Below are positions 1 through 64,000 of a stretch of DNA of 64,000 bases, in pieces. The notes under the pieces were generated by a model that did no database searches, was not told the origin of the DNA, and saw only the letters and a program-made list of their open reading frames with translations. Both the position numbers and the translations under genes were made by a program. Origin of the DNA: Pseudohaliea rubra DSM 19751 (lineage in GTDB: Bacteria; Pseudomonadota; Gammaproteobacteria; Pseudomonadales; Halieaceae). The first letter of the stretch is position 1, and every line of letters begins with the position of its first letter. Location: the NCBI RefSeq assembly GCF_000764025.1, contig NZ_KN234746.1, forward strand, positions 1 to 64,000, given 5' to 3'.

Positions 1-585
1 GAGGCCCCGGCGCAGCGCCTCCCGCTGCCAGCGCTGCCAGGCCAGCGCGGCGTCGAGGCGCAGGCCAGTCAGCGGCGGCTGCCCGTTGCCGTAGACGCGG
101 TAAAACCAGGGATACTGCTCATCGAGAGCCGCGAAATCGCCGGCGGCACGGTAGGTGCCAAGGAGCGCGGCCAGCAGCGGCTTCTGTGCCTCGCCGTAAA
201 GGCCATTGTTAACGCGCAGCACGTGCAGCGCCCGGCGGTACGCCGTGACAGCCTCGCCATAGCGACCGCGGGCGGCAAGGCCCCGACCGAGGGCTGCCAA
301 AGGCTCCTCGAGGCCAGCGGCATAAGGCCCGCCTGTGGTCTCCAGGGCCGCCAGCTGTCCGCGCAAAGCCTCGAGTTCCGCCCTTGCCGGCGCCTCCTCT
401 GCAGCCGGCGGGGGAGGCAGCAGCGACGGCGGCTGCCCTCCCTCGGCCCAGCTGGCGCCGACCCGGGCGAACGCTTCGCCATAAGGTTCAGCCGCCGCCA
501 ACGTGACGGCCGCCGGCATCAGGGCGGCCAGCAGCGTAAAGCACAGCGCCAGGGGAAGCCATCGGGGGGCATACGGGATCATCAT
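1..585 (-). CDS. Exported protein with tetratricopeptide-like region, 3' end beyond window
   Basis: An open minus-strand frame runs from ATG at 585 (a second ATG is at 582) off the left edge without a stop, giving 195 codons. Residues 1 to about 31 form a typical signal peptide: a few polar residues, a hydrophobic run rich in L and A, then an A-x-A region. A proline-rich stretch follows. Next comes a helical Ala/Leu/Arg-rich part (GRGLAARGRYGEAVTAYRR) that resembles a TPR helix pair. I infer a periplasmic or lipoprotein-like TPR protein, with the function unknown. It is divergent from tatD and the two start codons are only about 80 bp apart. Confidence 0.6.
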   Translation of the reverse strand, partial: MMIPYAPRWLPLALCFTLLAALMPAAVTLAAAEPYGEAFARVGASWAEGGQPPSLLPPPPAAEEAPARAELEALRGQLAALETTGGPYAAGLEEPLAALGRGLAARGRYGEAVTAYRRALHVLRVNNGLYGEAQKPLLAALLGTYRAAGDFAALDEQYPWFYRVYGNGQPPLTGLRLDAALAWQRWQREALRRGL

Positions 586-592
586 CACTCGC

Positions 593-598
593 TATAAT
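593..598 (+). promoter_or_regulatory. Candidate -10 element for tatD
   Basis: A perfect TATAAT lies about 68 bp before the chosen tatD start, in the short gap between divergent genes. No good -35 hexamer is visible at 16-18 bp, so this rests on the -10 match and its location. If real, it excludes the upstream tatD start at 597, which would lie inside the promoter. Confidence 0.35.
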
Positions 599-665
599 GC
601 GCAAAAACACAGCCTATCGAAAGACCGCGGGCAGCGTCCTGCCGATCGACGCGGAGACCATCACC

Positions 666-1496
666 ATGAGCAAGAGACAGCGGCGCGCCATTCCCCGCTT
701 CGTTACGCCGATCGTCGAGACTCATTGTCACCTCGACTACCTCGGCGAAGACGCCCTGGCCGAGACCCTCGCCGCGGCCGAAGAGGCCGGCATCGAACGG
801 GTGGTCACCATTGCCGTAGCGCCCGACAACCTGGCCACAGTGCGCCGCCTCGCAGAGGCCGACCCCCGCGTCTGGTGCACCCAGGGTATCCACCCGCACG
901 AAGCCGGCAATTACGACCACGTCGTAGAGGCCGCCATCCGCGAGGGTGCCGGTCACCCGCGGGTCGTAGCCATCGGCGAGATCGGTCTCGATTATTACTA
1001 CGACCACGCTGACCGGGGCGCCCAGCGCGATGCCTTCGCCCGCCAGCTGACCCTGGCCGCGGAGCTGTCGCTGCCGGTAGTGATCCACAGCCGCGAGGCA
1101 GACGAGGACACGGAGACAATCCTCTCCGAATACCTGCCGGCACTTTCCCGCCGGGGAGTCATTCACAGCTTCACCTCGGGGCAGCGCCTCGCGGAGTTTG
1201 CCCTCGAGGCCGGCTTCTATCTCGGCTTCAATGGCATCACCACTTTTCGCAACGCAGACAACGTCCGCGCCATCGTCGAGCTGACGCCCGTGGAGCAGCT
1301 GCTGCTGGAAACCGATGCGCCCTACCTGACGCCGGTCCCCTACCGGGGCACGACGAACGCCCCCTGCTACCTGCCTTTTATTGCCGAGGCGCTTGCCGAC
1401 CTCAAGGGGCTATCGGTGGAGGCGCTGCTGGCCATCACCCGGCGTTCGAGCTACAACCTTTTCTTCCCGGGCGATGTCCCGGCGCTCGCGGCCTGA
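666..1496 (+). CDS. tatD: TatD family metal-dependent hydrolase
   Basis: A 276-residue TatD/YcfH-type TIM-barrel nuclease/hydrolase. The metal ligands are visible in order: THCHLD (H20, H22), the GEIGLDYYY glutamate, VIHSRE, IHSFTSG and LLETDAPYL. The length matches the family (about 260-270). I chose ATG 666 because GGAGA lies 8 nt upstream. An earlier in-frame start at 597 would overlap a TATAAT and add a non-family N-terminus. The TatD stop codon lies inside the ribosome-binding site of the following rapA, so the two are probably co-transcribed. Family members act as 3'-5' DNases or D-aminoacyl hydrolases. The substrate here cannot be told. Confidence 0.92.
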   Translation: MSKRQRRAIPRFVTPIVETHCHLDYLGEDALAETLAAAEEAGIERVVTIAVAPDNLATVRRLAEADPRVWCTQGIHPHEAGNYDHVVEAAIREGAGHPRVVAIGEIGLDYYYDHADRGAQRDAFARQLTLAAELSLPVVIHSREADEDTETILSEYLPALSRRGVIHSFTSGQRLAEFALEAGFYLGFNGITTFRNADNVRAIVELTPVEQLLLETDAPYLTPVPYRGTTNAPCYLPFIAEALADLKGLSVEALLAITRRSSYNLFFPGDVPALAA

Positions 1497-1506
1497 GGTC
1501 GGCGTG

Positions 1507-4254
1507 GTGGAGTTTGCTCTCGGCCAGCGCTGGGTCAGTCATGCGGATGCACAGCTCGGGCTCGGCATCGTGGTTGCCAGCGAGGGGCCCCGGGTCACCC
1601 TGAGCTTTCCCGCCGTAGGCGAAGAGCGCACCTACGCCGCCGGGCGGGCACCGCTGACCCGGCTCCGCTTCAAGACCGGCGACCGACTGCGCACCGCCGA
1701 CGGTCGCGAGCTCGACGTCACCGCCGTTACAGAGCGCGAGGGTCTGCTTTTCTACCGCACCGCGGACGCCGCCGGGGAGGCGCACGAGGTGCCGGAAATC
1801 GAGCTCGACGCCTTTGTGCAGCTCACCACGCCGCAGCAGCGGCTGCGCAACGGTCACTTCGACCGCCACGAGGCCTTTGCCCTCCGCGTTGCCACCTGTT
1901 TGCAGCTCGACCGACTGCAGCGGGACCCGGCCCGCGGGCTCCTGGGACCACGCACGCAGCTGCTGCCGCACCAGCTCTACATCGCGGCAAGCGTCGGGCG
2001 ACGACACGCACCGCGGGTACTGCTGGCGGACGAGGTGGGCCTCGGGAAGACGATCGAGGCGGGCATGATTCTGCACCAGCAGCTGCTCACGGGCCGTGCC
2101 AGTCGCGTGCTGGTGCTGGTCCCGGAGCCGCTTCTGCACCAGTGGCTGGTAGAGATGCTGCGCCGCTTCAACCTGCACTTTGCCCTCTTCGACGCCGAGC
2201 GCCTGGCAGCCGGCGACGGGGAAAACCCCTTCGAGACTGAACAGCTGGTGCTCTGCGCAGGAGACCTGCTTTACGAGGATCCCGAGGCCCAGGCCGATGC
2301 GCTCGCCGCGCCCTGGGATATCGTCGTGGTGGACGAGGCACACCACCTCCACTGGCAGCCCGACGCTCCCGGGCAGGACTATCGCTTTGTCAGCGCCCTC
2401 GCGAGCGCAAGTCCCGGCCTCCTGCTGCTCACGGCCACGCCGGAGCAGCTCGGCGTGGAAAGCCACTTCGCCCGCCTTGCCCTTATTGATCCAGCGCGCT
2501 TCCACGACCTGGAGGTTTTCCGCGCCGAGGAGGCGGGCTATCGGCAGTGGAGCGAGCTGCTGGAGGCCATCGAGGCCGGCCGGCGCCCGGCGAGCCTGCC
2601 GCCGGGGCTCGACGAGGGAGCGAGCGACGCCGTGCTCATCGGGCGCATCCTCGACCGGCACGGCACAGGCCGGGTCCTCTACCGCAACACGCGGGCCAGC
2701 GTCGGCGGCTTTCCGGCGCGACAGCTACACGCAAGCGCCCTTCCCGCCGCCGGGCCGGCAGCAGAGCCCGGCGCCCTCTATCCGGAACGTCATGCCCGGG
2801 ACGATGCCTGGCTCGCCGCGGAGCCCCGGGTCGCCTGGCTCCGCGACAAGCTCCGTGCACTGCGCCCACAGAAGGCGCTGGTGATCTGCAGCACCGCCCG
2901 CTGCGCTGAGCAGCTGGAGCATTACCTGCATCTGCGCGCCGGCATCCGCTGCGCGGCTTTTCACGAGGGGCTTTCAATTATCGAGCGGGACCGTGCGGCC
3001 GCCTGGTTCGCCGACGCCGAGAGCGGCGCCCAGGCCCTGGTCTGCTCGGAAATCGGCAGCGAGGGGCGCAACTTCCAGTTCGCGCAGCATCTGGTACTCT
3101 TCGACCTGCCCCGCAACCCGGACCTGCTGGAACAGCGCATTGGTCGCCTCGACCGCATCGGTCAGACCGGCGAGGTGCACATTCACGTACCCTACCTTGC
3201 AGGGACGGCACAGGAACGGCTCTTCCGCTGGCTTCATGAGGGCCTGGACATCTTCCGGCAGAACTGCCCCGCCGGCCGACCGGTGTTCGACGCCTTCCGG
3301 GAACAGCTTGAGGCCACCCTGGAGGGCACAGCCGATAGCGACCGGCTCATCGCCGAGACCCGCGAGGCCACTGCTGCCGCGAACCGACGCCTCGCCGAAG
3401 GGCGGGACCGGCTGCTGGAGCGCAATGCCTGCCGGCGGCCGGAGGCGGAGCGCATCATCGAGGCCATCCGAGACAGCGAGCGAAGCGGGGAGCTGCAGGC
3501 CTACTTCGAAACACTCTGTGACAACCTGAACGTGGAGCACGAGTACCACAGTGAAGGCTGTCTGGTGCTGCGCCCCGGGGAACACATGGATACGGCGCAC
3601 TTCCCGGCGCTGCCCGAGGATGGACGCACGGTGACCTTCGACCGCGCCACGGCCCTCGCCCGGGAAGACATGGCCTTTCTGAGCTGGGAGCACCCCATGG
3701 TCACGGAGGCCATGGAGGCTATCCTGTCCACGGAGCTCGGCAACGCCGCTCTGGGTACCTTGAAGCTCCGCGGCGTAGCAACGGGCACGCTGCTTCTTGA
3801 GTGCCTGTACACCGTGAACGCGAGTGCACCGAAGAGCCTGCAGCTGCAGCGTTTCCTTTCCCTGTCACCGCAGCGTGTGCTCGTGGACAGCCGCGACCGG
3901 GACCTGTCCCAGGCCGTGTCTCACGAGCGCCTCAATCAGCTGGTGCGCAGGGTGGACCATGCCACCGCCGTGGGAATCATCCGCCAGCTTCAGGGAGCCG
4001 TCGATGAACGCCTGGCTGCGGCGGCGGGCCTTGCCGAGAAGCACCTGACAACGCTCCGTGAGGATGCGGCGCGGCGCGCAGAGAACTATCTCGGCGAGGA
4101 GATCACCCGGCTGGAATCGCTGCAGCGGGTGAACCCGCAGGTGCGGGACGACGAGATCGAGCACCTGCGCTGGCAGCGGGAGGAGAGCCTGGCCGCCATC
4201 GCCCGCGCCGACCTGCACCTGCAGGCCGTACGGCTCGTCGTGGTGACCGCCTGA
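1507..4254 (+). CDS. rapA: RNA polymerase recycling ATPase RapA (SWI2/SNF2)
   Basis: RapA/HepA binds RNA polymerase and uses ATP to release stalled post-termination complexes. The N-terminus (FALGQRW...GLG.V) carries the tandem Tudor-like domains. It is followed by the SNF2 helicase core with LLADEVGLGKTIEAGMIL (Walker A) and DEAH at about residues 276-279. The C-terminal lobe ends in NPDLLEQRIGRLDRIGQ (motif VI). The 915 residues compare with 968 in E. coli. GTG 1507 is preferred because GAGGT sits 7 nt upstream and because the protein then begins like E. coli RapA. GTG 1504 is the alternative. An ATG at 1474 lacks a clear ribosome-binding site and overlaps tatD. Confidence 0.95.
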   Translation: MEFALGQRWVSHADAQLGLGIVVASEGPRVTLSFPAVGEERTYAAGRAPLTRLRFKTGDRLRTADGRELDVTAVTEREGLLFYRTADAAGEAHEVPEIELDAFVQLTTPQQRLRNGHFDRHEAFALRVATCLQLDRLQRDPARGLLGPRTQLLPHQLYIAASVGRRHAPRVLLADEVGLGKTIEAGMILHQQLLTGRASRVLVLVPEPLLHQWLVEMLRRFNLHFALFDAERLAAGDGENPFETEQLVLCAGDLLYEDPEAQADALAAPWDIVVVDEAHHLHWQPDAPGQDYRFVSALASASPGLLLLTATPEQLGVESHFARLALIDPARFHDLEVFRAEEAGYRQWSELLEAIEAGRRPASLPPGLDEGASDAVLIGRILDRHGTGRVLYRNTRASVGGFPARQLHASALPAAGPAAEPGALYPERHARDDAWLAAEPRVAWLRDKLRALRPQKALVICSTARCAEQLEHYLHLRAGIRCAAFHEGLSIIERDRAAAWFADAESGAQALVCSEIGSEGRNFQFAQHLVLFDLPRNPDLLEQRIGRLDRIGQTGEVHIHVPYLAGTAQERLFRWLHEGLDIFRQNCPAGRPVFDAFREQLEATLEGTADSDRLIAETREATAAANRRLAEGRDRLLERNACRRPEAERIIEAIRDSERSGELQAYFETLCDNLNVEHEYHSEGCLVLRPGEHMDTAHFPALPEDGRTVTFDRATALAREDMAFLSWEHPMVTEAMEAILSTELGNAALGTLKLRGVATGTLLLECLYTVNASAPKSLQLQRFLSLSPQRVLVDSRDRDLSQAVSHERLNQLVRRVDHATAVGIIRQLQGAVDERLAAAAGLAEKHLTTLREDAARRAENYLGEEITRLESLQRVNPQVRDDEIEHLRWQREESLAAIARADLHLQAVRLVVVTA

Positions 4255-4269
4255 GCGCAGCAGTGCCGG

Positions 4270-5037
4270 TCAGGCGCTAACCGCCTGGCCGCCGTCGAGC
4301 ACCAGCACGTGGCCGGTAACAAAAGCCGAGGCACGGGCACAGAGGTAGATCGCCGTGCCGGCGGCGTCCTCCGGCTGCCCCAGCCGGCCCCGGGGAATCG
4401 CTTTTACCATCTCCGCTTCGTGCTCAAGCATGTGCGCGGTCATTTTGCTCGGGAAGAACCCCGGCGCAATGGCATTCACATTAATGTAGTCCCCGGCGAG
4501 GTCTGTTGCCATCTGCCGGGTCAGATGGTGTACCGCCGCTTTGCTGGCGGTATACGAGTAGTTCTGCAGCGGCGCATAGGTGAGGCCGTTTATGGAGCCG
4601 ATATTCACCACCCGCGCCGGGTCCTCCGCAGTGCCTCCGGCGCACAGTGCAGGCAGAAGCTTCTGGGTGAGGAAGAACAGGGATTTGACGTTCAGATCCA
4701 TGACCTTGTCCCAGCCGTTCTCGGGAAACTCGTCGATGGGCGCACCCCAGCTTGCACCGGCGTTGTTGAAGAGAATGTGCAGCGCCGGCTCACGCTCGCG
4801 CACAGCATCCGCAAAGGCCTGCACGCCCTCAACGCTGCCGAGGTTGGACGGCAGCGCAATGCACTCGCCGAAGGCGCCGAGTTCCTCTGCCGTGGCGAGG
4901 AGCTCCTCCTCACGCCTGGCCGTGATGTAGGTACGCACGCCGGCACCGACGAGGCCGCGAGCGATCATGGCGCCGATGCCGCGGGAACCGCCGGTCACCA
5001 CGGCAACCTTGCCGGAAAGGTCAAAAAGCTTGTCCAT
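4270..5037 (-). CDS. SDR family oxidoreductase
   Basis: A 255-residue classical short-chain dehydrogenase/reductase. It shows the cofactor motif TGGSRGIG (15-22), NNAG (91-94), catalytic S148 and YTASK (Y162, K166), and the C-terminal VTGHVLVLDGGQ signature. The charged residues after beta-2 (TARREEE) suggest NADP(H). It is the last gene of a minus-strand acyl-CoA gene cluster and starts only 5 bp after the stop of the carboxyltransferase gene. It may therefore act on a hydroxy- or oxoacyl-CoA, although SDR substrate cannot be predicted from the fold. It converges with rapA. Confidence 0.85.
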   Translation of the reverse strand: MDKLFDLSGKVAVVTGGSRGIGAMIARGLVGAGVRTYITARREEELLATAEELGAFGECIALPSNLGSVEGVQAFADAVREREPALHILFNNAGASWGAPIDEFPENGWDKVMDLNVKSLFFLTQKLLPALCAGGTAEDPARVVNIGSINGLTYAPLQNYSYTASKAAVHHLTRQMATDLAGDYINVNAIAPGFFPSKMTAHMLEHEAEMVKAIPRGRLGQPEDAAGTAIYLCARASAFVTGHVLVLDGGQAVSA

Positions 5038-5042
5038 GGGTC

Positions 5043-6596
5043 TTACCTTCTGCTGAGGGCGCCGACGGCGCCGATAAGTGCTTCGCGTATGGCGGCGCGG
5101 GTATCCGCAGGGTCAAGCACCGCGTCGATCTCCAGATGGGCAGCCGCCTCCGTGGCCTTGCCGACCTCGTAGAGCTTTGCCACCAGCTGCTCAAAGAGCG
5201 CGGCGCGGCTGGCATCGTCGGGCTCGGCGGCCAGCTCCTTGCTGTAACCGAGGCGCACCGCCCCCTCAAGACCCATGCCGCCGAACTCTCCCGTGGGCCA
5301 GGCCGCCGCATAGACCGGCTCGGCAAAGGAGCCGCCGACCATGGCCATGGCGCCAAGGCCGTAGCCCTTGCGCAGGAAGATCGCGATTACCGGTACCGTG
5401 AGCGCAGCACCGGCGGTGAACAGGCTGGCCATGCGGCGCACGGCGGCGTCGGCTTCACTGTCCGGGCCCACCATGAAACCGGGCGTGTCCGTGAGCGACA
5501 GGACCGGCAGGCCCAGGGCGTTGCAGGTGCCGAGGAAGCGTGCGGCCTTTTCCGCTGCCTCCGCATCCACCGCCCCCCCGAGCTGCTGACAGTCATTGGC
5601 GACAAGCGCCAGGGGGCGGCCCTCGATGCGCAGGAAGCCGGTGATCACGCTGCGGCCGTGAACCCGGCCGAGCTCAAAAAAGGAGCCGGTGTCGGCAAGG
5701 GTCTCGATGACCCGGCGCACCGGATAGCCCCAGCGCCGGTCCTCGGGCACCAGATCCCGGAGGGCTGCCTGGTCGGCGCAGTCCCAGTGCTCCAGATCCC
5801 CCTGAAAGTAACCGAGGAGCTGACGGGCAGCGGCCGTAGCGGCGGCCTCGTCCTCGACCACCAGGTCGACCACACCGTTACGCTCCTGCACCTCGATGGG
5901 GCCGATCTCCGTGGGATCGAAGCGCCCGAGGCCGCCGCCTTCGATCATCGCTGGGCCGGCCATGCCGATCCAGGAGCGGCGCGTGGCGATACGGAAATCT
6001 GCACAGCCGAAAAGTGCTGCGTTGCCGGCAAAGCAGTAGCCGTTGTTGACAGCGATCCGCGGCACTTTACCTGCCAGCCGCGCCCAGGCGGCGAAGGACG
6101 GCACGTTGAGGCCTGCGATCTGCGTCAGCACATCTGTATCGCCCGGCCGACCGCCGCCACCCTCGGTATACATGACCACCGGCAGCGCCAGGCGCTCCGC
6201 CAGCTCGCAGAGCCGGTCCAGCTTGCGGTGGTGAAAGAATCCCTGGGTACCGGCGAGCACCGAGTAGTCATTGACGATCACCGCCGTCCGTGTGGCCGCC
6301 TCGCCGAACCGGGCTCCGTTGATGCACGCGGTCCCGGTGATGATGCCGTCCCCGGCGGTACGGAGCTGGAGCTCCGCGTAGTCGCGGCGGCTGCGCTGGG
6401 CAGCTACCGCGAGCTGACCGTATTCCTGGAAACTGCCGTCATCAACAAGGTCTGCGAGGTTCTCCCGGGCCGTGCGGCACCCCTTGCCGTGGCGCTTGTC
6501 GCGGTCACCGGCCCGGGCCTCGTCACCGGTACGTGCCAGACGCTCACGGAGGGCGGCCAGTTCCGGTCGCAGCTCGCCGTTGCTGTCTTCGGCCAC
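5043..6596 (-). CDS. Acyl-CoA carboxylase carboxyltransferase (beta) subunit
   Basis: A 517-residue protein of the propionyl-/methylcrotonyl-CoA carboxylase beta family, with two crotonase-fold carboxyltransferase halves. Diagnostic features are the N-terminal ARENLADLVDDGSFQEYG, the first-half glycine stretch VVMYTEGGGGRPGD, and the second-half TDTPGFMVGPDSE and RKGYGLGAMAM motifs. Such enzymes transfer carboxybiotin CO2 to an acyl-CoA. The partner biotin carboxylase/BCCP subunit is not encoded in this window, so it must be supplied in trans or the enzyme works differently. It lies 13 bp after the crotonase gene and 5 bp before the SDR, consistent with one transcript. Confidence 0.88.
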   Translation of the reverse strand: MAEDSNGELRPELAALRERLARTGDEARAGDRDKRHGKGCRTARENLADLVDDGSFQEYGQLAVAAQRSRRDYAELQLRTAGDGIITGTACINGARFGEAATRTAVIVNDYSVLAGTQGFFHHRKLDRLCELAERLALPVVMYTEGGGGRPGDTDVLTQIAGLNVPSFAAWARLAGKVPRIAVNNGYCFAGNAALFGCADFRIATRRSWIGMAGPAMIEGGGLGRFDPTEIGPIEVQERNGVVDLVVEDEAAATAAARQLLGYFQGDLEHWDCADQAALRDLVPEDRRWGYPVRRVIETLADTGSFFELGRVHGRSVITGFLRIEGRPLALVANDCQQLGGAVDAEAAEKAARFLGTCNALGLPVLSLTDTPGFMVGPDSEADAAVRRMASLFTAGAALTVPVIAIFLRKGYGLGAMAMVGGSFAEPVYAAAWPTGEFGGMGLEGAVRLGYSKELAAEPDDASRAALFEQLVAKLYEVGKATEAAAHLEIDAVLDPADTRAAIREALIGAVGALSRR

Positions 6597-6609
6597 CGGA
6601 CGCTCCCGG

Positions 6610-7404
6610 TCAGTGGCCGGACCAGTTGGCCTGGCGCTTCTCCAGAAAGGCCATCACGCCCTCCTTCGCATCAGCACTGTCGACACAGCTGTGCTGCAGC
6701 GACGCCTCGTGAGCGATCACCGTAGCCAGGTCCTGCTCCATGGCGAAGGCGAGGGATTTCTTGATGTACTCCAGAGCCAGCGGCGCCTTGCCGGCAAGCG
6801 CCTGAGCCCAGGCCACGGCGCTGTCCACGAGCACGTCATCGGCCACTACCCGATTGGTCAGGCCGAGTTCCATGCAGCGCGCCGCGGGCACCTTTTCTCC
6901 CGAGGTCATCAGGTCAAAAGCGCGCAGCGGCCCGAGGGTCCGCGCCAGGTGCCAGGTGGCGCCGCCGTCGGGCACAAGGCCGATGGCCACGAAGGCCTGG
7001 TAGAGGTAGGCGCTCTCGCCCATGATCGAGAGATCACAGGCCATGGCGAAGGCACTGCCGATGCCCGCCGCGGCGCCATTCACAGCGGCAATCCACGGCT
7101 TGCGGGACTGGGTAATCGCCAGTACCGCCGGTTTGTACTCATCGTTGAGCATGGCCTCGGTGGCATGGCCGCCGCCGTCATCCGGCGACAAACCCTCAGA
7201 CAGGTCTGCGCCTGCGCAAAAAGCGCGGCCAGCACCGGTGAGCACCGCAACGCGGATCGCCGGGTCGGCATTCACCGCCTGCACCGCTGCGAGGAACTCC
7301 CGTCGCAACTCGCCGTTGAAACTGTTGAGACTGTCCGGACGGTCCAGCGTGACAACCGCCACGGGACCGTCACGGTCGATGCGAACGGTGTTGAAATCAT
7401 TCAT
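6610..7404 (-). CDS. Enoyl-CoA hydratase/isomerase family protein
   Basis: A 264-residue crotonase-fold enzyme. The oxyanion hole elements are FCAGADL and NGAAAGIGSAFAMACD. The active-site loop reads IGLVPDGGATW, with Asp instead of the second hydratase glutamate. This pattern resembles PaaG-type isomerases/hydratases rather than a classical two-Glu hydratase, so double-bond isomerase activity is possible. It sits between a CoA-transferase/racemase gene and the carboxyltransferase gene on the same strand, with short gaps, which suggests a role in the same acyl-CoA degradation route. Confidence 0.88.
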   Translation of the reverse strand: MNDFNTVRIDRDGPVAVVTLDRPDSLNSFNGELRREFLAAVQAVNADPAIRVAVLTGAGRAFCAGADLSEGLSPDDGGGHATEAMLNDEYKPAVLAITQSRKPWIAAVNGAAAGIGSAFAMACDLSIMGESAYLYQAFVAIGLVPDGGATWHLARTLGPLRAFDLMTSGEKVPAARCMELGLTNRVVADDVLVDSAVAWAQALAGKAPLALEYIKKSLAFAMEQDLATVIAHEASLQHSCVDSADAKEGVMAFLEKRQANWSGH

Positions 7405-7423
7405 GGCGGTTCCCCCGGGCCGG

Positions 7424-8557
7424 TCAGGCGACGCTGCCGCCGGCCTTCAACTGCTGGATTTCCTGCTCGGCAAAGCCCATGGCGGTAAGAATACTGTCCG
7501 TATCCTCGCCGGCCCCACGGACGCCGTGGCGCACCGTCGATGGCGTGCGCGCAAAGCGCGGCGCCGGCGCCGGCTGTACGACGCCCTCGACGTCGATATA
7601 GGTCTCCCGGGCTACATTGGCCGGGTGCTCAGGGGCCTCGGTGAAGCGCAGCACCGGCGCAAAGCAGACATCCGTACCCTCCATGAGAGCGCACCACTCG
7701 TCGCGGGTCTTCGCGCGAAACACCGCGGCGAGCTTTTCGCGCAGCGCAGGCCACCTGGCCTGGTTGTTCTGGTCACCGAACTCCTCGGGGGAAAGGCCCG
7801 CCTTTTCCAGCAGCAGAGCATAGAACTGCGGCTCGATGGAGCCGATGGCCACATATTCACCGTCGGAACACTCATAGGTGCCGTAAAAATGCGCGCCGCC
7901 GTCGAGGAGGTTGGCTTCCCGCGCATCGGCATTCCAGGCGCCCATGGCCTGGAAGCTGTGGAACATCCACATGAGCTGCGCGGCGCCATCGACCATGGCC
8001 ACGTCAATAGCCTGCCCCTGCCCCGAATTGCTGGCCTCCAGCAGCGCGGCCAGCACGCCCTGCACCAGCAGCATGCCGCCGCCGCCCATGTCGCCGATGA
8101 GGTTCAGGGGCGGTGTGGGCCGCCCCTCCCCCGGGCCCACCGCATAGAGGGCGCCAGTGAGAGAGATATAGTTAATGTCGTGGCCGGCAGCGCGCGCCAG
8201 CGGGCCCTCCTGGCCCCAGCCGGTCATGCGCGCGAAGACAAGCTTGGGGTTACGCGCCAGGCAGACCTCGGGTCCGATCCCCAGCTTCTCGCAGACCCCT
8301 GGGCGGAAAGGATCGATGAGCACATCGGCGTTCTCCACCATGCGCAGCAGCGTCTCCACGCCCGCGGAATCCTTGAGATTGATAACGATAGACTTCTTGC
8401 CGCGGCCGCTAACGCGCTCTGTGAGCTTCGGATCCGCGCCGCCGGCGCGGTCGACCCGGATCACCTCCGCGCCCATGTCGGCGAGCAACATACCGCCCAT
8501 GGGCGCCGGACCGATGCCGGCGAGCTCGATGACCGTATAGCCGTTGAGGGGCCCCAT
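7424..8557 (-). CDS. CaiB/BaiF family, alpha-methylacyl-CoA racemase-like
   Basis: A 377-residue class III CoA-transferase fold protein. GHDINYISLTGAL and the following GDMGGGGML correspond to the His and Asp catalytic pair of alpha-methylacyl-CoA racemase (MCR/AMACR). The N-terminal ELAGIGPAP also matches racemases rather than formyl-CoA transferases. The enzyme would interconvert (2R)- and (2S)-methylacyl-CoA so that a stereospecific acyl-CoA dehydrogenase can act. The neighbouring acyl-CoA dehydrogenase, HSD10-like dehydrogenase and crotonase fit degradation of 2-methyl-branched acyl chains. A true CoA transferase remains possible but less likely. Confidence 0.85.
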   Translation of the reverse strand: MGPLNGYTVIELAGIGPAPMGGMLLADMGAEVIRVDRAGGADPKLTERVSGRGKKSIVINLKDSAGVETLLRMVENADVLIDPFRPGVCEKLGIGPEVCLARNPKLVFARMTGWGQEGPLARAAGHDINYISLTGALYAVGPGEGRPTPPLNLIGDMGGGGMLLVQGVLAALLEASNSGQGQAIDVAMVDGAAQLMWMFHSFQAMGAWNADAREANLLDGGAHFYGTYECSDGEYVAIGSIEPQFYALLLEKAGLSPEEFGDQNNQARWPALREKLAAVFRAKTRDEWCALMEGTDVCFAPVLRFTEAPEHPANVARETYIDVEGVVQPAPAPRFARTPSTVRHGVRGAGEDTDSILTAMGFAEQEIQQLKAGGSVA

Positions 8558-8581
8558 GGTGCTCTCCTTACTTGCGCTGCG

Positions 8582-9355
8582 TCATTTGGGCTGCATCCGG
8601 ATACCGCCATCAAGGCGGATACACTCGCCGTTAACGTAGTCGTTCTCGGCGATGAATACGGACAGATGTGCGATTTCTTCCGGCCTGCCGAGGCGGTGCG
8701 GGTAAAGGACGCTCGCTTCCAGGGACTTGTAGGCAGGCTCGGGCAGCGATTCAAAGAGCGGGGTATGGATGAGCCCGGGCACGATCGTGTTCACGCGAAT
8801 GCCATAGGACGCCAGATCGCGGGCCATCGGCAGCGTCATGCCGACCACGCCGCCCTTCGAGGCGCTGTAGGCAAGCTGGCCCACCTGCCCCTCGTAGGCC
8901 GCGATGGACGCGGTGTTGATAATGACCCCCCGGCCGTCGTCGCCGAAAACCGGATCGTTCTTGGCCATCTGCTCGGCCGCGTAGCGGGACACGTTGAAGG
9001 TCCCCACGAGGTTGACATTGATCACACCCATGAACATGTCGAGGGGAAAGACCCCCTTCTTGCCCAGGGTCTTGCAGGCGCTGCCGATGCCCGCGTAATT
9101 GTTGCAGATATGCAGCGCGCCGAACTTCTCCACGACACCGGCCACAGCGGTGCTTACGGAATCCTCATCGGCGACGTTGACCTTCCAGAAGGCTACGGAG
9201 TCGGCGCCGAGGGCCTGGATCATCTCGTCCCCGGCCTGCTCGTTGAGGTCGAAGATGCCTACCTTCACGCCCTTGGCCACATAGGCCTCAACGGTAGCGC
9301 GGCCGAGGCCGGAGGCCCCGCCGGTGACAATGGCGACTTTCCCTGACAGATCCAT
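8582..9355 (-). CDS. HSD10-like 3-hydroxyacyl-CoA dehydrogenase (SDR)
   Basis: A 257-residue SDR that closely follows the 17-beta-HSD10/2-methyl-3-hydroxybutyryl-CoA dehydrogenase pattern: VTGGASGLG (10-18), GVIINTASIAAYEGQVGQLAYSASK with S150, Y163 and K167, MTLPMARDLA, and the C-terminal GECIRLDGGIRM. An Asp after beta-2 (IFDLNE) indicates NAD(H). The usual NNAG is NNYAG here, a one-residue variation in the cofactor loop. In the cluster it would oxidise the 3-hydroxyacyl-CoA made by the crotonase. It lies between the acyl-CoA dehydrogenase and racemase genes, all in one direction. Confidence 0.88.
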   Translation of the reverse strand: MDLSGKVAIVTGGASGLGRATVEAYVAKGVKVGIFDLNEQAGDEMIQALGADSVAFWKVNVADEDSVSTAVAGVVEKFGALHICNNYAGIGSACKTLGKKGVFPLDMFMGVINVNLVGTFNVSRYAAEQMAKNDPVFGDDGRGVIINTASIAAYEGQVGQLAYSASKGGVVGMTLPMARDLASYGIRVNTIVPGLIHTPLFESLPEPAYKSLEASVLYPHRLGRPEEIAHLSVFIAENDYVNGECIRLDGGIRMQPK

Positions 9356-9372
9356 GGTGCTTTCTCCGTGCT

Positions 9373-10548
9373 TCAGAAGTTACGGGTATTGAATGGCGTA
9401 TAGTCGTCTGCCAGGCAGTCGCGACTGATGATGATCTTCATGACCTCCGAGCTGCCGGCGTAGATGGTAGCGATCCGCGCATCGGTATACTGACGGCTGA
9501 TCGCGTATTCGTCCATATAGCCTGCGCCGCCGTGGAGCTGAACCCCGACGTCGGCGGCCTTCACCTGCAGCTCACTGGTGACCAGCTTTGCCTTGGCGGC
9601 GTCCACCGCCGTCAGCTGACCCGCGTTGAAGGCGGCGACGCACTGGTCGACATAACTCTGCGCGATATCCAGCTCCGTGCGAACCTCTGCCAGCTTGAAT
9701 TGGGTGTTCTGAAAGGCCGCCAGGGGCTTGCCGAAAGCCTTGCGCTCGCGCACGTAATCGTAGGTCAGGTCCCAGGACAGCTGGGCCGACGCGAGGTAGC
9801 CGCAGGCGCCGATGAGTCGCTCCTCGGCCAGGCCCTCCATAAGGTAAATAAAGCCCTTGCCGGGCTCGCCGAGCACATTGGCCTTCGGAATCCGCACGTC
9901 ATTGAAGAAAAGCTCAGCCGTGTCCTGGGCCTTCATCCCCATCTTCTTGAGGTTGCGGCCGCGCTCGAACCCCTCCATGCCCCGCTCAACGATGAACAGG
10001 GTCATGTGATGAGGGTTGTTGTCCGGATCCGTCTTGGCGGCGACGATCACCGCGTCGGCGTTGATGCCGTTGGAGATGTAGGTCTTGGAGCCGTTGAGCA
10101 CCCAGTGGTCACCCGCTTCCCGGGCTGTAGAGCGCATACCGGCAAGGTCCGAGCCGGCATCGGGCTCGGTCATGGCGACGGCGAGGATGCACTCTCCGCT
10201 GACGCATTTCGGCAGGAAGCGTTCGCACTGCTCCTCGCTGCCGAAACGCGTGAAATAGGGCCCTACCAGCCGGCTGTGCAGCGTCGAATACCAGTCGCCG
10301 ACGCGGGCGTAGGCCGCTTCCTCGATGATGACCTGCTCGAAGCGAAAGTCCTCATCGCCCATGCCGCCGTATTTTTCCTCCGGCCAGACCATGAGAAAAC
10401 CCTGCTCGCCGGCGCGCCGGAAGGCCTCCCGGTCGACGATGCCCGCCTCACGCCAGCGCTCCATATGTGGCACAATCTCGCTGGTGAGAAACTTGCGATA
10501 AGCATCGCGGAACATGGTTTGTTCTTCGGTGAAGTTGCGTGGCAACAT
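9373..10548 (-). CDS. Acyl-CoA dehydrogenase
   Basis: A 391-residue FAD-dependent acyl-CoA dehydrogenase with the order N-terminal helical domain, beta domain (AMTEPDAGSDLAGMRSTA) and C-terminal helical domain. The C-terminal YAGSSEVMKIIISR contains the expected catalytic glutamate region. The start at 10548 gives MLPRNFTEEQ, the standard family N-terminus, with GGAGA 8 nt upstream. An open frame continues further upstream but encodes no family sequence. It introduces the first double bond and is the promoter-proximal gene of the minus-strand cluster, divergent from an AraC-type regulator. Confidence 0.92.
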   Translation of the reverse strand: MLPRNFTEEQTMFRDAYRKFLTSEIVPHMERWREAGIVDREAFRRAGEQGFLMVWPEEKYGGMGDEDFRFEQVIIEEAAYARVGDWYSTLHSRLVGPYFTRFGSEEQCERFLPKCVSGECILAVAMTEPDAGSDLAGMRSTAREAGDHWVLNGSKTYISNGINADAVIVAAKTDPDNNPHHMTLFIVERGMEGFERGRNLKKMGMKAQDTAELFFNDVRIPKANVLGEPGKGFIYLMEGLAEERLIGACGYLASAQLSWDLTYDYVRERKAFGKPLAAFQNTQFKLAEVRTELDIAQSYVDQCVAAFNAGQLTAVDAAKAKLVTSELQVKAADVGVQLHGGAGYMDEYAISRQYTDARIATIYAGSSEVMKIIISRDCLADDYTPFNTRNF

Positions 10549-10635
10549 CGCGAATCTCCGTGGTGGGCGATTGGGGCGAGGGCCAGTATGTGCAGCGCCA
10601 CCGAGGGCGGCAATGACCGCCACGGACAAATTTAT

Positions 10636-10649
10636 TGACCCAAACTGAC
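10636..10649. promoter_or_regulatory. Candidate AraC-type direct repeat
   Basis: Two TGAC half-sites at 10636-10639 and 10646-10649 are exactly 10 bp apart, in phase on the helix, just upstream of the AraC-family gene and 88 bp from the divergent acyl-CoA dehydrogenase start. AraC-family proteins usually bind direct repeats spaced about one turn or more. The half-sites are short, so chance is a real alternative. Confidence 0.25.
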
Positions 10650-10660
10650 AGGACGCGCCC

Positions 10661-11659
10661 TTGCGCAAGCAATCGATCTCGGTGCACTTCGCCCGCGCCG
10701 TGCTGCGCCACACGGTGCGCCTCGGCGTCGACCCGCTGCCCCTCCTGCGCCACCACCGCATTACTCCCCGGCTCCTGCGCGAACCCCACGCCCGCATCGC
10801 TATCGAGCGCTTCGCGGACCTGCAGGTCGCCACCATGCAGGCCCTGGGCGATGAAGCCCTGGGCTACGGCCAGCGCCCCATACCCCTCGGCAGCTGGGAC
10901 ATGATGTGCCATGCGGTCATCGGCAGCGCGACCCTCGGCCAGGCCCTCGCGCGCCTGTGTCGATTCTACGCCCTCTTCGGCCATGACCCGGCGTCCGCCT
11001 TCGAGGTCAGCGGCGATCAGGCTGCCGTGCGCCTCCGGGAGCAGGGCACGACAGCAGTGGACCCGTACCTCAAGGAATTGTTCCTGTTCAACGTGCACCG
11101 CTTCGGCAGCTGGCTGGTGCAGGAGCACCTGCCCCTGTACCGGACCCGCCTCGACTACCCCCCGGCGGCGCAGCCCGACGACTATCGCCGCATGTTCCTT
11201 GCCAGCCCCGTGGACTTCGAGGCGGGCCGCTGTGCCCTGGAGTTTCCCGCGGGCCTCATGGACCGGCCGGTGGTCCAGAACGAGGCGACACTGAGGCGCT
11301 TCCTGCGGCACCCGGTGCTGATCATGCTGACCCAGCAGTATCCCCGGGCGACCTGGACGGCGCAGGTGCGCGACCTGGTGCGCCAGAACCTCCTCGCCAT
11401 GCCCGAGCTCGGCGAGGTAGCGGCGGCACTGGAGGTCCACCCGCAGACGCTGCGCCGTCGCCTGGCCCGGGAAGGCACCACCTTCAAGGATATCAAGAAC
11501 CAGCTGCGTCGCGACGTGGCTCTGCACTATCTCGGGCGCCGGGGCCTGTCCATCGAGGAGATCGCTCACCGCGCCGGCTTCTCCGAGTCCAGCGCCTTCA
11601 TCCGCGCCTTCAAGGGCTGGACCGGGGTCACACCCTACGCCTACCGGAAAGGCCTGTAG
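10661..11659 (+). CDS. AraC family transcriptional regulator
   Basis: A 332-residue regulator. Residues about 20-205 match the arabinose-binding-like N-terminal domain found in OruR/ArgR-type AraC proteins (PF12625). Residues about 240-330 hold the two helix-turn-helix motifs: LGEVAAALEVHPQTLRRRLAREG and LSIEEIAHRAGFSESSAFIRAFK. The TTG start at 10661 is preceded by AGGA 7 nt upstream. Its divergent position next to the acyl-CoA dehydrogenase suggests that it controls the 10548-4270 cluster, with an acyl-CoA or fatty-acid-like inducer as the inferred ligand. Confidence 0.9.
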   Translation: MRKQSISVHFARAVLRHTVRLGVDPLPLLRHHRITPRLLREPHARIAIERFADLQVATMQALGDEALGYGQRPIPLGSWDMMCHAVIGSATLGQALARLCRFYALFGHDPASAFEVSGDQAAVRLREQGTTAVDPYLKELFLFNVHRFGSWLVQEHLPLYRTRLDYPPAAQPDDYRRMFLASPVDFEAGRCALEFPAGLMDRPVVQNEATLRRFLRHPVLIMLTQQYPRATWTAQVRDLVRQNLLAMPELGEVAAALEVHPQTLRRRLAREGTTFKDIKNQLRRDVALHYLGRRGLSIEEIAHRAGFSESSAFIRAFKGWTGVTPYAYRKGL

Positions 11660-11735
11660 CGGTCGCGGTGGCTTGCCAAGGCGCGGGGAGGCCTGCAAGC
11701 TGCTACCGGTTGCTCTCTGAGACCGCGATACCACC

Positions 11736-14591
11736 ATGCCTGGAAAGATTCTGCGCCTGCTGCTCAAGGCTTACCTGGTCTACCTTGCCCTCGCCCTGCT
11801 CGTCCTGCTGCCGGTGCTCAACCTGGCCGCACCGCGGCTGTCGGCGCAGTACCTGGATCGCCGCCTGGACAGCGAACTGATCCTCTTCAACCCCTTCACC
11901 CTCGCCCTGGAAGTGCGCGGCGCCCGGCTTGCCGAGCCGGACGGCAGGTCCTTTGCCGCCGTCGAGCGGCTGGAGGTGGACTTCAGCGCCTGGCTCAGCC
12001 TCGTCCGGCCCGGCATGGTGCTGGACGACGTTGCCGTAGAGGGACTGACGCTGACCCTGCGCCGCTATGAGTCCGGCCGCTTCAACATATCCGACCTCCT
12101 CGCCGGTGACCCGGCCGCCGACGAGGCCAGCGCCGGGGACGGCTCGCTGCCTGCGTTCACTGTGCGCACCATCCTGTTCGACACCCGGGAGCTGCGCTAT
12201 GAGGACCACACTCGCAGCCCTCGCTACGACACGTTTCTGCAGGACCTCGCCTTCACGGTCACGGGGCTGTCCACGGTCCTTGAGGAGGGCAGCCCCTACG
12301 AGCTGCTGGTGGTCACGCAGCACAACGGCACCCTCCGCTGGCACGGCGAGTTTTCCCTGCCCCGGGCCCAGAGCCGTGGTGAGCTGGAGATCACGGATCT
12401 CGACCTGAGGCCCTTCCATCGCTACCTCGCCGAAGACCTCCCCTTCACCCTGGACAGCGGGCTCCTGGCATTGAGCGGGCGCTACACCGCTACCTGGGCC
12501 GACGACGGCGCGGTGACCGTTAGCGATGGCGCCCTGCAGTTGCATGCCGTCGCCCTGCAGCCGAAAGATTTACAGGCCCTTCCTGACACGGCGCTGGCCT
12601 TTGACCGCTTCGAGCTTGATGGCATTGCCGTGGACAGTGGCCGGCAGCACGTGAGCGCCGCAGCGGCGACACTCCGGGGACTGAGCGTTGCAGGCTACCT
12701 CGAAGACGAGCGCATAAGCCTGCAGGAAATGCTCATCCCCTCGGCTGCCGGCGACAACCGGGCTGCTGACTCAGGGACTGCAGCCGTCCCAGACAACAAC
12801 AGCGAGGTGGAAGCATCGGAACTCTGGCAGCTGCGACTCGGCCGCTTCAGCCTCCCCGATGGGCGCATCCGGTGGCGGACCCCCTACACGACGCCGGCAA
12901 CGCTCACCGTCGATCCGCTGCACGTCGAGCTGAGCGAGCTCACCTACCCGCCGGAAGGCGACAGCGCTGTGTCTGTGGCGCTCACCCTCAACGATGAGGC
13001 GACGCTCTCGGCGGCAGGTACCGTCGACGCAGGCGCCGGCGGCGGTGCCCTGGACCTGGAGCTGGCAGCCCTTCCCGTCACCCTCGCCAATCCGCTGCTG
13101 GGCTCCGTTCTCAATGCCGCTATCGAGGGCGGACGCCTCGAGGCAAGCGGCGAACTCGTACTCGCAGCTTTTGCCCCGGAAACCATCAGCGGCGCTATGC
13201 GCCTCACCGACTTCGATCTGCTCATCGCAGGTGCCCAGCAGAGCGCCCTGGGCTGGGACAGCCTGGCGGTGCCGGACATCACCGTCGCAGTCCCGGCGCA
13301 ACGGCTGGAGACCGGCGTCATCAGCCTCAACGGCTACCGCACGCAGCTGCGCATCGGTGAGGACGGGCGTCTCAATGTGCAGACCGCGCTGGTGGAGGAA
13401 CAAGGAGGCGAAGGGAGCAACGACGATAGCGCGGAAAGCGAAGCGGCCGAACCGTGGCAGCTGGCCTTCGGCGGCCTCGCGGTGCGCAGCAGTAGCGTCG
13501 ATTTCGAGGACAGGTCCCTGCCGCTGGACTTCCGGACCCTGGTGGAAGGCCTCGAGGGCAAGGTCGGTGCTCTGGGTACCGAGTCGCCGGCCCCCGTTCC
13601 GGTCAGCCTCACCGGCGCTGTGGACGGCTATGCGCCTGTGCGCATCGAGGGCCAGGTAGCGCCCTTTGCGGCCGAGCCCGATGTCGATATCGGCGTCAGT
13701 TTTCAGGGTATCGATATTGCCCGCCTCACCCCCTACGCGGGGACCTACGCCGGCTATACCATCGACTCAGGCACCCTCAGCCTGGACCTGCGCTACCGCC
13801 TCGCCGGCGACCGGTTGCAGGGTGAGAACCGGGCGGTGATCTCGCAGATGCAGCTCGGCGAGCCCTTCGACAGCGACCGCGCCATGGATCTGCCGCTGAA
13901 GCTCGCCATCGCACTTCTCAAGGATTCCCGCGGCGTCATCGATCTCGACGTCCCCGTGGAAGGCGATGTCAACGACCCCTCCTTCCGCCTCGGCAAGGTC
14001 ATCGGCCGGGCCATTGCCAACGTTATCGTCAATATCGCCACCGCGCCCTTCAAGCTGCTTGCAGGACTCGCCGGGAGCAGCGACGATCTGCAGGGCCTGG
14101 CTTTCGCCCCGGGGAGTGACGCCCTGGACGCGCCGGCGGCGGGCAAGCTCGATGCCCTTGCCAACGCCCTGGGCAAGCGCCCGGAGCTCAAGCTGCTGGC
14201 CCGGGGCGTAAGCGATGACGAGGATGCCCGGGTCCTGCGCGAACAGGCCCTGGATGCGGCCCTGCTCGGCGACGGCCTGGCTCCGGCGAGCCTGGCGGCC
14301 CGCGACGCTGCCTGGGCGGAAGCGGTCGCTGCGCGCTATGCACCCGCGCATGGCGATGCGGATGCGGATACCGATGCCGAGCCGCCAGCACCGGCAGCAC
14401 AGTACGACGCTTTGGCAGCTGCCATGACGCTACCGCCCCGGGCTCTCGAAACGCTGGCGACGGAGCGCGCCACCCAGGTCAAGCGCTATCTGGTGACGAG
14501 CCGCGGGATCGCCGCCGAACGCGTCGCCATCAGCGGCGGCGCCGGCGATAGCGCCGTAGACCGCGGCGTCACCCTCGACGTCGACGCCTGA
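11736..14591 (+). CDS. DUF748 envelope protein (AsmA-like) with C-terminal OmpA-like end
   Basis: A 951-residue protein with one N-terminal membrane helix (about 8-30) followed by a long periplasmic region. Several AsmA/DUF748 repeat motifs are visible: ARLAEPDGRSFAAVERLEVDF, NISDLL, LDLRYRLAGDRLQGENR, and the strongly conserved LPLKLAIALLKDSRGVIDLDVPVEGDVNDPSFRLG segment. The C-terminus (ATQVKRYLVTSRGIAAERVAI) resembles an OmpA-type tail. Related AsmA-like proteins bridge the periplasm and move phospholipids between membranes. That role is inference here. A short Asp-rich linker (DADADTDAE) lies near residue 870. Confidence 0.8.
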   Translation: MPGKILRLLLKAYLVYLALALLVLLPVLNLAAPRLSAQYLDRRLDSELILFNPFTLALEVRGARLAEPDGRSFAAVERLEVDFSAWLSLVRPGMVLDDVAVEGLTLTLRRYESGRFNISDLLAGDPAADEASAGDGSLPAFTVRTILFDTRELRYEDHTRSPRYDTFLQDLAFTVTGLSTVLEEGSPYELLVVTQHNGTLRWHGEFSLPRAQSRGELEITDLDLRPFHRYLAEDLPFTLDSGLLALSGRYTATWADDGAVTVSDGALQLHAVALQPKDLQALPDTALAFDRFELDGIAVDSGRQHVSAAAATLRGLSVAGYLEDERISLQEMLIPSAAGDNRAADSGTAAVPDNNSEVEASELWQLRLGRFSLPDGRIRWRTPYTTPATLTVDPLHVELSELTYPPEGDSAVSVALTLNDEATLSAAGTVDAGAGGGALDLELAALPVTLANPLLGSVLNAAIEGGRLEASGELVLAAFAPETISGAMRLTDFDLLIAGAQQSALGWDSLAVPDITVAVPAQRLETGVISLNGYRTQLRIGEDGRLNVQTALVEEQGGEGSNDDSAESEAAEPWQLAFGGLAVRSSSVDFEDRSLPLDFRTLVEGLEGKVGALGTESPAPVPVSLTGAVDGYAPVRIEGQVAPFAAEPDVDIGVSFQGIDIARLTPYAGTYAGYTIDSGTLSLDLRYRLAGDRLQGENRAVISQMQLGEPFDSDRAMDLPLKLAIALLKDSRGVIDLDVPVEGDVNDPSFRLGKVIGRAIANVIVNIATAPFKLLAGLAGSSDDLQGLAFAPGSDALDAPAAGKLDALANALGKRPELKLLARGVSDDEDARVLREQALDAALLGDGLAPASLAARDAAWAEAVAARYAPAHGDADADTDAEPPAPAAQYDALAAAMTLPPRALETLATERATQVKRYLVTSRGIAAERVAISGGAGDSAVDRGVTLDVDA

Positions 14592-14618
14592 GGCGGACTG
14601 CGCCCTTCAGGCGGCGTC
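14583..14618. terminator. Stem-loop across convergent stop codons
   Basis: GACGCCTGA (14583-14591) pairs with the right arm TCAGGC...GTC (14607-14618, one GGC bulge). An inner GGCG/CGCC helix closes the loop. The two stop codons of the convergent genes pair within the stem. There is no U tract on either side, so it could act as a weak bidirectional terminator or simply be a transcript-end structure. Confidence 0.35.
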
Positions 14619-16310
14619 CTCGACTTTCAGCGCCTCACGGAGTTCACGCTTGAGGAACTTGCCGTTGGCGTTGCGCGGCAGCGGTTCGTCGAGGAACCAC
14701 AGGTAACGCGGCACCTTGAAGGCGGCAAGGTGCTGTCGGCAGTGGCTGCGCAAGACTTCCGCATCCACACTGGCCCCGGACTTCAGGTGTACCGCGGCAC
14801 CGACCTCTTCGCCCAGGCGGTCATCCGGCACCGCAAAGGCCACGCATTCGGCAACTGCCTCGTGGTGAAAGAGGGCGTTCTCGACCTCGGCGCAGTACAC
14901 GTTCTCGCCACCGCGCAGGACCATGTCCTTGGCCCGGTCCACGAGGTAAATGAAGCCATCTTCATCCATGTACGCGACGTCACCGGTGTGCAGCCAGCCG
15001 TCGACAATGGTCTCAGCGGTTGCCTCCGGTCGGTTCAGGTAGCCCTTGATCACCGGTGCGCCCCGAACCACCAGCTCACCGATATCGCCGACCGGCAGCT
15101 CCTTGCCTACCGGGTCGACGATACGCGCTTCGAAGGTGGGCATGGCCGGTCCGACGCTGGTGGGCCGGTCCATGAAGAACTCCATGGAAACCGCCGTGAT
15201 AATGCCCGAGGTCTCGGTCATGCCGTAGCCGGTGTTCGGGCGAGCGGTCCTTATGGTCTCGCTCACCTTGCCCACAAGATCCGGCTGCATGGCGGCCCCG
15301 CCGCCACCGACGGACTTCAGCGAGGATGTATCCCGGGCCGTGAAGTCCGGGTGCATCATGATTTCCCGCGCCATCATGGGCACAGCATTGAAGGTGGTAA
15401 CCTGCTCCCGTTCAATGAGGCGCAGCGCTTCCGCCGGATCCCATTTGTACATGTGCACAAGGCGTCCGCCGACCAGGGTCACCACCTGGGCGACACAGTT
15501 GTTGGCGGTGACGTGGAACAGCGGCGTAGCCACCAGGGCGCGGATCTCCGAGCTGCCCGGCTCGGCGGGCGCCTCGCCGCGGGCCAGAGCCAGGGCCCGG
15601 GGCTGTACCGCATTGGCAAAGGCTACGTTGAAGATGTTGTTCACACAGCCGCGGTGCGTCAGCTGCGCACCTTTTGGACGGCCCGTAGTACCCGACGTGT
15701 AGAAGATGCAGGCGTCGTCGTCGGGGGCTATGGTGACCTCGGGAAGCCGGGACTCGCTGTTGACCAGCTCGGCCCAGTCTGTAGCCCAGTCAGGCAGGTC
15801 ATGCGGCACGCGCACACCGACCACGATGAGGTCCGGGAAGTCGCTGCGCAGCTCAGTGAAGCGCTGAAGCCGCTCCTGGTCGGCAATGAGCACCCGCGGC
15901 GTCGAGTCCTCGAGGCCGTAGTGCAGCTCCTGCGGTACCCACCAGGCATTCATGCCGACCACCACGGCGCCCATGGCCGTCAAGGCCCAGTAGGCCAGCA
16001 TCCATTCGGGATAGTTGCGCATGGCGATGGCCACCCGGTCCCCCGGTCCCACCCCGGCCTCGGCGAGCCAGTGGGCGATAGAGCCGGTGATGACCTGGGC
16101 GTCTGCGTAGCTCAGTCGCTCCTCGTTATAGACCAGGTATTCCTTGTCGCCGTGCCCGGCCGCACCGAGCCAGATCTCCCGCAGCGAGGGCGGTGCGTGC
16201 GCGTAACTACGCACGGAGACACCGCCTACCTCCGCCGTGGTCACCTCGAACAGCTGCCCCGGGCCGGTGAGTTCCTGCCAGGCCTGCTTCAACTCTGCGT
16301 ACATGCGCAT
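14607..16310 (-). CDS. Acyl-CoA synthetase (AMP-binding, class I adenylate-forming)
   Basis: A 567-residue ligase that activates a carboxylic acid to an acyl-AMP and then an acyl-CoA. Visible motifs are FYTSGTTGRPKGAQLTH (P-loop, A3), GYGMTETSG (A5), GWLHTGDVAYMDEDGF (A7/A8), VDRAKDMVLRGGENVY (hinge) and PRNANGKFLKREL (A10 lysine). The N-terminus (MRMYAELKQAWQELTGPGQLFE) is longer than in FadD and resembles class-I synthetases of environmental proteobacteria acting on unusual acids. M at 16304 is an alternative start. It is divergent from the kinase-fold gene at 16504. Confidence 0.9.
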   Translation of the reverse strand: MRMYAELKQAWQELTGPGQLFEVTTAEVGGVSVRSYAHAPPSLREIWLGAAGHGDKEYLVYNEERLSYADAQVITGSIAHWLAEAGVGPGDRVAIAMRNYPEWMLAYWALTAMGAVVVGMNAWWVPQELHYGLEDSTPRVLIADQERLQRFTELRSDFPDLIVVGVRVPHDLPDWATDWAELVNSESRLPEVTIAPDDDACIFYTSGTTGRPKGAQLTHRGCVNNIFNVAFANAVQPRALALARGEAPAEPGSSEIRALVATPLFHVTANNCVAQVVTLVGGRLVHMYKWDPAEALRLIEREQVTTFNAVPMMAREIMMHPDFTARDTSSLKSVGGGGAAMQPDLVGKVSETIRTARPNTGYGMTETSGIITAVSMEFFMDRPTSVGPAMPTFEARIVDPVGKELPVGDIGELVVRGAPVIKGYLNRPEATAETIVDGWLHTGDVAYMDEDGFIYLVDRAKDMVLRGGENVYCAEVENALFHHEAVAECVAFAVPDDRLGEEVGAAVHLKSGASVDAEVLRSHCRQHLAAFKVPRYLWFLDEPLPRNANGKFLKRELREALKVEDAA

Positions 16311-16503
16311 CTCCCGCCGTTATTTGACTTAGTGGCGAAGGAGCATAGCGTCACCGCGCGGAGCGCTCAATGGCCGTGGCACCGCTGCCCCGGCGCTGTC
16401 ACCTGCGGTTTATTTTTTTGCCTCCCGGTGTCATTGTTCCCGGCGGCGTCGCTGCGGATACTCGGCGCCCCGCATTCGCTAGCGACTGGCTTTGGAGAGC
16501 ACG

Positions 16504-17523
16504 ATGAGCACGCAGACCCTGGACACGGAACGCCTGGCCCCCTACCTCGCCGAACACCTGCCCGGCTTTTCCGGCGAACTCGGCGCCGAGAAATTCGCCG
16601 GCGGGCAGTCCAACCCGACCTTCCGCCTCAGCGCCGGCGGGCGCCAGTACGTGCTGCGACGCAAGCCCCCGGGAGAACTGCTTGCCTCCGCTCACGCCGT
16701 AGACCGGGAGTTCCGGGTCCTCTCAGCCCTCGCGGACACCGCGGTGCCGGTCCCGGAGGCGTACCTGCTTTGCGAGGACGAGAGCGTCATCGGCTCCATG
16801 TTCTACGTCATGGAGTATCTGGAGGGACGGGTCTTCTGGGACCCAACGCTGCCGGAGGTGAGCGACAACGCCGAGCGCAACGCCATCTATGATGAGATGA
16901 ACCGCGTGCTCGCTGCGCTGCATAATGTCGACGTGGATGCTGCGGGACTGACGGATTTCGGTCGCCCCGGCAACTACTTCGAGCGCCAGGTCAGCCGCTG
17001 GACCAAGCAGTATCGCGCCTCGGAGACTGAGCATAGCGAGGCCATGGAAAGACTCATCGCCTGGCTGCCCGGGCACATGCCGCCGGACGACGGCGCCGTG
17101 AGCCTGGTGCACGGCGACTACCGCCTCGACAATCTCATGTTCCACCCGACGGAACCACGCATCATCGCGGTGCTGGATTGGGAGCTCTCGACGCTGGGCC
17201 ACCCGCTGGCGGATCTCGCCTACCAGGTCATGGCCTGGCAGCTGCCGGGGGATGCGGGGCTGCGAGGCCTCGCCGGCGTGGATCGGGCCACCCTGGGCCT
17301 GCCCTCAGACGACGCCTACGTGGCCGAGTACTGCCGGCGCACGGGGCGCGACGGTATCGACCACTGGAACTTCTATCTGGTGTTCTGCTTCTTCCGCCTG
17401 GCGGCGATCCTGCAGGGGGTGAAAAAGCGCGCCCTGCAGGGCAACGCCTCGAGCGCCGAAGCAGAAGCCAAGGGCGCCCTCGTCGAGCCGCTGGCGCAGC
17501 ACGGCGTGGCGCTTATCGACTAG
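16504..17523 (+). CDS. Phosphotransferase (APH/ChoK fold), ACAD10/11 N-terminal-like
   Basis: A 339-residue protein of the aminoglycoside-phosphotransferase fold. The nucleotide-binding N-lobe is at 25-110. The catalytic SLVHGDYRLDNLMFHP and metal-binding VLDWELSTLGHPLADLAY motifs are intact. This subgroup, related to the N-terminal half of ACAD10/11 and to LvaA, phosphorylates 4-hydroxyacyl-CoAs. That fits the acyl-CoA synthetase divergently encoded next door better than antibiotic resistance does. ATG 16504 is chosen because GGAG lies 6 nt upstream. A TTG 12 nt earlier overlaps that site. Substrate is inferred. Confidence 0.85.
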   Translation: MSTQTLDTERLAPYLAEHLPGFSGELGAEKFAGGQSNPTFRLSAGGRQYVLRRKPPGELLASAHAVDREFRVLSALADTAVPVPEAYLLCEDESVIGSMFYVMEYLEGRVFWDPTLPEVSDNAERNAIYDEMNRVLAALHNVDVDAAGLTDFGRPGNYFERQVSRWTKQYRASETEHSEAMERLIAWLPGHMPPDDGAVSLVHGDYRLDNLMFHPTEPRIIAVLDWELSTLGHPLADLAYQVMAWQLPGDAGLRGLAGVDRATLGLPSDDAYVAEYCRRTGRDGIDHWNFYLVFCFFRLAAILQGVKKRALQGNASSAEAEAKGALVEPLAQHGVALID

Positions 17524-17530
17524 GCAAGGT

Positions 17531-19237
17531 TCAACCCGCTGCGCGTTTTCCGGCGCGCGCCTTGCTCTTCGGAGCAGCCTTCGCCCCCGGCGGGGCTTTC
17601 GCTCCTGGCGGGGCTTTCGCTCCTGGCGGGGCTTTTGCTCCCGGCGGGGTTTTTGCTCCCGGCGGGGTTTTCGCTCCCGGCGGGGCCTTGGCCAGGCGCT
17701 GGGAGCCCGTTTCCCGCATTGCCTCGCGATCGGAGCGGGTCGGCGCCGGGCGTCGTCGGGATGCGCGGGGTCGGTGGTACTTGTCCCCCTGCGGCCGCAG
17801 GTCGCCGTACTCGAAGCGGTAGAGGATTTCTTCCATAGTGCGCGAAATCCGCGTGCAGATGCGGATCGATTCCACCTGGGGAAAGGCCGAATGCTCGCCC
17901 CCCTGCATCAGCGCCACCAGTTCTTTCTCCGAGAGATGTGACAGGATCTTCACCGGGTTATACCAGCGGAAACTGGGAACGATATTGATATCACCGCTGT
18001 AGTCCTGGTCCATGAGTGCATGCACGCTGTTGAGCGCCAGATTCAGCCGCGGGAAACGGTCCCCGCGTCGCTGGGCAACACCGCGATAAAAATTGAGCAC
18101 CTCCCGGCCAACGCCGATACCGAGGGCGCCGAGTGCCATCGCCATCTTGCCCCGCGGCTTGCCGCCGTTCAGGAACGGCGTAGCAATGGGATTCACCATA
18201 CTCACGATGTAGTGATTGGTGCTGTAGAGCCGGGACAGGCGCTTGGCCGGCAGGTCATCAGCGATAGAGCCGTCCACCCACTTGCGCGTGGGCAGATAGG
18301 GCTGCGGCTCGCCGTGCACGTTTTTGGCCATGAGCATCACCGGCGGGAACACGCCGGGGACAGCGCAGGACGCCATCACCGCCGAGCGGATGTACACGTT
18401 CGGCGAGGTAATGGCATTAAGCAGCCGCGAGCGCTGGTGGGTCTCCGCCGGTGCCACCGTAATACTGATCTGCCGCCCGGTCTTTTCATAGGCCTCCTGA
18501 AAGGTCATGTCCGGCACAAGCCGGTCGATGATCTTCTCCAGGTCGCTCACGTCGATGGACGGGTTGGTGCCGAAAAACATGCGCGAGAATACGCTCGCCT
18601 CGCGCTCAGCCTCGAAGTGCACGTTCGCCGGGTCGTAGAAGCGGCGCATCTCCGCATCGGTATGGGTACCGAGAACCCCGGCCACAAGGGAGCCGGCGCT
18701 GGAACCGGAAATCACCCGGGGCAGCAGGGCCTCCTCCAGGAGCGATTTGACCACGCCCATATGGTAGAAGCCGAGGACGCCGCCCCCGGAAAGCATCAGT
18801 GCCGAGCGCCCGAAGCAGATGTTTGCACGGTAGAAGAAATCCATCCGCTCCTGGATGCCGATCTCCTTCTCGGGCAGATCGGCGAGGTAGCGAAGGGCGT
18901 CGTCGATCTCGTCGATGTACTGCTCGACAAGGTGCTTGGTGCCGAACTTGGCGCGCTGGTAAAGGCTCGCGCGGCCCATGCCGCCCATATTGCCGTGGAT
19001 ACCCTCGTTGAGGGTGTAGAGCAGCCCGTGGTTGTCGTGCCGGGCCCGCAGGCTGCGCAGCCGATCAAGGCGCAGGCGGATCTGGGCGTAGTCATACTGT
19101 CGGCTCTGGTCCATCTCGCGCCAGCGCCGGGCGCCGCTCAGCTCGTCGTGGGCGAGCGCGGCCTCACGCCAGGCGGCGTAGCTCTCGGCGCGGTCCATCT
19201 CGCGCTCGAGCGCCTTGAGCTTGCTTGCCTTACTCAT
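17531..19237 (-). CDS. DUF3336-patatin phospholipase/lipase with PPGAK repeat tail
   Basis: A 568-residue protein. Residues about 10-140 form a DUF3336 domain (YDYAQIRLRLDRLR, HGNMGGMGRASLY), the arrangement seen in eukaryotic TAG lipases of the Tgl/SDP1 group and some bacteria. Residues 145-355 are patatin: oxyanion GGGVLGFYHMG, nucleophile elbow GSSAG (S180) and the VDGSIADDLP catalytic Asp. This is a Ser-Asp dyad acyl hydrolase, probably acting on triacylglycerol or phospholipid at a membrane or storage droplet. After about residue 510 the sequence becomes basic, with six PPGAK units and a Lys/Arg/Ala tail. No signal peptide is present. It is convergent with the kinase-fold gene. Confidence 0.88.
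   Translation of the reverse strand: MSKASKLKALEREMDRAESYAAWREAALAHDELSGARRWREMDQSRQYDYAQIRLRLDRLRSLRARHDNHGLLYTLNEGIHGNMGGMGRASLYQRAKFGTKHLVEQYIDEIDDALRYLADLPEKEIGIQERMDFFYRANICFGRSALMLSGGGVLGFYHMGVVKSLLEEALLPRVISGSSAGSLVAGVLGTHTDAEMRRFYDPANVHFEAEREASVFSRMFFGTNPSIDVSDLEKIIDRLVPDMTFQEAYEKTGRQISITVAPAETHQRSRLLNAITSPNVYIRSAVMASCAVPGVFPPVMLMAKNVHGEPQPYLPTRKWVDGSIADDLPAKRLSRLYSTNHYIVSMVNPIATPFLNGGKPRGKMAMALGALGIGVGREVLNFYRGVAQRRGDRFPRLNLALNSVHALMDQDYSGDINIVPSFRWYNPVKILSHLSEKELVALMQGGEHSAFPQVESIRICTRISRTMEEILYRFEYGDLRPQGDKYHRPRASRRRPAPTRSDREAMRETGSQRLAKAPPGAKTPPGAKTPPGAKAPPGAKAPPGAKAPPGAKAAPKSKARAGKRAAG
17580..17687 (-). repeat. Six 18-bp in-frame repeats encoding PPGAK(T/A)
   Basis: About six tandem 18-bp units, differing mainly at third positions (C/T in the proline and glycine codons, A/G at the join), encode PPGAKT twice and PPGAKA four times at the C-terminus of the patatin. 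All units keep the frame. The silent differences indicate selection on the protein sequence or an old expansion, rather than a fresh slippage product. The unit carries one positive charge, so the tail is a flexible basic arm. Confidence 0.9.
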
Positions 19238-19323
19238 ACATAAGTCCTGTTCATCCCGCTCCCGGGAGCATACCGTCTCACCGTTGCCCCGCCCAGCGCG
19301 GGCTGCGGGGTAAGCTGGCGGCT

Positions 19324-19361
19324 CTTGATCTTTGTCAAGGGCCCGGGGGGAGGCTTACACT
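19324..19361 (+). promoter_or_regulatory. Candidate promoter and short dyad for the RND efflux operon
   Basis: TTGTCA (19332-19337) and TACACT (19356-19361) are separated by 18 bp, a fair sigma-70 pair, about 70 bp before the membrane fusion gene. The -35 overlaps a short inverted repeat, CTTGA (19324-19328) and TCAAG (19335-19339), with a 6-nt spacer, which could be an operator. No regulator gene is adjacent, so control in trans is assumed. Confidence 0.4.
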
Positions 19362-19432
19362 CTAGTCCCGGACCCCGCCAGCACCCGCAGCGAAGCCGGC
19401 AGAGAACAACAACACCACGACGAGGAGCTGTC

Positions 19433-20503
19433 TTGCGCGCCTACCTGCTTGTTATTGCCCTGCTCCTGGCGATTTTCGGTGCCATCGGCCTGTACCTCGC
19501 GCAGCGTTTCGCAACCCTCGGCAACCCACCGCCGCAGCCGCCGATCACCGTGAGCGCCACTCGGGCAACGCTTGCTTCCTGGCGCAACGTGCTTGACGCC
19601 GTAGGCACCATCCGCGCTCTGCGCGGCGTGGAGCTTGCGGCGGAGACCAGCGGCGAGATCACCGCCATCGCGGTAAGTTCCGGCCAGAGCGTGGCCGCCG
19701 GCGACCTGCTCGTCGTCCTGAACGACCGCGTGGAGCAGGCTGCCCGGGAGCGCCAGAAAGCCAACCTGGAGCTCGCCCGCCTGCTGTTTGAGCGCGACGC
19801 GAGCCTGGTCAAGCAGAAATCCATTCCTCAGAGCCAGTATGACCGCTCCCGGGCGGACCTGCAGGCCGCCACAGCCCAGCTCGCCGAGCTCGAGGCGCGC
19901 ATCGATAACAAGCGCATCCGCGCCCCTTTCGCGGGCACCATGGGCATCATCAGGGTTCGAGAGGGCGATTATCTCGAGTCCGGCACGCCCATCGCCTCCC
20001 TGCAGGACCGGCAAGCGCTGGAAGTCGACTTCACCGTGCCCGCCCGCCACGCGCCCCGGCTGCGTCCCGGGCTCACGGTTGCGGTGAGCACCGCGGCCTG
20101 GCCGGGCCGCCGCTTTGACGCCCGCCTCGAGGCCCTGGACGCCGCCGCAGATCCCGGCACGCGTAACCTGCTTCTGCGGGCGCGCCTCGAGGAGACAGAG
20201 GGTTTGCTCCCGGGGATGTTCGCCAGCCTGAAGATCGACCTCGGCGAGACCGCGACGCACGTCACGGTGCCGGAAACGGCGGTCACCTTTTCCCTGCAGG
20301 GTAACCTTGTCTACCTCGTTCACGAGGATGAGCAAGGGCTCAGCGTCGAACCGCGGGTGATAACCACCGGCGCCGTGCGCGACGGGCGCGTGGCTGTGCT
20401 TTCAGGGCTCCAGGCCGGGGAGCGCGTGGTCAGCGTTGGCCAGAACAAGCTCTACCGGGGCGCCCGCATCGTGCTCGATGACAGCTCAGGCTCCGACACC
20501 TGA
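19433..20503 (+). CDS. RND efflux periplasmic adaptor (membrane fusion protein)
   Basis: A 356-residue adaptor of the HlyD/AcrA family. It has an N-terminal membrane anchor (AYLLVIALLLAIFGAIGLYLA), a lipoyl half (LAAETSGEITAIAVSSGQSVAAGDLLVVL), a coiled-coil hairpin (about 95-145), the second lipoyl half (KRIRAPFAGTMGIIRVREGDYL), a beta-barrel and a C-terminal membrane-proximal domain. TTG 19433 is chosen because GAGGAG lies 5 nt upstream. The longer frame beginning at 19325 overlaps the candidate promoter. Its stop codon overlaps the pump gene start (TGATG). No outer-membrane factor is encoded nearby, so TolC or a homologue must complete the channel. Confidence 0.9.
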   Translation: MRAYLLVIALLLAIFGAIGLYLAQRFATLGNPPPQPPITVSATRATLASWRNVLDAVGTIRALRGVELAAETSGEITAIAVSSGQSVAAGDLLVVLNDRVEQAARERQKANLELARLLFERDASLVKQKSIPQSQYDRSRADLQAATAQLAELEARIDNKRIRAPFAGTMGIIRVREGDYLESGTPIASLQDRQALEVDFTVPARHAPRLRPGLTVAVSTAAWPGRRFDARLEALDAAADPGTRNLLLRARLEETEGLLPGMFASLKIDLGETATHVTVPETAVTFSLQGNLVYLVHEDEQGLSVEPRVITTGAVRDGRVAVLSGLQAGERVVSVGQNKLYRGARIVLDDSSGSDT

Positions 20504-23500
20504 TGCGCTTCACGGACCGCTTTATCGAGCGGCCAGTGCTGGCCATCGTAGTCAGCGCTCTCGTGCTGCTCCTTGGCCTCGCCTCCCTGTCCCGGGTCGG
20601 GATCCGCGAGTTTCCCGCGCTGGAGCGCTCCGTGATCACCGTGACCACCGTGTTCCCCGGAGCCAGCGCCCGCACCGTGCAGGGCTTTGTCACCACGCCG
20701 CTGCAGGTGAACATCGCCGGTGCGGCGGGCATCGACTACCTCTCGGCGACCAGCGACGCGGGGGTGTCCACCATCGAGGTACACGTGCGCCTCGGCGAAG
20801 ACACCGATCAGGTGCTCACGGAGGTGGTCGCCAAGGTTGCCCAGGCCCGGGATGAGCTGCCCCGGGACACGGAGGACCCGGTCATCGCCACCGGTTCCGG
20901 CGACGATGCCCTCATGTACCTCGCCTTCACCAGCGAGCAGCTGTCGCCTTTCCAGATCAATGACTACCTGCTGCGCAGCGTGCAGCCGGAGCTCGCGACG
21001 CTCGACGGGGTAGGCAAGGCGGCGATCTTCGGTCGACCCCTGGCCATGCGCCTGTGGCTCGATCCAGTGCGCATGGCCGCGCTCGGCGTCACCGCCGCAG
21101 ACGTCTCCGAGGCCGTGCGCCGGGACAACTTCCTCAGCACCGCTGGCGCCACCGAGGGCAAACTGGTGCGCATCAACGTCGATGCGCGCACAGACATGCA
21201 GACCGTGGAGGATTTCGAGCGTCTGGTGGTCCGCCAGGAGGGCGAACGGCAGGTCCGCCTTTCCGACATCGCCGAGGTGGAGCTGGCGGCCGAAAACAAC
21301 CAGTCACGGGCTTTTTCCAGCGGCGAAGCGGCGGTGTTCATGGCCCTTGAGGCGGCGCCGGATGCCAACCCCCTCGAGGTTTCTGCTGCCGTGCACGCCC
21401 AGCTGCCGAAACTTCGCGCCTCCCTCCCGGCGGACCTCAAGCTGCGGCTCGACTGGGACGGTAGCATCGCCATCGATGCGGCCCTGCGCGAGGTAGCTAC
21501 CACGCTGATCGAAGCCACCCTCATCGTCATCGCGGTGATCTATCTGTTCCTCGGTTCCTTCCGGGTCGTGCTGGTGCCGCTGGTGATCATACCCCTGTCG
21601 CTTATCGGCGTGGTGGCGCTCATTCTTGCCATGGGCTTCTCTCTGAACCTGCTCACCCTGCTCGCCATGGTCATCGCTATCGGGCTGGTGGTAGACGACG
21701 CTATCGTCGTCGTCGAGAACGTGCACAGGCACGTAGAAGAAGGCGCCACACCGCTGCAGGCGGCAATCACCGGGGCCCGTGAGGTCGCCATGCCGGTGCT
21801 TGCCATGACCCTCACGCTGGCCGCCGTCTACGCCCCCATCGCCTTCATCGGTGGTCTCACCGGAGCTCTTTTCAGTGAATTCGCGCTGACCCTGGCCGGC
21901 GCCGTGCTGGTCTCGGGCCTCATCGCCCTGACGCTGAGCCCGGTGATGGCCTCCCGGGTGCTCAAGCACCACGGCGAGCAGGGGCGCTTTGCCGACTGGC
22001 TGGATGCACGTTTCAGCGCGCTCACGGGACACTACCAGCGGCTGCTCGATACCTGCCTGGGCAATCGCGGCGCAGTGCTGCTCTTTGCCGGGGCCATCCT
22101 TTGCGCACTGCCTCTCCTTTTCCTGCTGACGCGGGACGAGCTCGCACCGGAAGAGGACACCGGCGGCGTGTTCTATGTCGGCGTGGCGCCGAGCTACGCC
22201 AATCTCGACTACATCAACCGCTACCTGGACCAGGTGGTGGACCTTTGGCAGGACATACCCGAGGTCGCCTCCTCCTGGCAGGTAATCGAGCCGTCCAGCA
22301 ATTTCGGTGGCCTCACGCTCACCCACTGGGACGAGCGCGAGCGCACACAGCAGGCCGTGCAGGCACAGTTCCAGCAGCGCCTGGGCGGCATCGCCGGTAT
22401 GGAGCTCTTCTCCTTCGGCACACCGTCCCTGCCCGGGGCCGGCGGCGGTCTGCCCCTGGCCTTTGTGGTGGCCTCCACAGCGCCACAGGAAGAGGTCTAC
22501 CGGGTGGGCGAGGAGCTGCTGCAGCGGGCCCGGGAGTCGGGGCTGTTCATCTTCGTGAACCAGACGCTGGACTTCAATCGCCCGGAGGTAGAGGTGCGCA
22601 TCGATCGCGAACGCGCCGCCCGCCTGGGCATCGCCATGCGGGATATCGGCGAGACCCTCGCGGTGATGCTCGGCGAGGCGGAGGTCAACCGTTTCACCTA
22701 TGCGGACCGCAGCTACAAGGTGATCCCCCAGGCCGGGCGGGACTTCCGACTCACGGAGGAGGAACTCGAAAAATACTACCTGCGTGCCGCCGGTAACGGG
22801 CTCGTGCCCCTATCCACGGTGATCCGCCTGGAGCACCGGATACAGCCCAACCAGCTGAGCCAGTACCAGCAGCTCAACAGCACCACGATCCAGGGCCTGA
22901 TGCTGCCGCCGAATACCCTTGGCACTGGCCTGGCCTTCCTGGAAAAAACCCTGGCGGAGATCGCACCGCCCTCCTTCCGCGCCGGGCACACCGGCGAGTC
23001 TCGGCGCTACAAGCAGGAAAGCGGCAGCTTCCCACTGCTCTTCGGCCTCTCCCTGATCCTGATCTTCCTTGTGCTTGCTGCGCAGTTCAACAGCTTCCGC
23101 GACCCGCTCGTGGTGCTGGTCGCCGTACCCCTGTCGATCTTCGGCGCCGTGGTACCCATCGCCCTGGGCATGGTCACGCTGAACATCTACACGCAGATCG
23201 GCCTGCTCACGCTCATCGGCCTTATCAGCAAGCACGGGATCCTCATCGTGGAGTTCGCCAACCAGCTGACCCTACGCGGTGCTCCGCGGCGGGACGCAGT
23301 CCTTGAAGCTGCGGCGCTGCGCCTGCGGCCCATCCTCATGACCACCTTTGCGACGGTGCTGGGGGTCCTGCCGCTGCTGCTGGCTTCAGGCGCCGGTGCC
23401 AATGCGCGCTTCGGCATCGGCCTCATGATCGCCGCCGGCATGCTCGTGGGCACGCTGTTCACGTTGTTTGTGCTGCCGGTGTTTTACCTGCCTTTGCGCC

Positions 23501-23556
23501 GACGCGCGGCGACCCCGCCGGCCGATGCCGAGGAGCAGATGCCGGCAGTGAGCTGA
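20503..23556 (+). CDS. RND efflux pump inner membrane transporter
   Basis: A 1017-residue HAE1-family proton-driven pump. It begins with FTDRFIERPVLAIVVSALVLLLG (TM1). The large periplasmic loop follows, then the TM4 relay segment with adjacent aspartates (MVIAIGLVVDDAIVVVENVHRHVEEG). The second half carries GLISKHGILIVEFANQL (TM10). Twelve membrane segments are expected. HAE1 pumps usually have about 1030-1050 residues, so this is complete. Translation is coupled to the adaptor gene through the 1-nt TGATG overlap. Substrate is unknown. MexF/MdtB-like multidrug or envelope-stress efflux is the best guess. Confidence 0.93.
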   Translation: MRFTDRFIERPVLAIVVSALVLLLGLASLSRVGIREFPALERSVITVTTVFPGASARTVQGFVTTPLQVNIAGAAGIDYLSATSDAGVSTIEVHVRLGEDTDQVLTEVVAKVAQARDELPRDTEDPVIATGSGDDALMYLAFTSEQLSPFQINDYLLRSVQPELATLDGVGKAAIFGRPLAMRLWLDPVRMAALGVTAADVSEAVRRDNFLSTAGATEGKLVRINVDARTDMQTVEDFERLVVRQEGERQVRLSDIAEVELAAENNQSRAFSSGEAAVFMALEAAPDANPLEVSAAVHAQLPKLRASLPADLKLRLDWDGSIAIDAALREVATTLIEATLIVIAVIYLFLGSFRVVLVPLVIIPLSLIGVVALILAMGFSLNLLTLLAMVIAIGLVVDDAIVVVENVHRHVEEGATPLQAAITGAREVAMPVLAMTLTLAAVYAPIAFIGGLTGALFSEFALTLAGAVLVSGLIALTLSPVMASRVLKHHGEQGRFADWLDARFSALTGHYQRLLDTCLGNRGAVLLFAGAILCALPLLFLLTRDELAPEEDTGGVFYVGVAPSYANLDYINRYLDQVVDLWQDIPEVASSWQVIEPSSNFGGLTLTHWDERERTQQAVQAQFQQRLGGIAGMELFSFGTPSLPGAGGGLPLAFVVASTAPQEEVYRVGEELLQRARESGLFIFVNQTLDFNRPEVEVRIDRERAARLGIAMRDIGETLAVMLGEAEVNRFTYADRSYKVIPQAGRDFRLTEEELEKYYLRAAGNGLVPLSTVIRLEHRIQPNQLSQYQQLNSTTIQGLMLPPNTLGTGLAFLEKTLAEIAPPSFRAGHTGESRRYKQESGSFPLLFGLSLILIFLVLAAQFNSFRDPLVVLVAVPLSIFGAVVPIALGMVTLNIYTQIGLLTLIGLISKHGILIVEFANQLTLRGAPRRDAVLEAAALRLRPILMTTFATVLGVLPLLLASGAGANARFGIGLMIAAGMLVGTLFTLFVLPVFYLPLRRRAATPPADAEEQMPAVS

Positions 23557-23559
23557 CGC

Positions 23560-24315
23560 TCAGCCGTCCAGGCGGGCGTTGGCATAAGCCACCAGCTGCA
23601 GGTCCTGCGCGTTCCAGGCCAGCAGCTTTTCGTACAGCTCGTCGCCCAGTTCACCCCGGGTGGCCTCGAGCCGTTCGTCGAGGGGGGCACTGAGATCGGT
23701 GGCCGTCACGTTTTCGGGCGTGATGCCGTCGTAGCTGAAAGCGATACCGTGTGCGCGCAGCACGCCCGAAAAGCGCTGTACATCGTGGTCAAAGAACTCA
23801 GTCCTGGCCAGGAGCTCAACGGCATCGAGGTTGCGCAGGGCCTGCGACAGGTCGAGGCAGAACCCCCCGTCCGCGCCACGGCGATGGATAGCAAGACGCC
23901 CATACACGGCGGCAAGGTTGCGGGTCTGCGCATTACTCAGCGCCAGCATACCGCGAGGCTCTGCGGCACTCCGCTGCACCCATTCCCTGAAACTGGCCGG
24001 CATTCCGGCATCGTTAGCGCCCCGTTTCCTGAACCGATAGATGGACCGCAGGCGCAGCAAGGGATGCCGGATGAATACCACCGGGAGGATCTGTACATCC
24101 AGGGAGGTCGGAACAGGCAGATTGACCTGGTGCGATGAGAACGCAATCTCATCACGGTTGTGCAGGATCTTGAGCAGTTCATCCTGGCTGATCTTGGAGA
24201 AGTCAAAGGGACCGTCAAAGGCCAGGTGGCGCCCGGGAAAATTCATCCCGAGCACCTTGTCGAAGGTCGAGCCGCTGTTCTTGAAGATATGGTAATGGAC
24301 GATAACCGTTTTCAC
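23560..24315 (-). CDS. Sulfotransferase-family protein
   Basis: A 251-residue protein with a PAPS-dependent sulfotransferase fold. The N-terminal HYHIFKNSGSTFDKVL resembles the 5'-phosphosulfate-binding loop of the K-x-G-S/T type. VVFIRHPLLRLRSIYRF resembles the 3'-phosphate-binding strand-helix of sulfotransferase family 2. Such bacterial enzymes sulfate polysaccharides, lipids or small molecules. It is convergent with the RND pump (3-bp gap). An acyltransferase-3 remnant lies on the same strand upstream, suggesting that this was once part of a surface-glycan modification locus. Confidence 0.7.
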   Translation of the reverse strand: MKTVIVHYHIFKNSGSTFDKVLGMNFPGRHLAFDGPFDFSKISQDELLKILHNRDEIAFSSHQVNLPVPTSLDVQILPVVFIRHPLLRLRSIYRFRKRGANDAGMPASFREWVQRSAAEPRGMLALSNAQTRNLAAVYGRLAIHRRGADGGFCLDLSQALRNLDAVELLARTEFFDHDVQRFSGVLRAHGIAFSYDGITPENVTATDLSAPLDERLEATRGELGDELYEKLLAWNAQDLQLVAYANARLDG

Positions 24316-24369
24316 GCCACTGCCCCGTTCACTATCGTTTGTCCGTTTGTCTGTAGGCCGTAGCCGGGC

Positions 24370-24723
24370 TCAAGGGTTTGCGGCTACCGCTGTGGTACGG
24401 GCTTTCGGCTCATCCTTGCTCGCCCGCTTACTGCCAGCGATTTCTCTAGCCGGGGCGCAGGCGCTTCTACAACGCACCATGAAAGAAAAAACCATAGCGC
24501 CCGCTGCCTCGCCCGCCCGGGTCGACCCTTTCACCAGGACGATAAACGGATCTCTTATCGCTCCGCCGGTCCGGATCGGAAAGGCATGGCCCCAGAGCAC
24601 GGCCCGGGCGAGGAGCAGGCGGATAAGCGTGAAGTTGTTATCCCTGACACCATCGTAGGCCTGCAGTGTCAGAAATTGATTCCGGGAATCGGTGCCTGCC
24701 GACGAATCGTCAGTGCTCGTCAT
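24370..24723 (-). pseudogene. N-terminal remnant of acyltransferase-3 (O-acetyltransferase) family
   Basis: A 117-codon frame with ATG at 24723, inside the last codons of the ligase gene (14-nt overlap). Residues about 25-70, NNFTLIRLLLARAVLWGHAFPI, then DPFIVLVKGSTRAGEAAGAMVF, match the start of OafA/YrhL-type acyltransferases: N-N-F-x-L-I-R-L-L-L-A, the catalytic H in WGH, then the G-E-x-A segment. The similarity ends at about residue 72, where a frameshift seems to have occurred. The remaining residues are non-family, Ala/Arg-rich and stop early. Intact members have over 330 residues and about ten membrane helices, so this is a broken gene. Confidence 0.6.
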
Positions 24724-26278
24724 CAGCTCTAGGCCCGTCATCCGCCCGCGCCCCGCCGCGGAACTCCTCGGCCAGGTGACGCTTGTAGAGCTTGCCGTTG
24801 TCCATGCGCGGCAGCTTGGGATGGAAATGCAGCGCCTTCGGCACCTTGAGATGCGCCAGGCGGTCGCGGAGCCACTCCATGATCTCAATGGCGACCTCAT
24901 CCGTTGCGTCGACCCAGTTCAGGGGCTCGACCACCGCTGTTACTGCCTCCCCGAACTCCTCATCGGACACACCGAAGACAGCCACGTCCGCCACCTTGTC
25001 GTGGGTGATGAGGATGTTCTCGATCTCCTGCGGATAAATGTTTACGCCGCCGGAAATGATCGTAAAGTGCTTGCGATCCGTGAGATAAAGGAAGCCGTCT
25101 TCATCCACGTAGCCCACGTCTCCGGTAGTCGCCCAGCCGCGGTGATCAAAAGCCTCGGCGGTTTTCTCCGGTTCGCCGTGGTACTCGAAGCTGGCCTGCT
25201 CCCCGGAGAAATACACCGTGCCGATCTCGCCGGGTGGCAGTTCTTTACCGTCGTCGTCGACGATATGGATCGCGCCGAGCACCGCCGGGCCCACGGACCC
25301 CCTGTGGGTCAGCCAGGCGGCGGAATCGATGATAGTGATACCGATGGCCTCGCTGGCGGCGTAGTACTCGACGATCACCGGGCCCCACCACTCGATCATC
25401 TTCTCCTTGACCTCGACAGGACAGGGCGCCGCAGCGTGGATAGCAAACTGCATGCTGGAGACGTCGTACTGTTCCCGGGTCTCCTTCGGCAGCTTGAGCA
25501 TGCGGATGAACATGATGGGCACCCACTGGCTGTGCGTGCAGCGGTGCTCCTGGATCAGCGCCAGCGCCGCCTCCGGGTCGAACTTTTCCATCACCACGGT
25601 AGTGCCGCCAAGCGACAGCACCATCATGTTGTAGCGCAGCGGCGCGGCGTGATAAAGCGGCGCCGGCGACAGGTAGACCGTCTCGTCACTGAAGCCGAAG
25701 GCTGCGCCAAGGCTCGGCGCCATCGGATACTCCGCGTAGGGATCATCGGTGGGCGGCGGCAGGAACACGCCCTTGGGCTTGCCCGTGGTGCCCGAGGAAT
25801 AGAGCATATCCACACCGTAGGCCTCGTCGGCGATGCGCTCCGCCGGCTGAAGATCCACCGCTTCCTCCCAGCTCTCGAAGCCGTCAGCGATACCGCCGAC
25901 CATGTAGAAATGGCGTACGGCTCCCGCCCCCGCCAGCATCTCTCCGGCAACCTCGTGCATCTTCGGCGACGTGATGAACAGCTTCGCGCCGCAGTTCTCA
26001 AGGATATAGCGGGTTTCCTCAGCCTTCAGATGGGTGCTCACCGGGGTGTAGATAATCCCTGAGCGCTGGCAGGCGAAGCAGATTTCCAGAAACTGGCGAC
26101 AGTTTTCGAGCATCAGGGCGATATGGTCACCCTTGGCCAGGCCCAGGCTGCGCAGCAGTTGGGCGCCCTGATTGGAGCGCTCGTCGAGTTCGCGGTAGGT
26201 GACGATCTCGCCGCTCCCCCCCATGATGATGGCGGGCTTGTGCGGGAGGGTCTCTGCGGTCACGCTGGGATGGGGCAT
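24710..26278 (-). CDS. Acyl-CoA synthetase (AMP-binding)
   Basis: A 522-residue adenylate-forming CoA ligase. Motifs are [17 protein letters not shown] (A3), [11 protein letters not shown] (A5), [22 protein letters not shown] (A7/A8), [13 protein letters not shown] (hinge) and [11 protein letters not shown] (A10 lysine). Start 26278 ([16 protein letters not shown]) is the family-like N-terminus, with GAGGA 8 nt upstream. An upstream extension of the open frame is not family sequence and would overlap the divergent operon. It is a second, distinct paralogue of the ligase at 14607-16310. The substrate may be a medium-chain, aromatic or branched acid. Confidence 0.9.
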
Positions 26279-26384
26279 ACGGCGTCCTCGTTGCTGTCGT
26301 ATTATCGGCGTTATCATAGGCGTTGCTTGTAGCGTCGTACACAGGCAACAGAAATCGGCGCGACCACCGGACCGGAGCGACACC

Positions 26385-27170
26385 ATGGACCGCCACGCCA
26401 GCCCGGCCGCCCTGCGCGCAGCGATGCGCAGCGGCGCCTTTACCGACAACACCTCAGGCTTCGCCCCGGGTCACGTGCAGTGCAACCTGGTGATCCTGCC
26501 CGATGCCTTTGCCGGCGACTTCCTGCGCTTCTGCCAGGCCAACCCCAAACCCTGCCCGCTGCTGGCGATAAGTCCCTCCCCCGGTGATCCGACGCTGCCC
26601 GCCCTCGGCGACATCGATGTGCGCAACGACCTGCCGCGCTACCGGGTTTTCGAGGACGGTGAAGTGACCACCGAAGCCCTGAGCATCGCCGATCGCTGGC
26701 AAAGCGATTTCGTGGCCTTTGCCCTGGGGTGCTCCTTTTCTTTCGAGGAGGCTCTGCTGGCGGACGGGCTGGAAGTGCGCAATGTCAGCCTTGATTGCAA
26801 TGTCCCCATGTACCGCACCAACATTCCCTGCGCTCCCGCGGGCCCCTTTCGGGGCGAGATGGTGGTCAGCATGCGGCCCTTCCGCGCCGCCGATGCCATC
26901 CGCGCGATCCAGGTCTGCACACGTTTCCCCGCCGTGCACGGGGCACCGGTGCACCTCGGGGACCCGGCGCTTATCGGTATAGACAACCTGGACGCTCCGG
27001 ACTATGGCGATCCGGTACCCGTGGCCGCCGATGAGCTGCCGGTTTTCTGGGCCTGCGGCGTGACCCCGCAGATCGCCCTGGCTCATGCGCGGCCGCCGGT
27101 CGCAATCACCCACAGCCCCGGCTGCATGCTGGTCACGGACCTCAACAACAGCCGGCTCGCCGTACTCTAG
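26385..27170 (+). CDS. DUF1445 (UPF0317/YcsI) protein, D-glutamate cyclase N-terminal-like
   Basis: A 262-residue DUF1445 protein, complete by family length (about 260-270). Conserved blocks are [59 protein letters not shown] and [12 protein letters not shown]...[12 protein letters not shown]. The mammalian D-glutamate cyclase DGLUCY (formerly UPF0317 protein C14orf159) joins this family to a C-terminal DUF4392 domain. Here a DUF4392 protein is encoded three genes downstream. GGAG lies 8 nt before ATG 26385. It heads the pxp operon (14-bp gap to pxpA). Older annotation calls it a putative hydro-lyase. Dehydration of D-Glu to 5-oxo-D-proline would be compatible with that name. Confidence 0.85.
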
Positions 27171-27184
27171 CCAGGAGGCCTCCC

Positions 27185-27928
27185 ATGCTGCTCAATTGTG
27201 ACCTCGGTGAAAGCTACGGCTCCTGGCGCATGGGTATGGACGCCCACGTGATGCCACACATCGATCTGGCCAATATCGCCTGCGGGTTCCACGGTGGCGA
27301 TCCGCTGACCCTGGCGGAGACCCTGGCCCTGGCGCGGGAGCACGGGGTTGCCGTGGGCGCGCACCCGGCCTACCCGGACCTCGTCGGCTTCGGCCGCCGC
27401 TCCATGAACCTCTCCCGGGAGGAACTCATCGCCACGCTGCGTTACCAGATCGCCGCCCTCGAAGGTATGGCCGCCTGCGCCGGCATCGCGCTCGACTATG
27501 TGAAACCCCACGGCGCGCTCTACAACGACATGATGCGTGACGCGACGATACGCGACGTGGTCATGACCGCCCTCGCCGGCTTCCACCGCCCCTTGAAGCT
27601 CATGCTGCTGGCCACCGCTGCGGCCGACGCACACCGGGAGGAAGCGACTCGACACGGTATCGATCTCCTCTTCGAGGCTTTTGCCGATCGCCGCTACGAC
27701 GACAACGGACATCTCCTCTCCCGGTCAGAGTCCGGCGCGGTGCACAATCGCGAACGCATGCTCGAGCAGGTGGAGTCGCTGCTCCAAGACCGGGCCGTGA
27801 CCACGGCCCGAGGTCAAAGGCTGACGCTGGAGGCTGACACGCTTTGCGTCCACGGTGACAACGAGGAGGGAGTACGCGCCATCGAAGCCATCCGTGAACG
27901 CGTCGGCAAGCGCAGGGCCCGCGCCTGA
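27185..27928 (+). CDS. pxpA: 5-oxoprolinase subunit A (LamB/YcsF family)
   Basis: A 247-residue PxpA, the subunit that works with PxpB and PxpC in ATP-dependent hydrolysis of 5-oxoproline to glutamate. The diagnostic LNCDLGESYG N-terminus, ANIACGFHGGDP, GAHPAYPDLVGFGRRSM, VKPHGALYN and LCVHGDNE are all present. AGGAGG lies 6 nt before the ATG. The stop is 1 nt before the ATG of pxpB. It is the second gene of a seven-gene tightly packed operon. Confidence 0.95.
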   Translation: MLLNCDLGESYGSWRMGMDAHVMPHIDLANIACGFHGGDPLTLAETLALAREHGVAVGAHPAYPDLVGFGRRSMNLSREELIATLRYQIAALEGMAACAGIALDYVKPHGALYNDMMRDATIRDVVMTALAGFHRPLKLMLLATAAADAHREEATRHGIDLLFEAFADRRYDDNGHLLSRSESGAVHNRERMLEQVESLLQDRAVTTARGQRLTLEADTLCVHGDNEEGVRAIEAIRERVGKRRARA

Positions 27929-27929
27929 C

Positions 27930-28607
27930 ATGATCATCGAACTTGCAGGAGAGAGCGCCGTCATGGTCTATCTTGGCGAGACCATGGACCCGGCCGTGGC
28001 CGCGCGGGTGCAGGCGCTCGCGGACGCACTCCCGGACGCGCTCGATGAAGCCCTGCTGGACCTCGTGCCCTCCTATGCGTCGCTGCTGGTGGTCTACGAC
28101 CCGTACCTCACCGACCACATGGCTGTCGTGCGTAAGCTGCATCATCTCGGCTACGCCCTCGAACAGGGTCGCGCAGGCGAAGGTCGGCTGGTGGAACTGC
28201 CAGCGTGGTACAGCTGCGAGAGCGGTGCCGACCTCGAGGAACTTGCGCGCCGCGCGGGGCTTGCAATGGCGGAGGTCATCGCCCTGCACAGCGGCACCGA
28301 CTACCGCGTTTACGCCATCGGCTTCGCCCCGGGCTTTGCCTACCTCGGCGAGGTTGACGAACGCATCGCCGCGCCGCGGCTGGCAACACCGCGGCAACGC
28401 GTGCCCCGGGGTGCGATCGCCATCGCCGACCGACAGACCGCCGTTTACCCCGCTGCTTCCCCCGGCGGCTGGAACCTCGTGGGGCGCTGCCCCCGGCGCC
28501 TCTTCGACCCCGCCGCCGACCCGTGCATGCCGGTCGCCGTGGGCGACCGCGTGCGTTTCCGGCCCATCGACCGCGAGGAATACCTCGCCCTCGGAGGAGA
28601 GCCGTGA
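27930..28607 (+). CDS. pxpB: 5-oxoprolinase subunit B (KipI family)
   Basis: A 225-residue PxpB/KipI (carboxyltransferase domain, subdomain C/D). Conserved features are the N-terminal GESAVMVYLGE, LVPSYASLLVVYDP and YRVYAIGFAPGFAYLG. The next blocks are PRLATPRQRVPRGAIAIADRQTAVYP and SPGGWNLVGRCP. ATG 27930 is chosen because it matches the family start and lies 1 nt after the pxpA stop. It pairs with PxpC as the two halves that are fused in many bacterial urea-amidolyase-like proteins. It overlaps pxpC by 4 nt (GTGA). Confidence 0.95.
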   Translation: MIIELAGESAVMVYLGETMDPAVAARVQALADALPDALDEALLDLVPSYASLLVVYDPYLTDHMAVVRKLHHLGYALEQGRAGEGRLVELPAWYSCESGADLEELARRAGLAMAEVIALHSGTDYRVYAIGFAPGFAYLGEVDERIAAPRLATPRQRVPRGAIAIADRQTAVYPAASPGGWNLVGRCPRRLFDPAADPCMPVAVGDRVRFRPIDREEYLALGGEP

Positions 28608-29545
28608 GCGGGCTGCACGTGGAAGACCCGGGCCTCCTCGCCCTGCTTCAGGACGGCGGGCGCCGCGGTCACTATCGCCTGGGCCTTACTGACGGGGGTC
28701 CCCTGGACCGGCAGGCCTTCGACCTGTGCAACCGCCTGCTCGAGAATCCCGCCGGCGCCGCCGCCGTTGAGCTCACCTTCGGCGGTGCCCGCTTCACGGT
28801 CGGGATCGACAGCTATCTCTGCGTCACCGGAGCCCCCATGCCGCTGAGGATCAACGGCGAGGAGCGGTCGACCTGGGAGGTGCACCCGGTGCGCGAAGGC
28901 GACAGCATCGCCCTCGGGCATCCGCCGGCCGGCTGCCGCGCCTACCTTGGCGTCGCCGGTGGCTTCCAGGCCGAGCCCGTCTTCGGCAGTGTCTCCACAG
29001 TGCTCCGCGAGGGGCTCGGTGGCCTCGGCACCGGCAAGCTCGCCCCCGGTGACCTCCTGCCGTGCACGCCCGCACCCGGGCGGCGTCGTCTCTACCTCCC
29101 GGAAGCAGCACAGCCCCGCTACAACAGCCAGGTTACGCTGCGGGTAATCCCGGGCTACCAGCAGCATCACTTCCCCAGGCTCGCCCAGCGGCGCTTCTTC
29201 GGCAGCCGCTACACTGTTACGGACCGGGCCGACCGCATGGGCTACCGCCTTGAGGGCCCGGTGGTGCGGGCCGACATCGAGGGTCTTCTCTCCGAAGGCA
29301 TCTGCCTCGGGGCGATCCAGCTGCCCGCGGACGGACAGCCGATCGTACTTCTTAACGACCGGCAGACCATCGGCGGCTATCCGAAGATCGGCGCCGCCCT
29401 CTCCCTGGACCTCGCCCGGCTGGCTCAGCAGCGGCCCGGTGGCGAGGTCGTATTTACGCCCATCACCCAGCACGCTGCGCACAACGCCCTGCATCTCGCC
29501 CGGGCCTTCGAGGCATCCCGGTCGATCCAGGAGCGCGGGCCGTGA
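28604..29545 (+). CDS. pxpC: 5-oxoprolinase subunit C (KipA family)
   Basis: A 313-residue PxpC/KipA (AHS2-type carboxyltransferase domain). The family pattern is visible: LALLQDGGRRGHYRLGLTDGGPLD, NPAGAAAVELTFGG, CVTGAP, YLGVAGGF, then TVTDRADRMGYRLEGP and GAIQLPADGQPIVLLNDRQTIGGYPKIG. The GTG start at 28604 overlaps the pxpB stop by 4 nt and has GGAGGA 5 nt upstream. With PxpA/B it forms the ATP-dependent 5-oxoprolinase that returns 5-oxoproline to glutamate. Confidence 0.95.
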   Translation: MSGLHVEDPGLLALLQDGGRRGHYRLGLTDGGPLDRQAFDLCNRLLENPAGAAAVELTFGGARFTVGIDSYLCVTGAPMPLRINGEERSTWEVHPVREGDSIALGHPPAGCRAYLGVAGGFQAEPVFGSVSTVLREGLGGLGTGKLAPGDLLPCTPAPGRRRLYLPEAAQPRYNSQVTLRVIPGYQQHHFPRLAQRRFFGSRYTVTDRADRMGYRLEGPVVRADIEGLLSEGICLGAIQLPADGQPIVLLNDRQTIGGYPKIGAALSLDLARLAQQRPGGEVVFTPITQHAAHNALHLARAFEASRSIQERGP

Positions 29546-30393
29546 CCCCAACCGCCTTCGACGATGCCCTCGAGGAGCTCCTGGTCTTCCGCAACCCCCG
29601 CGGAATGCAGAGCCTTCGGGCAGCGCTCTCCCCGGGCTACTACCGCCGCGCCAGCACGCTCCTTGCGGCGGCGCGCCGGGTACTCATAGGCACGGGCTTC
29701 CCCGTGGCCGGCACCTTCGAAACTGATGGTCCCGTCGGTGCCATGGCACTCTACCGCGCCCTGGAGCAGCGCGGCGCCCAGTGCTGGATTGCCTGTGCCG
29801 CGCCGCTGGCGGCCGAGCTCGAACATGAATTCCGCGTCCTGCCGCTGCAGGCGACGGATCGTGATGCCGCCCGGGAGGAAGCGATCCTGCGCCTGGCCCA
29901 GGTCACCCCGGACGCTATCGTATCTATCGAGCGGCCGGGGCTTGCCGCCAACGGCCGCTACTACAACATGCGCGGCGAAGATATCTCAGCGGACTGCGGC
30001 ATCTTCGACAGCTACCTCGAGCTCGCCGGCTGCCCTACCATTGCCATCGGCGACGGTGGCAACGAGATCGGCATGGGCAAGGTGGCCGACGCCGTCGCGA
30101 AGCTTTCTATCACCCCCGCCGCCACCAGCTGCGACGAGCTGCTGGTGGCGGACGTCTCCAACTGGGGCGCCTACGGCCTGCTCGCCTACTTCGACCTGCT
30201 GGAAGCCACCGATCATCTGGGCACCGTGCGGCCCCGGGAGCTGCTGGCCTTCCTCTCCTCCCGGGGTAGCGTCGACGGTGTCACCCGCGAAAACACGCTT
30301 ACGGAAGACGGCATGGACCCCGCCGCCGGCGAAGCAATCATCAGCGAGCTGCGTGCCCTGACAGCCGCGGCGAAACGCGAGGCAGACGCATGA
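29542..30393 (+). CDS. DUF4392 protein, D-glutamate cyclase C-terminal-like
   Basis: A 283-residue DUF4392 protein. Family blocks are RRVLIGTGFPV...ETDGPVGAMALYRAL, SIERPGLAANGRYYNMRGEDIS and TIAIGDGGNEIGMGKV. The last is glycine/acid-rich and probably binds substrate or metal. DUF4392 is the C-terminal domain of D-glutamate cyclase DGLUCY, which converts D-Glu reversibly to 5-oxo-D-proline and water. GTG 29542 overlaps pxpC by 4 nt with GGAG 8 nt upstream, and its own stop overlaps the transaminase ATG (ATGA). Placement directly after PxpABC supports production or consumption of 5-oxoproline. Confidence 0.85.
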   Translation: MTPTAFDDALEELLVFRNPRGMQSLRAALSPGYYRRASTLLAAARRVLIGTGFPVAGTFETDGPVGAMALYRALEQRGAQCWIACAAPLAAELEHEFRVLPLQATDRDAAREEAILRLAQVTPDAIVSIERPGLAANGRYYNMRGEDISADCGIFDSYLELAGCPTIAIGDGGNEIGMGKVADAVAKLSITPAATSCDELLVADVSNWGAYGLLAYFDLLEATDHLGTVRPRELLAFLSSRGSVDGVTRENTLTEDGMDPAAGEAIISELRALTAAAKREADA

Positions 30394-31247
30394 ACACCGT
30401 ATACCTGAATGGCGCCTGGACCCCCATGACCGAGGCGCGGATCTCGCCCATGGATCGGGGCTTCCTCTTCGGCGACGGAATCTACGAGGTGGTGCCCTCC
30501 TACGGGGGACGCCCCGTCGGCCTGGGCCCGCATCTACGCCGGCTCGCTACCGGCCTCGACGCCCTGGAAATCGACCCGGGGCTCACGGAGGGAGACTGGC
30601 GGCAGCTGGTGTCACAGCTGATTGAGCGCAACGGAGCCGGCAATCTGGGCATCTACCTGCATGTAAGCCGTGGCGCCTACGACAAGCGCAACCATGCTTA
30701 CCCCGCCGAGGTACAGGCAACGGTGTTCGCCTATGCCTTCGAGATCCCGGCCGCACCGAGCGGCGACCCGGCACAGGTCCGGGCCTATCGGGTCAGCACG
30801 GCAGAAGACCTGCGCTGGAAACGCTGTCATATCAAGGCTACCGCTCTCCTCGGCAACGTCATGCATATGCGTCAGGGTCAGGCCGCGGGCAATGATGAAA
30901 CCATTCTCTTCAACACCGCTGGCGAGCTCACAGAGGCCGCCGCCTGCAACGTCTTCCTGGTCTCCGGGGGCGCTGTCGCCACGCCGCCCCTGGACCACCA
31001 GAAGCTCCCGGGCATCACCCGGGAGCTGGTGCTGGATATCCTGCGCCGTTACAGCGATGTCACCGTGGAAGAACGCGTAGTGCACCGGGAGGAGCTGGCC
31101 GAGGCCGACGAAGTGTGGCTGACGAGCTCCAGCAAGGAGATCGCCCCGGTCACGGCCATCGACGGGCACCCGGTCGGAGATGGCCGGGTAGGCCCGGTCT
31201 GGGCGTCGGCCCAGGCTCTCTTTGCGGCTCACAAGTTCGAATACTGA
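30390..31247 (+). CDS. dat: D-amino-acid transaminase
   Basis: A 285-residue fold-type IV PLP aminotransferase. SPMDRGFLFGDGIYEVV at the start and RWKRCHIKATALLGNV (PLP lysine K149; the RW-x-RC-D/H-IK context is typical of D-Ala transaminase rather than BCAT) support D-amino-acid specificity. TSSSKEIAPVTAIDG near the end is also typical of Dat. The phosphate-site ...EGSSSN... block reads ELTEAAACNVF here, a variation. It would exchange D-Ala and 2-oxoglutarate for pyruvate and D-Glu. It is coupled at both ends, ATGA with DUF4392 and TGATG with alr. Confidence 0.9.
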   Translation: MNTVYLNGAWTPMTEARISPMDRGFLFGDGIYEVVPSYGGRPVGLGPHLRRLATGLDALEIDPGLTEGDWRQLVSQLIERNGAGNLGIYLHVSRGAYDKRNHAYPAEVQATVFAYAFEIPAAPSGDPAQVRAYRVSTAEDLRWKRCHIKATALLGNVMHMRQGQAAGNDETILFNTAGELTEAAACNVFLVSGGAVATPPLDHQKLPGITRELVLDILRRYSDVTVEERVVHREELAEADEVWLTSSSKEIAPVTAIDGHPVGDGRVGPVWASAQALFAAHKFEY

Positions 31248-32320
31248 TGCGCCCGACGCGAGCCCGCATCGAGCTGGCGCGGCTGAGGGCCAATGCGGCT
31301 CTGGCGGCGGAAAAGGCGCCGGACTCCCGGCTCATGGCGGTGCTCAAGGCCGACGGCTACGGCCATGGTGCTGTCGCCGTAGCGCAGGCGCTCGCGGCGA
31401 CAGCGGACGCTTTCGCTGTCGCCACCCTCGACGAGGCCGTCACCCTTCGCGAGGCGGGCATCCGTCAGCCGGTGCTGCTCCTCGAGGGCCCCTTCGAGCC
31501 CTCGGAGCTGGAGGAAATCCAGGCACGGGAGCTGACCGTGACGATCACCGGACCGGAGCAGCTTGCCTGGGTCGAGGCGGCGCGCCTCCGGGGACCGGTG
31601 GCCTGCTGGCTCAAGCTGGACACCGGCATGCATCGCCTTGGCCTGGACCCGGCGCGGGCCCGGGAAGCCTGGGAGCGCCTGGACGCCTCGGCTAACGCGG
31701 ACCTCCAGGCCGCCTGCACCCACTTTGCCCGCGCCGAAGAGCTCGACCGGCCCGAGACGGGCAGGCAGCTCGAACGCTTCCTCGCTGCCACCCGGGACTT
31801 GCCCCTGGCGCTCAGCGCGGCCAACTCTCCGGCGGTACTTGCCCGCCCCGAAACCCACCTTGACTGGATCCGCCCGGGCTATCTTCTTTATGGCGACACG
31901 CCCCTGCCGCGAGAGCATCCCGCGGGAGCAGGCCTCGCGGCGGTAATGCAATTCGAGTCCGCGGTGATTGCCGTGCGCGAGATTCCCGCCGGCGACGCGG
32001 TGGGTTATGGCGGCAGCTGGGTGGCCGAGCGCCCCTCGCGCATCGCCACCATCGCCGCGGGCTATGGCGATGGTTACCCGCGCACCACGGCGAACGGCAC
32101 GCCGGTGCTGGTGAAGGGTCGGCGGGCGCCGCTCGCCGGGCGGGTCTCCATGGACATGCTCACCGTCGATGTCACAGACCTGCCGCCAGTGCAGGTGGGC
32201 GACCCGGTCCGGCTCTGGGGCGACGATCTGCCCGTTGGCGAGGTCGCCCGGGGCTCGGGAACCACGGGCTACGAGCTGCTCGCGGGGATGCCCGCGAGGA
32301 CGCCACGCGTTTACACCTGA
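31247..32320 (+). CDS. alr: Alanine racemase
   Basis: A 357-residue fold-type III PLP racemase. The PLP lysine is K34 in AVLKADGYGHGA, KLDTGMHRLGL lines the barrel, and the partner tyrosine lies in IAAGYGDGYPR. C-terminal RVSMDMLTVDVTD and GDPVRLWGD complete the family pattern. ATG 31247 shares one base with the transaminase stop. It makes D-Ala, the amino donor for the upstream transaminase. Together they could produce D-Glu without a glutamate racemase. It could also serve peptidoglycan supply generally. Confidence 0.95.
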   Translation: MRPTRARIELARLRANAALAAEKAPDSRLMAVLKADGYGHGAVAVAQALAATADAFAVATLDEAVTLREAGIRQPVLLLEGPFEPSELEEIQARELTVTITGPEQLAWVEAARLRGPVACWLKLDTGMHRLGLDPARAREAWERLDASANADLQAACTHFARAEELDRPETGRQLERFLAATRDLPLALSAANSPAVLARPETHLDWIRPGYLLYGDTPLPREHPAGAGLAAVMQFESAVIAVREIPAGDAVGYGGSWVAERPSRIATIAAGYGDGYPRTTANGTPVLVKGRRAPLAGRVSMDMLTVDVTDLPPVQVGDPVRLWGDDLPVGEVARGSGTTGYELLAGMPARTPRVYT

Positions 32321-32457
32321 TTTCCTGCAGGGTGCACGACTCCGGCCGGCCGCATCGCAGCGGGTCAGCCGCTCTCCCGGGGCGCAGCTCCCGCAGGACA
32401 AGGGCCGGGGGCATCCGTTACCATGGTGGCTTCGACACCCATCAGACGCAGCCAGCC

Positions 32458-33966
32458 GTGCCCGCCACAGACCCAGACGAACTTCCCGAGGGCAGCCAGC
32501 TCGCTGCCCTCGATATCGGCAGCAACTCCTTTCACCTTATCGTCGCCCGCTACGAACACGGCGAACTGCGGCCCAGCCAGGTGCTCGGTGAGAAGGTGCA
32601 GCTAGGCGCCGGGCTGAAAAACGGCCGCCTCGAGCCCGCCGCCATTCAGCGAGGGCTCGACTGTCTATCGCGTTTTTCCCAGGTGCTGCAGAGCGTGGAG
32701 CCCCGGCGCCTGCGCGTGGTGGGCACAAACGCCCTGCGCCAGGCAAAGAACCGTCGCGAGTTCACGGAACCGGCGCGGGACATCCTCGGCGCACCGGTAG
32801 AGGTGATCTACGGCCGGGAAGAGGCCCGTCTGGTCTACCTCGGCGTGGCGCACACACTGGCCGACGACACCGCCGCACGACTGGTCGTGGATATCGGCGG
32901 CGGCAGCACAGAGTTCATCGTTGGTGAACGCTTCGAGCCCCGGCGCCTGGAGAGTCTGCAGATGGGCTGCGTCTCCTACACGGCCCGCCATTTCAGCGAC
33001 GGACGCCTGGACCGACGCGACTATGAAAAAGCCTACGAGCGCGCCTGTGTAGAGGTATCGCACATCCGGAAAAGCTTCCGCAGCAGGCACTGGCAGGAAT
33101 GCGTGGGCTCCTCCGGGACACTGCAGGCCATCGAGGCCATGGTCACCGGCGAGGGCTGGAGCGACAGCGGCATCACCCGCAAGAGCCTGGCGCGACTGCG
33201 CAAGCAGGTGCTCAGCCACAAGCACGTCAACGAGCTGTCGTTCAGTGGACTTTCGGAGGCGCGGCGCCCGGTGATCACTGCCGGCATTGCTATCACCGAG
33301 GCTCTCTTCGAGGTCCTGGAGATCGAGCACATGCGCACCTCCCGGGGCGCGCTGCGCGAGGGCGTGCTCTACGAGCTGCTCGGCCGCCTGCGCCACGAAG
33401 ACGTCCGCGAACGCTCCATCAACGCTATGCAGCAGCGCTACAGCGCCGACACGGAAACCGCGGCCCTGGTGGCGAGGCGCGCGCGCATGCTCTTCGATGC
33501 CACCCGTGAAACCTGGCGCCTCGGCGCGGAGGATGGAGATCTGTTAGAACGCGCCGCGCTCACCCACGAAATAGGCATGGCCATCTCCCACAAGCATTTC
33601 CATCGCCACGGTGCCTACCTGTTGCGCAATTCCGATATGCCGGGCTTCTCCCAGGGCGAGCAGGAGGCCCTGGCGCTGCTGGTAGCAGGCCACCGCGGCA
33701 AGCTGAAGCGCGAGCTGGTAGAGGAACTGGCCGGCGACGAGGGTGAGCGTCTGGCGCGCATGACGGGTATCCTGCGCCTGGCCGCCCTGTTCAAGTACGT
33801 GGAACTGCTGGAGGAGTTGCCGGACTTTCATCTCGGCGCCGAGCGCGCGGCGCTGGCCCTGGAATTCCCTGCGGGCTGGCTGGAGCAGCACCCGCTGACC
33901 TGGCAGGAACTCTACCAGGAACAGCGGGCCTTCGAGCGCCTGGGGCTGGCGCTAAGTTTCCGTTAG
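32458..33966 (+). CDS. ppx: Exopolyphosphatase (Ppx/GppA family)
   Basis: A 502-residue Ppx/GppA phosphatase with the actin-like ATPase fold: AALDIGSNSFHLIVAR, GREEARLVYLGVAH, VVDIGGGSTEFI and GSSGTLQAIEAM. It also has the C-terminal HD-like helical region (AALTHEIGMAISHKHFHRHGAYLL). It degrades polyphosphate or pppGpp. The start is uncertain. GTG 32458 gives a family-like N-terminus and a length close to E. coli Ppx (513), but has no strong ribosome-binding site. The open frame also has GTG at 32332. The 137-bp gap after alr suggests a separate transcript. Confidence 0.88.
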   Translation: MPATDPDELPEGSQLAALDIGSNSFHLIVARYEHGELRPSQVLGEKVQLGAGLKNGRLEPAAIQRGLDCLSRFSQVLQSVEPRRLRVVGTNALRQAKNRREFTEPARDILGAPVEVIYGREEARLVYLGVAHTLADDTAARLVVDIGGGSTEFIVGERFEPRRLESLQMGCVSYTARHFSDGRLDRRDYEKAYERACVEVSHIRKSFRSRHWQECVGSSGTLQAIEAMVTGEGWSDSGITRKSLARLRKQVLSHKHVNELSFSGLSEARRPVITAGIAITEALFEVLEIEHMRTSRGALREGVLYELLGRLRHEDVRERSINAMQQRYSADTETAALVARRARMLFDATRETWRLGAEDGDLLERAALTHEIGMAISHKHFHRHGAYLLRNSDMPGFSQGEQEALALLVAGHRGKLKRELVEELAGDEGERLARMTGILRLAALFKYVELLEELPDFHLGAERAALALEFPAGWLEQHPLTWQELYQEQRAFERLGLALSFR

Positions 33967-33978
33967 CCGGTGCCGGCG

Positions 33979-35277
33979 CTACTCCGCGCCGCGGTAGACC
34001 TCGCCACCTTTCATGACGAAGGCGACGTTCTCGAGCACGGTGATATCCGCCAGCGGATCGCCGGCCACGGCAACAAGGTCGGCATAGCGCCCGGGGGCGA
34101 TACTGCCGAGCTCGTCGCTCACCCGGAGCAGCTCGGCTGCGTTCACCGTCGCCGCCTTGATGGCCTCCATGGGCGGCATGCCGGCCTCGACCATGTAACG
34201 GAACTCCAGGCCATTGGCGCCGTGCGGCGAGACACCCGCGTCGGTGCCGAAGGCAATCTTCACGCCCGCCTCCCATGCCCTGGCGAAGGTGTCCTGGATC
34301 TGCGGCCCGATGGCCGCGGCCTTCGGGCGAACAACCGACGGCAGCTTGTCGTCCTGCTCGGCGAGCTCTGCTACCCACTTGCCGGCGGAGATTGTCGGCA
34401 CATACCAGGTACCGTTGCGCTTCATGAGCTCTCGCGCTTCGTCGTCCATGTAGGTGCCGTGCTCGACGGAATCCACACCGGCCCGGATAGCGCGCTTCAT
34501 GCCCTCGGCGCCGTGGGCATGCACCGCGACGACGAAGTTGTAGTCCTTCGCCGTGGCGACGATGGCCTCAATCTCATCAGCCATGAACTGGGGGTTATCG
34601 CCGCTTTTGGCGAGGGAGAGCACGCCACCGGTGACCGTGAGCTTGATGACGTCGGAGCCATCCTTGTAGCGCTGGCGCACAGCCTTGCGTGCGTCCTCGG
34701 GACTGTTTATCACGCCCTCTTTCGGGCCCGGATCGCCGCGCAGGTCGTAGCGGATGCCGTTGGTCGGGTCCGCGTGGCCACCGGTGGTGCCAATGGCCTT
34801 GCCGGCTGCGAAAATCCGCGGGCCTGCCACATAGCCTTTATTGATGGCATCGCGCAGGCCGAGGAGCGCAGGTACATCGCCGGTGCCGAGGTCACGGACC
34901 GTGGTGAAGCCCGCGTCCAGCGTCCGCCGGGCATAGATAGTCGCGCGCAGGGCGATGTCAGCGGAGTTCATGTAGTAGTTTTCAGCGTAGCTCGCCGGCG
35001 GATCGAGCTCGCCATCGAGATGCACGTGAGTATCCACGAAGCCCGGCAGCACCGTGTGACCGGACAGGTCGATGACTCTGGCACCCGCCGGCGCCAGGAA
35101 ATCCTCCTCCACCGCGGTAATGCGGTCACCCTCGATGAAAATCGAGACGTTGTCGCGGACGCGCTCGGCGCTGACGTCGACAAGGCGGCCAGCATGAACC
35201 ACCGTATCGGGCGCGGCGTGAACGCCGGCGGCACCGAGGATGAGGAAATAAAAAACAGAGAAAAGACGACGAAGCAC
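33979..35277 (-). CDS. Exported amidohydrolase (Xaa-Pro dipeptidase/imidazolonepropionase-like)
   Basis: A 432-residue amidohydrolase with a signal peptide ([21 protein letters not shown]). Metal ligands are in [12 protein letters not shown], the carboxylated lysine region [43 protein letters not shown] and [13 protein letters not shown]. The exported members of this subgroup hydrolyse Xaa-Pro or Xaa-Arg dipeptides or lactones. Substrate is not decidable from sequence. It is convergent with ppx (12 bp apart) and followed upstream, on the same strand, by gspB/gspA after a 30-bp gap. Confidence 0.87.
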
Positions 35278-35307
35278 AGGTCCCCCTGGATTGCATGGCA
35301 GTTGTTG

Positions 35308-36111
35308 TCAGAGATTGACCCAGCTGTTCAGGGCCCGAAGACGGAACGGGGTATCACGGTAGCGTAGCACCACAGAGTCCGGGAGGATTTCCTCGACCCT
35401 GACCGCACCGATGCGATCACCGGGGTGACGCTGTTCACCGTTGATCACCACGCTGCTCGCCCCGCCCTTGTGGTAATCGTGGCGCAGGTACATGAGCGTG
35501 GGAATCGCATCTTTCTGCTGCTGCGACAGGTCCGCGAGGAGCGGCGCCGGGTGCGGCGCGAGTGCCGCTTCGCCCAATTCCTCCCGGGCCCGGGCGAGCA
35601 CCGCATCGATGTCGATGCTCTCTTCACGCACAGCGGCCTTCTCCGCGACAGCATCCGCCGGCGCGTCGGGCGCTGTGCCTGCAGCCGGGGCTGCCGCAGG
35701 GCTTTCCTCAGTTGCCGGCTCCCCCGCCGCAGCCTGTGGTCCGGCGTAAAGAGCCGCAACGGCCGCATCCGCTGAAGCCGGCCGGGATGCCGTCCCTGTT
35801 GCGGGCAAAGCCACCCTTGGGGAGCTCGCTGCGGGAGCCTCTGCCGTGGGCGAGTCTGCCGTAGGAGCGTCTGCCATGAGGGGTGCGACCGCCTGCGATT
35901 CGATGCCCTTGCCTGCCGTACGGTCCCCGGCCATCCAGCGTTCCCACCCCAGCCAGCCAAGCGCCGCCACGGCGCCAGCCAGCGCTACGGCCAGCACCGG
36001 CACCAGCGGGCTCGCTACAGGTGCTTCCGCCGGCGTGGTCGGCAGCGCCGCAGGCCCCGCGTCACCACGCTCCCGCCGCGCCCGATTGAGGGCATCGAGG
36101 ATCAACGACAC
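35308..36111 (-). CDS. gspB: General secretion pathway protein B-like
   Basis: A 267-residue protein with the GspB hallmark N-terminus SLILDALNRARRER. It has one membrane helix (about 35-55) and a long Ala/Pro/Ser linker with imperfect DAPTADSPTAEAP repeats. The C-terminal domain (DLSQQQKDAIPTLMYLRHDYHKGGASSVVINGEQRHPGDRI...VLRYRDTPFRLRALNSWVNL) is the conserved GspB periplasmic domain. GTG 36111 is the family start. It lies 17 bp after gspA on the same strand. GspA/B help insert the type II secretin through peptidoglycan. No secretin genes lie in the window. Confidence 0.85.
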   Translation of the reverse strand: MSLILDALNRARRERGDAGPAALPTTPAEAPVASPLVPVLAVALAGAVAALGWLGWERWMAGDRTAGKGIESQAVAPLMADAPTADSPTAEAPAASSPRVALPATGTASRPASADAAVAALYAGPQAAAGEPATEESPAAAPAAGTAPDAPADAVAEKAAVREESIDIDAVLARAREELGEAALAPHPAPLLADLSQQQKDAIPTLMYLRHDYHKGGASSVVINGEQRHPGDRIGAVRVEEILPDSVVLRYRDTPFRLRALNSWVNL

Positions 36112-36127
36112 GCCGCGCCCTGCCCGT

Positions 36128-37747
36128 TCATGGCCGGAAACCGCTGGCCAGCAGCTCGTCCCACGCCGCCCCCCGATCGCTCGGCGGCAGCACCAGCCCG
36201 GCGGCGGCATTCAGCTGGCGCAGGGTCTGCGTGCCGACAATGCCGTCCTCGACCAGCCCCGCGGTGCGCTGGAAGAGCCGCACCCGCTCGGTGAGCCGGG
36301 GCGTGAAGCGTTCGGCGGCAAGGGGCTGCGCCTGCTTGTCGAGGCGGGCAAACCGCTCGGCCACTGCCCTTACGGCCGGGCCCTGATCGCCTTCGGCGAT
36401 CCCGCTGCCGAAACCGTCCGGGGCGTCCCAGAGGTAGCGATAGCCACCACGCCAGTAGCTGGCGAGGACAGCCAGGGGCACGGTGGCAACGCCCTCGCGG
36501 GTCGCCAGCGTCGCGGAGCGTTCGCCGAGGACGAGCAGCAGCGCGGACGCAGCGAAACGTTCCGGTGTAACCAATTCGAGAAGCAGAGGCCGCTCGAGCG
36601 GGCCAAACTCCTGCCAGGTATCGGCGCGACCACGTTCGCAGCGCAGCGTGCCCGCACAGGGGTCGTCCGGCACCGGCGTGCCTCCCTGAAGAGCATAGAG
36701 TCCCCGAAGCGCGGCCTCGGGGGGGAGCAGCCATGGTGGCGAGGGTAGCGCCGGGGGGGAGGCTTCCTCGCTCCCACGGAGCTCACCTGCGGCCGCTCCC
36801 GGTGCAGGCGCCGCCGCAATCGGCTGATCCTTGCCGCCGGGCATGGCCCACCAGGCCAGCGCAACAAGCGTCAGGCCCGCCAGCGCGAGAGCCGCATAAG
36901 CCAGCACGTGCGCACCGCGCCGCGGCGGCAGCTCCCCGGTCACTTCGCCCAGGGCCTTGCGCAGCATGCGCTTATCGACCCGGGGCGCCTCCTGGCCGTA
37001 GGCACCGAGGAGCGTGCGATCGCAGAGCAGATTGATGAGCCGCGGGACACCGTGGCTGTGCCGGTGGATAGCACGCACGACCCGCGGCGGGAACAGCTCT
37101 GTGCCCGGGCCGAGGCCGGCCACCTGCAGCCGGTGGCGGATATAGGCACCGGTCTCGGCAAGGGACAGGGGCTCCAGGTTGTAGCGCGCGGTAACCCGCT
37201 GGTTCAGCTGTCGCAGCTCCGGTCGCTGCAGCATCGCCGCGAGCTCGGGCTGGCCGATGAGAATGATGTGCAGCAACTTATCGCTGTCCGTCTCCAGATT
37301 GGTCAGCAGGCGGATCTGCTCCAGCACAGGAACGGCCAGGTGCTGCGCCTCATCGATGAGCAGCACGGTCCTGCGCCCGCGGGCATGGTTGTCGAGGAGG
37401 AAACGGTGCAGTCGATCCGTGAGCGCCTTCAGGCTGGTGGCATCCCCGCGGTCATAGGCGATGCCGAGTTCGTCGCAGACCGTGGCCAGCAACTCCGCCG
37501 AATCCAGGGCCGGGTTGAGGACGATGGCGATATCCGCATCCTCCGGCAGCTGCTCGAGGAGGGCGCGATTGATCGTGGTCTTGCCCGTACCGACCTCCCC
37601 CGTAAGCACAATAAAAGCCCCGCCGGCGCCGACGCCATAGAGGAGATGGGCCAGGGCATCCCGGTGCCGGTGGCTCATGAACAGGTAGCGCGGGTTCACC
37701 GCGATGGAGAAGGGTGCCTCGCGCAGGCCGAAATACTGGTAGTACAT
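36128..37747 (-). CDS. gspA: General secretion pathway protein A (ExeA-like AAA ATPase with peptidoglycan-binding domain)
   Basis: A 539-residue protein. It begins MYYQYFGLREAPFSIAVNPRYLFMS, the ExeA signature. Walker A is GEVGTGKTT (50-58) and Walker B is TVLLIDEAQHL. The C-terminal sensor region reads RHSHGVPRLINLLCDRTLL. One membrane helix follows at about 285-305 (AYAALALAGLTLVALAWWAM). The periplasmic part ends with a PG_binding_1 domain (LTERVRLFQRTAGLVEDGIVGTQTLRQLN). It uses ATP in the cytoplasm and binds peptidoglycan outside to help secretin assembly. It is divergent from the gene at 37799. Confidence 0.9.
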   Translation of the reverse strand: MYYQYFGLREAPFSIAVNPRYLFMSHRHRDALAHLLYGVGAGGAFIVLTGEVGTGKTTINRALLEQLPEDADIAIVLNPALDSAELLATVCDELGIAYDRGDATSLKALTDRLHRFLLDNHARGRRTVLLIDEAQHLAVPVLEQIRLLTNLETDSDKLLHIILIGQPELAAMLQRPELRQLNQRVTARYNLEPLSLAETGAYIRHRLQVAGLGPGTELFPPRVVRAIHRHSHGVPRLINLLCDRTLLGAYGQEAPRVDKRMLRKALGEVTGELPPRRGAHVLAYAALALAGLTLVALAWWAMPGGKDQPIAAAPAPGAAAGELRGSEEASPPALPSPPWLLPPEAALRGLYALQGGTPVPDDPCAGTLRCERGRADTWQEFGPLERPLLLELVTPERFAASALLLVLGERSATLATREGVATVPLAVLASYWRGGYRYLWDAPDGFGSGIAEGDQGPAVRAVAERFARLDKQAQPLAAERFTPRLTERVRLFQRTAGLVEDGIVGTQTLRQLNAAAGLVLPPSDRGAAWDELLASGFRP

Positions 37748-37798
37748 GGGCCCGGAGTATACGCTAGCTGGAGCTCTGGAATCCTGCGGAGGTCCACC

Positions 37799-38578
37799 TT
37801 GAAAGCACTGAAGACCACCTTCATTGGTATAGCCCTGCTCCTGGTCATCGTCATCGCCGCCGTCGCCTGGCTGTTGAAGAACCTCGACAGTCTTGTCCAG
37901 GACACCATCGAGGACACCGGCAGCCGGCTCACGGGCACAGCAGTGACCCTCGACAGCGTGGCGCTGGACCTCGCGGCGGGGAGCGCCACCCTCAAGGGAC
38001 TGGTCATCGATAACCCGCCGGGCTACGCCACGGAATACGCCTTCGCGCTGGATACCATCAGGGTCGACATCGATCCGAAGAGCATCACCGGCAGCGCGGT
38101 GCGTCTGGACGAGGTATCTATCACCGGGGCACGCCTCAACGCCGAACAGAAAGGCACAGCCACCAACCTGTCGACAATCCTGACGCATGTCCGCGCCGCG
38201 TCCGGCGAGGAGGCGCCGCCGGCGGAGGCCGGGGAGCCCACGGAGGTGCGCCTCGCCCTGGCCCGCTTCGCCTTCACGGACACGAAGGCGACGCTGGTCA
38301 CGGAGCAGTACGGCGATGCGGCCCTACGCATCCCGGACGTGACGCGCACCGGGATCGGCGACCCGGCAAACGGCCTTGCGCCCGCAGAACTGGCGAGCCG
38401 ACTTCTCGAAGCCGTGCTGGCGGAAGCGCAGGCGGCCGTGGGCAGCGCACTGGCAGACAAGGCGCGGGATGCCGCCAGGGACGCGGCGAAAGACAAGCTG
38501 AAGGACAAGCTGAACCTCTCGGACGAGGACATGGACAGCGCCGAAGGCGCGCTGAAATCCCTGTTCCAGAAGGACTGA
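37799..38578 (+). CDS. AsmA-like membrane-anchored periplasmic protein, function unknown
   Basis: A 259-residue protein: N-terminal membrane helix (TFIGIALLLVIVIAAVAWLL), then a periplasmic domain with AsmA-type motifs (GTAVTLDSVALDLAAGSATLKGLVIDNPPGYATEYAFALDTIRVDIDP). The C-terminus is charged and helical, with ADKARDAARDAAKDKLKDKL. TTG 37799 is the start, with a perfect GGAGGT 5 nt upstream. The open frame extends far upstream but only as antisense to gspA. It resembles small AsmA/DUF748-like proteins found singly in gammaproteobacteria. No catalytic motif is seen. Confidence 0.8.
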   Translation: MKALKTTFIGIALLLVIVIAAVAWLLKNLDSLVQDTIEDTGSRLTGTAVTLDSVALDLAAGSATLKGLVIDNPPGYATEYAFALDTIRVDIDPKSITGSAVRLDEVSITGARLNAEQKGTATNLSTILTHVRAASGEEAPPAEAGEPTEVRLALARFAFTDTKATLVTEQYGDAALRIPDVTRTGIGDPANGLAPAELASRLLEAVLAEAQAAVGSALADKARDAARDAAKDKLKDKLNLSDEDMDSAEGALKSLFQKD

Positions 38579-38593
38579 TCGGGGAAACCGGCC

Positions 38594-39151
38594 TCAGCGA
38601 GGGCCGCGCTTTTCCTGCTCCCGGGCCAGGAGGTCCAGAGCCTCATCGCACCAGGCGAGGTACTGCTCGCCGGCAAGGATGCCCATGCGCAGCGCCAGGA
38701 AGACCCCCTGGCGCCGCAGTGGCAGCACCTCCGGCCTCGCATAGTGACCCCGGCGGATCCGCTCATAGAGATAGAGCCGCTGCATCATCGCCTCACGCCG
38801 CTCACCGATCTCCACCCGCAGATGGCCGATGTTCTCAGCTGACAGGTTATAGAGCTTGACGAGCAGGTCGTCCTTGCTCTCCTGCACACGGCTTTCCCGG
38901 TAGACCCATTCCCCCAGCGCCTCGCGCCCGGCGAGGGTCAGGCCATAGAGAATCTTGTCGGGCTTGCCGCGCTGGGCAACCTCGCGACGGTTGAGCCAGC
39001 CCTTGTCGGCCAGCTTGCGCAGTTCCTGGTAAATCTGCTGGTGGGAGGCATGCCAGAACAGGCCGAGGGACGCATCGAAGGCCTTGGCCAGCTCGTAGCC
39101 GGACATGTCGTCCTCGATCAGTGCGGTCATGATGGCATGGGATAGGGCCAT
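38594..39151 (-). CDS. PadR family transcriptional regulator
   Basis: A 185-residue PadR-type repressor. The N-terminal winged helix is ALSHAIMTALIEDDMSGYELAKAFDASLGLFWHASHQQIYQELRKLADKGWL. The C-terminal helical dimerisation domain covers residues about 95-180 (vir-type PadR). It is divergent from the nitronate monooxygenase gene. A perfect 18-bp dyad lies 29-46 bp upstream of its own start, so it probably represses both that gene and itself. The inducer is unknown. Confidence 0.9.
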   Translation of the reverse strand: MALSHAIMTALIEDDMSGYELAKAFDASLGLFWHASHQQIYQELRKLADKGWLNRREVAQRGKPDKILYGLTLAGREALGEWVYRESRVQESKDDLLVKLYNLSAENIGHLRVEIGERREAMMQRLYLYERIRRGHYARPEVLPLRRQGVFLALRMGILAGEQYLAWCDEALDLLAREQEKRGPR

Positions 39152-39179
39152 GACGTGACTATGGACCGAAATCCCTCTT

Positions 39180-39197
39180 TATGCAAAATGTTGCATA
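39180..39197. promoter_or_regulatory. Perfect dyad, candidate PadR operator
   Basis: TATGCAA (39180-39186) and TTGCATA (39191-39197) are exact inverted copies around a 4-bp centre (AATG). The right arm contains the -35 hexamer TTGCAT of the candidate nitronate monooxygenase promoter, so a bound protein would block RNA polymerase. It sits between the divergent PadR and monooxygenase genes. Confidence 0.7.
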
Positions 39198-39219
39198 CAG
39201 CGAAGGGAGATACTATTCT
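39191..39219 (+). promoter_or_regulatory. Candidate sigma-70 promoter of the nitronate monooxygenase gene
   Basis: TTGCAT (39191-39196) and TATTCT (39214-39219) are separated by exactly 17 bp, 50 bp before the ATG at 39269. The -35 overlaps the right arm of the dyad operator. Confidence 0.55.
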
Positions 39220-39268
39220 CCTGCGCTGGCCTGGCACCACTGACCATCACCAACGACGAGGACCCCCA

Positions 39269-40228
39269 ATGGCCCTGCCCCCGATCCTTCAAGACCGGCT
39301 GCGCCTGCCCGTGGTCGGCGCGCCCCTGTTCATCATCTCCAATCCAGACCTGGTCATTGCCCAGTGCAAGGCCGGCGTGGTCGGGTCCTTCCCGTCCCTG
39401 AACGCCCGCCCCCTGGAAGAACTTGAGCGCTGGCTTGAGCGCATTACCAGCGAGCTGGCGGCCTGGGACCAGGCGCACCCGGACACGCCGGCGGCGCCCT
39501 TTGCCGTGAACCTGATCGTGCACGGTTCCAACAACCGGCTGCAGGAAGATCTGGAGCTATGCGTGAAGTACAAGGTGCCGGTCGTGATCACCTCCCTCGG
39601 TGCCAAGGAGTTCGTGAACGAGGCCATCCACAGCTACGGCGGCATCGTGCTGCACGACATCATCAATAACCGCTTCGCCAGGAAGGCCGTTGAGAAAGGA
39701 GCCGACGGTCTCATTGCCGTTGCCGCCGGTGCCGGTGGCCACGCGGGCACCACCTCGCCCTTCGCCCTCATCCAGGAAATCCGCGAGTGGTTTGACGGTC
39801 CGCTGCTGCTGTCCGGCTCCATTGCCCACGGCGGCGCAGTACTCGCGGCGCAGGCCATGGGCGCGGACCTCGCCTACGTCGGCTCCGCCTTCATTGCCAC
39901 CGATGAGGCCAACGCCGAGGAAGCCTACAAGGAGGCTATCGTCGCCTACGACTCCTCAGAGATCGTCTATTCCAGCCTGTTCACCGGTGTGAATGGCAAC
40001 TACCTGAAGCCATCGATCCGCGATGCAGGCCTCGATCCGGAAAACCTTCCCGAGGGCGACCCGACCAAGATGGACTTCGGCTCCGGCGGCAACACCGACG
40101 CCAAGGCCTGGAAGGATATCTGGGGCTGCGGCCAGGGCATCGGCGCGGTGAAGTCCATCGGCCCCGCCGGAGACCTCGTGGCACGCCTACAGGCAGAGTA
40201 CGAGGCCGCGAAAGCCCGCGTGGCCTGA
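39269..40228 (+). CDS. Nitronate monooxygenase (2-nitropropane dioxygenase family)
   Basis: A 319-residue FMN-dependent TIM-barrel enzyme: LRLPVVGAPLFIISNPDLVIAQCKAGVVGSF, VNLIVHG.NN, GADGLIAVAAGAGGHAGTTSPFALI (the catalytic/FMN loop with HAG) and LLSGSIAHGGAVLAAQAMGADLAYVGSAFIAT. It oxidises alkyl nitronates such as propionate 3-nitronate, or acts as a quinone/enoyl reductase in some members. ATG 39269 has GAGGA about 6 nt upstream. Regulation by the divergent PadR through the dyad at 39180-39197 is inferred. Confidence 0.9.
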   Translation: MALPPILQDRLRLPVVGAPLFIISNPDLVIAQCKAGVVGSFPSLNARPLEELERWLERITSELAAWDQAHPDTPAAPFAVNLIVHGSNNRLQEDLELCVKYKVPVVITSLGAKEFVNEAIHSYGGIVLHDIINNRFARKAVEKGADGLIAVAAGAGGHAGTTSPFALIQEIREWFDGPLLLSGSIAHGGAVLAAQAMGADLAYVGSAFIATDEANAEEAYKEAIVAYDSSEIVYSSLFTGVNGNYLKPSIRDAGLDPENLPEGDPTKMDFGSGGNTDAKAWKDIWGCGQGIGAVKSIGPAGDLVARLQAEYEAAKARVA

Positions 40229-40247
40229 GTCGCAGCGGGGCGTCGTT

Positions 40248-40269
40248 CCTGCCCGTTAAGCCGGGTAGG
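40248..40269. terminator. Stem-loop between convergent genes
   Basis: CCTGCCCG (40248-40255) pairs with CGGGTAGG (40262-40269), with one G-U pair, around a 6-nt loop, 20 bp after the monooxygenase stop. No U run follows, so termination may be weak or Rho-assisted. Confidence 0.3.
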
Positions 40270-40313
40270 AGAGGCGTCCTGCCCCGGCGGGATCCGCCAG
40301 GGTCCCTGACACG

Positions 40314-41882
40314 TTACTCGCCGAACACTTGTTCCAGGTACGCCGCATCAGGCGGCCGCGTCGCCAGCGATACAGCAATCATCGTCAGCACCGACACACC
40401 GATACCAAGCGTCGCACAGGCATAGGGGTTCACCGCCTGCACCTCGAGCCAGGCTGCCGCCGACGCCAGCGCGCCCCCGGTGAACCAGGCAGCGTCCAGG
40501 AGCGCGAGGTGCAGCACGGCAAAGGTTGCGCCGCCGGCCACAAAGCCGCAGATCGCCCCGGACCGGGTCGCGCGCCGCCAGAAAACGCCGAGGAACATCG
40601 GCGCAGCGGTCGCCGCCATCATGCCACCGATACCGACCCAGACCAGCAGGGCGATATTCATGTCGCGGGTACTCCAGGCCAGGGCGATGGCCGTAAGCAG
40701 CACCAGCACCGTAGCGATACGGCCGATGGTCAGGCCGATACGGTCCACCGCCGCCTCGCTGAAGCGCCCCGGGAAGCGCGGCGCGATGCTCAGGCGGAAG
40801 ATATCGTTGGCGAAGATCTGACCCGTGGAAACCACCAGGCCATCCGCTGTCGACATCACCGCCGCCAGCACACCCGCACCGATCAGCGCGGCCACCCAGG
40901 TCGGTAGCGTGGCGATGAACAGCGCCGGGATCGCGTTATTCGGGTGGTTGCCGGCATCGAGCAACGCGTCCCCGAGCAGGACCCGGGCAAGGATGCCACC
41001 ACAGGTGATCGCCGGCAGAATCAGGCCGAAGAGGAAGGCCAGCACGATAAAGCGCCGCTGGTCCCGGTCACTCTTGAGCGCCCAGAGCTTGTTGCCCACG
41101 TGGGGCAGCAGCCCCAGCGGCAGATGGGCCATGAACACCGCAAACAGGTCCCAGCGCGAATCGAACAGGGTAAAGCCAGGATTCAGCGGCGCGACCAGGG
41201 CCGGATCCTGCGCCTCGAGGGACCGCAGCATGCCGCGGAAGCCACCCTCCACGCCGAAGCCCACCAGAAACATCCACAGCAGCAGCAGCGCCAGCAGGAG
41301 CATGAGCGCCCCCTGCACGCCGTCCGTGAGAATGTCCGCGTGGGCGCCCCCGAGCGCTACGTAGACCATGAGCACAACCGCGGTGACACACAGTGCGGTG
41401 AAGGTATCGAGGCCGAGGAGCTGCGTGAACATCACCGCGCCCGAGAGCAGCTGGCCGGCGAGGTAGAACAGCAGCGCAAGGGAGCATAGTGCAGTAAGGA
41501 TCCGCAGCGCCTCTGAGTCGTAGCGGTCACCGAGGTACTCGGGGATAGAGCGGCTGCCGAACCGCTCGCCTGCCCGGCGCACCGCATGCAGGCAGAGGAG
41601 CACGCCGCTATAAACCCCCAGGGGATAGATCAGGGCGTACCAGAGCACCGACAGGCCCGCCTGATAAGCAAGCCCCGGCAGGCCGAGAAAGGTGGCCCCG
41701 CTGGCCGCCGTCGCGGTCATGGCAAAGGCCAGGAACATCGGCCCGTAGCTGCCCCGGGCGGTGGCAAAATCGTCGCTGCCCCGCACCCGTGCCAGGCCCA
41801 CAAACCCAAAGAACACCATCAGCCCCACGTACAGGCAGAGGAAAAACCAGCTCCAGGCGACCAGGGGGTCGAGATCCATCAT
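40314..41882 (-). CDS. Sodium:solute symporter (SLC5/SSS family)
   Basis: A 522-residue protein with about 13 hydrophobic segments. The SSS core is recognisable: GSYGPMFLAFAMTATAASGATFLGLPGLAYQAG, a conserved ALGGAHADILTDGVQGALM segment, and GAGVLAAVMSTADGLVVSTGQIFANDI (sodium-site TM8 region). It imports a solute with Na+. The nearby CrbS/R-like system and a second SLC5 transporter suggest carboxylates, but its substrate is not determined. It is transcribed in the same direction as the operon at 47230-42231 but is separated from it by 348 bp that include a gene remnant. Confidence 0.87.
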   Translation of the reverse strand: MMDLDPLVAWSWFFLCLYVGLMVFFGFVGLARVRGSDDFATARGSYGPMFLAFAMTATAASGATFLGLPGLAYQAGLSVLWYALIYPLGVYSGVLLCLHAVRRAGERFGSRSIPEYLGDRYDSEALRILTALCSLALLFYLAGQLLSGAVMFTQLLGLDTFTALCVTAVVLMVYVALGGAHADILTDGVQGALMLLLALLLLWMFLVGFGVEGGFRGMLRSLEAQDPALVAPLNPGFTLFDSRWDLFAVFMAHLPLGLLPHVGNKLWALKSDRDQRRFIVLAFLFGLILPAITCGGILARVLLGDALLDAGNHPNNAIPALFIATLPTWVAALIGAGVLAAVMSTADGLVVSTGQIFANDIFRLSIAPRFPGRFSEAAVDRIGLTIGRIATVLVLLTAIALAWSTRDMNIALLVWVGIGGMMAATAAPMFLGVFWRRATRSGAICGFVAGGATFAVLHLALLDAAWFTGGALASAAAWLEVQAVNPYACATLGIGVSVLTMIAVSLATRPPDAAYLEQVFGE

Positions 41883-41983
41883 GGCGCGTGTGTACTCAAG
41901 CGATAAACCAGTCGGTATACACGACAGCAGGCCCTCCGCGCCAGCACTACGCCGTTTTCATGACGAAGGCTGCCCGAGCCTGC

Positions 41984-42217
41984 TCAACTGTGCGACGCGG
42001 TACGCTGGGAGCAATCCGCCCGCAACCAGTCCAGCAGCAACTGCCCCAGCCGGAGCCGGCTGCCGGAAAAACTGTGGTCGTCGTCCAGCACATGGCGGCG
42101 CAGGGACAATCCAGGCACCACGGCAAAGCGCTCGGCAATGGGCAGGAACACCGTCGCCAGGGGCGTCGCCTGATCGCGCTCCGCGCCGGCGAAGGCCACA
42201 GCGCACCCGCCGCCCCG
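41984..42217 (-). pseudogene. C-terminal remnant of an alpha/beta hydrolase
   Basis: After a TAA at 42218-42220 an open minus-strand stretch reads CAVAFAGAERDQATPLATVF, then FAVVPGLSLRRHVLDDDHSFSG, then LGQLLLDWLRAD, ending at 41984. The E-R-D-Q-A-T-P strand with Asp and the DDDHSFSG segment with His match the acid and histidine of the alpha/beta hydrolase triad and the usual closing helix. The nucleophile half is missing and no start codon precedes it. It lies in the gap between dnaQ-like and symporter genes. Confidence 0.5.
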
Positions 42218-42230
42218 TTAAAGCAAGCCC

Positions 42231-42896
42231 TTACAGCAGGTCCTTCAGCTTCAGCCCCGCCCCCCGTGACGCGGCGTGGGCGAGGAGCAACTCGGCGGTG
42301 GCGAGCGCGTCCGCAAGCGCATTGTGTGCGGCATACGCGGGCAGGCCGTAACGGGCCCGGCAGCCACCAAGGGTGAGATCGCCAGCCTTGGGAGCACGGT
42401 CGCGACGGGCGAGCAGGCGCTGCTCGAGACGCAGCGTATCGACCACCGGCAGGAGTAGCGGAACACCGAAGCAGCCCTGACACAGCCGGTCGAGGTAGGC
42501 CAGGTCCAGGCGGGCGTTATGGAAAACCAGCACGCGTCCGCGGGCCGCTGCCAGAAACGCCTCCAGCACCGTCGCCGGTGCCTCCCCCCCGACGAGGTCC
42601 ACATCGCGGAGCTGGTGGACTACCGCGCTCTGGCCGACGCCGCCGCTGGGACGCAGCACCCGGTGCTCCGCGCCATCGAGCACTGCCGCGCCCTTGCGCA
42701 CCGGCAGCCAGCCGAGGCTCAGCAACTCCCCGTCTGCAGCTTCCAGGGACGACATCTCGCCGTCGCAGACGAGGAACTCCACCGCGCGCCAGTCCGTGCC
42801 TGGCCGCGGCAGCGCCGCCGCCCAGCAGTCCGCCAGGGGGCCGTGCGGGAGCTGACCTCGGTAGCGGAGGCGCTTGAGTCGGAGCCCCGGGCCCAT
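42231..42896 (-). CDS. DnaQ-like 3'-5' exonuclease (DEDD family)
   Basis: A 221-residue exonuclease of the DNA polymerase III epsilon superfamily. ExoI is FLVCDGEMSS (D45, E47), ExoII is VLVFHNARLDLAYLDR and ExoIII is AAHNALADALATAELLLAH (DEDDh). The N-terminal 40 residues are extra compared with minimal DnaQ. It is the last gene of the DUF4212 operon and overlaps the DUF294 gene by one base (TGATG). A DUF294-exonuclease pair next to an SLC5 symporter is a recurrent arrangement in proteobacteria, as I recall. The link between the functions is unclear. Confidence 0.87.
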   Translation of the reverse strand: MGPGLRLKRLRYRGQLPHGPLADCWAAALPRPGTDWRAVEFLVCDGEMSSLEAADGELLSLGWLPVRKGAAVLDGAEHRVLRPSGGVGQSAVVHQLRDVDLVGGEAPATVLEAFLAAARGRVLVFHNARLDLAYLDRLCQGCFGVPLLLPVVDTLRLEQRLLARRDRAPKAGDLTLGGCRARYGLPAYAAHNALADALATAELLLAHAASRGAGLKLKDLL

Positions 42897-44752
42897 CAGC
42901 CCATGCCGGCGCGGTAGGTCTGGCGCACAGCGGTCTGGGCCTCATCGATGATCGTGAAGGCGTCTCGCAGCTGTTCCCGGGCAAGCCGCGGCAATCTGCG
43001 CGGGTTGAGGAAGTTGTCCACGGGCTCACCCGCGGCCATTTCCCCGCACTGATGACTGATCCGCTGCTGCTGAATGCAGTGCAGCGCATCGGCGAGGTTG
43101 CGGCTGTCACCAATGGTGAGATGGCGCTGCGCCGCCAGCGCCTCCAGGCGCTCGCTGGTGTTAACCGCGGGAACACGGTGCGCCAGCGCATGCAGACGGA
43201 CGATCTCGGTGATCGGCAGCACGCCGCGTTTCTTGAGGTCGAGGCTGTCCCGATGCTCGCCGTCGCGATCGACCACGAAGCGACGAAAAATGCCGAGGGG
43301 CGGCGAGCTCGCGAGTGCATTGGCCGCAAGGGCCGCCAGGAAAATCGTGTTGCTCGACGCCCGCTCTAGCATCACCTGCTGTAACCGGGCGCAGAGACTG
43401 TCGTCGCCGTAGACCGCGCGCAGATCAAAAAAGATGCTCACGCGCATCACCGCCGCCGGGGTCGGCGTACGCGTCCAGCGGGCCACCGTGTCCTGCCAGC
43501 GGGCGAGGGGCTGGCGCCATTCCTCCGTCGTGGCCATGATGCCGCCAGGACAGTACTTGTAACCGCAGGCCGCGAGGCCATCGCACACGCGTCGCGCCAC
43601 AGCCTCGTACCAGCCCCGCTCGGCAGCCGGCACGTCGTCGTCGATGACGATGCCGTTATCCTGATCCGCACCCAGGAGCTGCTCTCCCCGGGCCTGGGAG
43701 CCGAAGCCGAGCCAGGCCCAGGCGCCCGGTGCGGGGCCAAGCTCTTGCTCCGCTAGCTGAATGAGGCGGATCGTCACCGCGTCCGATACCGCTGTAAGCA
43801 GCCGCGACACCTGCTCGGCCCGCATCCCGGCCTGCACCCATTGCTGCAGCTGGTCCGGCAGGCCGGCAAGCAGTTCCACCATGCCCTCCACGCTCTCCTG
43901 CCGCGACAGGTGCTGGACGAGATACACCGGGTCATTGCGTCGGGCGAGAATCAGGTCCGAGGTGGTGATCACGCCAACGAGGCGCTCACCGTCGAGGATA
44001 GGCAGGTGGTGATAGCCGCGCTGAGTCATGAGAAGCGTAGCGCTGAACAGTGTGTCGTCTGCTGCGATTCCCTCCGGCTTCGGCGTCATTATCTCGCGCA
44101 CCGCGGTGGACGCCGGCAGACCGGCGGCGAGGCAGCGTGTACGCAGGTCCCGGTCCGTGACGATACCCAGGAGTCGCTCCCCCTCGGTGATAAAGGCCGA
44201 GGATACCCGGCGTTTCGCCATCGCTATGGCAACCCCCTGTACCGGCGTGTGCGGCGGAAGACAGAGCAGGTCCGTGCTCATACTGTCGCGTAGGGGCGCC
44301 AGTAGCGGGTTGGCGTCGGGCATGTAGCGGGCCGCGCGGCGCAGCCGGCGGCTGCGCTGGCGACTGAAATAGCGGTCGAAGTCGCGGTTGCCCGCACGCA
44401 GCTCGCGATAGGTGGCGTCGGGCAGGAGGTAAAGCAGCGCGTCCTCGATGACCGTGGCCACGACGCTGTCCTCGCCGGCATTGAGGTTACCGATATGGAA
44501 GCTCTCACCTTCGCCGAGGCGGTCGAGGAGCTTGTTGTCACTCGCGCGCAGGTCCACGGCACCGCTGCGCACGATACGCAGTCCAGGCGGCTCGCACGCC
44601 GCCTCGAAGCGCTCTCCCTGCGGGTGGTAGGACACGCGCAGGGCGCCTACCGCAACGTCCATCTCCTGCGCCGAGAGCAGATCGAAAGGCAGCGACTGGG
44701 CAACGAACGCAGCAACGCTGGCCAGCTCCACCGGTGGTGCCAGGGGGGTCAT
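42896..44752 (-). CDS. DUF294 putative nucleotidyltransferase with cNMP-binding and CBS domains
   Basis: A 618-residue signalling-type protein. Residues about 20-140 form a cyclic-nucleotide-binding-like domain (GLRIVRSGAVDLR...LGEGESFHIGN). Residues about 155-275 are two CBS domains (SAFITEGERLLGIVTDRDLR; HHLPILDGERLVGVITTSDLIL). Residues about 310-450 are DUF294 nucleotidyltransferase with WLGFGSQARGEQLLGADQDNGI. The C-terminal DUF294_C follows. This architecture resembles GlnD-like regulatory transferases that sense adenylates. The target is unknown. It lies 12 bp after the small envelope protein gene. Confidence 0.88.
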   Translation of the reverse strand: MTPLAPPVELASVAAFVAQSLPFDLLSAQEMDVAVGALRVSYHPQGERFEAACEPPGLRIVRSGAVDLRASDNKLLDRLGEGESFHIGNLNAGEDSVVATVIEDALLYLLPDATYRELRAGNRDFDRYFSRQRSRRLRRAARYMPDANPLLAPLRDSMSTDLLCLPPHTPVQGVAIAMAKRRVSSAFITEGERLLGIVTDRDLRTRCLAAGLPASTAVREIMTPKPEGIAADDTLFSATLLMTQRGYHHLPILDGERLVGVITTSDLILARRNDPVYLVQHLSRQESVEGMVELLAGLPDQLQQWVQAGMRAEQVSRLLTAVSDAVTIRLIQLAEQELGPAPGAWAWLGFGSQARGEQLLGADQDNGIVIDDDVPAAERGWYEAVARRVCDGLAACGYKYCPGGIMATTEEWRQPLARWQDTVARWTRTPTPAAVMRVSIFFDLRAVYGDDSLCARLQQVMLERASSNTIFLAALAANALASSPPLGIFRRFVVDRDGEHRDSLDLKKRGVLPITEIVRLHALAHRVPAVNTSERLEALAAQRHLTIGDSRNLADALHCIQQQRISHQCGEMAAGEPVDNFLNPRRLPRLAREQLRDAFTIIDEAQTAVRQTYRAGMG

Positions 44753-44764
44753 AGGCCCTCCGTT

Positions 44765-45223
44765 TCAGGAATCTCCGGGCCGGGCAAAGGCTGTGGCCAC
44801 TTCACCATAGTAAAAGGCGCCATCTCCCTGCGCCACCAGGCGAAGCCGGTCTCCCGTCACTGGTCTCAACGCTAGCCGGCCCACCCACTGGCCGTTCGCG
44901 CTCCGGGCCAGATCCCCGGGCAGGGCCCTGCCCTCGCCACTCGCGAGGGCCAGCTGCACCCGCTCCAGGGGGTGGGAGCTGGTAACCGTGATGGTGGGCT
45001 CAGCGGTCTGACCAAGCACAATGCGCAGTTCCAGTTCGGCGTTGCGCAGATCACAGGCGCCGCTGGCGTAACGACAGTTAGGCTGCTCCACCAGCGGGTA
45101 GGACCGCCCGGGCTCTGCCGGAGCCGGCGTTTCGCCAGCGAGCTGACCCACCCCGAGCCAGGCCAGGACGGCCAGGACCGGAGTGACCAGGAGCGCAATG
45201 ATGACGTGCCGGTTACGGAACAC
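44765..45223 (-). CDS. Membrane-anchored periplasmic protein of unknown function
   Basis: A 152-residue protein with an N-terminal membrane helix (VIIALLVTPVLAVLAWLGVGQL) and a periplasmic beta-rich domain with two cysteines in NCRYASGACDLRNAELELRI, possibly a disulfide. I do not recognise a catalytic motif. It starts 3 bp after the symporter stop and ends 12 bp before the DUF294 gene, so it is part of the symporter operon and may be a transport or sensing accessory. Confidence 0.7.
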   Translation of the reverse strand: MFRNRHVIIALLVTPVLAVLAWLGVGQLAGETPAPAEPGRSYPLVEQPNCRYASGACDLRNAELELRIVLGQTAEPTITVTSSHPLERVQLALASGEGRALPGDLARSANGQWVGRLALRPVTGDRLRLVAQGDGAFYYGEVATAFARPGDS

Positions 45224-45226
45224 GAC

Positions 45227-46957
<1,731 letters not shown>

Positions 46958-46960
46958 GGC

Positions 46961-47230
46961 TCAGTCCTCCTCCACGTCGAATTCGCGGTCGAGAACCGCC
47001 ATGCGCCAGCGATAGATGAAGATCAGCACCACGAAGGTGTAGATGGAACCCTGCTGGGCAAACCAGAAGCCCAGCTTGTAGCCGCCGAGGCGGAACTGGT
47101 TGAGTTCGTCCACAAGCAGAATGCCGCAGCCATAGCTGACAACAAACCACACCAACAGCAGTTTTATCATCAGGGACAGGTTGCGGTGCCAGTAGGCGCG
47201 GGCCTGCTCCTCGGTCATTTTTTTCGCCAT
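46961..47230 (-). CDS. DUF4212 sodium/substrate symporter small subunit
   Basis: An 89-residue protein with two membrane helices (LMIKLLLVWFVVSYGCGILL and GSIYTFVVLIFIYRW), the DUF4212 pattern AYWHRNLSLMIKLL and FRLGGYKLGFWFAQQGS. ATG 47230 (MAKKMTEEQ) is the family start, with GGAGA 7 nt upstream. An in-frame upstream extension lies in the leader. It is the small partner of the following symporter and the first gene of a five-gene operon. Confidence 0.9.
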   Translation of the reverse strand: MAKKMTEEQARAYWHRNLSLMIKLLLVWFVVSYGCGILLVDELNQFRLGGYKLGFWFAQQGSIYTFVVLIFIYRWRMAVLDREFDVEED

Positions 47231-47251
47231 GCCAGGTCTCCCTTGCTTATC

Positions 47252-47257
47252 TTTATG
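47252..47257 (-). promoter_or_regulatory. Candidate -10 of the DUF4212-symporter operon
   Basis: CATAAA, followed by GATAAGCAA, lies 22 bp before the start codon. A nearly identical block (CATAAAGAAAGCAA) lies 23 bp before the porin start. No -35 match is visible 17 bp upstream, as expected for an activator-dependent promoter. Confidence 0.4.
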
Positions 47258-47296
47258 CGCTGCCGCCACTGTAGTTCAGGATTCGGCAGGGCACTG

Positions 47297-47311
47297 TTGG
47301 ACTTTGGTCTA
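47297..47311 (-). promoter_or_regulatory. Dyad TAGACCAAAGTCCAA, candidate regulator site
   Basis: On the minus strand, TAGACCAAAGTCCAA ends 54 bp before the CATAAAG block of the DUF4212 operon. It matches TTGACCAAGGTCTAA at 48826-48840 in 12 of 15 positions, giving the consensus TWGACCAARGTCYAA with a GACC/GGTC-like dyad. The predicted centre near -60 suits a class I activator such as the LuxR-type regulator encoded at 48958. Confidence 0.55.
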
Positions 47312-47325
47312 CCGCTGCGCAGCGG
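47312..47325. terminator. 14-bp palindrome at the porin gene end
   Basis: CCGCTGCGCAGCGG is a perfect palindrome 2 bp after the porin stop codon and directly next to the dyad site at 47297-47311. As RNA it could fold into a 5-bp stem with a GCGC loop, without a U tract. It may end porin transcription before the downstream promoter. Confidence 0.3.
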
Positions 47326-47327
47326 CC

Positions 47328-48755
47328 TCAGAATACGTATTTGACCGCCAGCTGCAGGCGGTGCAGCTCGCCATCGCGTCCGTCTTCCAGCTCCTTGTAG
47401 CCGTAAATGAGTTCGCCGCCCAGCTGCAGCCCCGGCGCCGGTGTGTACCAGAGATTGGCGTGCGCCGAGCGATAGGCCCGGGCAAGATTGCCGGCGCCGA
47501 GAAATTCCTCCATGGACGGGTTGTCGGCTTCGGACAACGACAGGGCGAAGGTGCTGCGCCAGGCCGGCGACCAGCTGTGCAGATAGGACACGCCCAGGCC
47601 CATGGAATCGATGGTCTGGATATCGCCGTCGCTAGCGATATAGCCGTCGTTGAAGGAATGCAGGCCCAGGTAGCGGCCGAGAGCATTACCGTAGCTCGCC
47701 GTGAAGCGCAGGTCATCGGCGCCGAGCTGCCACTTGCCGGTTAGCCGTGCCCCGTAGCCGATGGTGCTATCGGAATCAGTCTCCACCGCACCGTCCCGCG
47801 CCTCGTAGCTGAGCTGCCGGGCAATCCCCGCCACAGTCCAGCGCAGCTCCCCGGTCTGGCCGTTGTACCGTGCAATAAAGTCGGGCGCGATCTCGCTATC
47901 ATCCAGGCGCGTGCCGCCACCCTCCACGTCGAAGCGGGTGCTCGGGTTTTCCAGCGCCAGCTGGAGCCCGCCGCTGGTCCAGCGCAGCTGCGGCTGCCGG
48001 CCGAATTCCGTGCCGATGGGCCCGACGAAATCCAGCAGGTCCGGCAGCGCGGTGACATCGAAGAAGGTGGACCAGTTCTGGCCCGCCATGAGTGACTTGC
48101 CCGGGGCGTATTCCCAGTCCACGAAGGCGTGGCGGATCCGCGCGGCAAAGCTGTTGGAAATCCGCTCATTACCCTGATTGCCGAGAAGGAAGTCCAGCTC
48201 GATATGAGAGCGGATCCGACCGGCCCGGGTCTCGGTCTCGGTGCCGAACCAGAAGCGCGAGGTCTTCGCGTGCAGATTGGTACTCTGGTAGCTGTCGCTC
48301 TCACCGGACACCGGTGCTACCGGAATGAGCGGTGGCACGAGGAAATCGTCGATAACCGGAGAGGCCGGCTTTCCCTCGCTGTAATTCGTCATGAGCGCAT
48401 CGAGCTGTACGTAGCCGCCGTAACGGAACCAGGTGTCGTCACGCTTGGTGACGTGGGAAAGCGCCATGGTCTCTTCGAGCGACGCCTGCCCGATACTCAG
48501 CGTCTCGAGGCGCTCCGAAGCGCGCGCCGCGCCGTCGCTCGACGCCGTGTCGGCTTCCGGCGGGCCAACCAGCGCGACACCATCCTCTGCCTTTGCCGCC
48601 GCTACCGCCGTCTTGAGGGCCTCGAGCTGTGCTTCAAGGGCTGCGATGCGCGCTTCCAGCTCTCCGGGCTCTGCTGCACCGGCGAGCTGGCCCGTCGCCA
48701 GGACGACGGCCGCCGACAGGCCGGCAAATGTGTTCTTCTTCGTTGGCGTTAGCAT
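47328..48755 (-). CDS. DcaP-like outer-membrane porin
   Basis: A 475-residue outer-membrane protein. The signal peptide ends near AGAA (about residue 28). A short coiled coil follows (ELEARIAALEAQLEALKTAVAAAK), as in DcaP/trimeric porins. The rest is a beta-barrel that starts RYGGYVQLDALMTNYSEG and ends with aromatic LAVKYVF. Mid-barrel blocks KTSRFWFGTETET, GRIRSHIELDFLL and AGQNWSTFFD are typical of DcaP. It admits dicarboxylates or other small anions. Its promoter region shares a dyad and a -10-like block with the symporter operon, so the two are probably co-regulated. Confidence 0.88.
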   Translation of the reverse strand: MLTPTKKNTFAGLSAAVVLATGQLAGAAEPGELEARIAALEAQLEALKTAVAAAKAEDGVALVGPPEADTASSDGAARASERLETLSIGQASLEETMALSHVTKRDDTWFRYGGYVQLDALMTNYSEGKPASPVIDDFLVPPLIPVAPVSGESDSYQSTNLHAKTSRFWFGTETETRAGRIRSHIELDFLLGNQGNERISNSFAARIRHAFVDWEYAPGKSLMAGQNWSTFFDVTALPDLLDFVGPIGTEFGRQPQLRWTSGGLQLALENPSTRFDVEGGGTRLDDSEIAPDFIARYNGQTGELRWTVAGIARQLSYEARDGAVETDSDSTIGYGARLTGKWQLGADDLRFTASYGNALGRYLGLHSFNDGYIASDGDIQTIDSMGLGVSYLHSWSPAWRSTFALSLSEADNPSMEEFLGAGNLARAYRSAHANLWYTPAPGLQLGGELIYGYKELEDGRDGELHRLQLAVKYVF

Positions 48756-48777
48756 GGTGGTCCCCCGCTTTGCTTTC

Positions 48778-48783
48778 TTTATG
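48778..48783 (-). promoter_or_regulatory. Candidate -10 of the porin gene
   Basis: CATAAA followed by GAAAGCAAAG, 23 bp before the porin ATG and 57 bp after the upstream end of the 48826-48840 dyad. It is the same arrangement as before the DUF4212 operon. Confidence 0.4.
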
Positions 48784-48825
48784 TCATCAGGAGACCGTTT
48801 TAGAGGTCGGCGGGGCTCATCACCA

Positions 48826-48840
48826 TTAGACCTTGGTCAA
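48826..48840 (-). promoter_or_regulatory. Dyad TTGACCAAGGTCTAA, candidate regulator site
   Basis: A nearly perfect palindrome (GACC and GGTC arms, 2-bp centre) upstream of the porin. It is the better copy of the element also found at 47297-47311. It also lies 118 bp upstream of the divergent LuxR-type regulator gene and could mediate autoregulation. Confidence 0.55.
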
Positions 48841-48957
48841 CATCGGGGCTTTGTAGCCTCCGGGAACAAGGGTCGGCCGCCGCTGCAGCGCAGTAGGAAC
48901 GGAGGCCGGTCTCCGCTATATTGGCGTGCTAACAATAACCTCCAGGAGGCACACGTT

Positions 48958-49626
48958 TTGCGCTGCGTGATCGCCGACGACCACCCCCTCTTCCGCAACG
49001 CTCTGACGGCGCTGCTCAGCGACAGCGGTCTCGCGACGAGCGTGGCGGCGGTGGCAGATGTGGCGGCCCTCCACGCGCACATCGAGGCGGAAGGCGCACC
49101 GGAGCTGCTCCTGCTGGACCTGCACATGCCGGGCACCAGTGGTTTCTCTGCCCTCGGCTGGTATACCGGCGCCTACCCCGGAAACCCCGTGGTAATGATC
49201 TCCGCCAACACGCACCCGGACACAGTACGCCGCGCCATCGACCTCGGCGCCGCCGCCTTTCTGTCGAAATCCACCAGCACCGGGACCATCGGGGACTGCC
49301 TCGAGCGCGTGCTGGCCGGCGAGCGCGGCCTGCATCCCGAGCTGACGATTGCCACGGAGGGTACGGGCCTCGGGACGCTGGATACCGCGGAGGCAGTCGG
49401 CACGCTGACACCGCAGCAGTTCCGGGTCGTCGTGATGCTCGCGGAAGGCTTGCTGAACAAGCAGATCGCCTGGGAGCTCGGTGTAAAGGAGGCCACGGTG
49501 AAAGCCCATATGACCGAGATCTTCCGCAAGCTCGGGGTGCACTCGCGCACGCAGGCGGTACTGGCTCTGGGCACGCTCAACGTGCCGGAACCGGAAACGC
49601 TGACCCAGCCGCCGGACTCCGCCTAG
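48958..49626 (+). CDS. LuxR-type response regulator (CrbR-like)
   Basis: A 222-residue two-component regulator. The receiver domain (1-120) has the acidic pair in VIADDHPL, phosphoacceptor D54 in LLLLDLHMPG and the conserved lysine in AAFLSKSTS. The C-terminal NarL/FixJ HTH (about 150-210) is LTPQQFRVVVMLAEGLLNKQIAWELGVKEATVKAHMTEIFRKLGVHSRTQAV. TTG 48958 is the start, with AGGAGG 8 nt upstream. It faces the SLC5-fused kinase gene and shares CTAG with its stop. In Vibrio and Pseudomonas, such CrbR/ErdR proteins activate acs and carboxylate transport genes. Confidence 0.9.
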   Translation: MRCVIADDHPLFRNALTALLSDSGLATSVAAVADVAALHAHIEAEGAPELLLLDLHMPGTSGFSALGWYTGAYPGNPVVMISANTHPDTVRRAIDLGAAAFLSKSTSTGTIGDCLERVLAGERGLHPELTIATEGTGLGTLDTAEAVGTLTPQQFRVVVMLAEGLLNKQIAWELGVKEATVKAHMTEIFRKLGVHSRTQAVLALGTLNVPEPETLTQPPDSA

Positions 49627-52600
49627 GCGCGCAGAGCGATGAGCAGGGCCCGCAGCCGCGCCGGGTTCACGGGCTTGGGCAGGAAGCGATAACCGGCCTC
49701 CCGCGCGGCACCGCGCACCGTCTCTCCGTCGTCGGCGCTGATCACGATACAGGGCGGCGACGGCGACAGCTCGCCCGTCATCGCTGCGACCGCCGCCACA
49801 CCGTTGTCGTCTCCATCGAGGTGATAATCCGCAAGGATCACATCTGGCAGCTTTTTCGCCAGCGCCGCAGCGAGATCCTGCCGGTCTGCGCAGCTGCGGA
49901 CCCGACAACCCAGCGAGGCCAGGAGCGCGCTCATCCCCGCACGGACGCGAGCGTCGTTGTCGAGGCAGAGCACCTCGCAGCCGGCAAGCTCAAGCTCTGC
50001 CGCCGGCGCAGCTTCTGCAGGGGCAAGGTGAGCTTCGGCGCTCGCCCGCAGCAGCTGTACGGAGAACAGCGTCCCGCGCCCCTGCTCCGACGCCAGCCGC
50101 AACGGCAGCCCGAGCAGGTCCGCGTAGCGGCGCACGATGGCAAGACCGAGGCCCAGGCCCTCGTCATCGCGGCCCGCACGGGCACGCTCGAACTCTTCGA
50201 AGATACGTGCGCGGTCCTCGGGGGCGATCCCCGGCCCCTGGTCCAGCACCTGGATTTCCGCGGTCCCGGGCCGCCGGCGCAGGCCGATAAGCACCCGCCC
50301 GGGCGCCGCGTACTTGATGGCATTGGCGACCAGGTTCTGCAGCACGCGATAGACCAGGGGACGGTCGCTGTTCAGCCAGAGCCCGGAGGACACCCAGCGC
50401 AGCTCGACCCCCGCACGCCGGGCCTGGGGTTCGAACTCGTCCCGCAGCTGGCGAAGGAGGTCCGCAGCGGGAAAGGCAGCCGGCGTTACCTTCTGTCGGC
50501 CCGAATCGAGGCGGGCCATTTCCCTCAGCTCAGCGATGAGCTGCTCGGCGCGGTGCAGGGCGTCGTCGATCTGCCCCACGGTCTCACCGACATCACCCTC
50601 CCCCGGCACCTTGTTGCGCAGCGCAGCCACGAAAAGCCGCGCTGCGTTGATGGGCTGCAGCAGATCATGGCTGGTGGCGGACATGAAACGTCCGCGGCGC
50701 CGGTTGGCCTCGCGCAGACTGGCCTCGGCGGCGGCGCGCAGACGGTTCTCCCGGCGCAGCTGCGCATTGGTCTCGGACAGGCTCGCCGAACCGTAGGCGA
50801 CCCGCGCCTCGAGTTCCTTCTTGGCGTCCTCGAGCTCCTCGACCACCTCACGGTAATCGGTGATGTCGATATAGGTGGTCACGAACCCCCCCTGGGGCAT
50901 GGGGTTGCCGCGGATGTCGATCACCCGGCCGTTGGGCATGCGCCGCTGCAGTCGATAGGTGCTGCCCTGGCGCAGGAAGGCGAGACGCTTCTCCACGGCG
51001 GCATCGCTATCGGCCCCGGCGCGGCCAAGAATGCCGCGCTCGGCGTTGAAGCGGTACACCCGCTCGATAGGACTGCCCACGTAGAGAAAACGCTCCGGGT
51101 AGTTGAACATCTTCTCGTAGCGGGTGTTCCAGGCCACAAGGCGCAGCTCCCGATCAACCACGGACACCCCCTGGAGCATGGATTCCAGGGTCGACTCGAG
51201 GAGGCTACGGTTGACGCTGTACTGCTGGTTGAGATCGCCGACCAGGCCCGCGAGGTCGGCGAAATCGAGCTGCCGGCTCTCCTCTAGCTGCGCCAGCACC
51301 CGGCTCGCCGAGGCCGCGCCGATAACACCGGCCAGGGCCGCTTCCACCCGGCGCAGGGCAAAGACCGGGGCCCGGTCTCCCGGCAGCAGGCGCTGCTCGT
51401 AGGAAGCCTCGATACCACGCCAGAGCCGCGTGCTCGCCTCCTCGCCGAGGAGCGGCGGCAGCAGCGCCTGCAGCTGGCTGACCCGGAGAAGGCTGAGCTC
51501 GAAATCGTCAACGGTGCTTTCCCCCTCCCCGGAGAGGAACAGGCGCGCCTGGCGCCGGTCTGCCGCCGAGGGCGTCAGCAGCAGCGACAGCAGCACGAGC
51601 AGCCCCCCATTCACGCCGAGGCTCCAGCCCGTGGCGTGGGCCAGGCGCGCGCCCTCGGCGCTGCCGAAGAGACTCACCGGTGACAGCCAGCCGATGCCGA
51701 AAGGCCCTGCGGCGAGCAGGCTAGAGCCCGGCGGCAGCTGCGCCGGCAGCACAGCGCAGTAGAACCAGATACCAAGGCCCGCGAGCAGCCCCACGGTAAC
51801 CGCCACGCCATGAGCCCGGCGCCAGTAGAGCCCCGCCAGCAGGGCGGGAGCCAGCTGGGCCGCGGCGAGGAACGACATGAAGCCGATTTCCGCGAGCCAG
51901 GGAATCCCCGTGAGGGTCCGCGATACACCCCAGGCGGCGAGCAGAATGGCGACAATGGTGACCTGCCGTACCCGACGCAGGCGGTCACCGAGCCCGAGAA
52001 TAAGTCTCGGTGAGCCGGCCTGCAGACGCATGGCCACGGGCACGGCCACCTCGTTGGTGACCATGATCGCCAGGCTCACGGTGGCGACAATGACCATGCC
52101 GGTGGCTGCGGAAATACCGCCGATAAAAGCGGCAATGCCCACCCAGTCTTCGCCCAGGGCCAGGGGCAGCCACTGGGTGTAGGTGTCCGGCGCAGCGCCG
52201 GTGCCGGAGGCCCCCGCCAGCAGCGAACCGGCAAGACTGATAGGCATGGCAAGAACCAGGAAAAGGCCGAGATAGGCCGGCAGCAGCCAGCGCGCATAGC
52301 GTGCGTCTTCGAGGGTCTGCGCCTCCACCACGGAAACGTGGAACTGCCGCGGCAGGCAGAGGATGGCGAGGGCGCTGATGAGCGTGCGCGCGTAGAAATC
52401 GGCGCTGTCGATGGCCCTTGCCGGCGACAGCGTGTCGGCCGCGAGGGAGGCGCGCACATCGGCGTCGCGGAGGTAGAGGAGCGCCAGGGCGGCAACGGCG
52501 ACGAAGGCAAGCAGCTTGACCACGGACTCGACGGCCACCGCGTTCATGACGCCGAGGTGTCGCTCTCGTCCGTCCATGCGCCTTGTGCCGAAAAGAATCG

Positions 52601-53114
52601 TGAAAACAGCAAGGATGATCGCCACGAACAGCGTGGTGTCCCCCATGGCCCCGGCTTCGCCGCCGACGACCGTGCCCCAGGCCTGAGCCAGGGCGCGGAA
52701 CTGCAGGGCGATGTAAGGCAGTACCGCCGCGGCCGCCACCGCGGTCACCAGCATCGACAGCGCCTGGCGTTTGCCGTAGCGCGCGCCGATGTAATCCGCA
52801 ATGGAGGTGACCCGGTGCTCCACGCCCACCTGCACGAGGCGCCGAACCACGGGCCAGCCGAGAAGGAAAAGAAGCATGGGCCCGAGGTAGATGGGCGCGT
52901 GGCTCCAGGGCGTTTCCGCCGCGCTGCCCACGGCACCGTAGAAGGTCCAGGAGGAGCAGAAGACGCCGAGGGTCAGGGCATAGATAAACGCGCGCAACCG
53001 CGGCGAGGTCGCCGCCGGCGAGCGCGCACCCAGCCGATCGGACGACCAGGCGATGGCGAACAGCAGAACAATGTAGAGCAGCGCGAGGCTGAGGAGGTTG
53101 GACGGTGCCGTCAC
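49623..53114 (-). CDS. SLC5-domain hybrid sensor histidine kinase (CrbS-like)
   Basis: A 1163-residue protein. Residues 1 to about 490 are a sodium:solute symporter-like membrane module with 12-13 helices (FSVDLG-type SSS core: ISAATGMVIVATVSLAIMVTNEVAVPVAMR). A linker and a PAS domain follow (LESMLQGVSVVDRELRLVAWN...VTTYIDITDYREV, about 645-750). The kinase core has H816 in SHDLLQPINAARLF, NAIKYA (N box) and DQGPGIAP (G box). The C-terminal receiver has D1096 in ILADYHLDGDD. The symporter-kinase fusion is the CrbS/MxtR arrangement that senses or takes up small carboxylates such as acetate. The gene converges on its likely partner regulator. Confidence 0.92.
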   Translation of the reverse strand: MTAPSNLLSLALLYIVLLFAIAWSSDRLGARSPAATSPRLRAFIYALTLGVFCSSWTFYGAVGSAAETPWSHAPIYLGPMLLFLLGWPVVRRLVQVGVEHRVTSIADYIGARYGKRQALSMLVTAVAAAAVLPYIALQFRALAQAWGTVVGGEAGAMGDTTLFVAIILAVFTILFGTRRMDGRERHLGVMNAVAVESVVKLLAFVAVAALALLYLRDADVRASLAADTLSPARAIDSADFYARTLISALAILCLPRQFHVSVVEAQTLEDARYARWLLPAYLGLFLVLAMPISLAGSLLAGASGTGAAPDTYTQWLPLALGEDWVGIAAFIGGISAATGMVIVATVSLAIMVTNEVAVPVAMRLQAGSPRLILGLGDRLRRVRQVTIVAILLAAWGVSRTLTGIPWLAEIGFMSFLAAAQLAPALLAGLYWRRAHGVAVTVGLLAGLGIWFYCAVLPAQLPPGSSLLAAGPFGIGWLSPVSLFGSAEGARLAHATGWSLGVNGGLLVLLSLLLTPSAADRRQARLFLSGEGESTVDDFELSLLRVSQLQALLPPLLGEEASTRLWRGIEASYEQRLLPGDRAPVFALRRVEAALAGVIGAASASRVLAQLEESRQLDFADLAGLVGDLNQQYSVNRSLLESTLESMLQGVSVVDRELRLVAWNTRYEKMFNYPERFLYVGSPIERVYRFNAERGILGRAGADSDAAVEKRLAFLRQGSTYRLQRRMPNGRVIDIRGNPMPQGGFVTTYIDITDYREVVEELEDAKKELEARVAYGSASLSETNAQLRRENRLRAAAEASLREANRRRGRFMSATSHDLLQPINAARLFVAALRNKVPGEGDVGETVGQIDDALHRAEQLIAELREMARLDSGRQKVTPAAFPAADLLRQLRDEFEPQARRAGVELRWVSSGLWLNSDRPLVYRVLQNLVANAIKYAAPGRVLIGLRRRPGTAEIQVLDQGPGIAPEDRARIFEEFERARAGRDDEGLGLGLAIVRRYADLLGLPLRLASEQGRGTLFSVQLLRASAEAHLAPAEAAPAAELELAGCEVLCLDNDARVRAGMSALLASLGCRVRSCADRQDLAAALAKKLPDVILADYHLDGDDNGVAAVAAMTGELSPSPPCIVISADDGETVRGAAREAGYRFLPKPVNPARLRALLIALRA

Positions 53115-53143
53115 CGCATCAAGTCCCCGGCCGCAAACGGGCC

Positions 53144-54205
53144 TTAGGCCAGCCCGCCCCGGCGCAGCTGTACCGCCTGGGCAAGCTCGCGCAGCACGCT
53201 CTCAGTGTCATCCCAGGCCATACACGGGTCCGTAATGCTCTGGCCGTAGGTCAGCGGCTGGCCGGGCTGCACGTCCTGGCGCCCTTCCACGAGGTTGCTC
53301 TCAAGCATCACGCCGAAGATCGCCGTGGAGCCGCGGGCCACCTGAGTGGCGATGTCGCAGGTCACATCCACCTGCCGGGCGGGAATCTTGCGGCTGTTGG
53401 CGTGGCTGGCGTCGATCATGATCCGGGCCGGCAGCCCGGCTTTCGCCAGGAGCGCCGAGGCATCGTCTACGGAGAACATGTCGTAGTTGGGGTGCTTCCC
53501 GCCCCGGAGGATCACGTGACAGTCCGCGTTGCCAGCGGTCTGGAAAATCGCCGAGTGGCCCTGCTTGGTCACCGACAGGAAATGATGCGGCTGCGAGGCC
53601 GAGCGGATCGCATCCACCGCCACCTGCACATCACCGTCGGTCGCATTTTTGAAGCCCACGGGACAGGACAGACCCGAGGCCAGCTCCCGGTGCGTCTGGC
53701 TCTCGGTTGTGCGGGCGCCGATGGCGCCCCAGGCGACCAGGTCGGCCAGGTACTGCGGGCTGATAAGGTCCAGGTATTCAGTGCCTGCCGGCAGGCCCAG
53801 CTCGGCGAGGTCGACCAGCAACTGCCGGGCCAGGCGCAGGCCCTTGTTGATCTGGAAGGTATTGTTGAGGTCCGGGTCGTTGATCAGGCCTTTCCAGCCG
53901 ACGGTGGTGCGCGGCTTCTCGAAATACACGCGCATGATGATGCACAGGTCTTCGCGCAGCTCGTCGGCCAGGGCCTTGAGCCCGGCGCCGTATTCCCGGG
54001 CAGCCGCCGGGTCATGGATGGAACAGGGCCCCACCACCACCACCAGGCGGTCGTCCTCTCCGGCGAGGACCTTGTGGATGTCTCCGCGCGCAGCGGAAAC
54101 GGTCTGCGAGGCGCTGTCGGTCAGGGGGACTTCATTGACAAGAATTTCCGGCGCGACCAGCTCGGTCGTGCCCTGGATGCGCAGGTCGTCGGTAGCGGCT
54201 TTCAT
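53144..54205 (-). CDS. aroG: 3-deoxy-7-phosphoheptulonate synthase (DAHP synthase, type I)
   Basis: A 353-residue type I-alpha DAHP synthase, the first shikimate pathway enzyme, condensing PEP and erythrose 4-phosphate. VVVGPCSIHDPAAA (metal Cys), MRVYFEKPRTTVGWKGLINDP, GARTTESQTHRELASGLSCPVGFKN, ILRGG and MIDASHANSRK are all as in AroF/G/H. The N-terminal segment holds the feedback-binding extension. Which amino acid inhibits it cannot be assigned safely. An AT-rich stretch (about 54220-54245) just upstream is the likely promoter zone. Confidence 0.94.
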   Translation of the reverse strand: MKAATDDLRIQGTTELVAPEILVNEVPLTDSASQTVSAARGDIHKVLAGEDDRLVVVVGPCSIHDPAAAREYGAGLKALADELREDLCIIMRVYFEKPRTTVGWKGLINDPDLNNTFQINKGLRLARQLLVDLAELGLPAGTEYLDLISPQYLADLVAWGAIGARTTESQTHRELASGLSCPVGFKNATDGDVQVAVDAIRSASQPHHFLSVTKQGHSAIFQTAGNADCHVILRGGKHPNYDMFSVDDASALLAKAGLPARIMIDASHANSRKIPARQVDVTCDIATQVARGSTAIFGVMLESNLVEGRQDVQPGQPLTYGQSITDPCMAWDDTESVLRELAQAVQLRRGGLA

Positions 54206-54446
54206 GGATTGGCTCAGAACAGAATGATAATAAGCAAATATATCACGGCAGTCGTCGCCACGCCGCTGCGGGAAGCGTCCTCTACAGGGGGGGGCACCCT
54301 ATGGCAGGCGCTTCCTCGCTCCGACAGCAACCAAAGCTGTCGCGCCAGGGACGCCGCGCCCACATGACAGCGCACACACGGGGCAGGAACCTTCCGGGCC
54401 CTCCAGCGGTTACAATCTGCCCACCTCATAATCGGCCGACCGACCC

Positions 54447-55613
54447 ATGTTCAAGATCCGCACCTACAACCAGCTCTCGGTGAGGGGGCTGAACCGCTTC
54501 GACCGGGAGCACTACGAAGTGGCCAGCGAACTGCCGCATCCGGACGCCTTTCTGCTGCGCAGCCAAGGCCTGCATCAAGAGGACTTTCCGGCTACCCTGA
54601 AGGCCATCGCCCGCGCCGGCGCCGGGGTGAACAACATTCCCCTCGAGCGCTGCAACGAGCAGGGTATCGTTGTCTTCAACGCCCCGGGAGCAAACGCCAA
54701 CGCCGTAAAGGAGCTGGTGCTGGCGGGGATGCTGCTCGGGTCCCGGGACATCTATCAGGGCATGCAGTTCGTCGAGAGTCTGGGGCCCCGGGATGATCTC
54801 GATGCCTACCTGGAGAAGGAAAAGAAGCGCTTCACCGGCACGGAGCTCATGGGCAAGACTCTGGGCGTGGTCGGTCTCGGTAACATCGGCTCGCTCGTGG
54901 CCAACCTGGGCCTTGCCCTGGGCATGAAGGTCGTGGGCTACGACCCGGCGATCAGCGTCGAGGCGGCCTGGCGGCTCTCCAGCGACGTGCAGAAGATGGA
55001 GAATCTCTCCAGCGTCTTCGCCCATGCGGACTACGTGAGCCTGCACCTGCCGGTGCTCGAGAGCACCCGGAGACTCGTCGGCGACGGCATCCTCGGCGGT
55101 GCCCGGAACGGCCTCGTGCTGCTGAACTTCGCCCGCGGCGAGATCGTGGACCACCCCGCGGTACTGCGGGCCCTCGATAGCGGCAAAATGCATCGCTATG
55201 TCACAGACTTTCCCTCGGCCGAGACCCTCGGCCACCCGAAAGTGCTGCACACACCGCACATCGGCGCCAGCACCGGCGAGGCCGAGGACAACTGCGCAGT
55301 GATGGCGGCAGATCAGCTCATGGATTTCCTGGAGAACGGCAACATCCGCAACTCAGTGAACTTCCCGGCCATCGCCCTGCCCCGCTCAACACCGGTGCGC
55401 CTCACCATCAGCAACCGCAACGTCCCCCGGGTGCTGAACCAGATCACCGCGGTAATCGCCGAGCACGAAATCAATATTGTCGACATGCTCAACCAGAGCC
55501 GGGACGCCGTGGCCTACAACATCATTGATCTCGCCGAAGATCCCGGGGAGGACTCCCTCGCTGCCCTCAATGGCATCGACGAGGTCATCAACCTGCGTCT
55601 GCTCGGCGCCTGA
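54447..55613 (+). CDS. serA: D-3-phosphoglycerate dehydrogenase
   Basis: A 388-residue SerA of the short, ACT-containing form. LKAIARAGAGVNNIPLE (substrate-binding region) is followed by the Rossmann motif GVVGLGNIGSLVANLGLALG. Catalytic residues sit in LLNFARGEIVDH (Arg) and HTPHIGASTGEAEDN (Glu/His area). The C-terminal ACT domain, VRLTISNRNVPRVLNQITAVIAEHEINIVDMLNQSRD, binds serine or another effector. It oxidises 3-phosphoglycerate, the first step of serine synthesis. A TACAAT at 54411-54416 is a possible -10. It is followed closely by a GNAT gene on the same strand (5-bp gap). Confidence 0.93.
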   Translation: MFKIRTYNQLSVRGLNRFDREHYEVASELPHPDAFLLRSQGLHQEDFPATLKAIARAGAGVNNIPLERCNEQGIVVFNAPGANANAVKELVLAGMLLGSRDIYQGMQFVESLGPRDDLDAYLEKEKKRFTGTELMGKTLGVVGLGNIGSLVANLGLALGMKVVGYDPAISVEAAWRLSSDVQKMENLSSVFAHADYVSLHLPVLESTRRLVGDGILGGARNGLVLLNFARGEIVDHPAVLRALDSGKMHRYVTDFPSAETLGHPKVLHTPHIGASTGEAEDNCAVMAADQLMDFLENGNIRNSVNFPAIALPRSTPVRLTISNRNVPRVLNQITAVIAEHEINIVDMLNQSRDAVAYNIIDLAEDPGEDSLAALNGIDEVINLRLLGA

Positions 55614-55618
55614 TCGGC

Positions 55619-56068
55619 ATGCGTGGAGCAACCCTGCACCGGGCAAGGAAGGCGGACCTCAGTATCCTGCTCCCGCTCATTGCCGAGTTCTGCGCCGTGG
55701 ATGCGCACCCTTACGATGAGGCGCGGGTATGCCGCGCACTGGGCCCGCTCCTTGAAAACGACAGCCTGGGTGTGGTCTGGCTCATCGGTGAACCTCCGGG
55801 GGGCTACGCCGTGCTGACCTGGAATTACAGCCTGGAGTCCGGGGGCCGTGATGCGCTTCTCGACGAAATCTATCTCCGCGAGCGCGGCCGGGGCTTCGGC
55901 GCCGCGGCCCTGGCCGCTATCCACGGGGACCTGCGCCGACGCGGAATCACCCGCGTTTTCCTGGAAACGGAAACACATAACGAACGCGCCCGGCGCTTTT
56001 ACGCGCGCAATGGCTACGAGGTCGAACCATCGACCTGGATGGCGGCGGAGCTTGAAACGCCCCGCTAG
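55619..56068 (+). CDS. GNAT family N-acetyltransferase
   Basis: A 149-residue GNAT enzyme. The acetyl-CoA-binding segment is LLDEIYLRERGRGFGAAALAAIHGDLRRRG, with motif A (R-G-x-G-F/G-A/S) slightly variant as RGRGFGAAAL. Motif B is FLETETHNERARRFYARNGYEVEP. It acetylates a small molecule or protein N-terminus that is not identifiable. It follows serA by 5 bp and may be co-transcribed. Confidence 0.85.
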   Translation: MRGATLHRARKADLSILLPLIAEFCAVDAHPYDEARVCRALGPLLENDSLGVVWLIGEPPGGYAVLTWNYSLESGGRDALLDEIYLRERGRGFGAAALAAIHGDLRRRGITRVFLETETHNERARRFYARNGYEVEPSTWMAAELETPR

Positions 56069-56069
56069 C

Positions 56070-56513
56070 TCAGATGTCGCCCGCGGTATTGAGCGCCATG
56101 GCGATCTTGCGGTTAATGGCGTCAAGCTGGCGCAGAAGATCCGCGATCGTGTCCTCGGCCTCTGGTGCAAGGGTCTTGTGCTTGAGGTCCGAGAGTGCCT
56201 CAAGGGCGACGTTGTTGGCAGCGAGGGTCCAGGTGAACACCGCCTCGGGGTCGGCGACCGAGGACTCCGCCCAGGGCTCCGGACGGTACTGCAGGTAGCG
56301 GTCCCGGAGCGCAACGGGGCCGCGCCGGGCAAGCCCCTCCAGGCCGTCCAGCAGCTGTTGCTGTCGCTCACAGACCCAGCCCACCAGGCTTGCGAAGCGG
56401 TCCCCCGCTACCGGCTCCCGCTGCTCGAGAGCGGCGAGGGCCCGGCGACTGTTGCCCGCCAATTCCTCTAGCAGCTCCCCGAAGGTCATGAAAGTATCGC
56501 GCGTGCTTGCCAT
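56070..56513 (-). CDS. Conserved-looking small helical protein, function unknown
   Basis: A 147-residue, mostly alpha-helical cytoplasmic protein with no signal peptide, no membrane helix and no catalytic motif I can name. Landmarks are FGELLEELAGNSRRALAALEQ and AVFTWTLAANNVALEALSDLKHKTLAPEAEDTIADLLRQLDAINRKIAMAL. ATG 56513 is preferred because AGGAGG lies 8 nt upstream. ATG 56519 would be too close to that site. It is convergent with the GNAT gene (1-bp gap) and divergent from the HiPIP gene. Confidence 0.7.
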   Translation of the reverse strand: MASTRDTFMTFGELLEELAGNSRRALAALEQREPVAGDRFASLVGWVCERQQQLLDGLEGLARRGPVALRDRYLQYRPEPWAESSVADPEAVFTWTLAANNVALEALSDLKHKTLAPEAEDTIADLLRQLDAINRKIAMALNTAGDI

Positions 56514-56639
56514 AAACATCTCCTCCTGAATCAGTGTAGGCACATACACCCCGCCTCGACAAAGTCCGTTCAGCCTCGCAACAGGGGTTCCGGTCTACTA
56601 CGGTGTGTTGGGAGCCACGATAAAACGGAGGGAAACACC

Positions 56640-57146
56640 ATGAAAAAAACAACGAACACATCGCTCGATCGCCGGCGTGCCCTGGCGCTGCTGGGCGGGG
56701 GTGCCGCGGCGATTTCTTTTCTGGGCCTCGCCGGCTGCGGCGGCAGCGACGACGCCCCGCAACCCGAACTGATCAAGCCCGAGCCAGAGCCGGAACCAGC
56801 GTCACCGCCGACGCAAAAGGAACCCGTCGAAAGCACAGCCGGCGACAGCGCGTCGTCCATGGGGGATGCCGAGGCGCCGGCCTCTTCCGACCCGAGCGCC
56901 AGCGACGGCACGGGTACCATGCCCCGGGTTGACGAGGGCAGCGCGAAAGCCAGACAGCTCGCCTACGTACACGACGCGGCAACGGTGTCCACCAGCGAGC
57001 AGCCGCGCTATGCAGAAGGTCAGCAGTGTGCCAACTGCGCGCTCTACCAGGGCGGCAGCGCCGAGTGGGGCGGCTGTCCGCTCTTCAGCGGCCAGCAGGT
57101 GAAACGCACGGGCTGGTGTAACGCCTACGCGCCACGCGGCGGCTAG
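56640..57146 (+). CDS. High-potential iron-sulfur protein with Tat-type lipoprotein leader
   Basis: A 168-residue HiPIP precursor. DRRRALALLGGGAAAISFLGLAGC combines a twin-arginine-like leader with a lipobox ending at C33, so the mature protein is probably lipid-anchored. A long acidic Pro/Glu/Ser linker (35-100) follows. The HiPIP domain has the four cluster cysteines C130-x2-C133-x12-C146-x13-C160 (QQCANCALYQGG...GGCPLFSG...GWCNAYAP). It carries a [4Fe-4S]3+/2+ cluster and passes electrons in the periplasm, in photosynthetic or respiratory chains. GGAGGG lies 7 nt before the ATG. The partner is not encoded here. Confidence 0.92.
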   Translation: MKKTTNTSLDRRRALALLGGGAAAISFLGLAGCGGSDDAPQPELIKPEPEPEPASPPTQKEPVESTAGDSASSMGDAEAPASSDPSASDGTGTMPRVDEGSAKARQLAYVHDAATVSTSEQPRYAEGQQCANCALYQGGSAEWGGCPLFSGQQVKRTGWCNAYAPRGG

Positions 57147-57161
57147 GCGAGCAGATCGGCG

Positions 57162-57809
57162 TTAGCGGGGCGGCGCACCGGCGCCGCCCTGTTGCTCCAT
57201 GAGTTGCTGCGCCATGAGCTGGTACTCGGCCTGGGCGCGCTGCAGCTCGGCGAGCAGCGTACGCACTTCAGGATCTTCCTCCTCCATGGCGGCAAGAACG
57301 CCCTCGTTCAGGGCGTTGCGCTTGTCCTTGAAATCCGACGCCGCCATCACCTGCTGCTGCGCCTGGCGCATGTCGCCGAGCTCGGCGCGCAGGGCATCGC
57401 GGCTTTCCTGCTGTTCGACAGCGCTCAGAGCGTCGCTCTCCAGCTCCGCCTGCAGTTTCTCCATACGAACGCGGCCCGCCGCCACATCGTAGCCGGCGTC
57501 GTTCATTCCCGCTTCGACGAAGTCCTGCAGCGCGTCGCGCTCCTCAGCAAGCGCCGGGTTATCCTCGATGGCGCGCTGCTGCAGGGCCATGAGCTCTTCG
57601 TTCAGCTCATCGAGACGGCTGCGTTTTTCCTGCAACTCCTGCATGAGCCTGGCGGGCGGGCCGCCGTCGGTCCCTGCCGGCGCACTACCCTGCATCATGG
57701 GTTGGGCGAGCGCCGTGGTCGCGCCGAGGGCCGCGAGCGCCGCGGCAAGCAGACCGCCGCGCAGCCGGCCGAGAGAGGCCAGGAGAGAGGCCAGAGTGTG
57801 CTTCGACAT
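57162..57809 (-). CDS. Exported coiled-coil protein, function unknown
   Basis: A 215-residue protein. A signal peptide (about 1-36, ending TTALAQP) is followed by an almost wholly helical, charged region with heptad character: LMQELQEKRSRLDELNEELMALQQRAIEDNP, MEKLQAELESDALSAVEQQESRDALRAELGDMRQAQQQVM and LLAELQRAQAEYQLMAQQLMEQQ. It is periplasmic and could be a chaperone (Spy/Skp-like shape) or scaffold. Homology to a named family is not certain. It is divergent from the S9 peptidase gene. Confidence 0.7.
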   Translation of the reverse strand: MSKHTLASLLASLGRLRGGLLAAALAALGATTALAQPMMQGSAPAGTDGGPPARLMQELQEKRSRLDELNEELMALQQRAIEDNPALAEERDALQDFVEAGMNDAGYDVAAGRVRMEKLQAELESDALSAVEQQESRDALRAELGDMRQAQQQVMAASDFKDKRNALNEGVLAAMEEEDPEVRTLLAELQRAQAEYQLMAQQLMEQQGGAGAPPR

Positions 57810-57837
57810 GTGGTGCGTACTCCCGTCACAATGAATC

Positions 57838-57862
57838 GGCCGGGCACAGTAACAGCCCGGCC
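57838..57862. repeat. Perfect 8-bp inverted repeat in the divergent intergenic region
   Basis: GGCCGGGC (57838-57845) and GCCCGGCC (57855-57862) flank a 9-nt loop, 29 bp upstream of the coiled-coil gene and 70 bp upstream of the S9 peptidase gene. It could be an operator or an RNA hairpin in the leader of the minus-strand gene. Confidence 0.45.
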
Positions 57863-57931
57863 CGGGGGGGTGTCAAAGTGCCCCCCGCGCCGTGCTAGGA
57901 TCCGCGTTTTCCTCAAGATCGGATTTGAACC

Positions 57932-60046
57932 ATGCTCGATTGCCTGCATGCGCGCCTTACCCCGCTGGCCATCCCCTTTGTCTTGTCCCTTGCGGCCCTT
58001 GCCGTCGTCCTGCCGGACAACGCCTCGGCGCAGGACACCGGTAAGCCGCCCTTCGGCCCCATGGACGTCTTTGCACTTGAATGGGCGGCAGCGCCGCAGG
58101 TCTCCCCGGACGGCGGGCAGGTGGTGTACCAGCGCATGGGCTTCGATGTGATGACCGACAAGCGCCACGGCAACCTGTGGCTCGCACAGACCGACGGCAG
58201 CGGCCAGCAGAAGCTCACCGGCTTCGACGGCAGCGAGAGCGGCGCCCGGTGGTCACCGGACGGCAGCCGTATCGCCTACCTGCGCAGCGCCGGCGAGACC
58301 GATGGCACCGAAATCTACGTGCACTGGCTTGCCACGGGCCGCAACGCCCGCATCACTCAGCTGCCCGCCAGCCCCGAGCAGCTGCGCTGGAGCCCCGACG
58401 GCCACCACCTGGCTTTCGCCATGCAGGTGCCGGCGCCGCCGCCGGTAGTCAGCGAACAGAAGCTGGACAAACCCGAGGGCGCCAGGTGGGCTGAACCCGC
58501 CCGTATTACCGACCGGCTCTACCATGAGCGGGACGGCCAGGGTTACCTCGAGCCCGGCTTTTCGCAGGTATTCGTCGTACCCGCCGACGGTGGCACGGCA
58601 CGGCAGGTGACCGAAGGGGACTTCCACCACCGCGCCCCGGCCTGGTCCGCCGACGGCAGCATCCTCTTTGTCACCGGCAACCGCAGTGAAAACTGGGAGT
58701 ACGATTACCGCAACAGCGAGCTCTACGCCGTGGATCTGGCCACCGGCGAGACCAGCGCCATCACCGGCACCCCGGGGCCGGACATGAACCCGACGCCCTC
58801 CCCCGACGGCGAGCACCTCGCCTGGCTCGGCTTCGAGGACAAGGAAGAGGCCTACCAGGTCACCCGGCTTCGTGTGGCGAAGCCGGACGGCTCGGATACG
58901 GTAGAACTGCTTCCGGCACTCGACCGCTCCGTGAGCGCCATCGCCTGGGCGGCAGATTCAAGCGGCCTGTACCTGCAGTACGACGACCGCGGCCGCACGA
59001 AGATCGGCTTTACCACCCTCGCCGGCGACTTTACTCCGGTGGCTGACAACCTCGGCGGCGCCACCATCGGCCGCCCCTACGGCGGCGGATCGTTCTCCGT
59101 GTCGCGCACGGGCGTGGTCGCCTACAACCTGACCCGGCCGGAGCACCCCGGCGAGCTTGCCGTAGTGCGCGGCGACGACCTTACGCTGCTCACCGACCTG
59201 AACGGCGACCTGCTGCCGCACCGCGCCCTGGGCGCGGTGGAAGAGTTCTGGTGGAAAAGCTCTCACGACGAGCGTGAGATCCAGGGCTGGATCGTCAAGC
59301 CGCCGCACTTCGACCCGGACGAGCAGTACCCGCTGCTCGTGGAAAACCACGGCGGCCCCATCAGCAACTACGGTGAGCGCTTCTCGCCGGAGATCCAGCT
59401 CTACGCCGCCGCCGGCTACGTCGTGTTCTACCCCAACCCCCGGGGCAGCACCGGCTACGGCGAAGAATTCGCCAACCTGCTCTACCACAACTACCCGGGC
59501 GAGGATTACGACGACATCATGAGCGGCATGGACGCCGTGATCGAGCAGGGCTACGTGGACCCGGAACAGCTCTACGTCACCGGCGGCAGCGCCGGCGGTA
59601 TCATGAGCGCCTGGATGATCGGCAAGAGCGACCGCTTCCGCGCCGCCGCGGTCATCAAGCCGGTGATGAACTGGTACAGCAAGACCCTGAACGCCGACAA
59701 CTGGTTCTGGTACTACCACACCCGCTACCCGGGCACCCCCTGGACCAACCCAGACGACTACCTGAAATTCTCGCCCATCTCCCTGGTGGGCAACGTCAAT
59801 ACGCCAACGCTGGTCATGGTGGGGCTCGACGACCTGCGCACCCCACCGTCCCAGGCGAAGCAGCTGTACCACGCCCTCAAGTACCGCAAGATCCCCACGG
59901 TGCTGGTGGAACTGCCCGGTGCCTCGCACAACATCGCAAAGCGGCCGAGCCAGCTGGTGGAGAAGGTGGGGCATATCCTGGCGTGGTTTGAAGAGCACGG
60001 GATCGACGCGGCGGACAACACGGAAGGCGCACAAACCGCCCCGTGA
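57932..60046 (+). CDS. Exported S9 family prolyl oligopeptidase (dipeptidyl/acylaminoacyl-peptidase-like)
   Basis: A 704-residue serine peptidase with a signal peptide (about 1-34, ...NASA-QD). An N-terminal beta-propeller carries repeated blade motifs such as SPDGGQVVYQR, SPDGSRIAYLR, SPDGHHLAFA and SADGSILFVTG. The C-terminal alpha/beta hydrolase has S553 in TGGSAGGIMSAW, the acid in GLDDLRTP (D633/D634) and H666 in GASHNIAK. It hydrolyses oligopeptides in the periplasm. Its stop overlaps the glycosylase remnant's GTG by 4 nt. Confidence 0.93.
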   Translation: MLDCLHARLTPLAIPFVLSLAALAVVLPDNASAQDTGKPPFGPMDVFALEWAAAPQVSPDGGQVVYQRMGFDVMTDKRHGNLWLAQTDGSGQQKLTGFDGSESGARWSPDGSRIAYLRSAGETDGTEIYVHWLATGRNARITQLPASPEQLRWSPDGHHLAFAMQVPAPPPVVSEQKLDKPEGARWAEPARITDRLYHERDGQGYLEPGFSQVFVVPADGGTARQVTEGDFHHRAPAWSADGSILFVTGNRSENWEYDYRNSELYAVDLATGETSAITGTPGPDMNPTPSPDGEHLAWLGFEDKEEAYQVTRLRVAKPDGSDTVELLPALDRSVSAIAWAADSSGLYLQYDDRGRTKIGFTTLAGDFTPVADNLGGATIGRPYGGGSFSVSRTGVVAYNLTRPEHPGELAVVRGDDLTLLTDLNGDLLPHRALGAVEEFWWKSSHDEREIQGWIVKPPHFDPDEQYPLLVENHGGPISNYGERFSPEIQLYAAAGYVVFYPNPRGSTGYGEEFANLLYHNYPGEDYDDIMSGMDAVIEQGYVDPEQLYVTGGSAGGIMSAWMIGKSDRFRAAAVIKPVMNWYSKTLNADNWFWYYHTRYPGTPWTNPDDYLKFSPISLVGNVNTPTLVMVGLDDLRTPPSQAKQLYHALKYRKIPTVLVELPGASHNIAKRPSQLVEKVGHILAWFEEHGIDAADNTEGAQTAP

Positions 60047-60420
60047 AGCCCCTCACCCACGCCGGACACCGCACGGCGATGGAGACGCGGCGCGCGGCCG
60101 GCTTCAGCCGGCAGAAGCTGGGCTACACCCGCCTGGTAGCCGAGGCCATCGAGGCTGGCGGCCTGCCCATCAACACGCTATCGCGCAAGCCGGACGACGA
60201 AGGCTGCGCCCTGTTCACGGCCACCCCCGGCGTCGGTCATTGGACGGCAGACTGCTACCTGATGCTGGCCCTGAAACGCCTGGACCACTGGCCCGTGGGC
60301 AACCGGGCGCTGGTAAGGGCACTTCAGGCATTAAAGGGCTTACAGGAACGGCCGGGGCCAGAGCGTCTCGATGAACTGGGGGAGCATTACCGGCCGTACC
60401 GTAGCGTGGCAACGCATTAG
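60043..60420 (+). pseudogene. Truncated DNA-3-methyladenine glycosylase II (HhH-GPD) remnant
   Basis: A 125-codon frame with GTG at 60043, overlapping the S9 stop. It encodes only the middle and part of the end of an AlkA/MAG-type glycosylase: AGFSRQKLGYTRLVAEAIEAG, the helix-hairpin-helix TATPGVGHWTADCYLMLAL, and LDHWPVGNRALVRAL. The family has D-L/Y-A-L after W-P-x-G/D, with Asp as the catalytic base. Here it is Asn-Arg. The N-terminal half is missing and the C-terminus stops at RPYRSVATH, where family members continue. It is most likely an inactive remnant rather than a functional enzyme. Confidence 0.7.
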
Positions 60421-60520
60421 CGGGTCTAGGCTTGCTCCAGGCAACATGGAGATGAATCGTCCGTCAGGCACCCCTTGGCAGACTTGCGTTCCTGCTCACC
60501 CTCATCGCCCTCCCCCCCTC

Positions 60521-60634
60521 GTCCGGGTCTTCGCCGGGCTCGGCCTCAGCATCCGCGTGGACGCCGCCGGCAACATCATCGCCACGCGGCGCGGCACTAA
60601 CCCGCAGCTGCTTGCCTCCGGCTCGCACATCAGC
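60521..60634 (+). pseudogene. Fragment of an M20/allantoate-type amidohydrolase
   Basis: An isolated 38-codon stretch reads FAGLGLSIRVDAAGNIIATR, then GTNPQLLASGSHIS. The block before the metal-binding site of N-carbamoyl-amino-acid hydrolases/allantoate amidohydrolases is G-L-x-V-R-x-D-x-x-G-N-x-I..., then S/G-G-S-H-x-D. The metal ligand after GSHI is Ser here instead of Asp, and the rest of the gene is absent. The sequence before (60421-60520) and after (60635-60712) shows no gene. Confidence 0.6.
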
Positions 60635-60712
60635 TTTGCAGCAAAGGGTCAGGATGTTCGTTATCGAACAACCCAGTAGCACGCCTCAAGCTGGCTTTGA
60701 TCGTACCTCGAC

Positions 60713-63700
60713 TCAAGCTACGGCAAGAGTCTGGAATTCTCTCACCAAGCGCGCGGGCATACGCTGTTTCAACTTCCACGTGATGCTCATGGGCCGGCTG
60801 CCTTCATGGTGCTCATACTCCAGCGAGCCGAGGTAATAGTATGGCTGGGAGTAATTCGCTGCCTTAGCGATCGACCGCACAAATAATAGCGGCATCGTCC
60901 CTAGCGACGTGTGATTGATATAGCGGCGCCCGGTCGGTGAAGTTTCGGACGTCGTGCTCTGAGACTGCCAATGAAAACGCTCGTCACTGATCGCGTAGTC
61001 CTCGTAAAGCGTTGTAGGGCTGTAGTGCATCTCGTTCTTCTGAATTGTCGCGAAGAATAGATCTAACTGCTTTTTTCTGAGGTAACGGACGCCTGCCTGG
61101 ACTGGCGGGCGCGACGTCCAGGTCCAATCACCCGACAACGACAGGATCTCATCTCGGGTATAACGGGCATGCGGGACCAACCAAATACCCTCCGGAGAGG
61201 ACGGCCTGCGGATAACACCGGGACGCGCCATAAGCCAATCCACAAGCTCTCTAGCCTCCGCGAGAACAGCCGGGTTCTCGTTCAGCCTGTCCCAGAGCAG
61301 CTGAGGATCCGCGAGACCGAGCGGACGGATCAGCGTCGACAACAAGGCCAGTATCAGGGGGTCGTTGCCTTCGCCATCACTCAACCATTCATGCCAACGA
61401 GCGAGTCGCAGCTCGTCGTCTGCATGCGATATCCGACGAAGCCACTTTGCAAACACAGCATTATCCGGCGCGAAGGGCTCCCCTGTGACCTGTGCGCGAG
61501 CACAGAGGGCGGACCAGGTGTTGCGACGGTAAATATCTTCTGGAGTCAGCCGGTGATGCTCCAGGAATGCGGCGAAGGTCAGTGGCTTGCCCGTATCCAG
61601 AGAAAAGTCAGCAATATCGCGAACCAGCTTCGACTCATTAGCCAGAAGAGAGTCCCGTATATTGCGCAACACTCGCTCTTTAGCCACCCGCTCTAACTGC
61701 ACCGCACAGCCTGCAGGCAAATGTGGAAAGCCCTGCTCCAATTCGCGCCTGATATCGACGCCCGGATTCATAGAGAGCGCTTTCAGGCGTAGATCAAACC
61801 TGAACTTCCGGTGCATCTGACCAACAAAATCCAGCACGGTGAGGTAGTCTTTTTCATCGGTCAACCGCAGTCCTCGACCGAGCTGCTGCAGGAAGACCGT
61901 CAGGCTCTCGGTCGGGCGAAGGAACAGCACCGTATCAATTTCCGGGATATCGACTCCTTCGTTGTAAAGATCCACCACGAAGAGGAAATTGATTTCCCGG
62001 CGGCGCAGGCGCTGTTGTATCTCGCTACGATACGCCACCGGGCTGTCGGCAGACAAAGCCCCTGCGGAGATACCGGACCTCTCGAAAAATCGGGCCATAT
62101 ATTCGGCGTGCCGCACGCTGACACAGAAGCCCAAAGCACAGACACCATGCACGTCCATCAATCGCTTGCGACACTGGTCAACGACATGCTGCGCGCGGAG
62201 ATCGTTGCCAGTAACGAGGTTATCGAGTTCTGAGGTTCGAAAACCTCCCCGCTCCCACTTCAAGGGAGAATAGTTGATCCCCTCGACATCTGAGACGCCG
62301 TAATAATGAAAAGGCACAACCAGGCGCCGATTGATTGCATCCGGCAGCCGAATTTCGCTGACGATACGATCATCAAAATAGCGAAGCACGACTTCGCCAT
62401 CTGCCCGCTCGGGCGTAGCGGTAAGTCCAAGGAGAACGTCTGGTCTCAAGAAATCAAGAATGCCCCTGTAGCTGGCAGCAGCCGAACGATGGGTCTCGTC
62501 GATAACCACATATTGAAACGCTTTCACATCCCACTGTTGAGGCAAGCGCCGTTGATGAAGAGTATTGACCGTCGCAAACAGGTGTTTTGATTGGGTTGGC
62601 TCATGCATGCCATCGAGCAATTCACCGAAATTCTGGTCTCGAAGGACAGCACGAAAGGTGTGCATTGTTTGCCGCAGTATCTCGAGGCGGTGCGCCACAA
62701 CCAGTAGCGGTGGACGGTCTCCGCCGTGCATCGCTGAAAAGCGGCAATAGTCGAAAGCCGCGATCATGGTTTTTCCGGTACCTGTCGCGGCAACCACTAG
62801 TTGTCGGTGCGGCGCCGACTTGGAGGCGCGATCTTCCTCCAGTGCTTGTAGCACCTCCTCTTGGAACTGGTAAGGCCTTAGTTCAAATACCGGCAATGGT
62901 CCATCGGTAGCCGTGCCTCTCTCCTCCTGGAGCGCCAACCGCAAACGATCCTCTTCAAAGGCTTCAAATTCACCATCGCGCCAATAGGTCTCGAAAGTCC
63001 CGCGAACTTTTTCCCAGATATGCCGGTCAGCGTGCTCGGTTACCTTCACCGTCCATTCCAGTCCCTCCGTAAGCGCGGGGCGCGAGAGATTCGCGGAACC
63101 AATGTATGCCGTGCTGAATCCCGTATGGCGCTCAAAGAGATAGGCCTTCGCGTGAAGCCGGGTTCGGTGGACATCGTAGGAAACCTTAACCTCGGTATCC
63201 GGCAGTGATGCCAGGAAGGCTACCGCCTTCAGATCTGTGGCGCCCATGTAGCTCGTAGTAAGGACCCGTAAGCGGGTGCCCGGTCGGCTGGTGAATTCTT
63301 CCAGGGCATCCTGCAGAAGCCCGATGCCGCCCCACTTGATAAACGAGCAGAGTATGTCGACCTGATCTGCTGTTGCCATCTCCTGCTTGATCTGTGACAG
63401 CAGGCTGGGATCAAGCCTCGTACCGGTAAGCAAGCTCGTTTCACTGATGGGTGTATCGGGCCGAGCAAGATGACAACCCACATCGGTGACCGCCATCAGT
63501 CGTTCTACGTTGCTCGTCAACCGGGCACCGATGAACCCACCCTTATCGCGACTGCTCAGAAGTTCGATAATCTGATTGACGAGTGCTCGCTGTTGCTCAA
63601 TCTGATCGCGCTTTGGCAGGCTGCGCAGAGCTCGCGCAATGAGGTCGGAAAGGTGCTGGGCCAGAATCGTGTGACTGTCACCCGGTTCGAGCTTTTCACG

Positions 63701-63778
63701 CTGGGTATCAAAGCTGGTGTTTGAAAGAGCATCGGATAACCCCTCATCGATGACTCGCTCGTAAAGACCTTTTCGCAT
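60713..63778 (-). CDS. PLD nuclease-SF2 helicase-DUF3427 protein
   Basis: A 1021-residue multidomain protein. N-terminal MRKGLYERVIDEGL and residues to about 100 are family-specific. A phospholipase-D-type nuclease domain (about 110-260) shows RLHAKAYLF (H209, K211) and GSANLSRPAL, i.e. one HxK-x-N site. The SF2 helicase follows with ATGTGKT (about 331-337), DETH in place of DEAH, LTATPER, and the QLGRGLRL motif VI. DUF3427 covers the C-terminal part (WTWTSRPPVQAGVRYL; FFATIQKNEMHYSPTTLYEDYAISDERFHWQSQ). It probably binds and cuts or remodels nucleic acid. Base composition is visibly less GC-rich than the rest, consistent with transfer. An anti-phage role is inferred. Confidence 0.9.
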   Translation of the reverse strand: MRKGLYERVIDEGLSDALSNTSFDTQREKLEPGDSHTILAQHLSDLIARALRSLPKRDQIEQQRALVNQIIELLSSRDKGGFIGARLTSNVERLMAVTDVGCHLARPDTPISETSLLTGTRLDPSLLSQIKQEMATADQVDILCSFIKWGGIGLLQDALEEFTSRPGTRLRVLTTSYMGATDLKAVAFLASLPDTEVKVSYDVHRTRLHAKAYLFERHTGFSTAYIGSANLSRPALTEGLEWTVKVTEHADRHIWEKVRGTFETYWRDGEFEAFEEDRLRLALQEERGTATDGPLPVFELRPYQFQEEVLQALEEDRASKSAPHRQLVVAATGTGKTMIAAFDYCRFSAMHGGDRPPLLVVAHRLEILRQTMHTFRAVLRDQNFGELLDGMHEPTQSKHLFATVNTLHQRRLPQQWDVKAFQYVVIDETHRSAAASYRGILDFLRPDVLLGLTATPERADGEVVLRYFDDRIVSEIRLPDAINRRLVVPFHYYGVSDVEGINYSPLKWERGGFRTSELDNLVTGNDLRAQHVVDQCRKRLMDVHGVCALGFCVSVRHAEYMARFFERSGISAGALSADSPVAYRSEIQQRLRRREINFLFVVDLYNEGVDIPEIDTVLFLRPTESLTVFLQQLGRGLRLTDEKDYLTVLDFVGQMHRKFRFDLRLKALSMNPGVDIRRELEQGFPHLPAGCAVQLERVAKERVLRNIRDSLLANESKLVRDIADFSLDTGKPLTFAAFLEHHRLTPEDIYRRNTWSALCARAQVTGEPFAPDNAVFAKWLRRISHADDELRLARWHEWLSDGEGNDPLILALLSTLIRPLGLADPQLLWDRLNENPAVLAEARELVDWLMARPGVIRRPSSPEGIWLVPHARYTRDEILSLSGDWTWTSRPPVQAGVRYLRKKQLDLFFATIQKNEMHYSPTTLYEDYAISDERFHWQSQSTTSETSPTGRRYINHTSLGTMPLLFVRSIAKAANYSQPYYYLGSLEYEHHEGSRPMSITWKLKQRMPARLVREFQTLAVA

Positions 63779-64000
63779 TTACCAAAGCCACTTCGCAGAA
63801 TATAAAGCTGTTGTTTCTGGCCCCCTCGTCATCGCATCGCCTGGCCGCCTCTGCCTGGAGCAAGCTGCACAGATAAGAGCAGCACTGCCCAACCGGGTTT
63901 CGCTTGCGACGTTGAGCTACTGCAGCGAAGATGGACGTGCATAGGGTCAGCTCAAGTATCGATCTCGCCGAAGCCTTGAACCATTCCCCGAAGCAGGTCC
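63779..64000. other. Right-edge segment without recognised gene
   Basis: The last 222 bp lie upstream of the PLD-helicase gene. I see no coding sequence with family features, no tRNA and no convincing promoter pair. The composition is intermediate. It may hold the helicase promoter and the border of the transferred segment. Confidence 0.4.

Follow-up and report, generated by a model that had tools for sequence, protein, structure and literature searches.

The known bacterial 5-oxoprolinase, PxpABC, acts on the L form of 5-oxoproline by a lactam hydrolysis that leaves the alpha-carbon untouched. In Bacillus subtilis, it is encoded by the ycsFGI-kipIAR operon, where DUF1445 lies beside the pxp genes. 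In mammals, DGLUCY converts D-glutamate (D-Glu) to 5-oxo-D-proline, and in the consulted part of the report it made no L-Glu and had no glutamate racemase activity (PMC5339696); that source also quotes the label 'Asp/Glu/hydantoin racemase' for DUF4392. For TON_0340, a very low but detectable Mn-dependent hydrolysis of phosphate compounds has been described (PMC5132392, in part). As for peptidoglycan D-Glu, D-amino-acid aminotransferases are presented as a general source and the MurD2/MurL system of Xanthomonas as a third route in the accessible text of PMC8788868, while DapF-type racemisation is described for Chlamydia in excerpts of PMC5885031. No account of the operon considered here was found in the literature searched, and a search on Halieaceae, peptidoglycan and D-glutamate returned nothing relevant.

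In the window, i.e., the whole stretch of 64,000 nucleotides of Pseudohaliea rubra DSM 19751 DNA that was analysed, both DGLUCY-type domains (PF07286 and PF14336) are encoded as separate genes within a seven-gene string on the + strand. The string begins with DUF1445/UPF0317 (26385-27170; PF07286 'D-Glu_cyclase', 216.1 bits against a cut-off of 25; NCBIfam NF003969, 384.9 against 324). All three 5-oxoprolinase subunits are then encoded side by side, by pxpA (subunit A, LamB/YcsF; 27185-27928; PF03746, 294.7 bits; NF003816, 332.1 against 213), pxpB (subunit B, CT_C_D; 27930-28607; PF02682, 230.4 bits; TIGR00370, 169.9 against 145.55) and pxpC (subunit C, CT_A_B; 28604-29545; PF02626, 278.1 bits; TIGR00724 domain, 247.5 against 230.2). 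They are followed by DUF4392 (29542-30393; PF14336 GLUCM-like_C, 221.7 bits against 27.9; no NCBIfam match), dat, for a class IV D-amino-acid transaminase whose subfamily accompanies DUF4392 (30390-31247; PF01063, 173.2 bits against 28.5), and alr, for alanine racemase (31247-32320; TIGR00492, 342.5 against 168; PF01168 and PF00842). All seven products exceed the Pfam cut-offs, and DUF1445, PxpA, PxpB, the TIGR00724 domain of PxpC and Alr also exceed those of NCBIfam. PxpC scores below the PxpC equivalog NF045499 (200.5 against 500), and Dat scores below both NCBIfam Dat models, NF005209 (230.4 against 320) and TIGR01121 (200.1 against 277.45), which are the two best of 23 NCBIfam models for this protein.

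The genes are tightly packed, with gaps of 14 nt at DUF1445/pxpA and 1 nt at pxpA/pxpB, 4-nt overlaps at pxpB/pxpC (GTGA), pxpC/DUF4392 (GTGA) and DUF4392/dat (ATGA), and a 1-nt overlap at dat/alr (TGATG). The 106 bases upstream of DUF1445 (26279-26384), which separate it from a divergent acyl-CoA synthetase gene whose start is taken at 26278, are presumed from their position to be the promoter region, and the seven genes are probably co-transcribed as an operon. The first-pass annotation had placed seven same-strand genes at these positions, assigned their families and described an operon-like layout with a 1-nt gap and 1-4-nt overlaps from pxpA/pxpB onward; the junctions are confirmed as read, and the family assignments and layout hold up against Pfam, NCBIfam and the gene order of relatives.

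That gene order was followed in 78 related genomes, comprising 49 Halieaceae and 29 others of the order. DUF4392 is present in 45 of the 49 Halieaceae genomes, each time with dat and alr downstream (45/45), and the order DUF4392-dat-alr is found in all 40 retrieved Halieaceae regions with an operon-type DUF4392, where the junctions are mostly short (n=40, with heuristic start choices). In L069, an additional region, the sole DUF4392 is a distant second copy and there is no cluster. Every DUF4392 genome among the 78 relatives has a strong Dat (48/48). The co-occurrence search proposed in the first-pass annotation for DUF1445, pxpABC, DUF4392, dat and alr, once run, recovered the string as conserved in Halieaceae, and DUF1445-pxpABC-DUF4392-dat was found again in other Gammaproteobacteria; DUF4392 occurs in 2 of the 232 genomes of a class sample, the P. 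rubra genome counted. DUF4392 is linked to dat in 72 of 80 named loci (the best 80 of 527 confirmed relatives, overlapping with the compared genomes) and in 43 of 43 retrieved regions, and this linkage is near fixed within the sample. In the 72 named loci having dat, alr follows directly in 35, some loci ending early. Chance clustering was rejected, given a gene order near fixed across Halieaceae and recurring in other Gammaproteobacteria.

The genomic context of dat and alr bears on their role. The glutamate racemase model TIGR00067 (MurI), which 8 of 14 control genomes matched above cut-off, gave 0 matches in the P. rubra genome (98.81% complete). Across the Halieaceae, MurI is above cut-off in a single genome of 49, five more having weak partial matches below it, as compared with 22 of the 29 other genomes of the order. 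Among these 29, a Dat-like match of at least 160 bits (a line of our own choosing) is found in all 7 that lack MurI, while 3 have both, 19 have MurI only and 0 have neither. An operon-type Dat (at least 286 bits) is found in 48 of the 49 Halieaceae genomes; in the sole exception (G005), the contig begins inside alr, so that dat would fall just outside it. Exactly one Alr is above cut-off in 48 of 49 Halieaceae genomes and two in the other (G019), and the only TIGR00492 match of P. rubra is the operon alr. Its one MurD above cut-off (394 bits) lies among other Mur ligase matches on contig C14, a count that cannot separate MurD2 from MurD. With no MurI match, a single alr and one MurD, no source of D-Glu and D-Ala other than dat-alr can be recognised in this genome with these models, DapF-type racemisation in the Chlamydia style being a possible further source of D-Glu.

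The operon does more than stand in for MurI, since 15 of the 50 named genomes that carry a DUF4392 locus (50 of the best 80 of 527, which carry no completeness figure) also have MurI above cut-off, as does G001, a relative of the same genus. The G001 gene is taken as a genuine gain or retention because its contig is 84-88% identical to the P. rubra genome beside MurI, on which ground contamination was rejected. In the class sample (n=232), with Dat counted at E <=1e-35, a threshold chosen by us to lie above the scores of other class IV transaminases, Dat occurs without MurI in 138 genomes, both occur in 32, MurI only in 44 and neither in 18. So many genomes of the class with Dat and no MurI weaken the idea that this operon was the reason for Dat taking the place of MurI.

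The nearest solved relatives of Dat are D-amino-acid aminotransferases. Residues Y32, R100, H102 and K149, the last of which we take to be the PLP lysine, are invariant in 18 of 18 aligned rows. Y32, R100 and H102 align with the triad of 3daa, which corresponds to the canonical D-specific carboxylate trap formed by Y31, R98 and H100 (PMC10003956, as far as consulted). In a Dat tree of 115 rows, from which 12 loci judged duplicates of the compared genomes and matches with a stop or shorter than about 200 aa were left out, the operon Dat forms its own clade, the deepest joins being unsure and the branches long. Two genomes (G035 and G048) retain the acyl-CoA synthetase gene, dat, alr and ppx in place, with the five upstream genes absent at this spot, an absence that refers to the operon spot only; both group with the full-operon genome G013 in the tree (100/98). 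Two others (G028 and G058) have an operon-type Dat and alr without DUF4392, pxpABC lying near dat in G058. Because dat-alr can stand at this spot without the other five genes, a putative supply module joined to a dispensable branch for D-Glu and 5-oxoproline describes the operon better than a cycle does. Clusters with pxpA only occur at L052, L054, L067, L144, L161, L169 and L175, L052 being on the same contig as L175. The possibility that PxpA works without PxpBC was rejected, the genus of G024 aside, as all six genomes concerned (G024, G040, G051, G328, G339 and G346) have a CT_C_D gene elsewhere; that of G024 is divergent, at 24% identity.

Altogether, these findings lead to a model, to which we give a probability of roughly 55%, in which dat-alr would supply the D-amino acids of peptidoglycan, while DUF1445-PxpABC-DUF4392 would hold the D-Glu pool down. 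Alr would convert L-Ala to D-Ala, and Dat, which probably runs toward D-Glu in the cell, would transfer the amino group of D-Ala to 2-oxoglutarate, replacing the glutamate racemase absent from P. rubra. Surplus D-Glu would be turned into 5-oxo-D-proline by a split D-glutamate cyclase made of DUF1445 and DUF4392, and PxpABC would then act on 5-oxoproline at the expense of ATP. The link drawn in the first-pass annotation between the making of D-Glu and the handling of D-Glu and 5-oxoproline is strengthened by the lack of MurI, the single alr, the family-wide conservation and the separate Dat clade. However, an overflow role for D-Glu gives no reason for an L-acting PxpABC in the same operon.

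The foremost alternative is that the operon is catabolic and degrades D-amino acids from murein or uptake, Dat collecting amino groups on D-Glu for further processing by the cyclase and PxpABC. MurI in the 15 of 50 named carriers would accord with such a role, as would the observation that in 37 of the 72 dat-containing named loci (best 80 of 527, some cut short) alr is not seen directly after dat. In Neptunomonas, two Aestuariicella and Amphritea balenae, LysR regulators separate DUF4392 from dat, which would suit an inducible pathway. Yet dat-alr must be anabolic too in the Halieaceae without MurI, barring another source of D-Glu, and it persists at the spot in relatives that lack the other five genes there; no transporter or peptidase is found by Pfam among the seven genes. 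The catabolic reading appears improbable, if well worth keeping in mind.

The cyclase halves were compared with solved structures. DUF1445 (model pLDDT 89.3) has the solved relatives 2pif and 3db9; beyond its own family, an NrpR-like protein comes first among the listed fold matches (Z 8.9). DUF4392 matches TON_0340 relatives at E 5e-33 and TON_0340 itself in fold (Z 36.3, rmsd 1.7, 254 aligned), and its acidic metal ligands E60, D62, E130, D171, E175 and D256, taken from the consulted part of the TON_0340 report (PMC5132392) and positioned by alignment, do not vary in any of 16 aligned rows, one of which is a second copy at 28% identity. After TON_0340, Mn-dependent phosphoesterases of the RecJ/NrnA/GdpP type come first among the listed matches (Z <=11.7), and no Asp/Glu/hydantoin racemase fold appears among the 50 listed. 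The phosphoesterase-like fold of DUF4392 does not point to a cyclase; as counterparts of the two DGLUCY domains, DUF1445 and DUF4392 may cyclise D-Glu in bacteria.

The fate of 5-oxo-D-proline is a matter of stereochemistry. Because hydrolysis does not touch the alpha-carbon, PxpABC, if it acted on 5-oxo-D-proline, would give D-Glu back and spend ATP. We know of no operon gene for the alpha-carbon epimerisation needed to reach L-Glu, nor of any route from 5-oxo-D-proline to L-Glu. The closed route suggested earlier, from L-Ala through D-Ala, D-Glu and 5-oxo-D-proline to Glu, does not follow, as hydrolysis keeps the D configuration and DGLUCY is described, in the part consulted, as having no racemase activity (PMC5339696). 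A 5-oxoproline racemase or 5-oxo-D-prolinase was not found in the literature searched, and the consulted part of a Corynebacterium glutamicum pxp study (PMC13274462) yielded no mention of D forms.

It could be proposed that the operon is a one-way, ATP-driven inverter of glutamate, in which DUF1445 or DUF4392 epimerises the 5-oxo-D-proline formed by cyclisation of D-Glu, and L-specific PxpABC releases L-Glu. This would account for the usual pairing of the cyclase halves with PxpABC and would close the earlier route, in a genome whose single PF02682 match is the operon pxpB; if true, such an inverter would, with Alr and Dat, let bacteria without MurI adjust the balance of D-Glu and L-Glu in both directions. 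It is nonetheless doubtful, as no epimerase family is recognised, the listed folds start with phosphoesterases for DUF4392 beyond TON_0340 and with an NrpR-like protein for DUF1445 beyond its own family, and mammalian DGLUCY gave 5-oxo-D-proline and no L-Glu in the available account (PMC5339696).

It seems equally doubtful that the two proteins are inactive on D-Glu in bacteria, DUF4392 being a Mn-dependent small-molecule phosphatase and DUF1445-PxpABC a 5-oxo-L-proline repair system that shares the operon by chance. The fold of DUF4392, the Mn-dependent hydrolysis by TON_0340 and the presence of pxpABC near dat without DUF4392 in G058 would fit, but the TON_0340 activity was very low (PMC5132392, in part), the DGLUCY fusion of both halves has D-Glu cyclase activity (PMC5339696, in part) and DUF4392 is almost always linked to dat in the loci and regions sampled. 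A reversible D-Glu store, in which PxpABC accepts 5-oxo-D-proline and gives D-Glu back with no route to L-Glu, would do without an unknown epimerase and agrees with the cyclase halves lying beside PxpABC, but it is very improbable, as ATP would be burnt without net change and the single PxpB would also have to serve 5-oxo-L-proline, if this is repaired here.

On the preferred two-part reading, the orphan pair DUF1445/DUF4392 would be set in a bacterial context with a clear reason to make and remove D-Glu, and PxpABC would be linked to D-amino-acid metabolism. Halieaceae seem to build their wall mostly without glutamate racemase, and the genes of P. rubra that can be recognised as making D-Ala and D-Glu all lie in one operon, which could serve as a genetic system for studying the purpose of D-glutamate cyclase and the fate of 5-oxo-D-proline.

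Compared with known systems, the operon shares with mammalian DGLUCY (9030617O03Rik/C14orf159) the domains DUF1445 and DUF4392, here in two genes split by pxpABC, in a string with dat and alr. Thermococcus TON_0340, which has the same fold and all six metal ligands as the operon DUF4392, was studied on its own, with very low Mn-phosphatase activity (PMC5132392, as far as consulted). The three PxpABC subunits are those of B. subtilis ycsFGI-kipIAR and C. glutamicum pxpTABC (PMC13274462, in part); in contrast to such bacterial operons, DUF4392, dat and alr are added here and PxpC is under the equivalog cut-off. The Xanthomonas MurD2/MurL system is likewise a way of living without MurI, but there Glu is epimerised after joining UDP-MurNAc-L-Ala, according to the consulted part of PMC8788868, while P. 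rubra has one MurD above cut-off. Finally, the Bacillus-type Dat/Alr route has in common with the operon Dat the canonical Y31/R98/H100 trap; the present system differs from that route in that its Dat belongs to a DUF4392-linked subfamily, has no other recognisable D-Glu source beside it in the genome and shares a gene string with a likely D-Glu sink.

The seven genes that the first-pass annotation placed on one strand are borne out in the window, all on the plus strand, at the claimed positions and with the claimed junctions: DUF1445 (26385-27170), pxpA (27185-27928), pxpB (27930-28607), pxpC (28604-29545), DUF4392 (29542-30393), dat (30390-31247) and alr (31247-32320), flanked upstream by a divergent acyl-CoA synthetase gene and downstream by a Ppx/GppA gene. 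All parts are known families, and all seven products score above the Pfam cut-offs (D-Glu_cyclase, LamB_YcsF, CT_C_D, CT_A_B, GLUCM-like_C, Aminotran_4 and Ala_racemase, in gene order). Five of the seven also have an NCBIfam model above cut-off, PxpC through the TIGR00724 domain only; PxpC falls under the PxpC equivalog cut-off (200.5 of 500), Dat under both Dat models (230.4 of 320 and 200.1 of 277.45), and DUF4392 has no match among NCBIfam models. Plasmid records already name DUF4392 "glutamate cyclase domain-containing protein", and a gut-microbe table gives six cases of split homologues of human GLUCM (PMC12547972). No report of the whole operon with dat-alr was found in searches of an open-licence paper library, which leaves out most subscription journals. 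Further along, on the minus strand (33979-35277), lies an amidohydrolase gene scoring 435 of 500 bits, near but under the cut-off of a Caulobacter-type Xaa-Pro dipeptidase model.

The best-supported reading of the operon is a D-Ala/D-Glu supply module joined to a disposal branch: dat-alr would supply D-Ala and D-Glu, and the five upstream genes would dispose of D-Glu/5-oxoproline. The "closed route" first proposed, from L-Ala through D-Ala, D-Glu and 5-oxo-D-proline to Glu, does not follow from these genes. Lactam opening leaves the alpha-carbon untouched, so PxpABC accepting 5-oxo-D-proline would return D-Glu. Getting from D-Glu to L-Glu must thus involve an epimerisation, which nothing in this analysis shows. 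The question that the operon raises is the fate of 5-oxo-D-proline.

Judged by sequence, the genome (3.21 Mb, 86 contigs, 98.81% complete) has no recognisable source of D-Ala or D-Glu other than dat-alr, because it contains no match to the glutamate racemase MurI, its single Alr match is the operon gene, one MurD match exceeds the cut-off (other Mur ligase matches lie on the same contig) and Dat conserves a substrate-binding triad. In a Bacillus D-amino-acid enzyme, Y31, R98 and H100 bind the alpha-carboxylate of D-amino acids (PMC10003956); the corresponding Y32, R100 and H102 of the operon Dat are invariant in 18/18 aligned rows. Four further class IV matches occur in the genome; the two of them among the matches listed show 26-28% identity. 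Of the 78 relatives sampled, 49 are Halieaceae (counting the own genome) and 29 belong elsewhere in the order. MurI exceeds the cut-off in only one of the 49, with weak partial matches under it in five more, and in 22 of the 29, the seven remaining genomes all having a Dat-like match of at least 160 bits. Operon-type Dat (at least 286 bits) occurs in 48/49 family genomes, the exception being one whose contig starts inside alr, and exactly one Alr exceeds the cut-off in 48/49. In the class sample, genomes with Dat but no MurI form the largest category (138 of 232), so the dat-alr part is not special by itself. That the operon merely substitutes for MurI is countered by the 15 of 50 named carrier genomes that also have MurI, which shows it to be more than that. 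The one MurI-positive family member, same-genus relative G001, carries this gene (L197, 6795-7640) at the edge of synteny, adjoining a stretch that shares 84-88% identity with the own genome, and also has DUF4392-dat-alr.

DUF4392 is present in 45/49 family genomes, 3/29 others of the order and 2/232 of the class sample (own included). Operon-type DUF4392 occupies 43 of the 44 regions fetched for it (40 from Halieaceae, three from other families). In every one of the 43, dat lies no more than 5 kb away and alr adjoins dat; in G049 (locus L041) DUF4392 and dat lie 1.2 kb apart. Match coordinates give the same adjacency in four DUF4392-positive family genomes whose regions were not fetched (G009, G037, G038, G039). 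The 44th region, from G003, holds a distant second copy without the cluster (L069, 8576-9532; 28% identical), with no pxp, dat or alr matches in the surrounding 18 kb. DUF1445 is missing despite room in three fetched regions, as is pxpB/pxpC in three. Among 80 named loci, the best of 527 matches, dat lies at most 5 kb downstream of DUF4392 in 72, and seven of the eight others have room for it. Directly behind dat, alr is seen in 35 of these 72 loci; the remaining 37 include some that end too early to judge. A LysR regulator separates DUF4392 from dat in Neptunomonas, Aestuariicella and Amphritea. Both Halieaceae examined carry an acyl-CoA thioesterase gene (L039, 4498-5337; L045, 12683-13540) in the interval that separates DUF1445 from acyl-CoA synthetase, which in the window measures only about 100 bases. 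In the one-contig genome G033 (L058), pxpB, dat and ppx are each in two pieces within one region, which looks like an assembly error.

Natural deletions are consistent with the proposed division into supply module and disposal branch. In a Dat tree of 115 rows, 109 fall together as a single operon-type group (100/97), which includes the Dats of the DUF4392-less genomes G028, G035, G048 and G058. The G035 and G048 Dats group with that of full-operon G013 (100/98); G028 and G058, both long branches, are placed less firmly. G035 and G048 retain acyl-CoA synthetase, dat, alr and ppx, the five intervening genes being absent at this spot, and encode a divergent PxpABC elsewhere (PxpA 41%, PxpB 33% identical). 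This pattern is what an indispensable dat-alr pair with a dispensable upstream branch would be expected to leave. In G058 (L189, 10147-10725), a phosphoribosyltransferase-like gene lies between pxpC and dat, the DUF4392 site of other loci.

For the DUF1445 model, the top structural matches are members of its own family (Z 30.4 and 28.5). Next comes MJ0159, a nitrogen-repressor-like protein (Z 8.9, rmsd 3.5, 163 aligned; next row 5.3), a resemblance that may hint at a fold for binding dicarboxylates. The DUF4392 model matches TON_0340 (Z 36.3, rmsd 1.7, 254 aligned), followed at Z 11.7 and below by RecJ, NrnA and GdpP-type phosphoesterases, known together as the DHH family. Neither predicted fold settles whether DUF1445 or DUF4392 is the catalytic half. 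TON_0340 is a weak Mn-dependent phosphatase, all six metal ligands of which are kept in the operon DUF4392. Mammalian DGLUCY, described as converting D-Glu to 5-oxo-D-proline and as showing no racemase activity (PMC5339696), carries DUF1445 and DUF4392 fused in one protein, whereas in the window operon they are separate genes.
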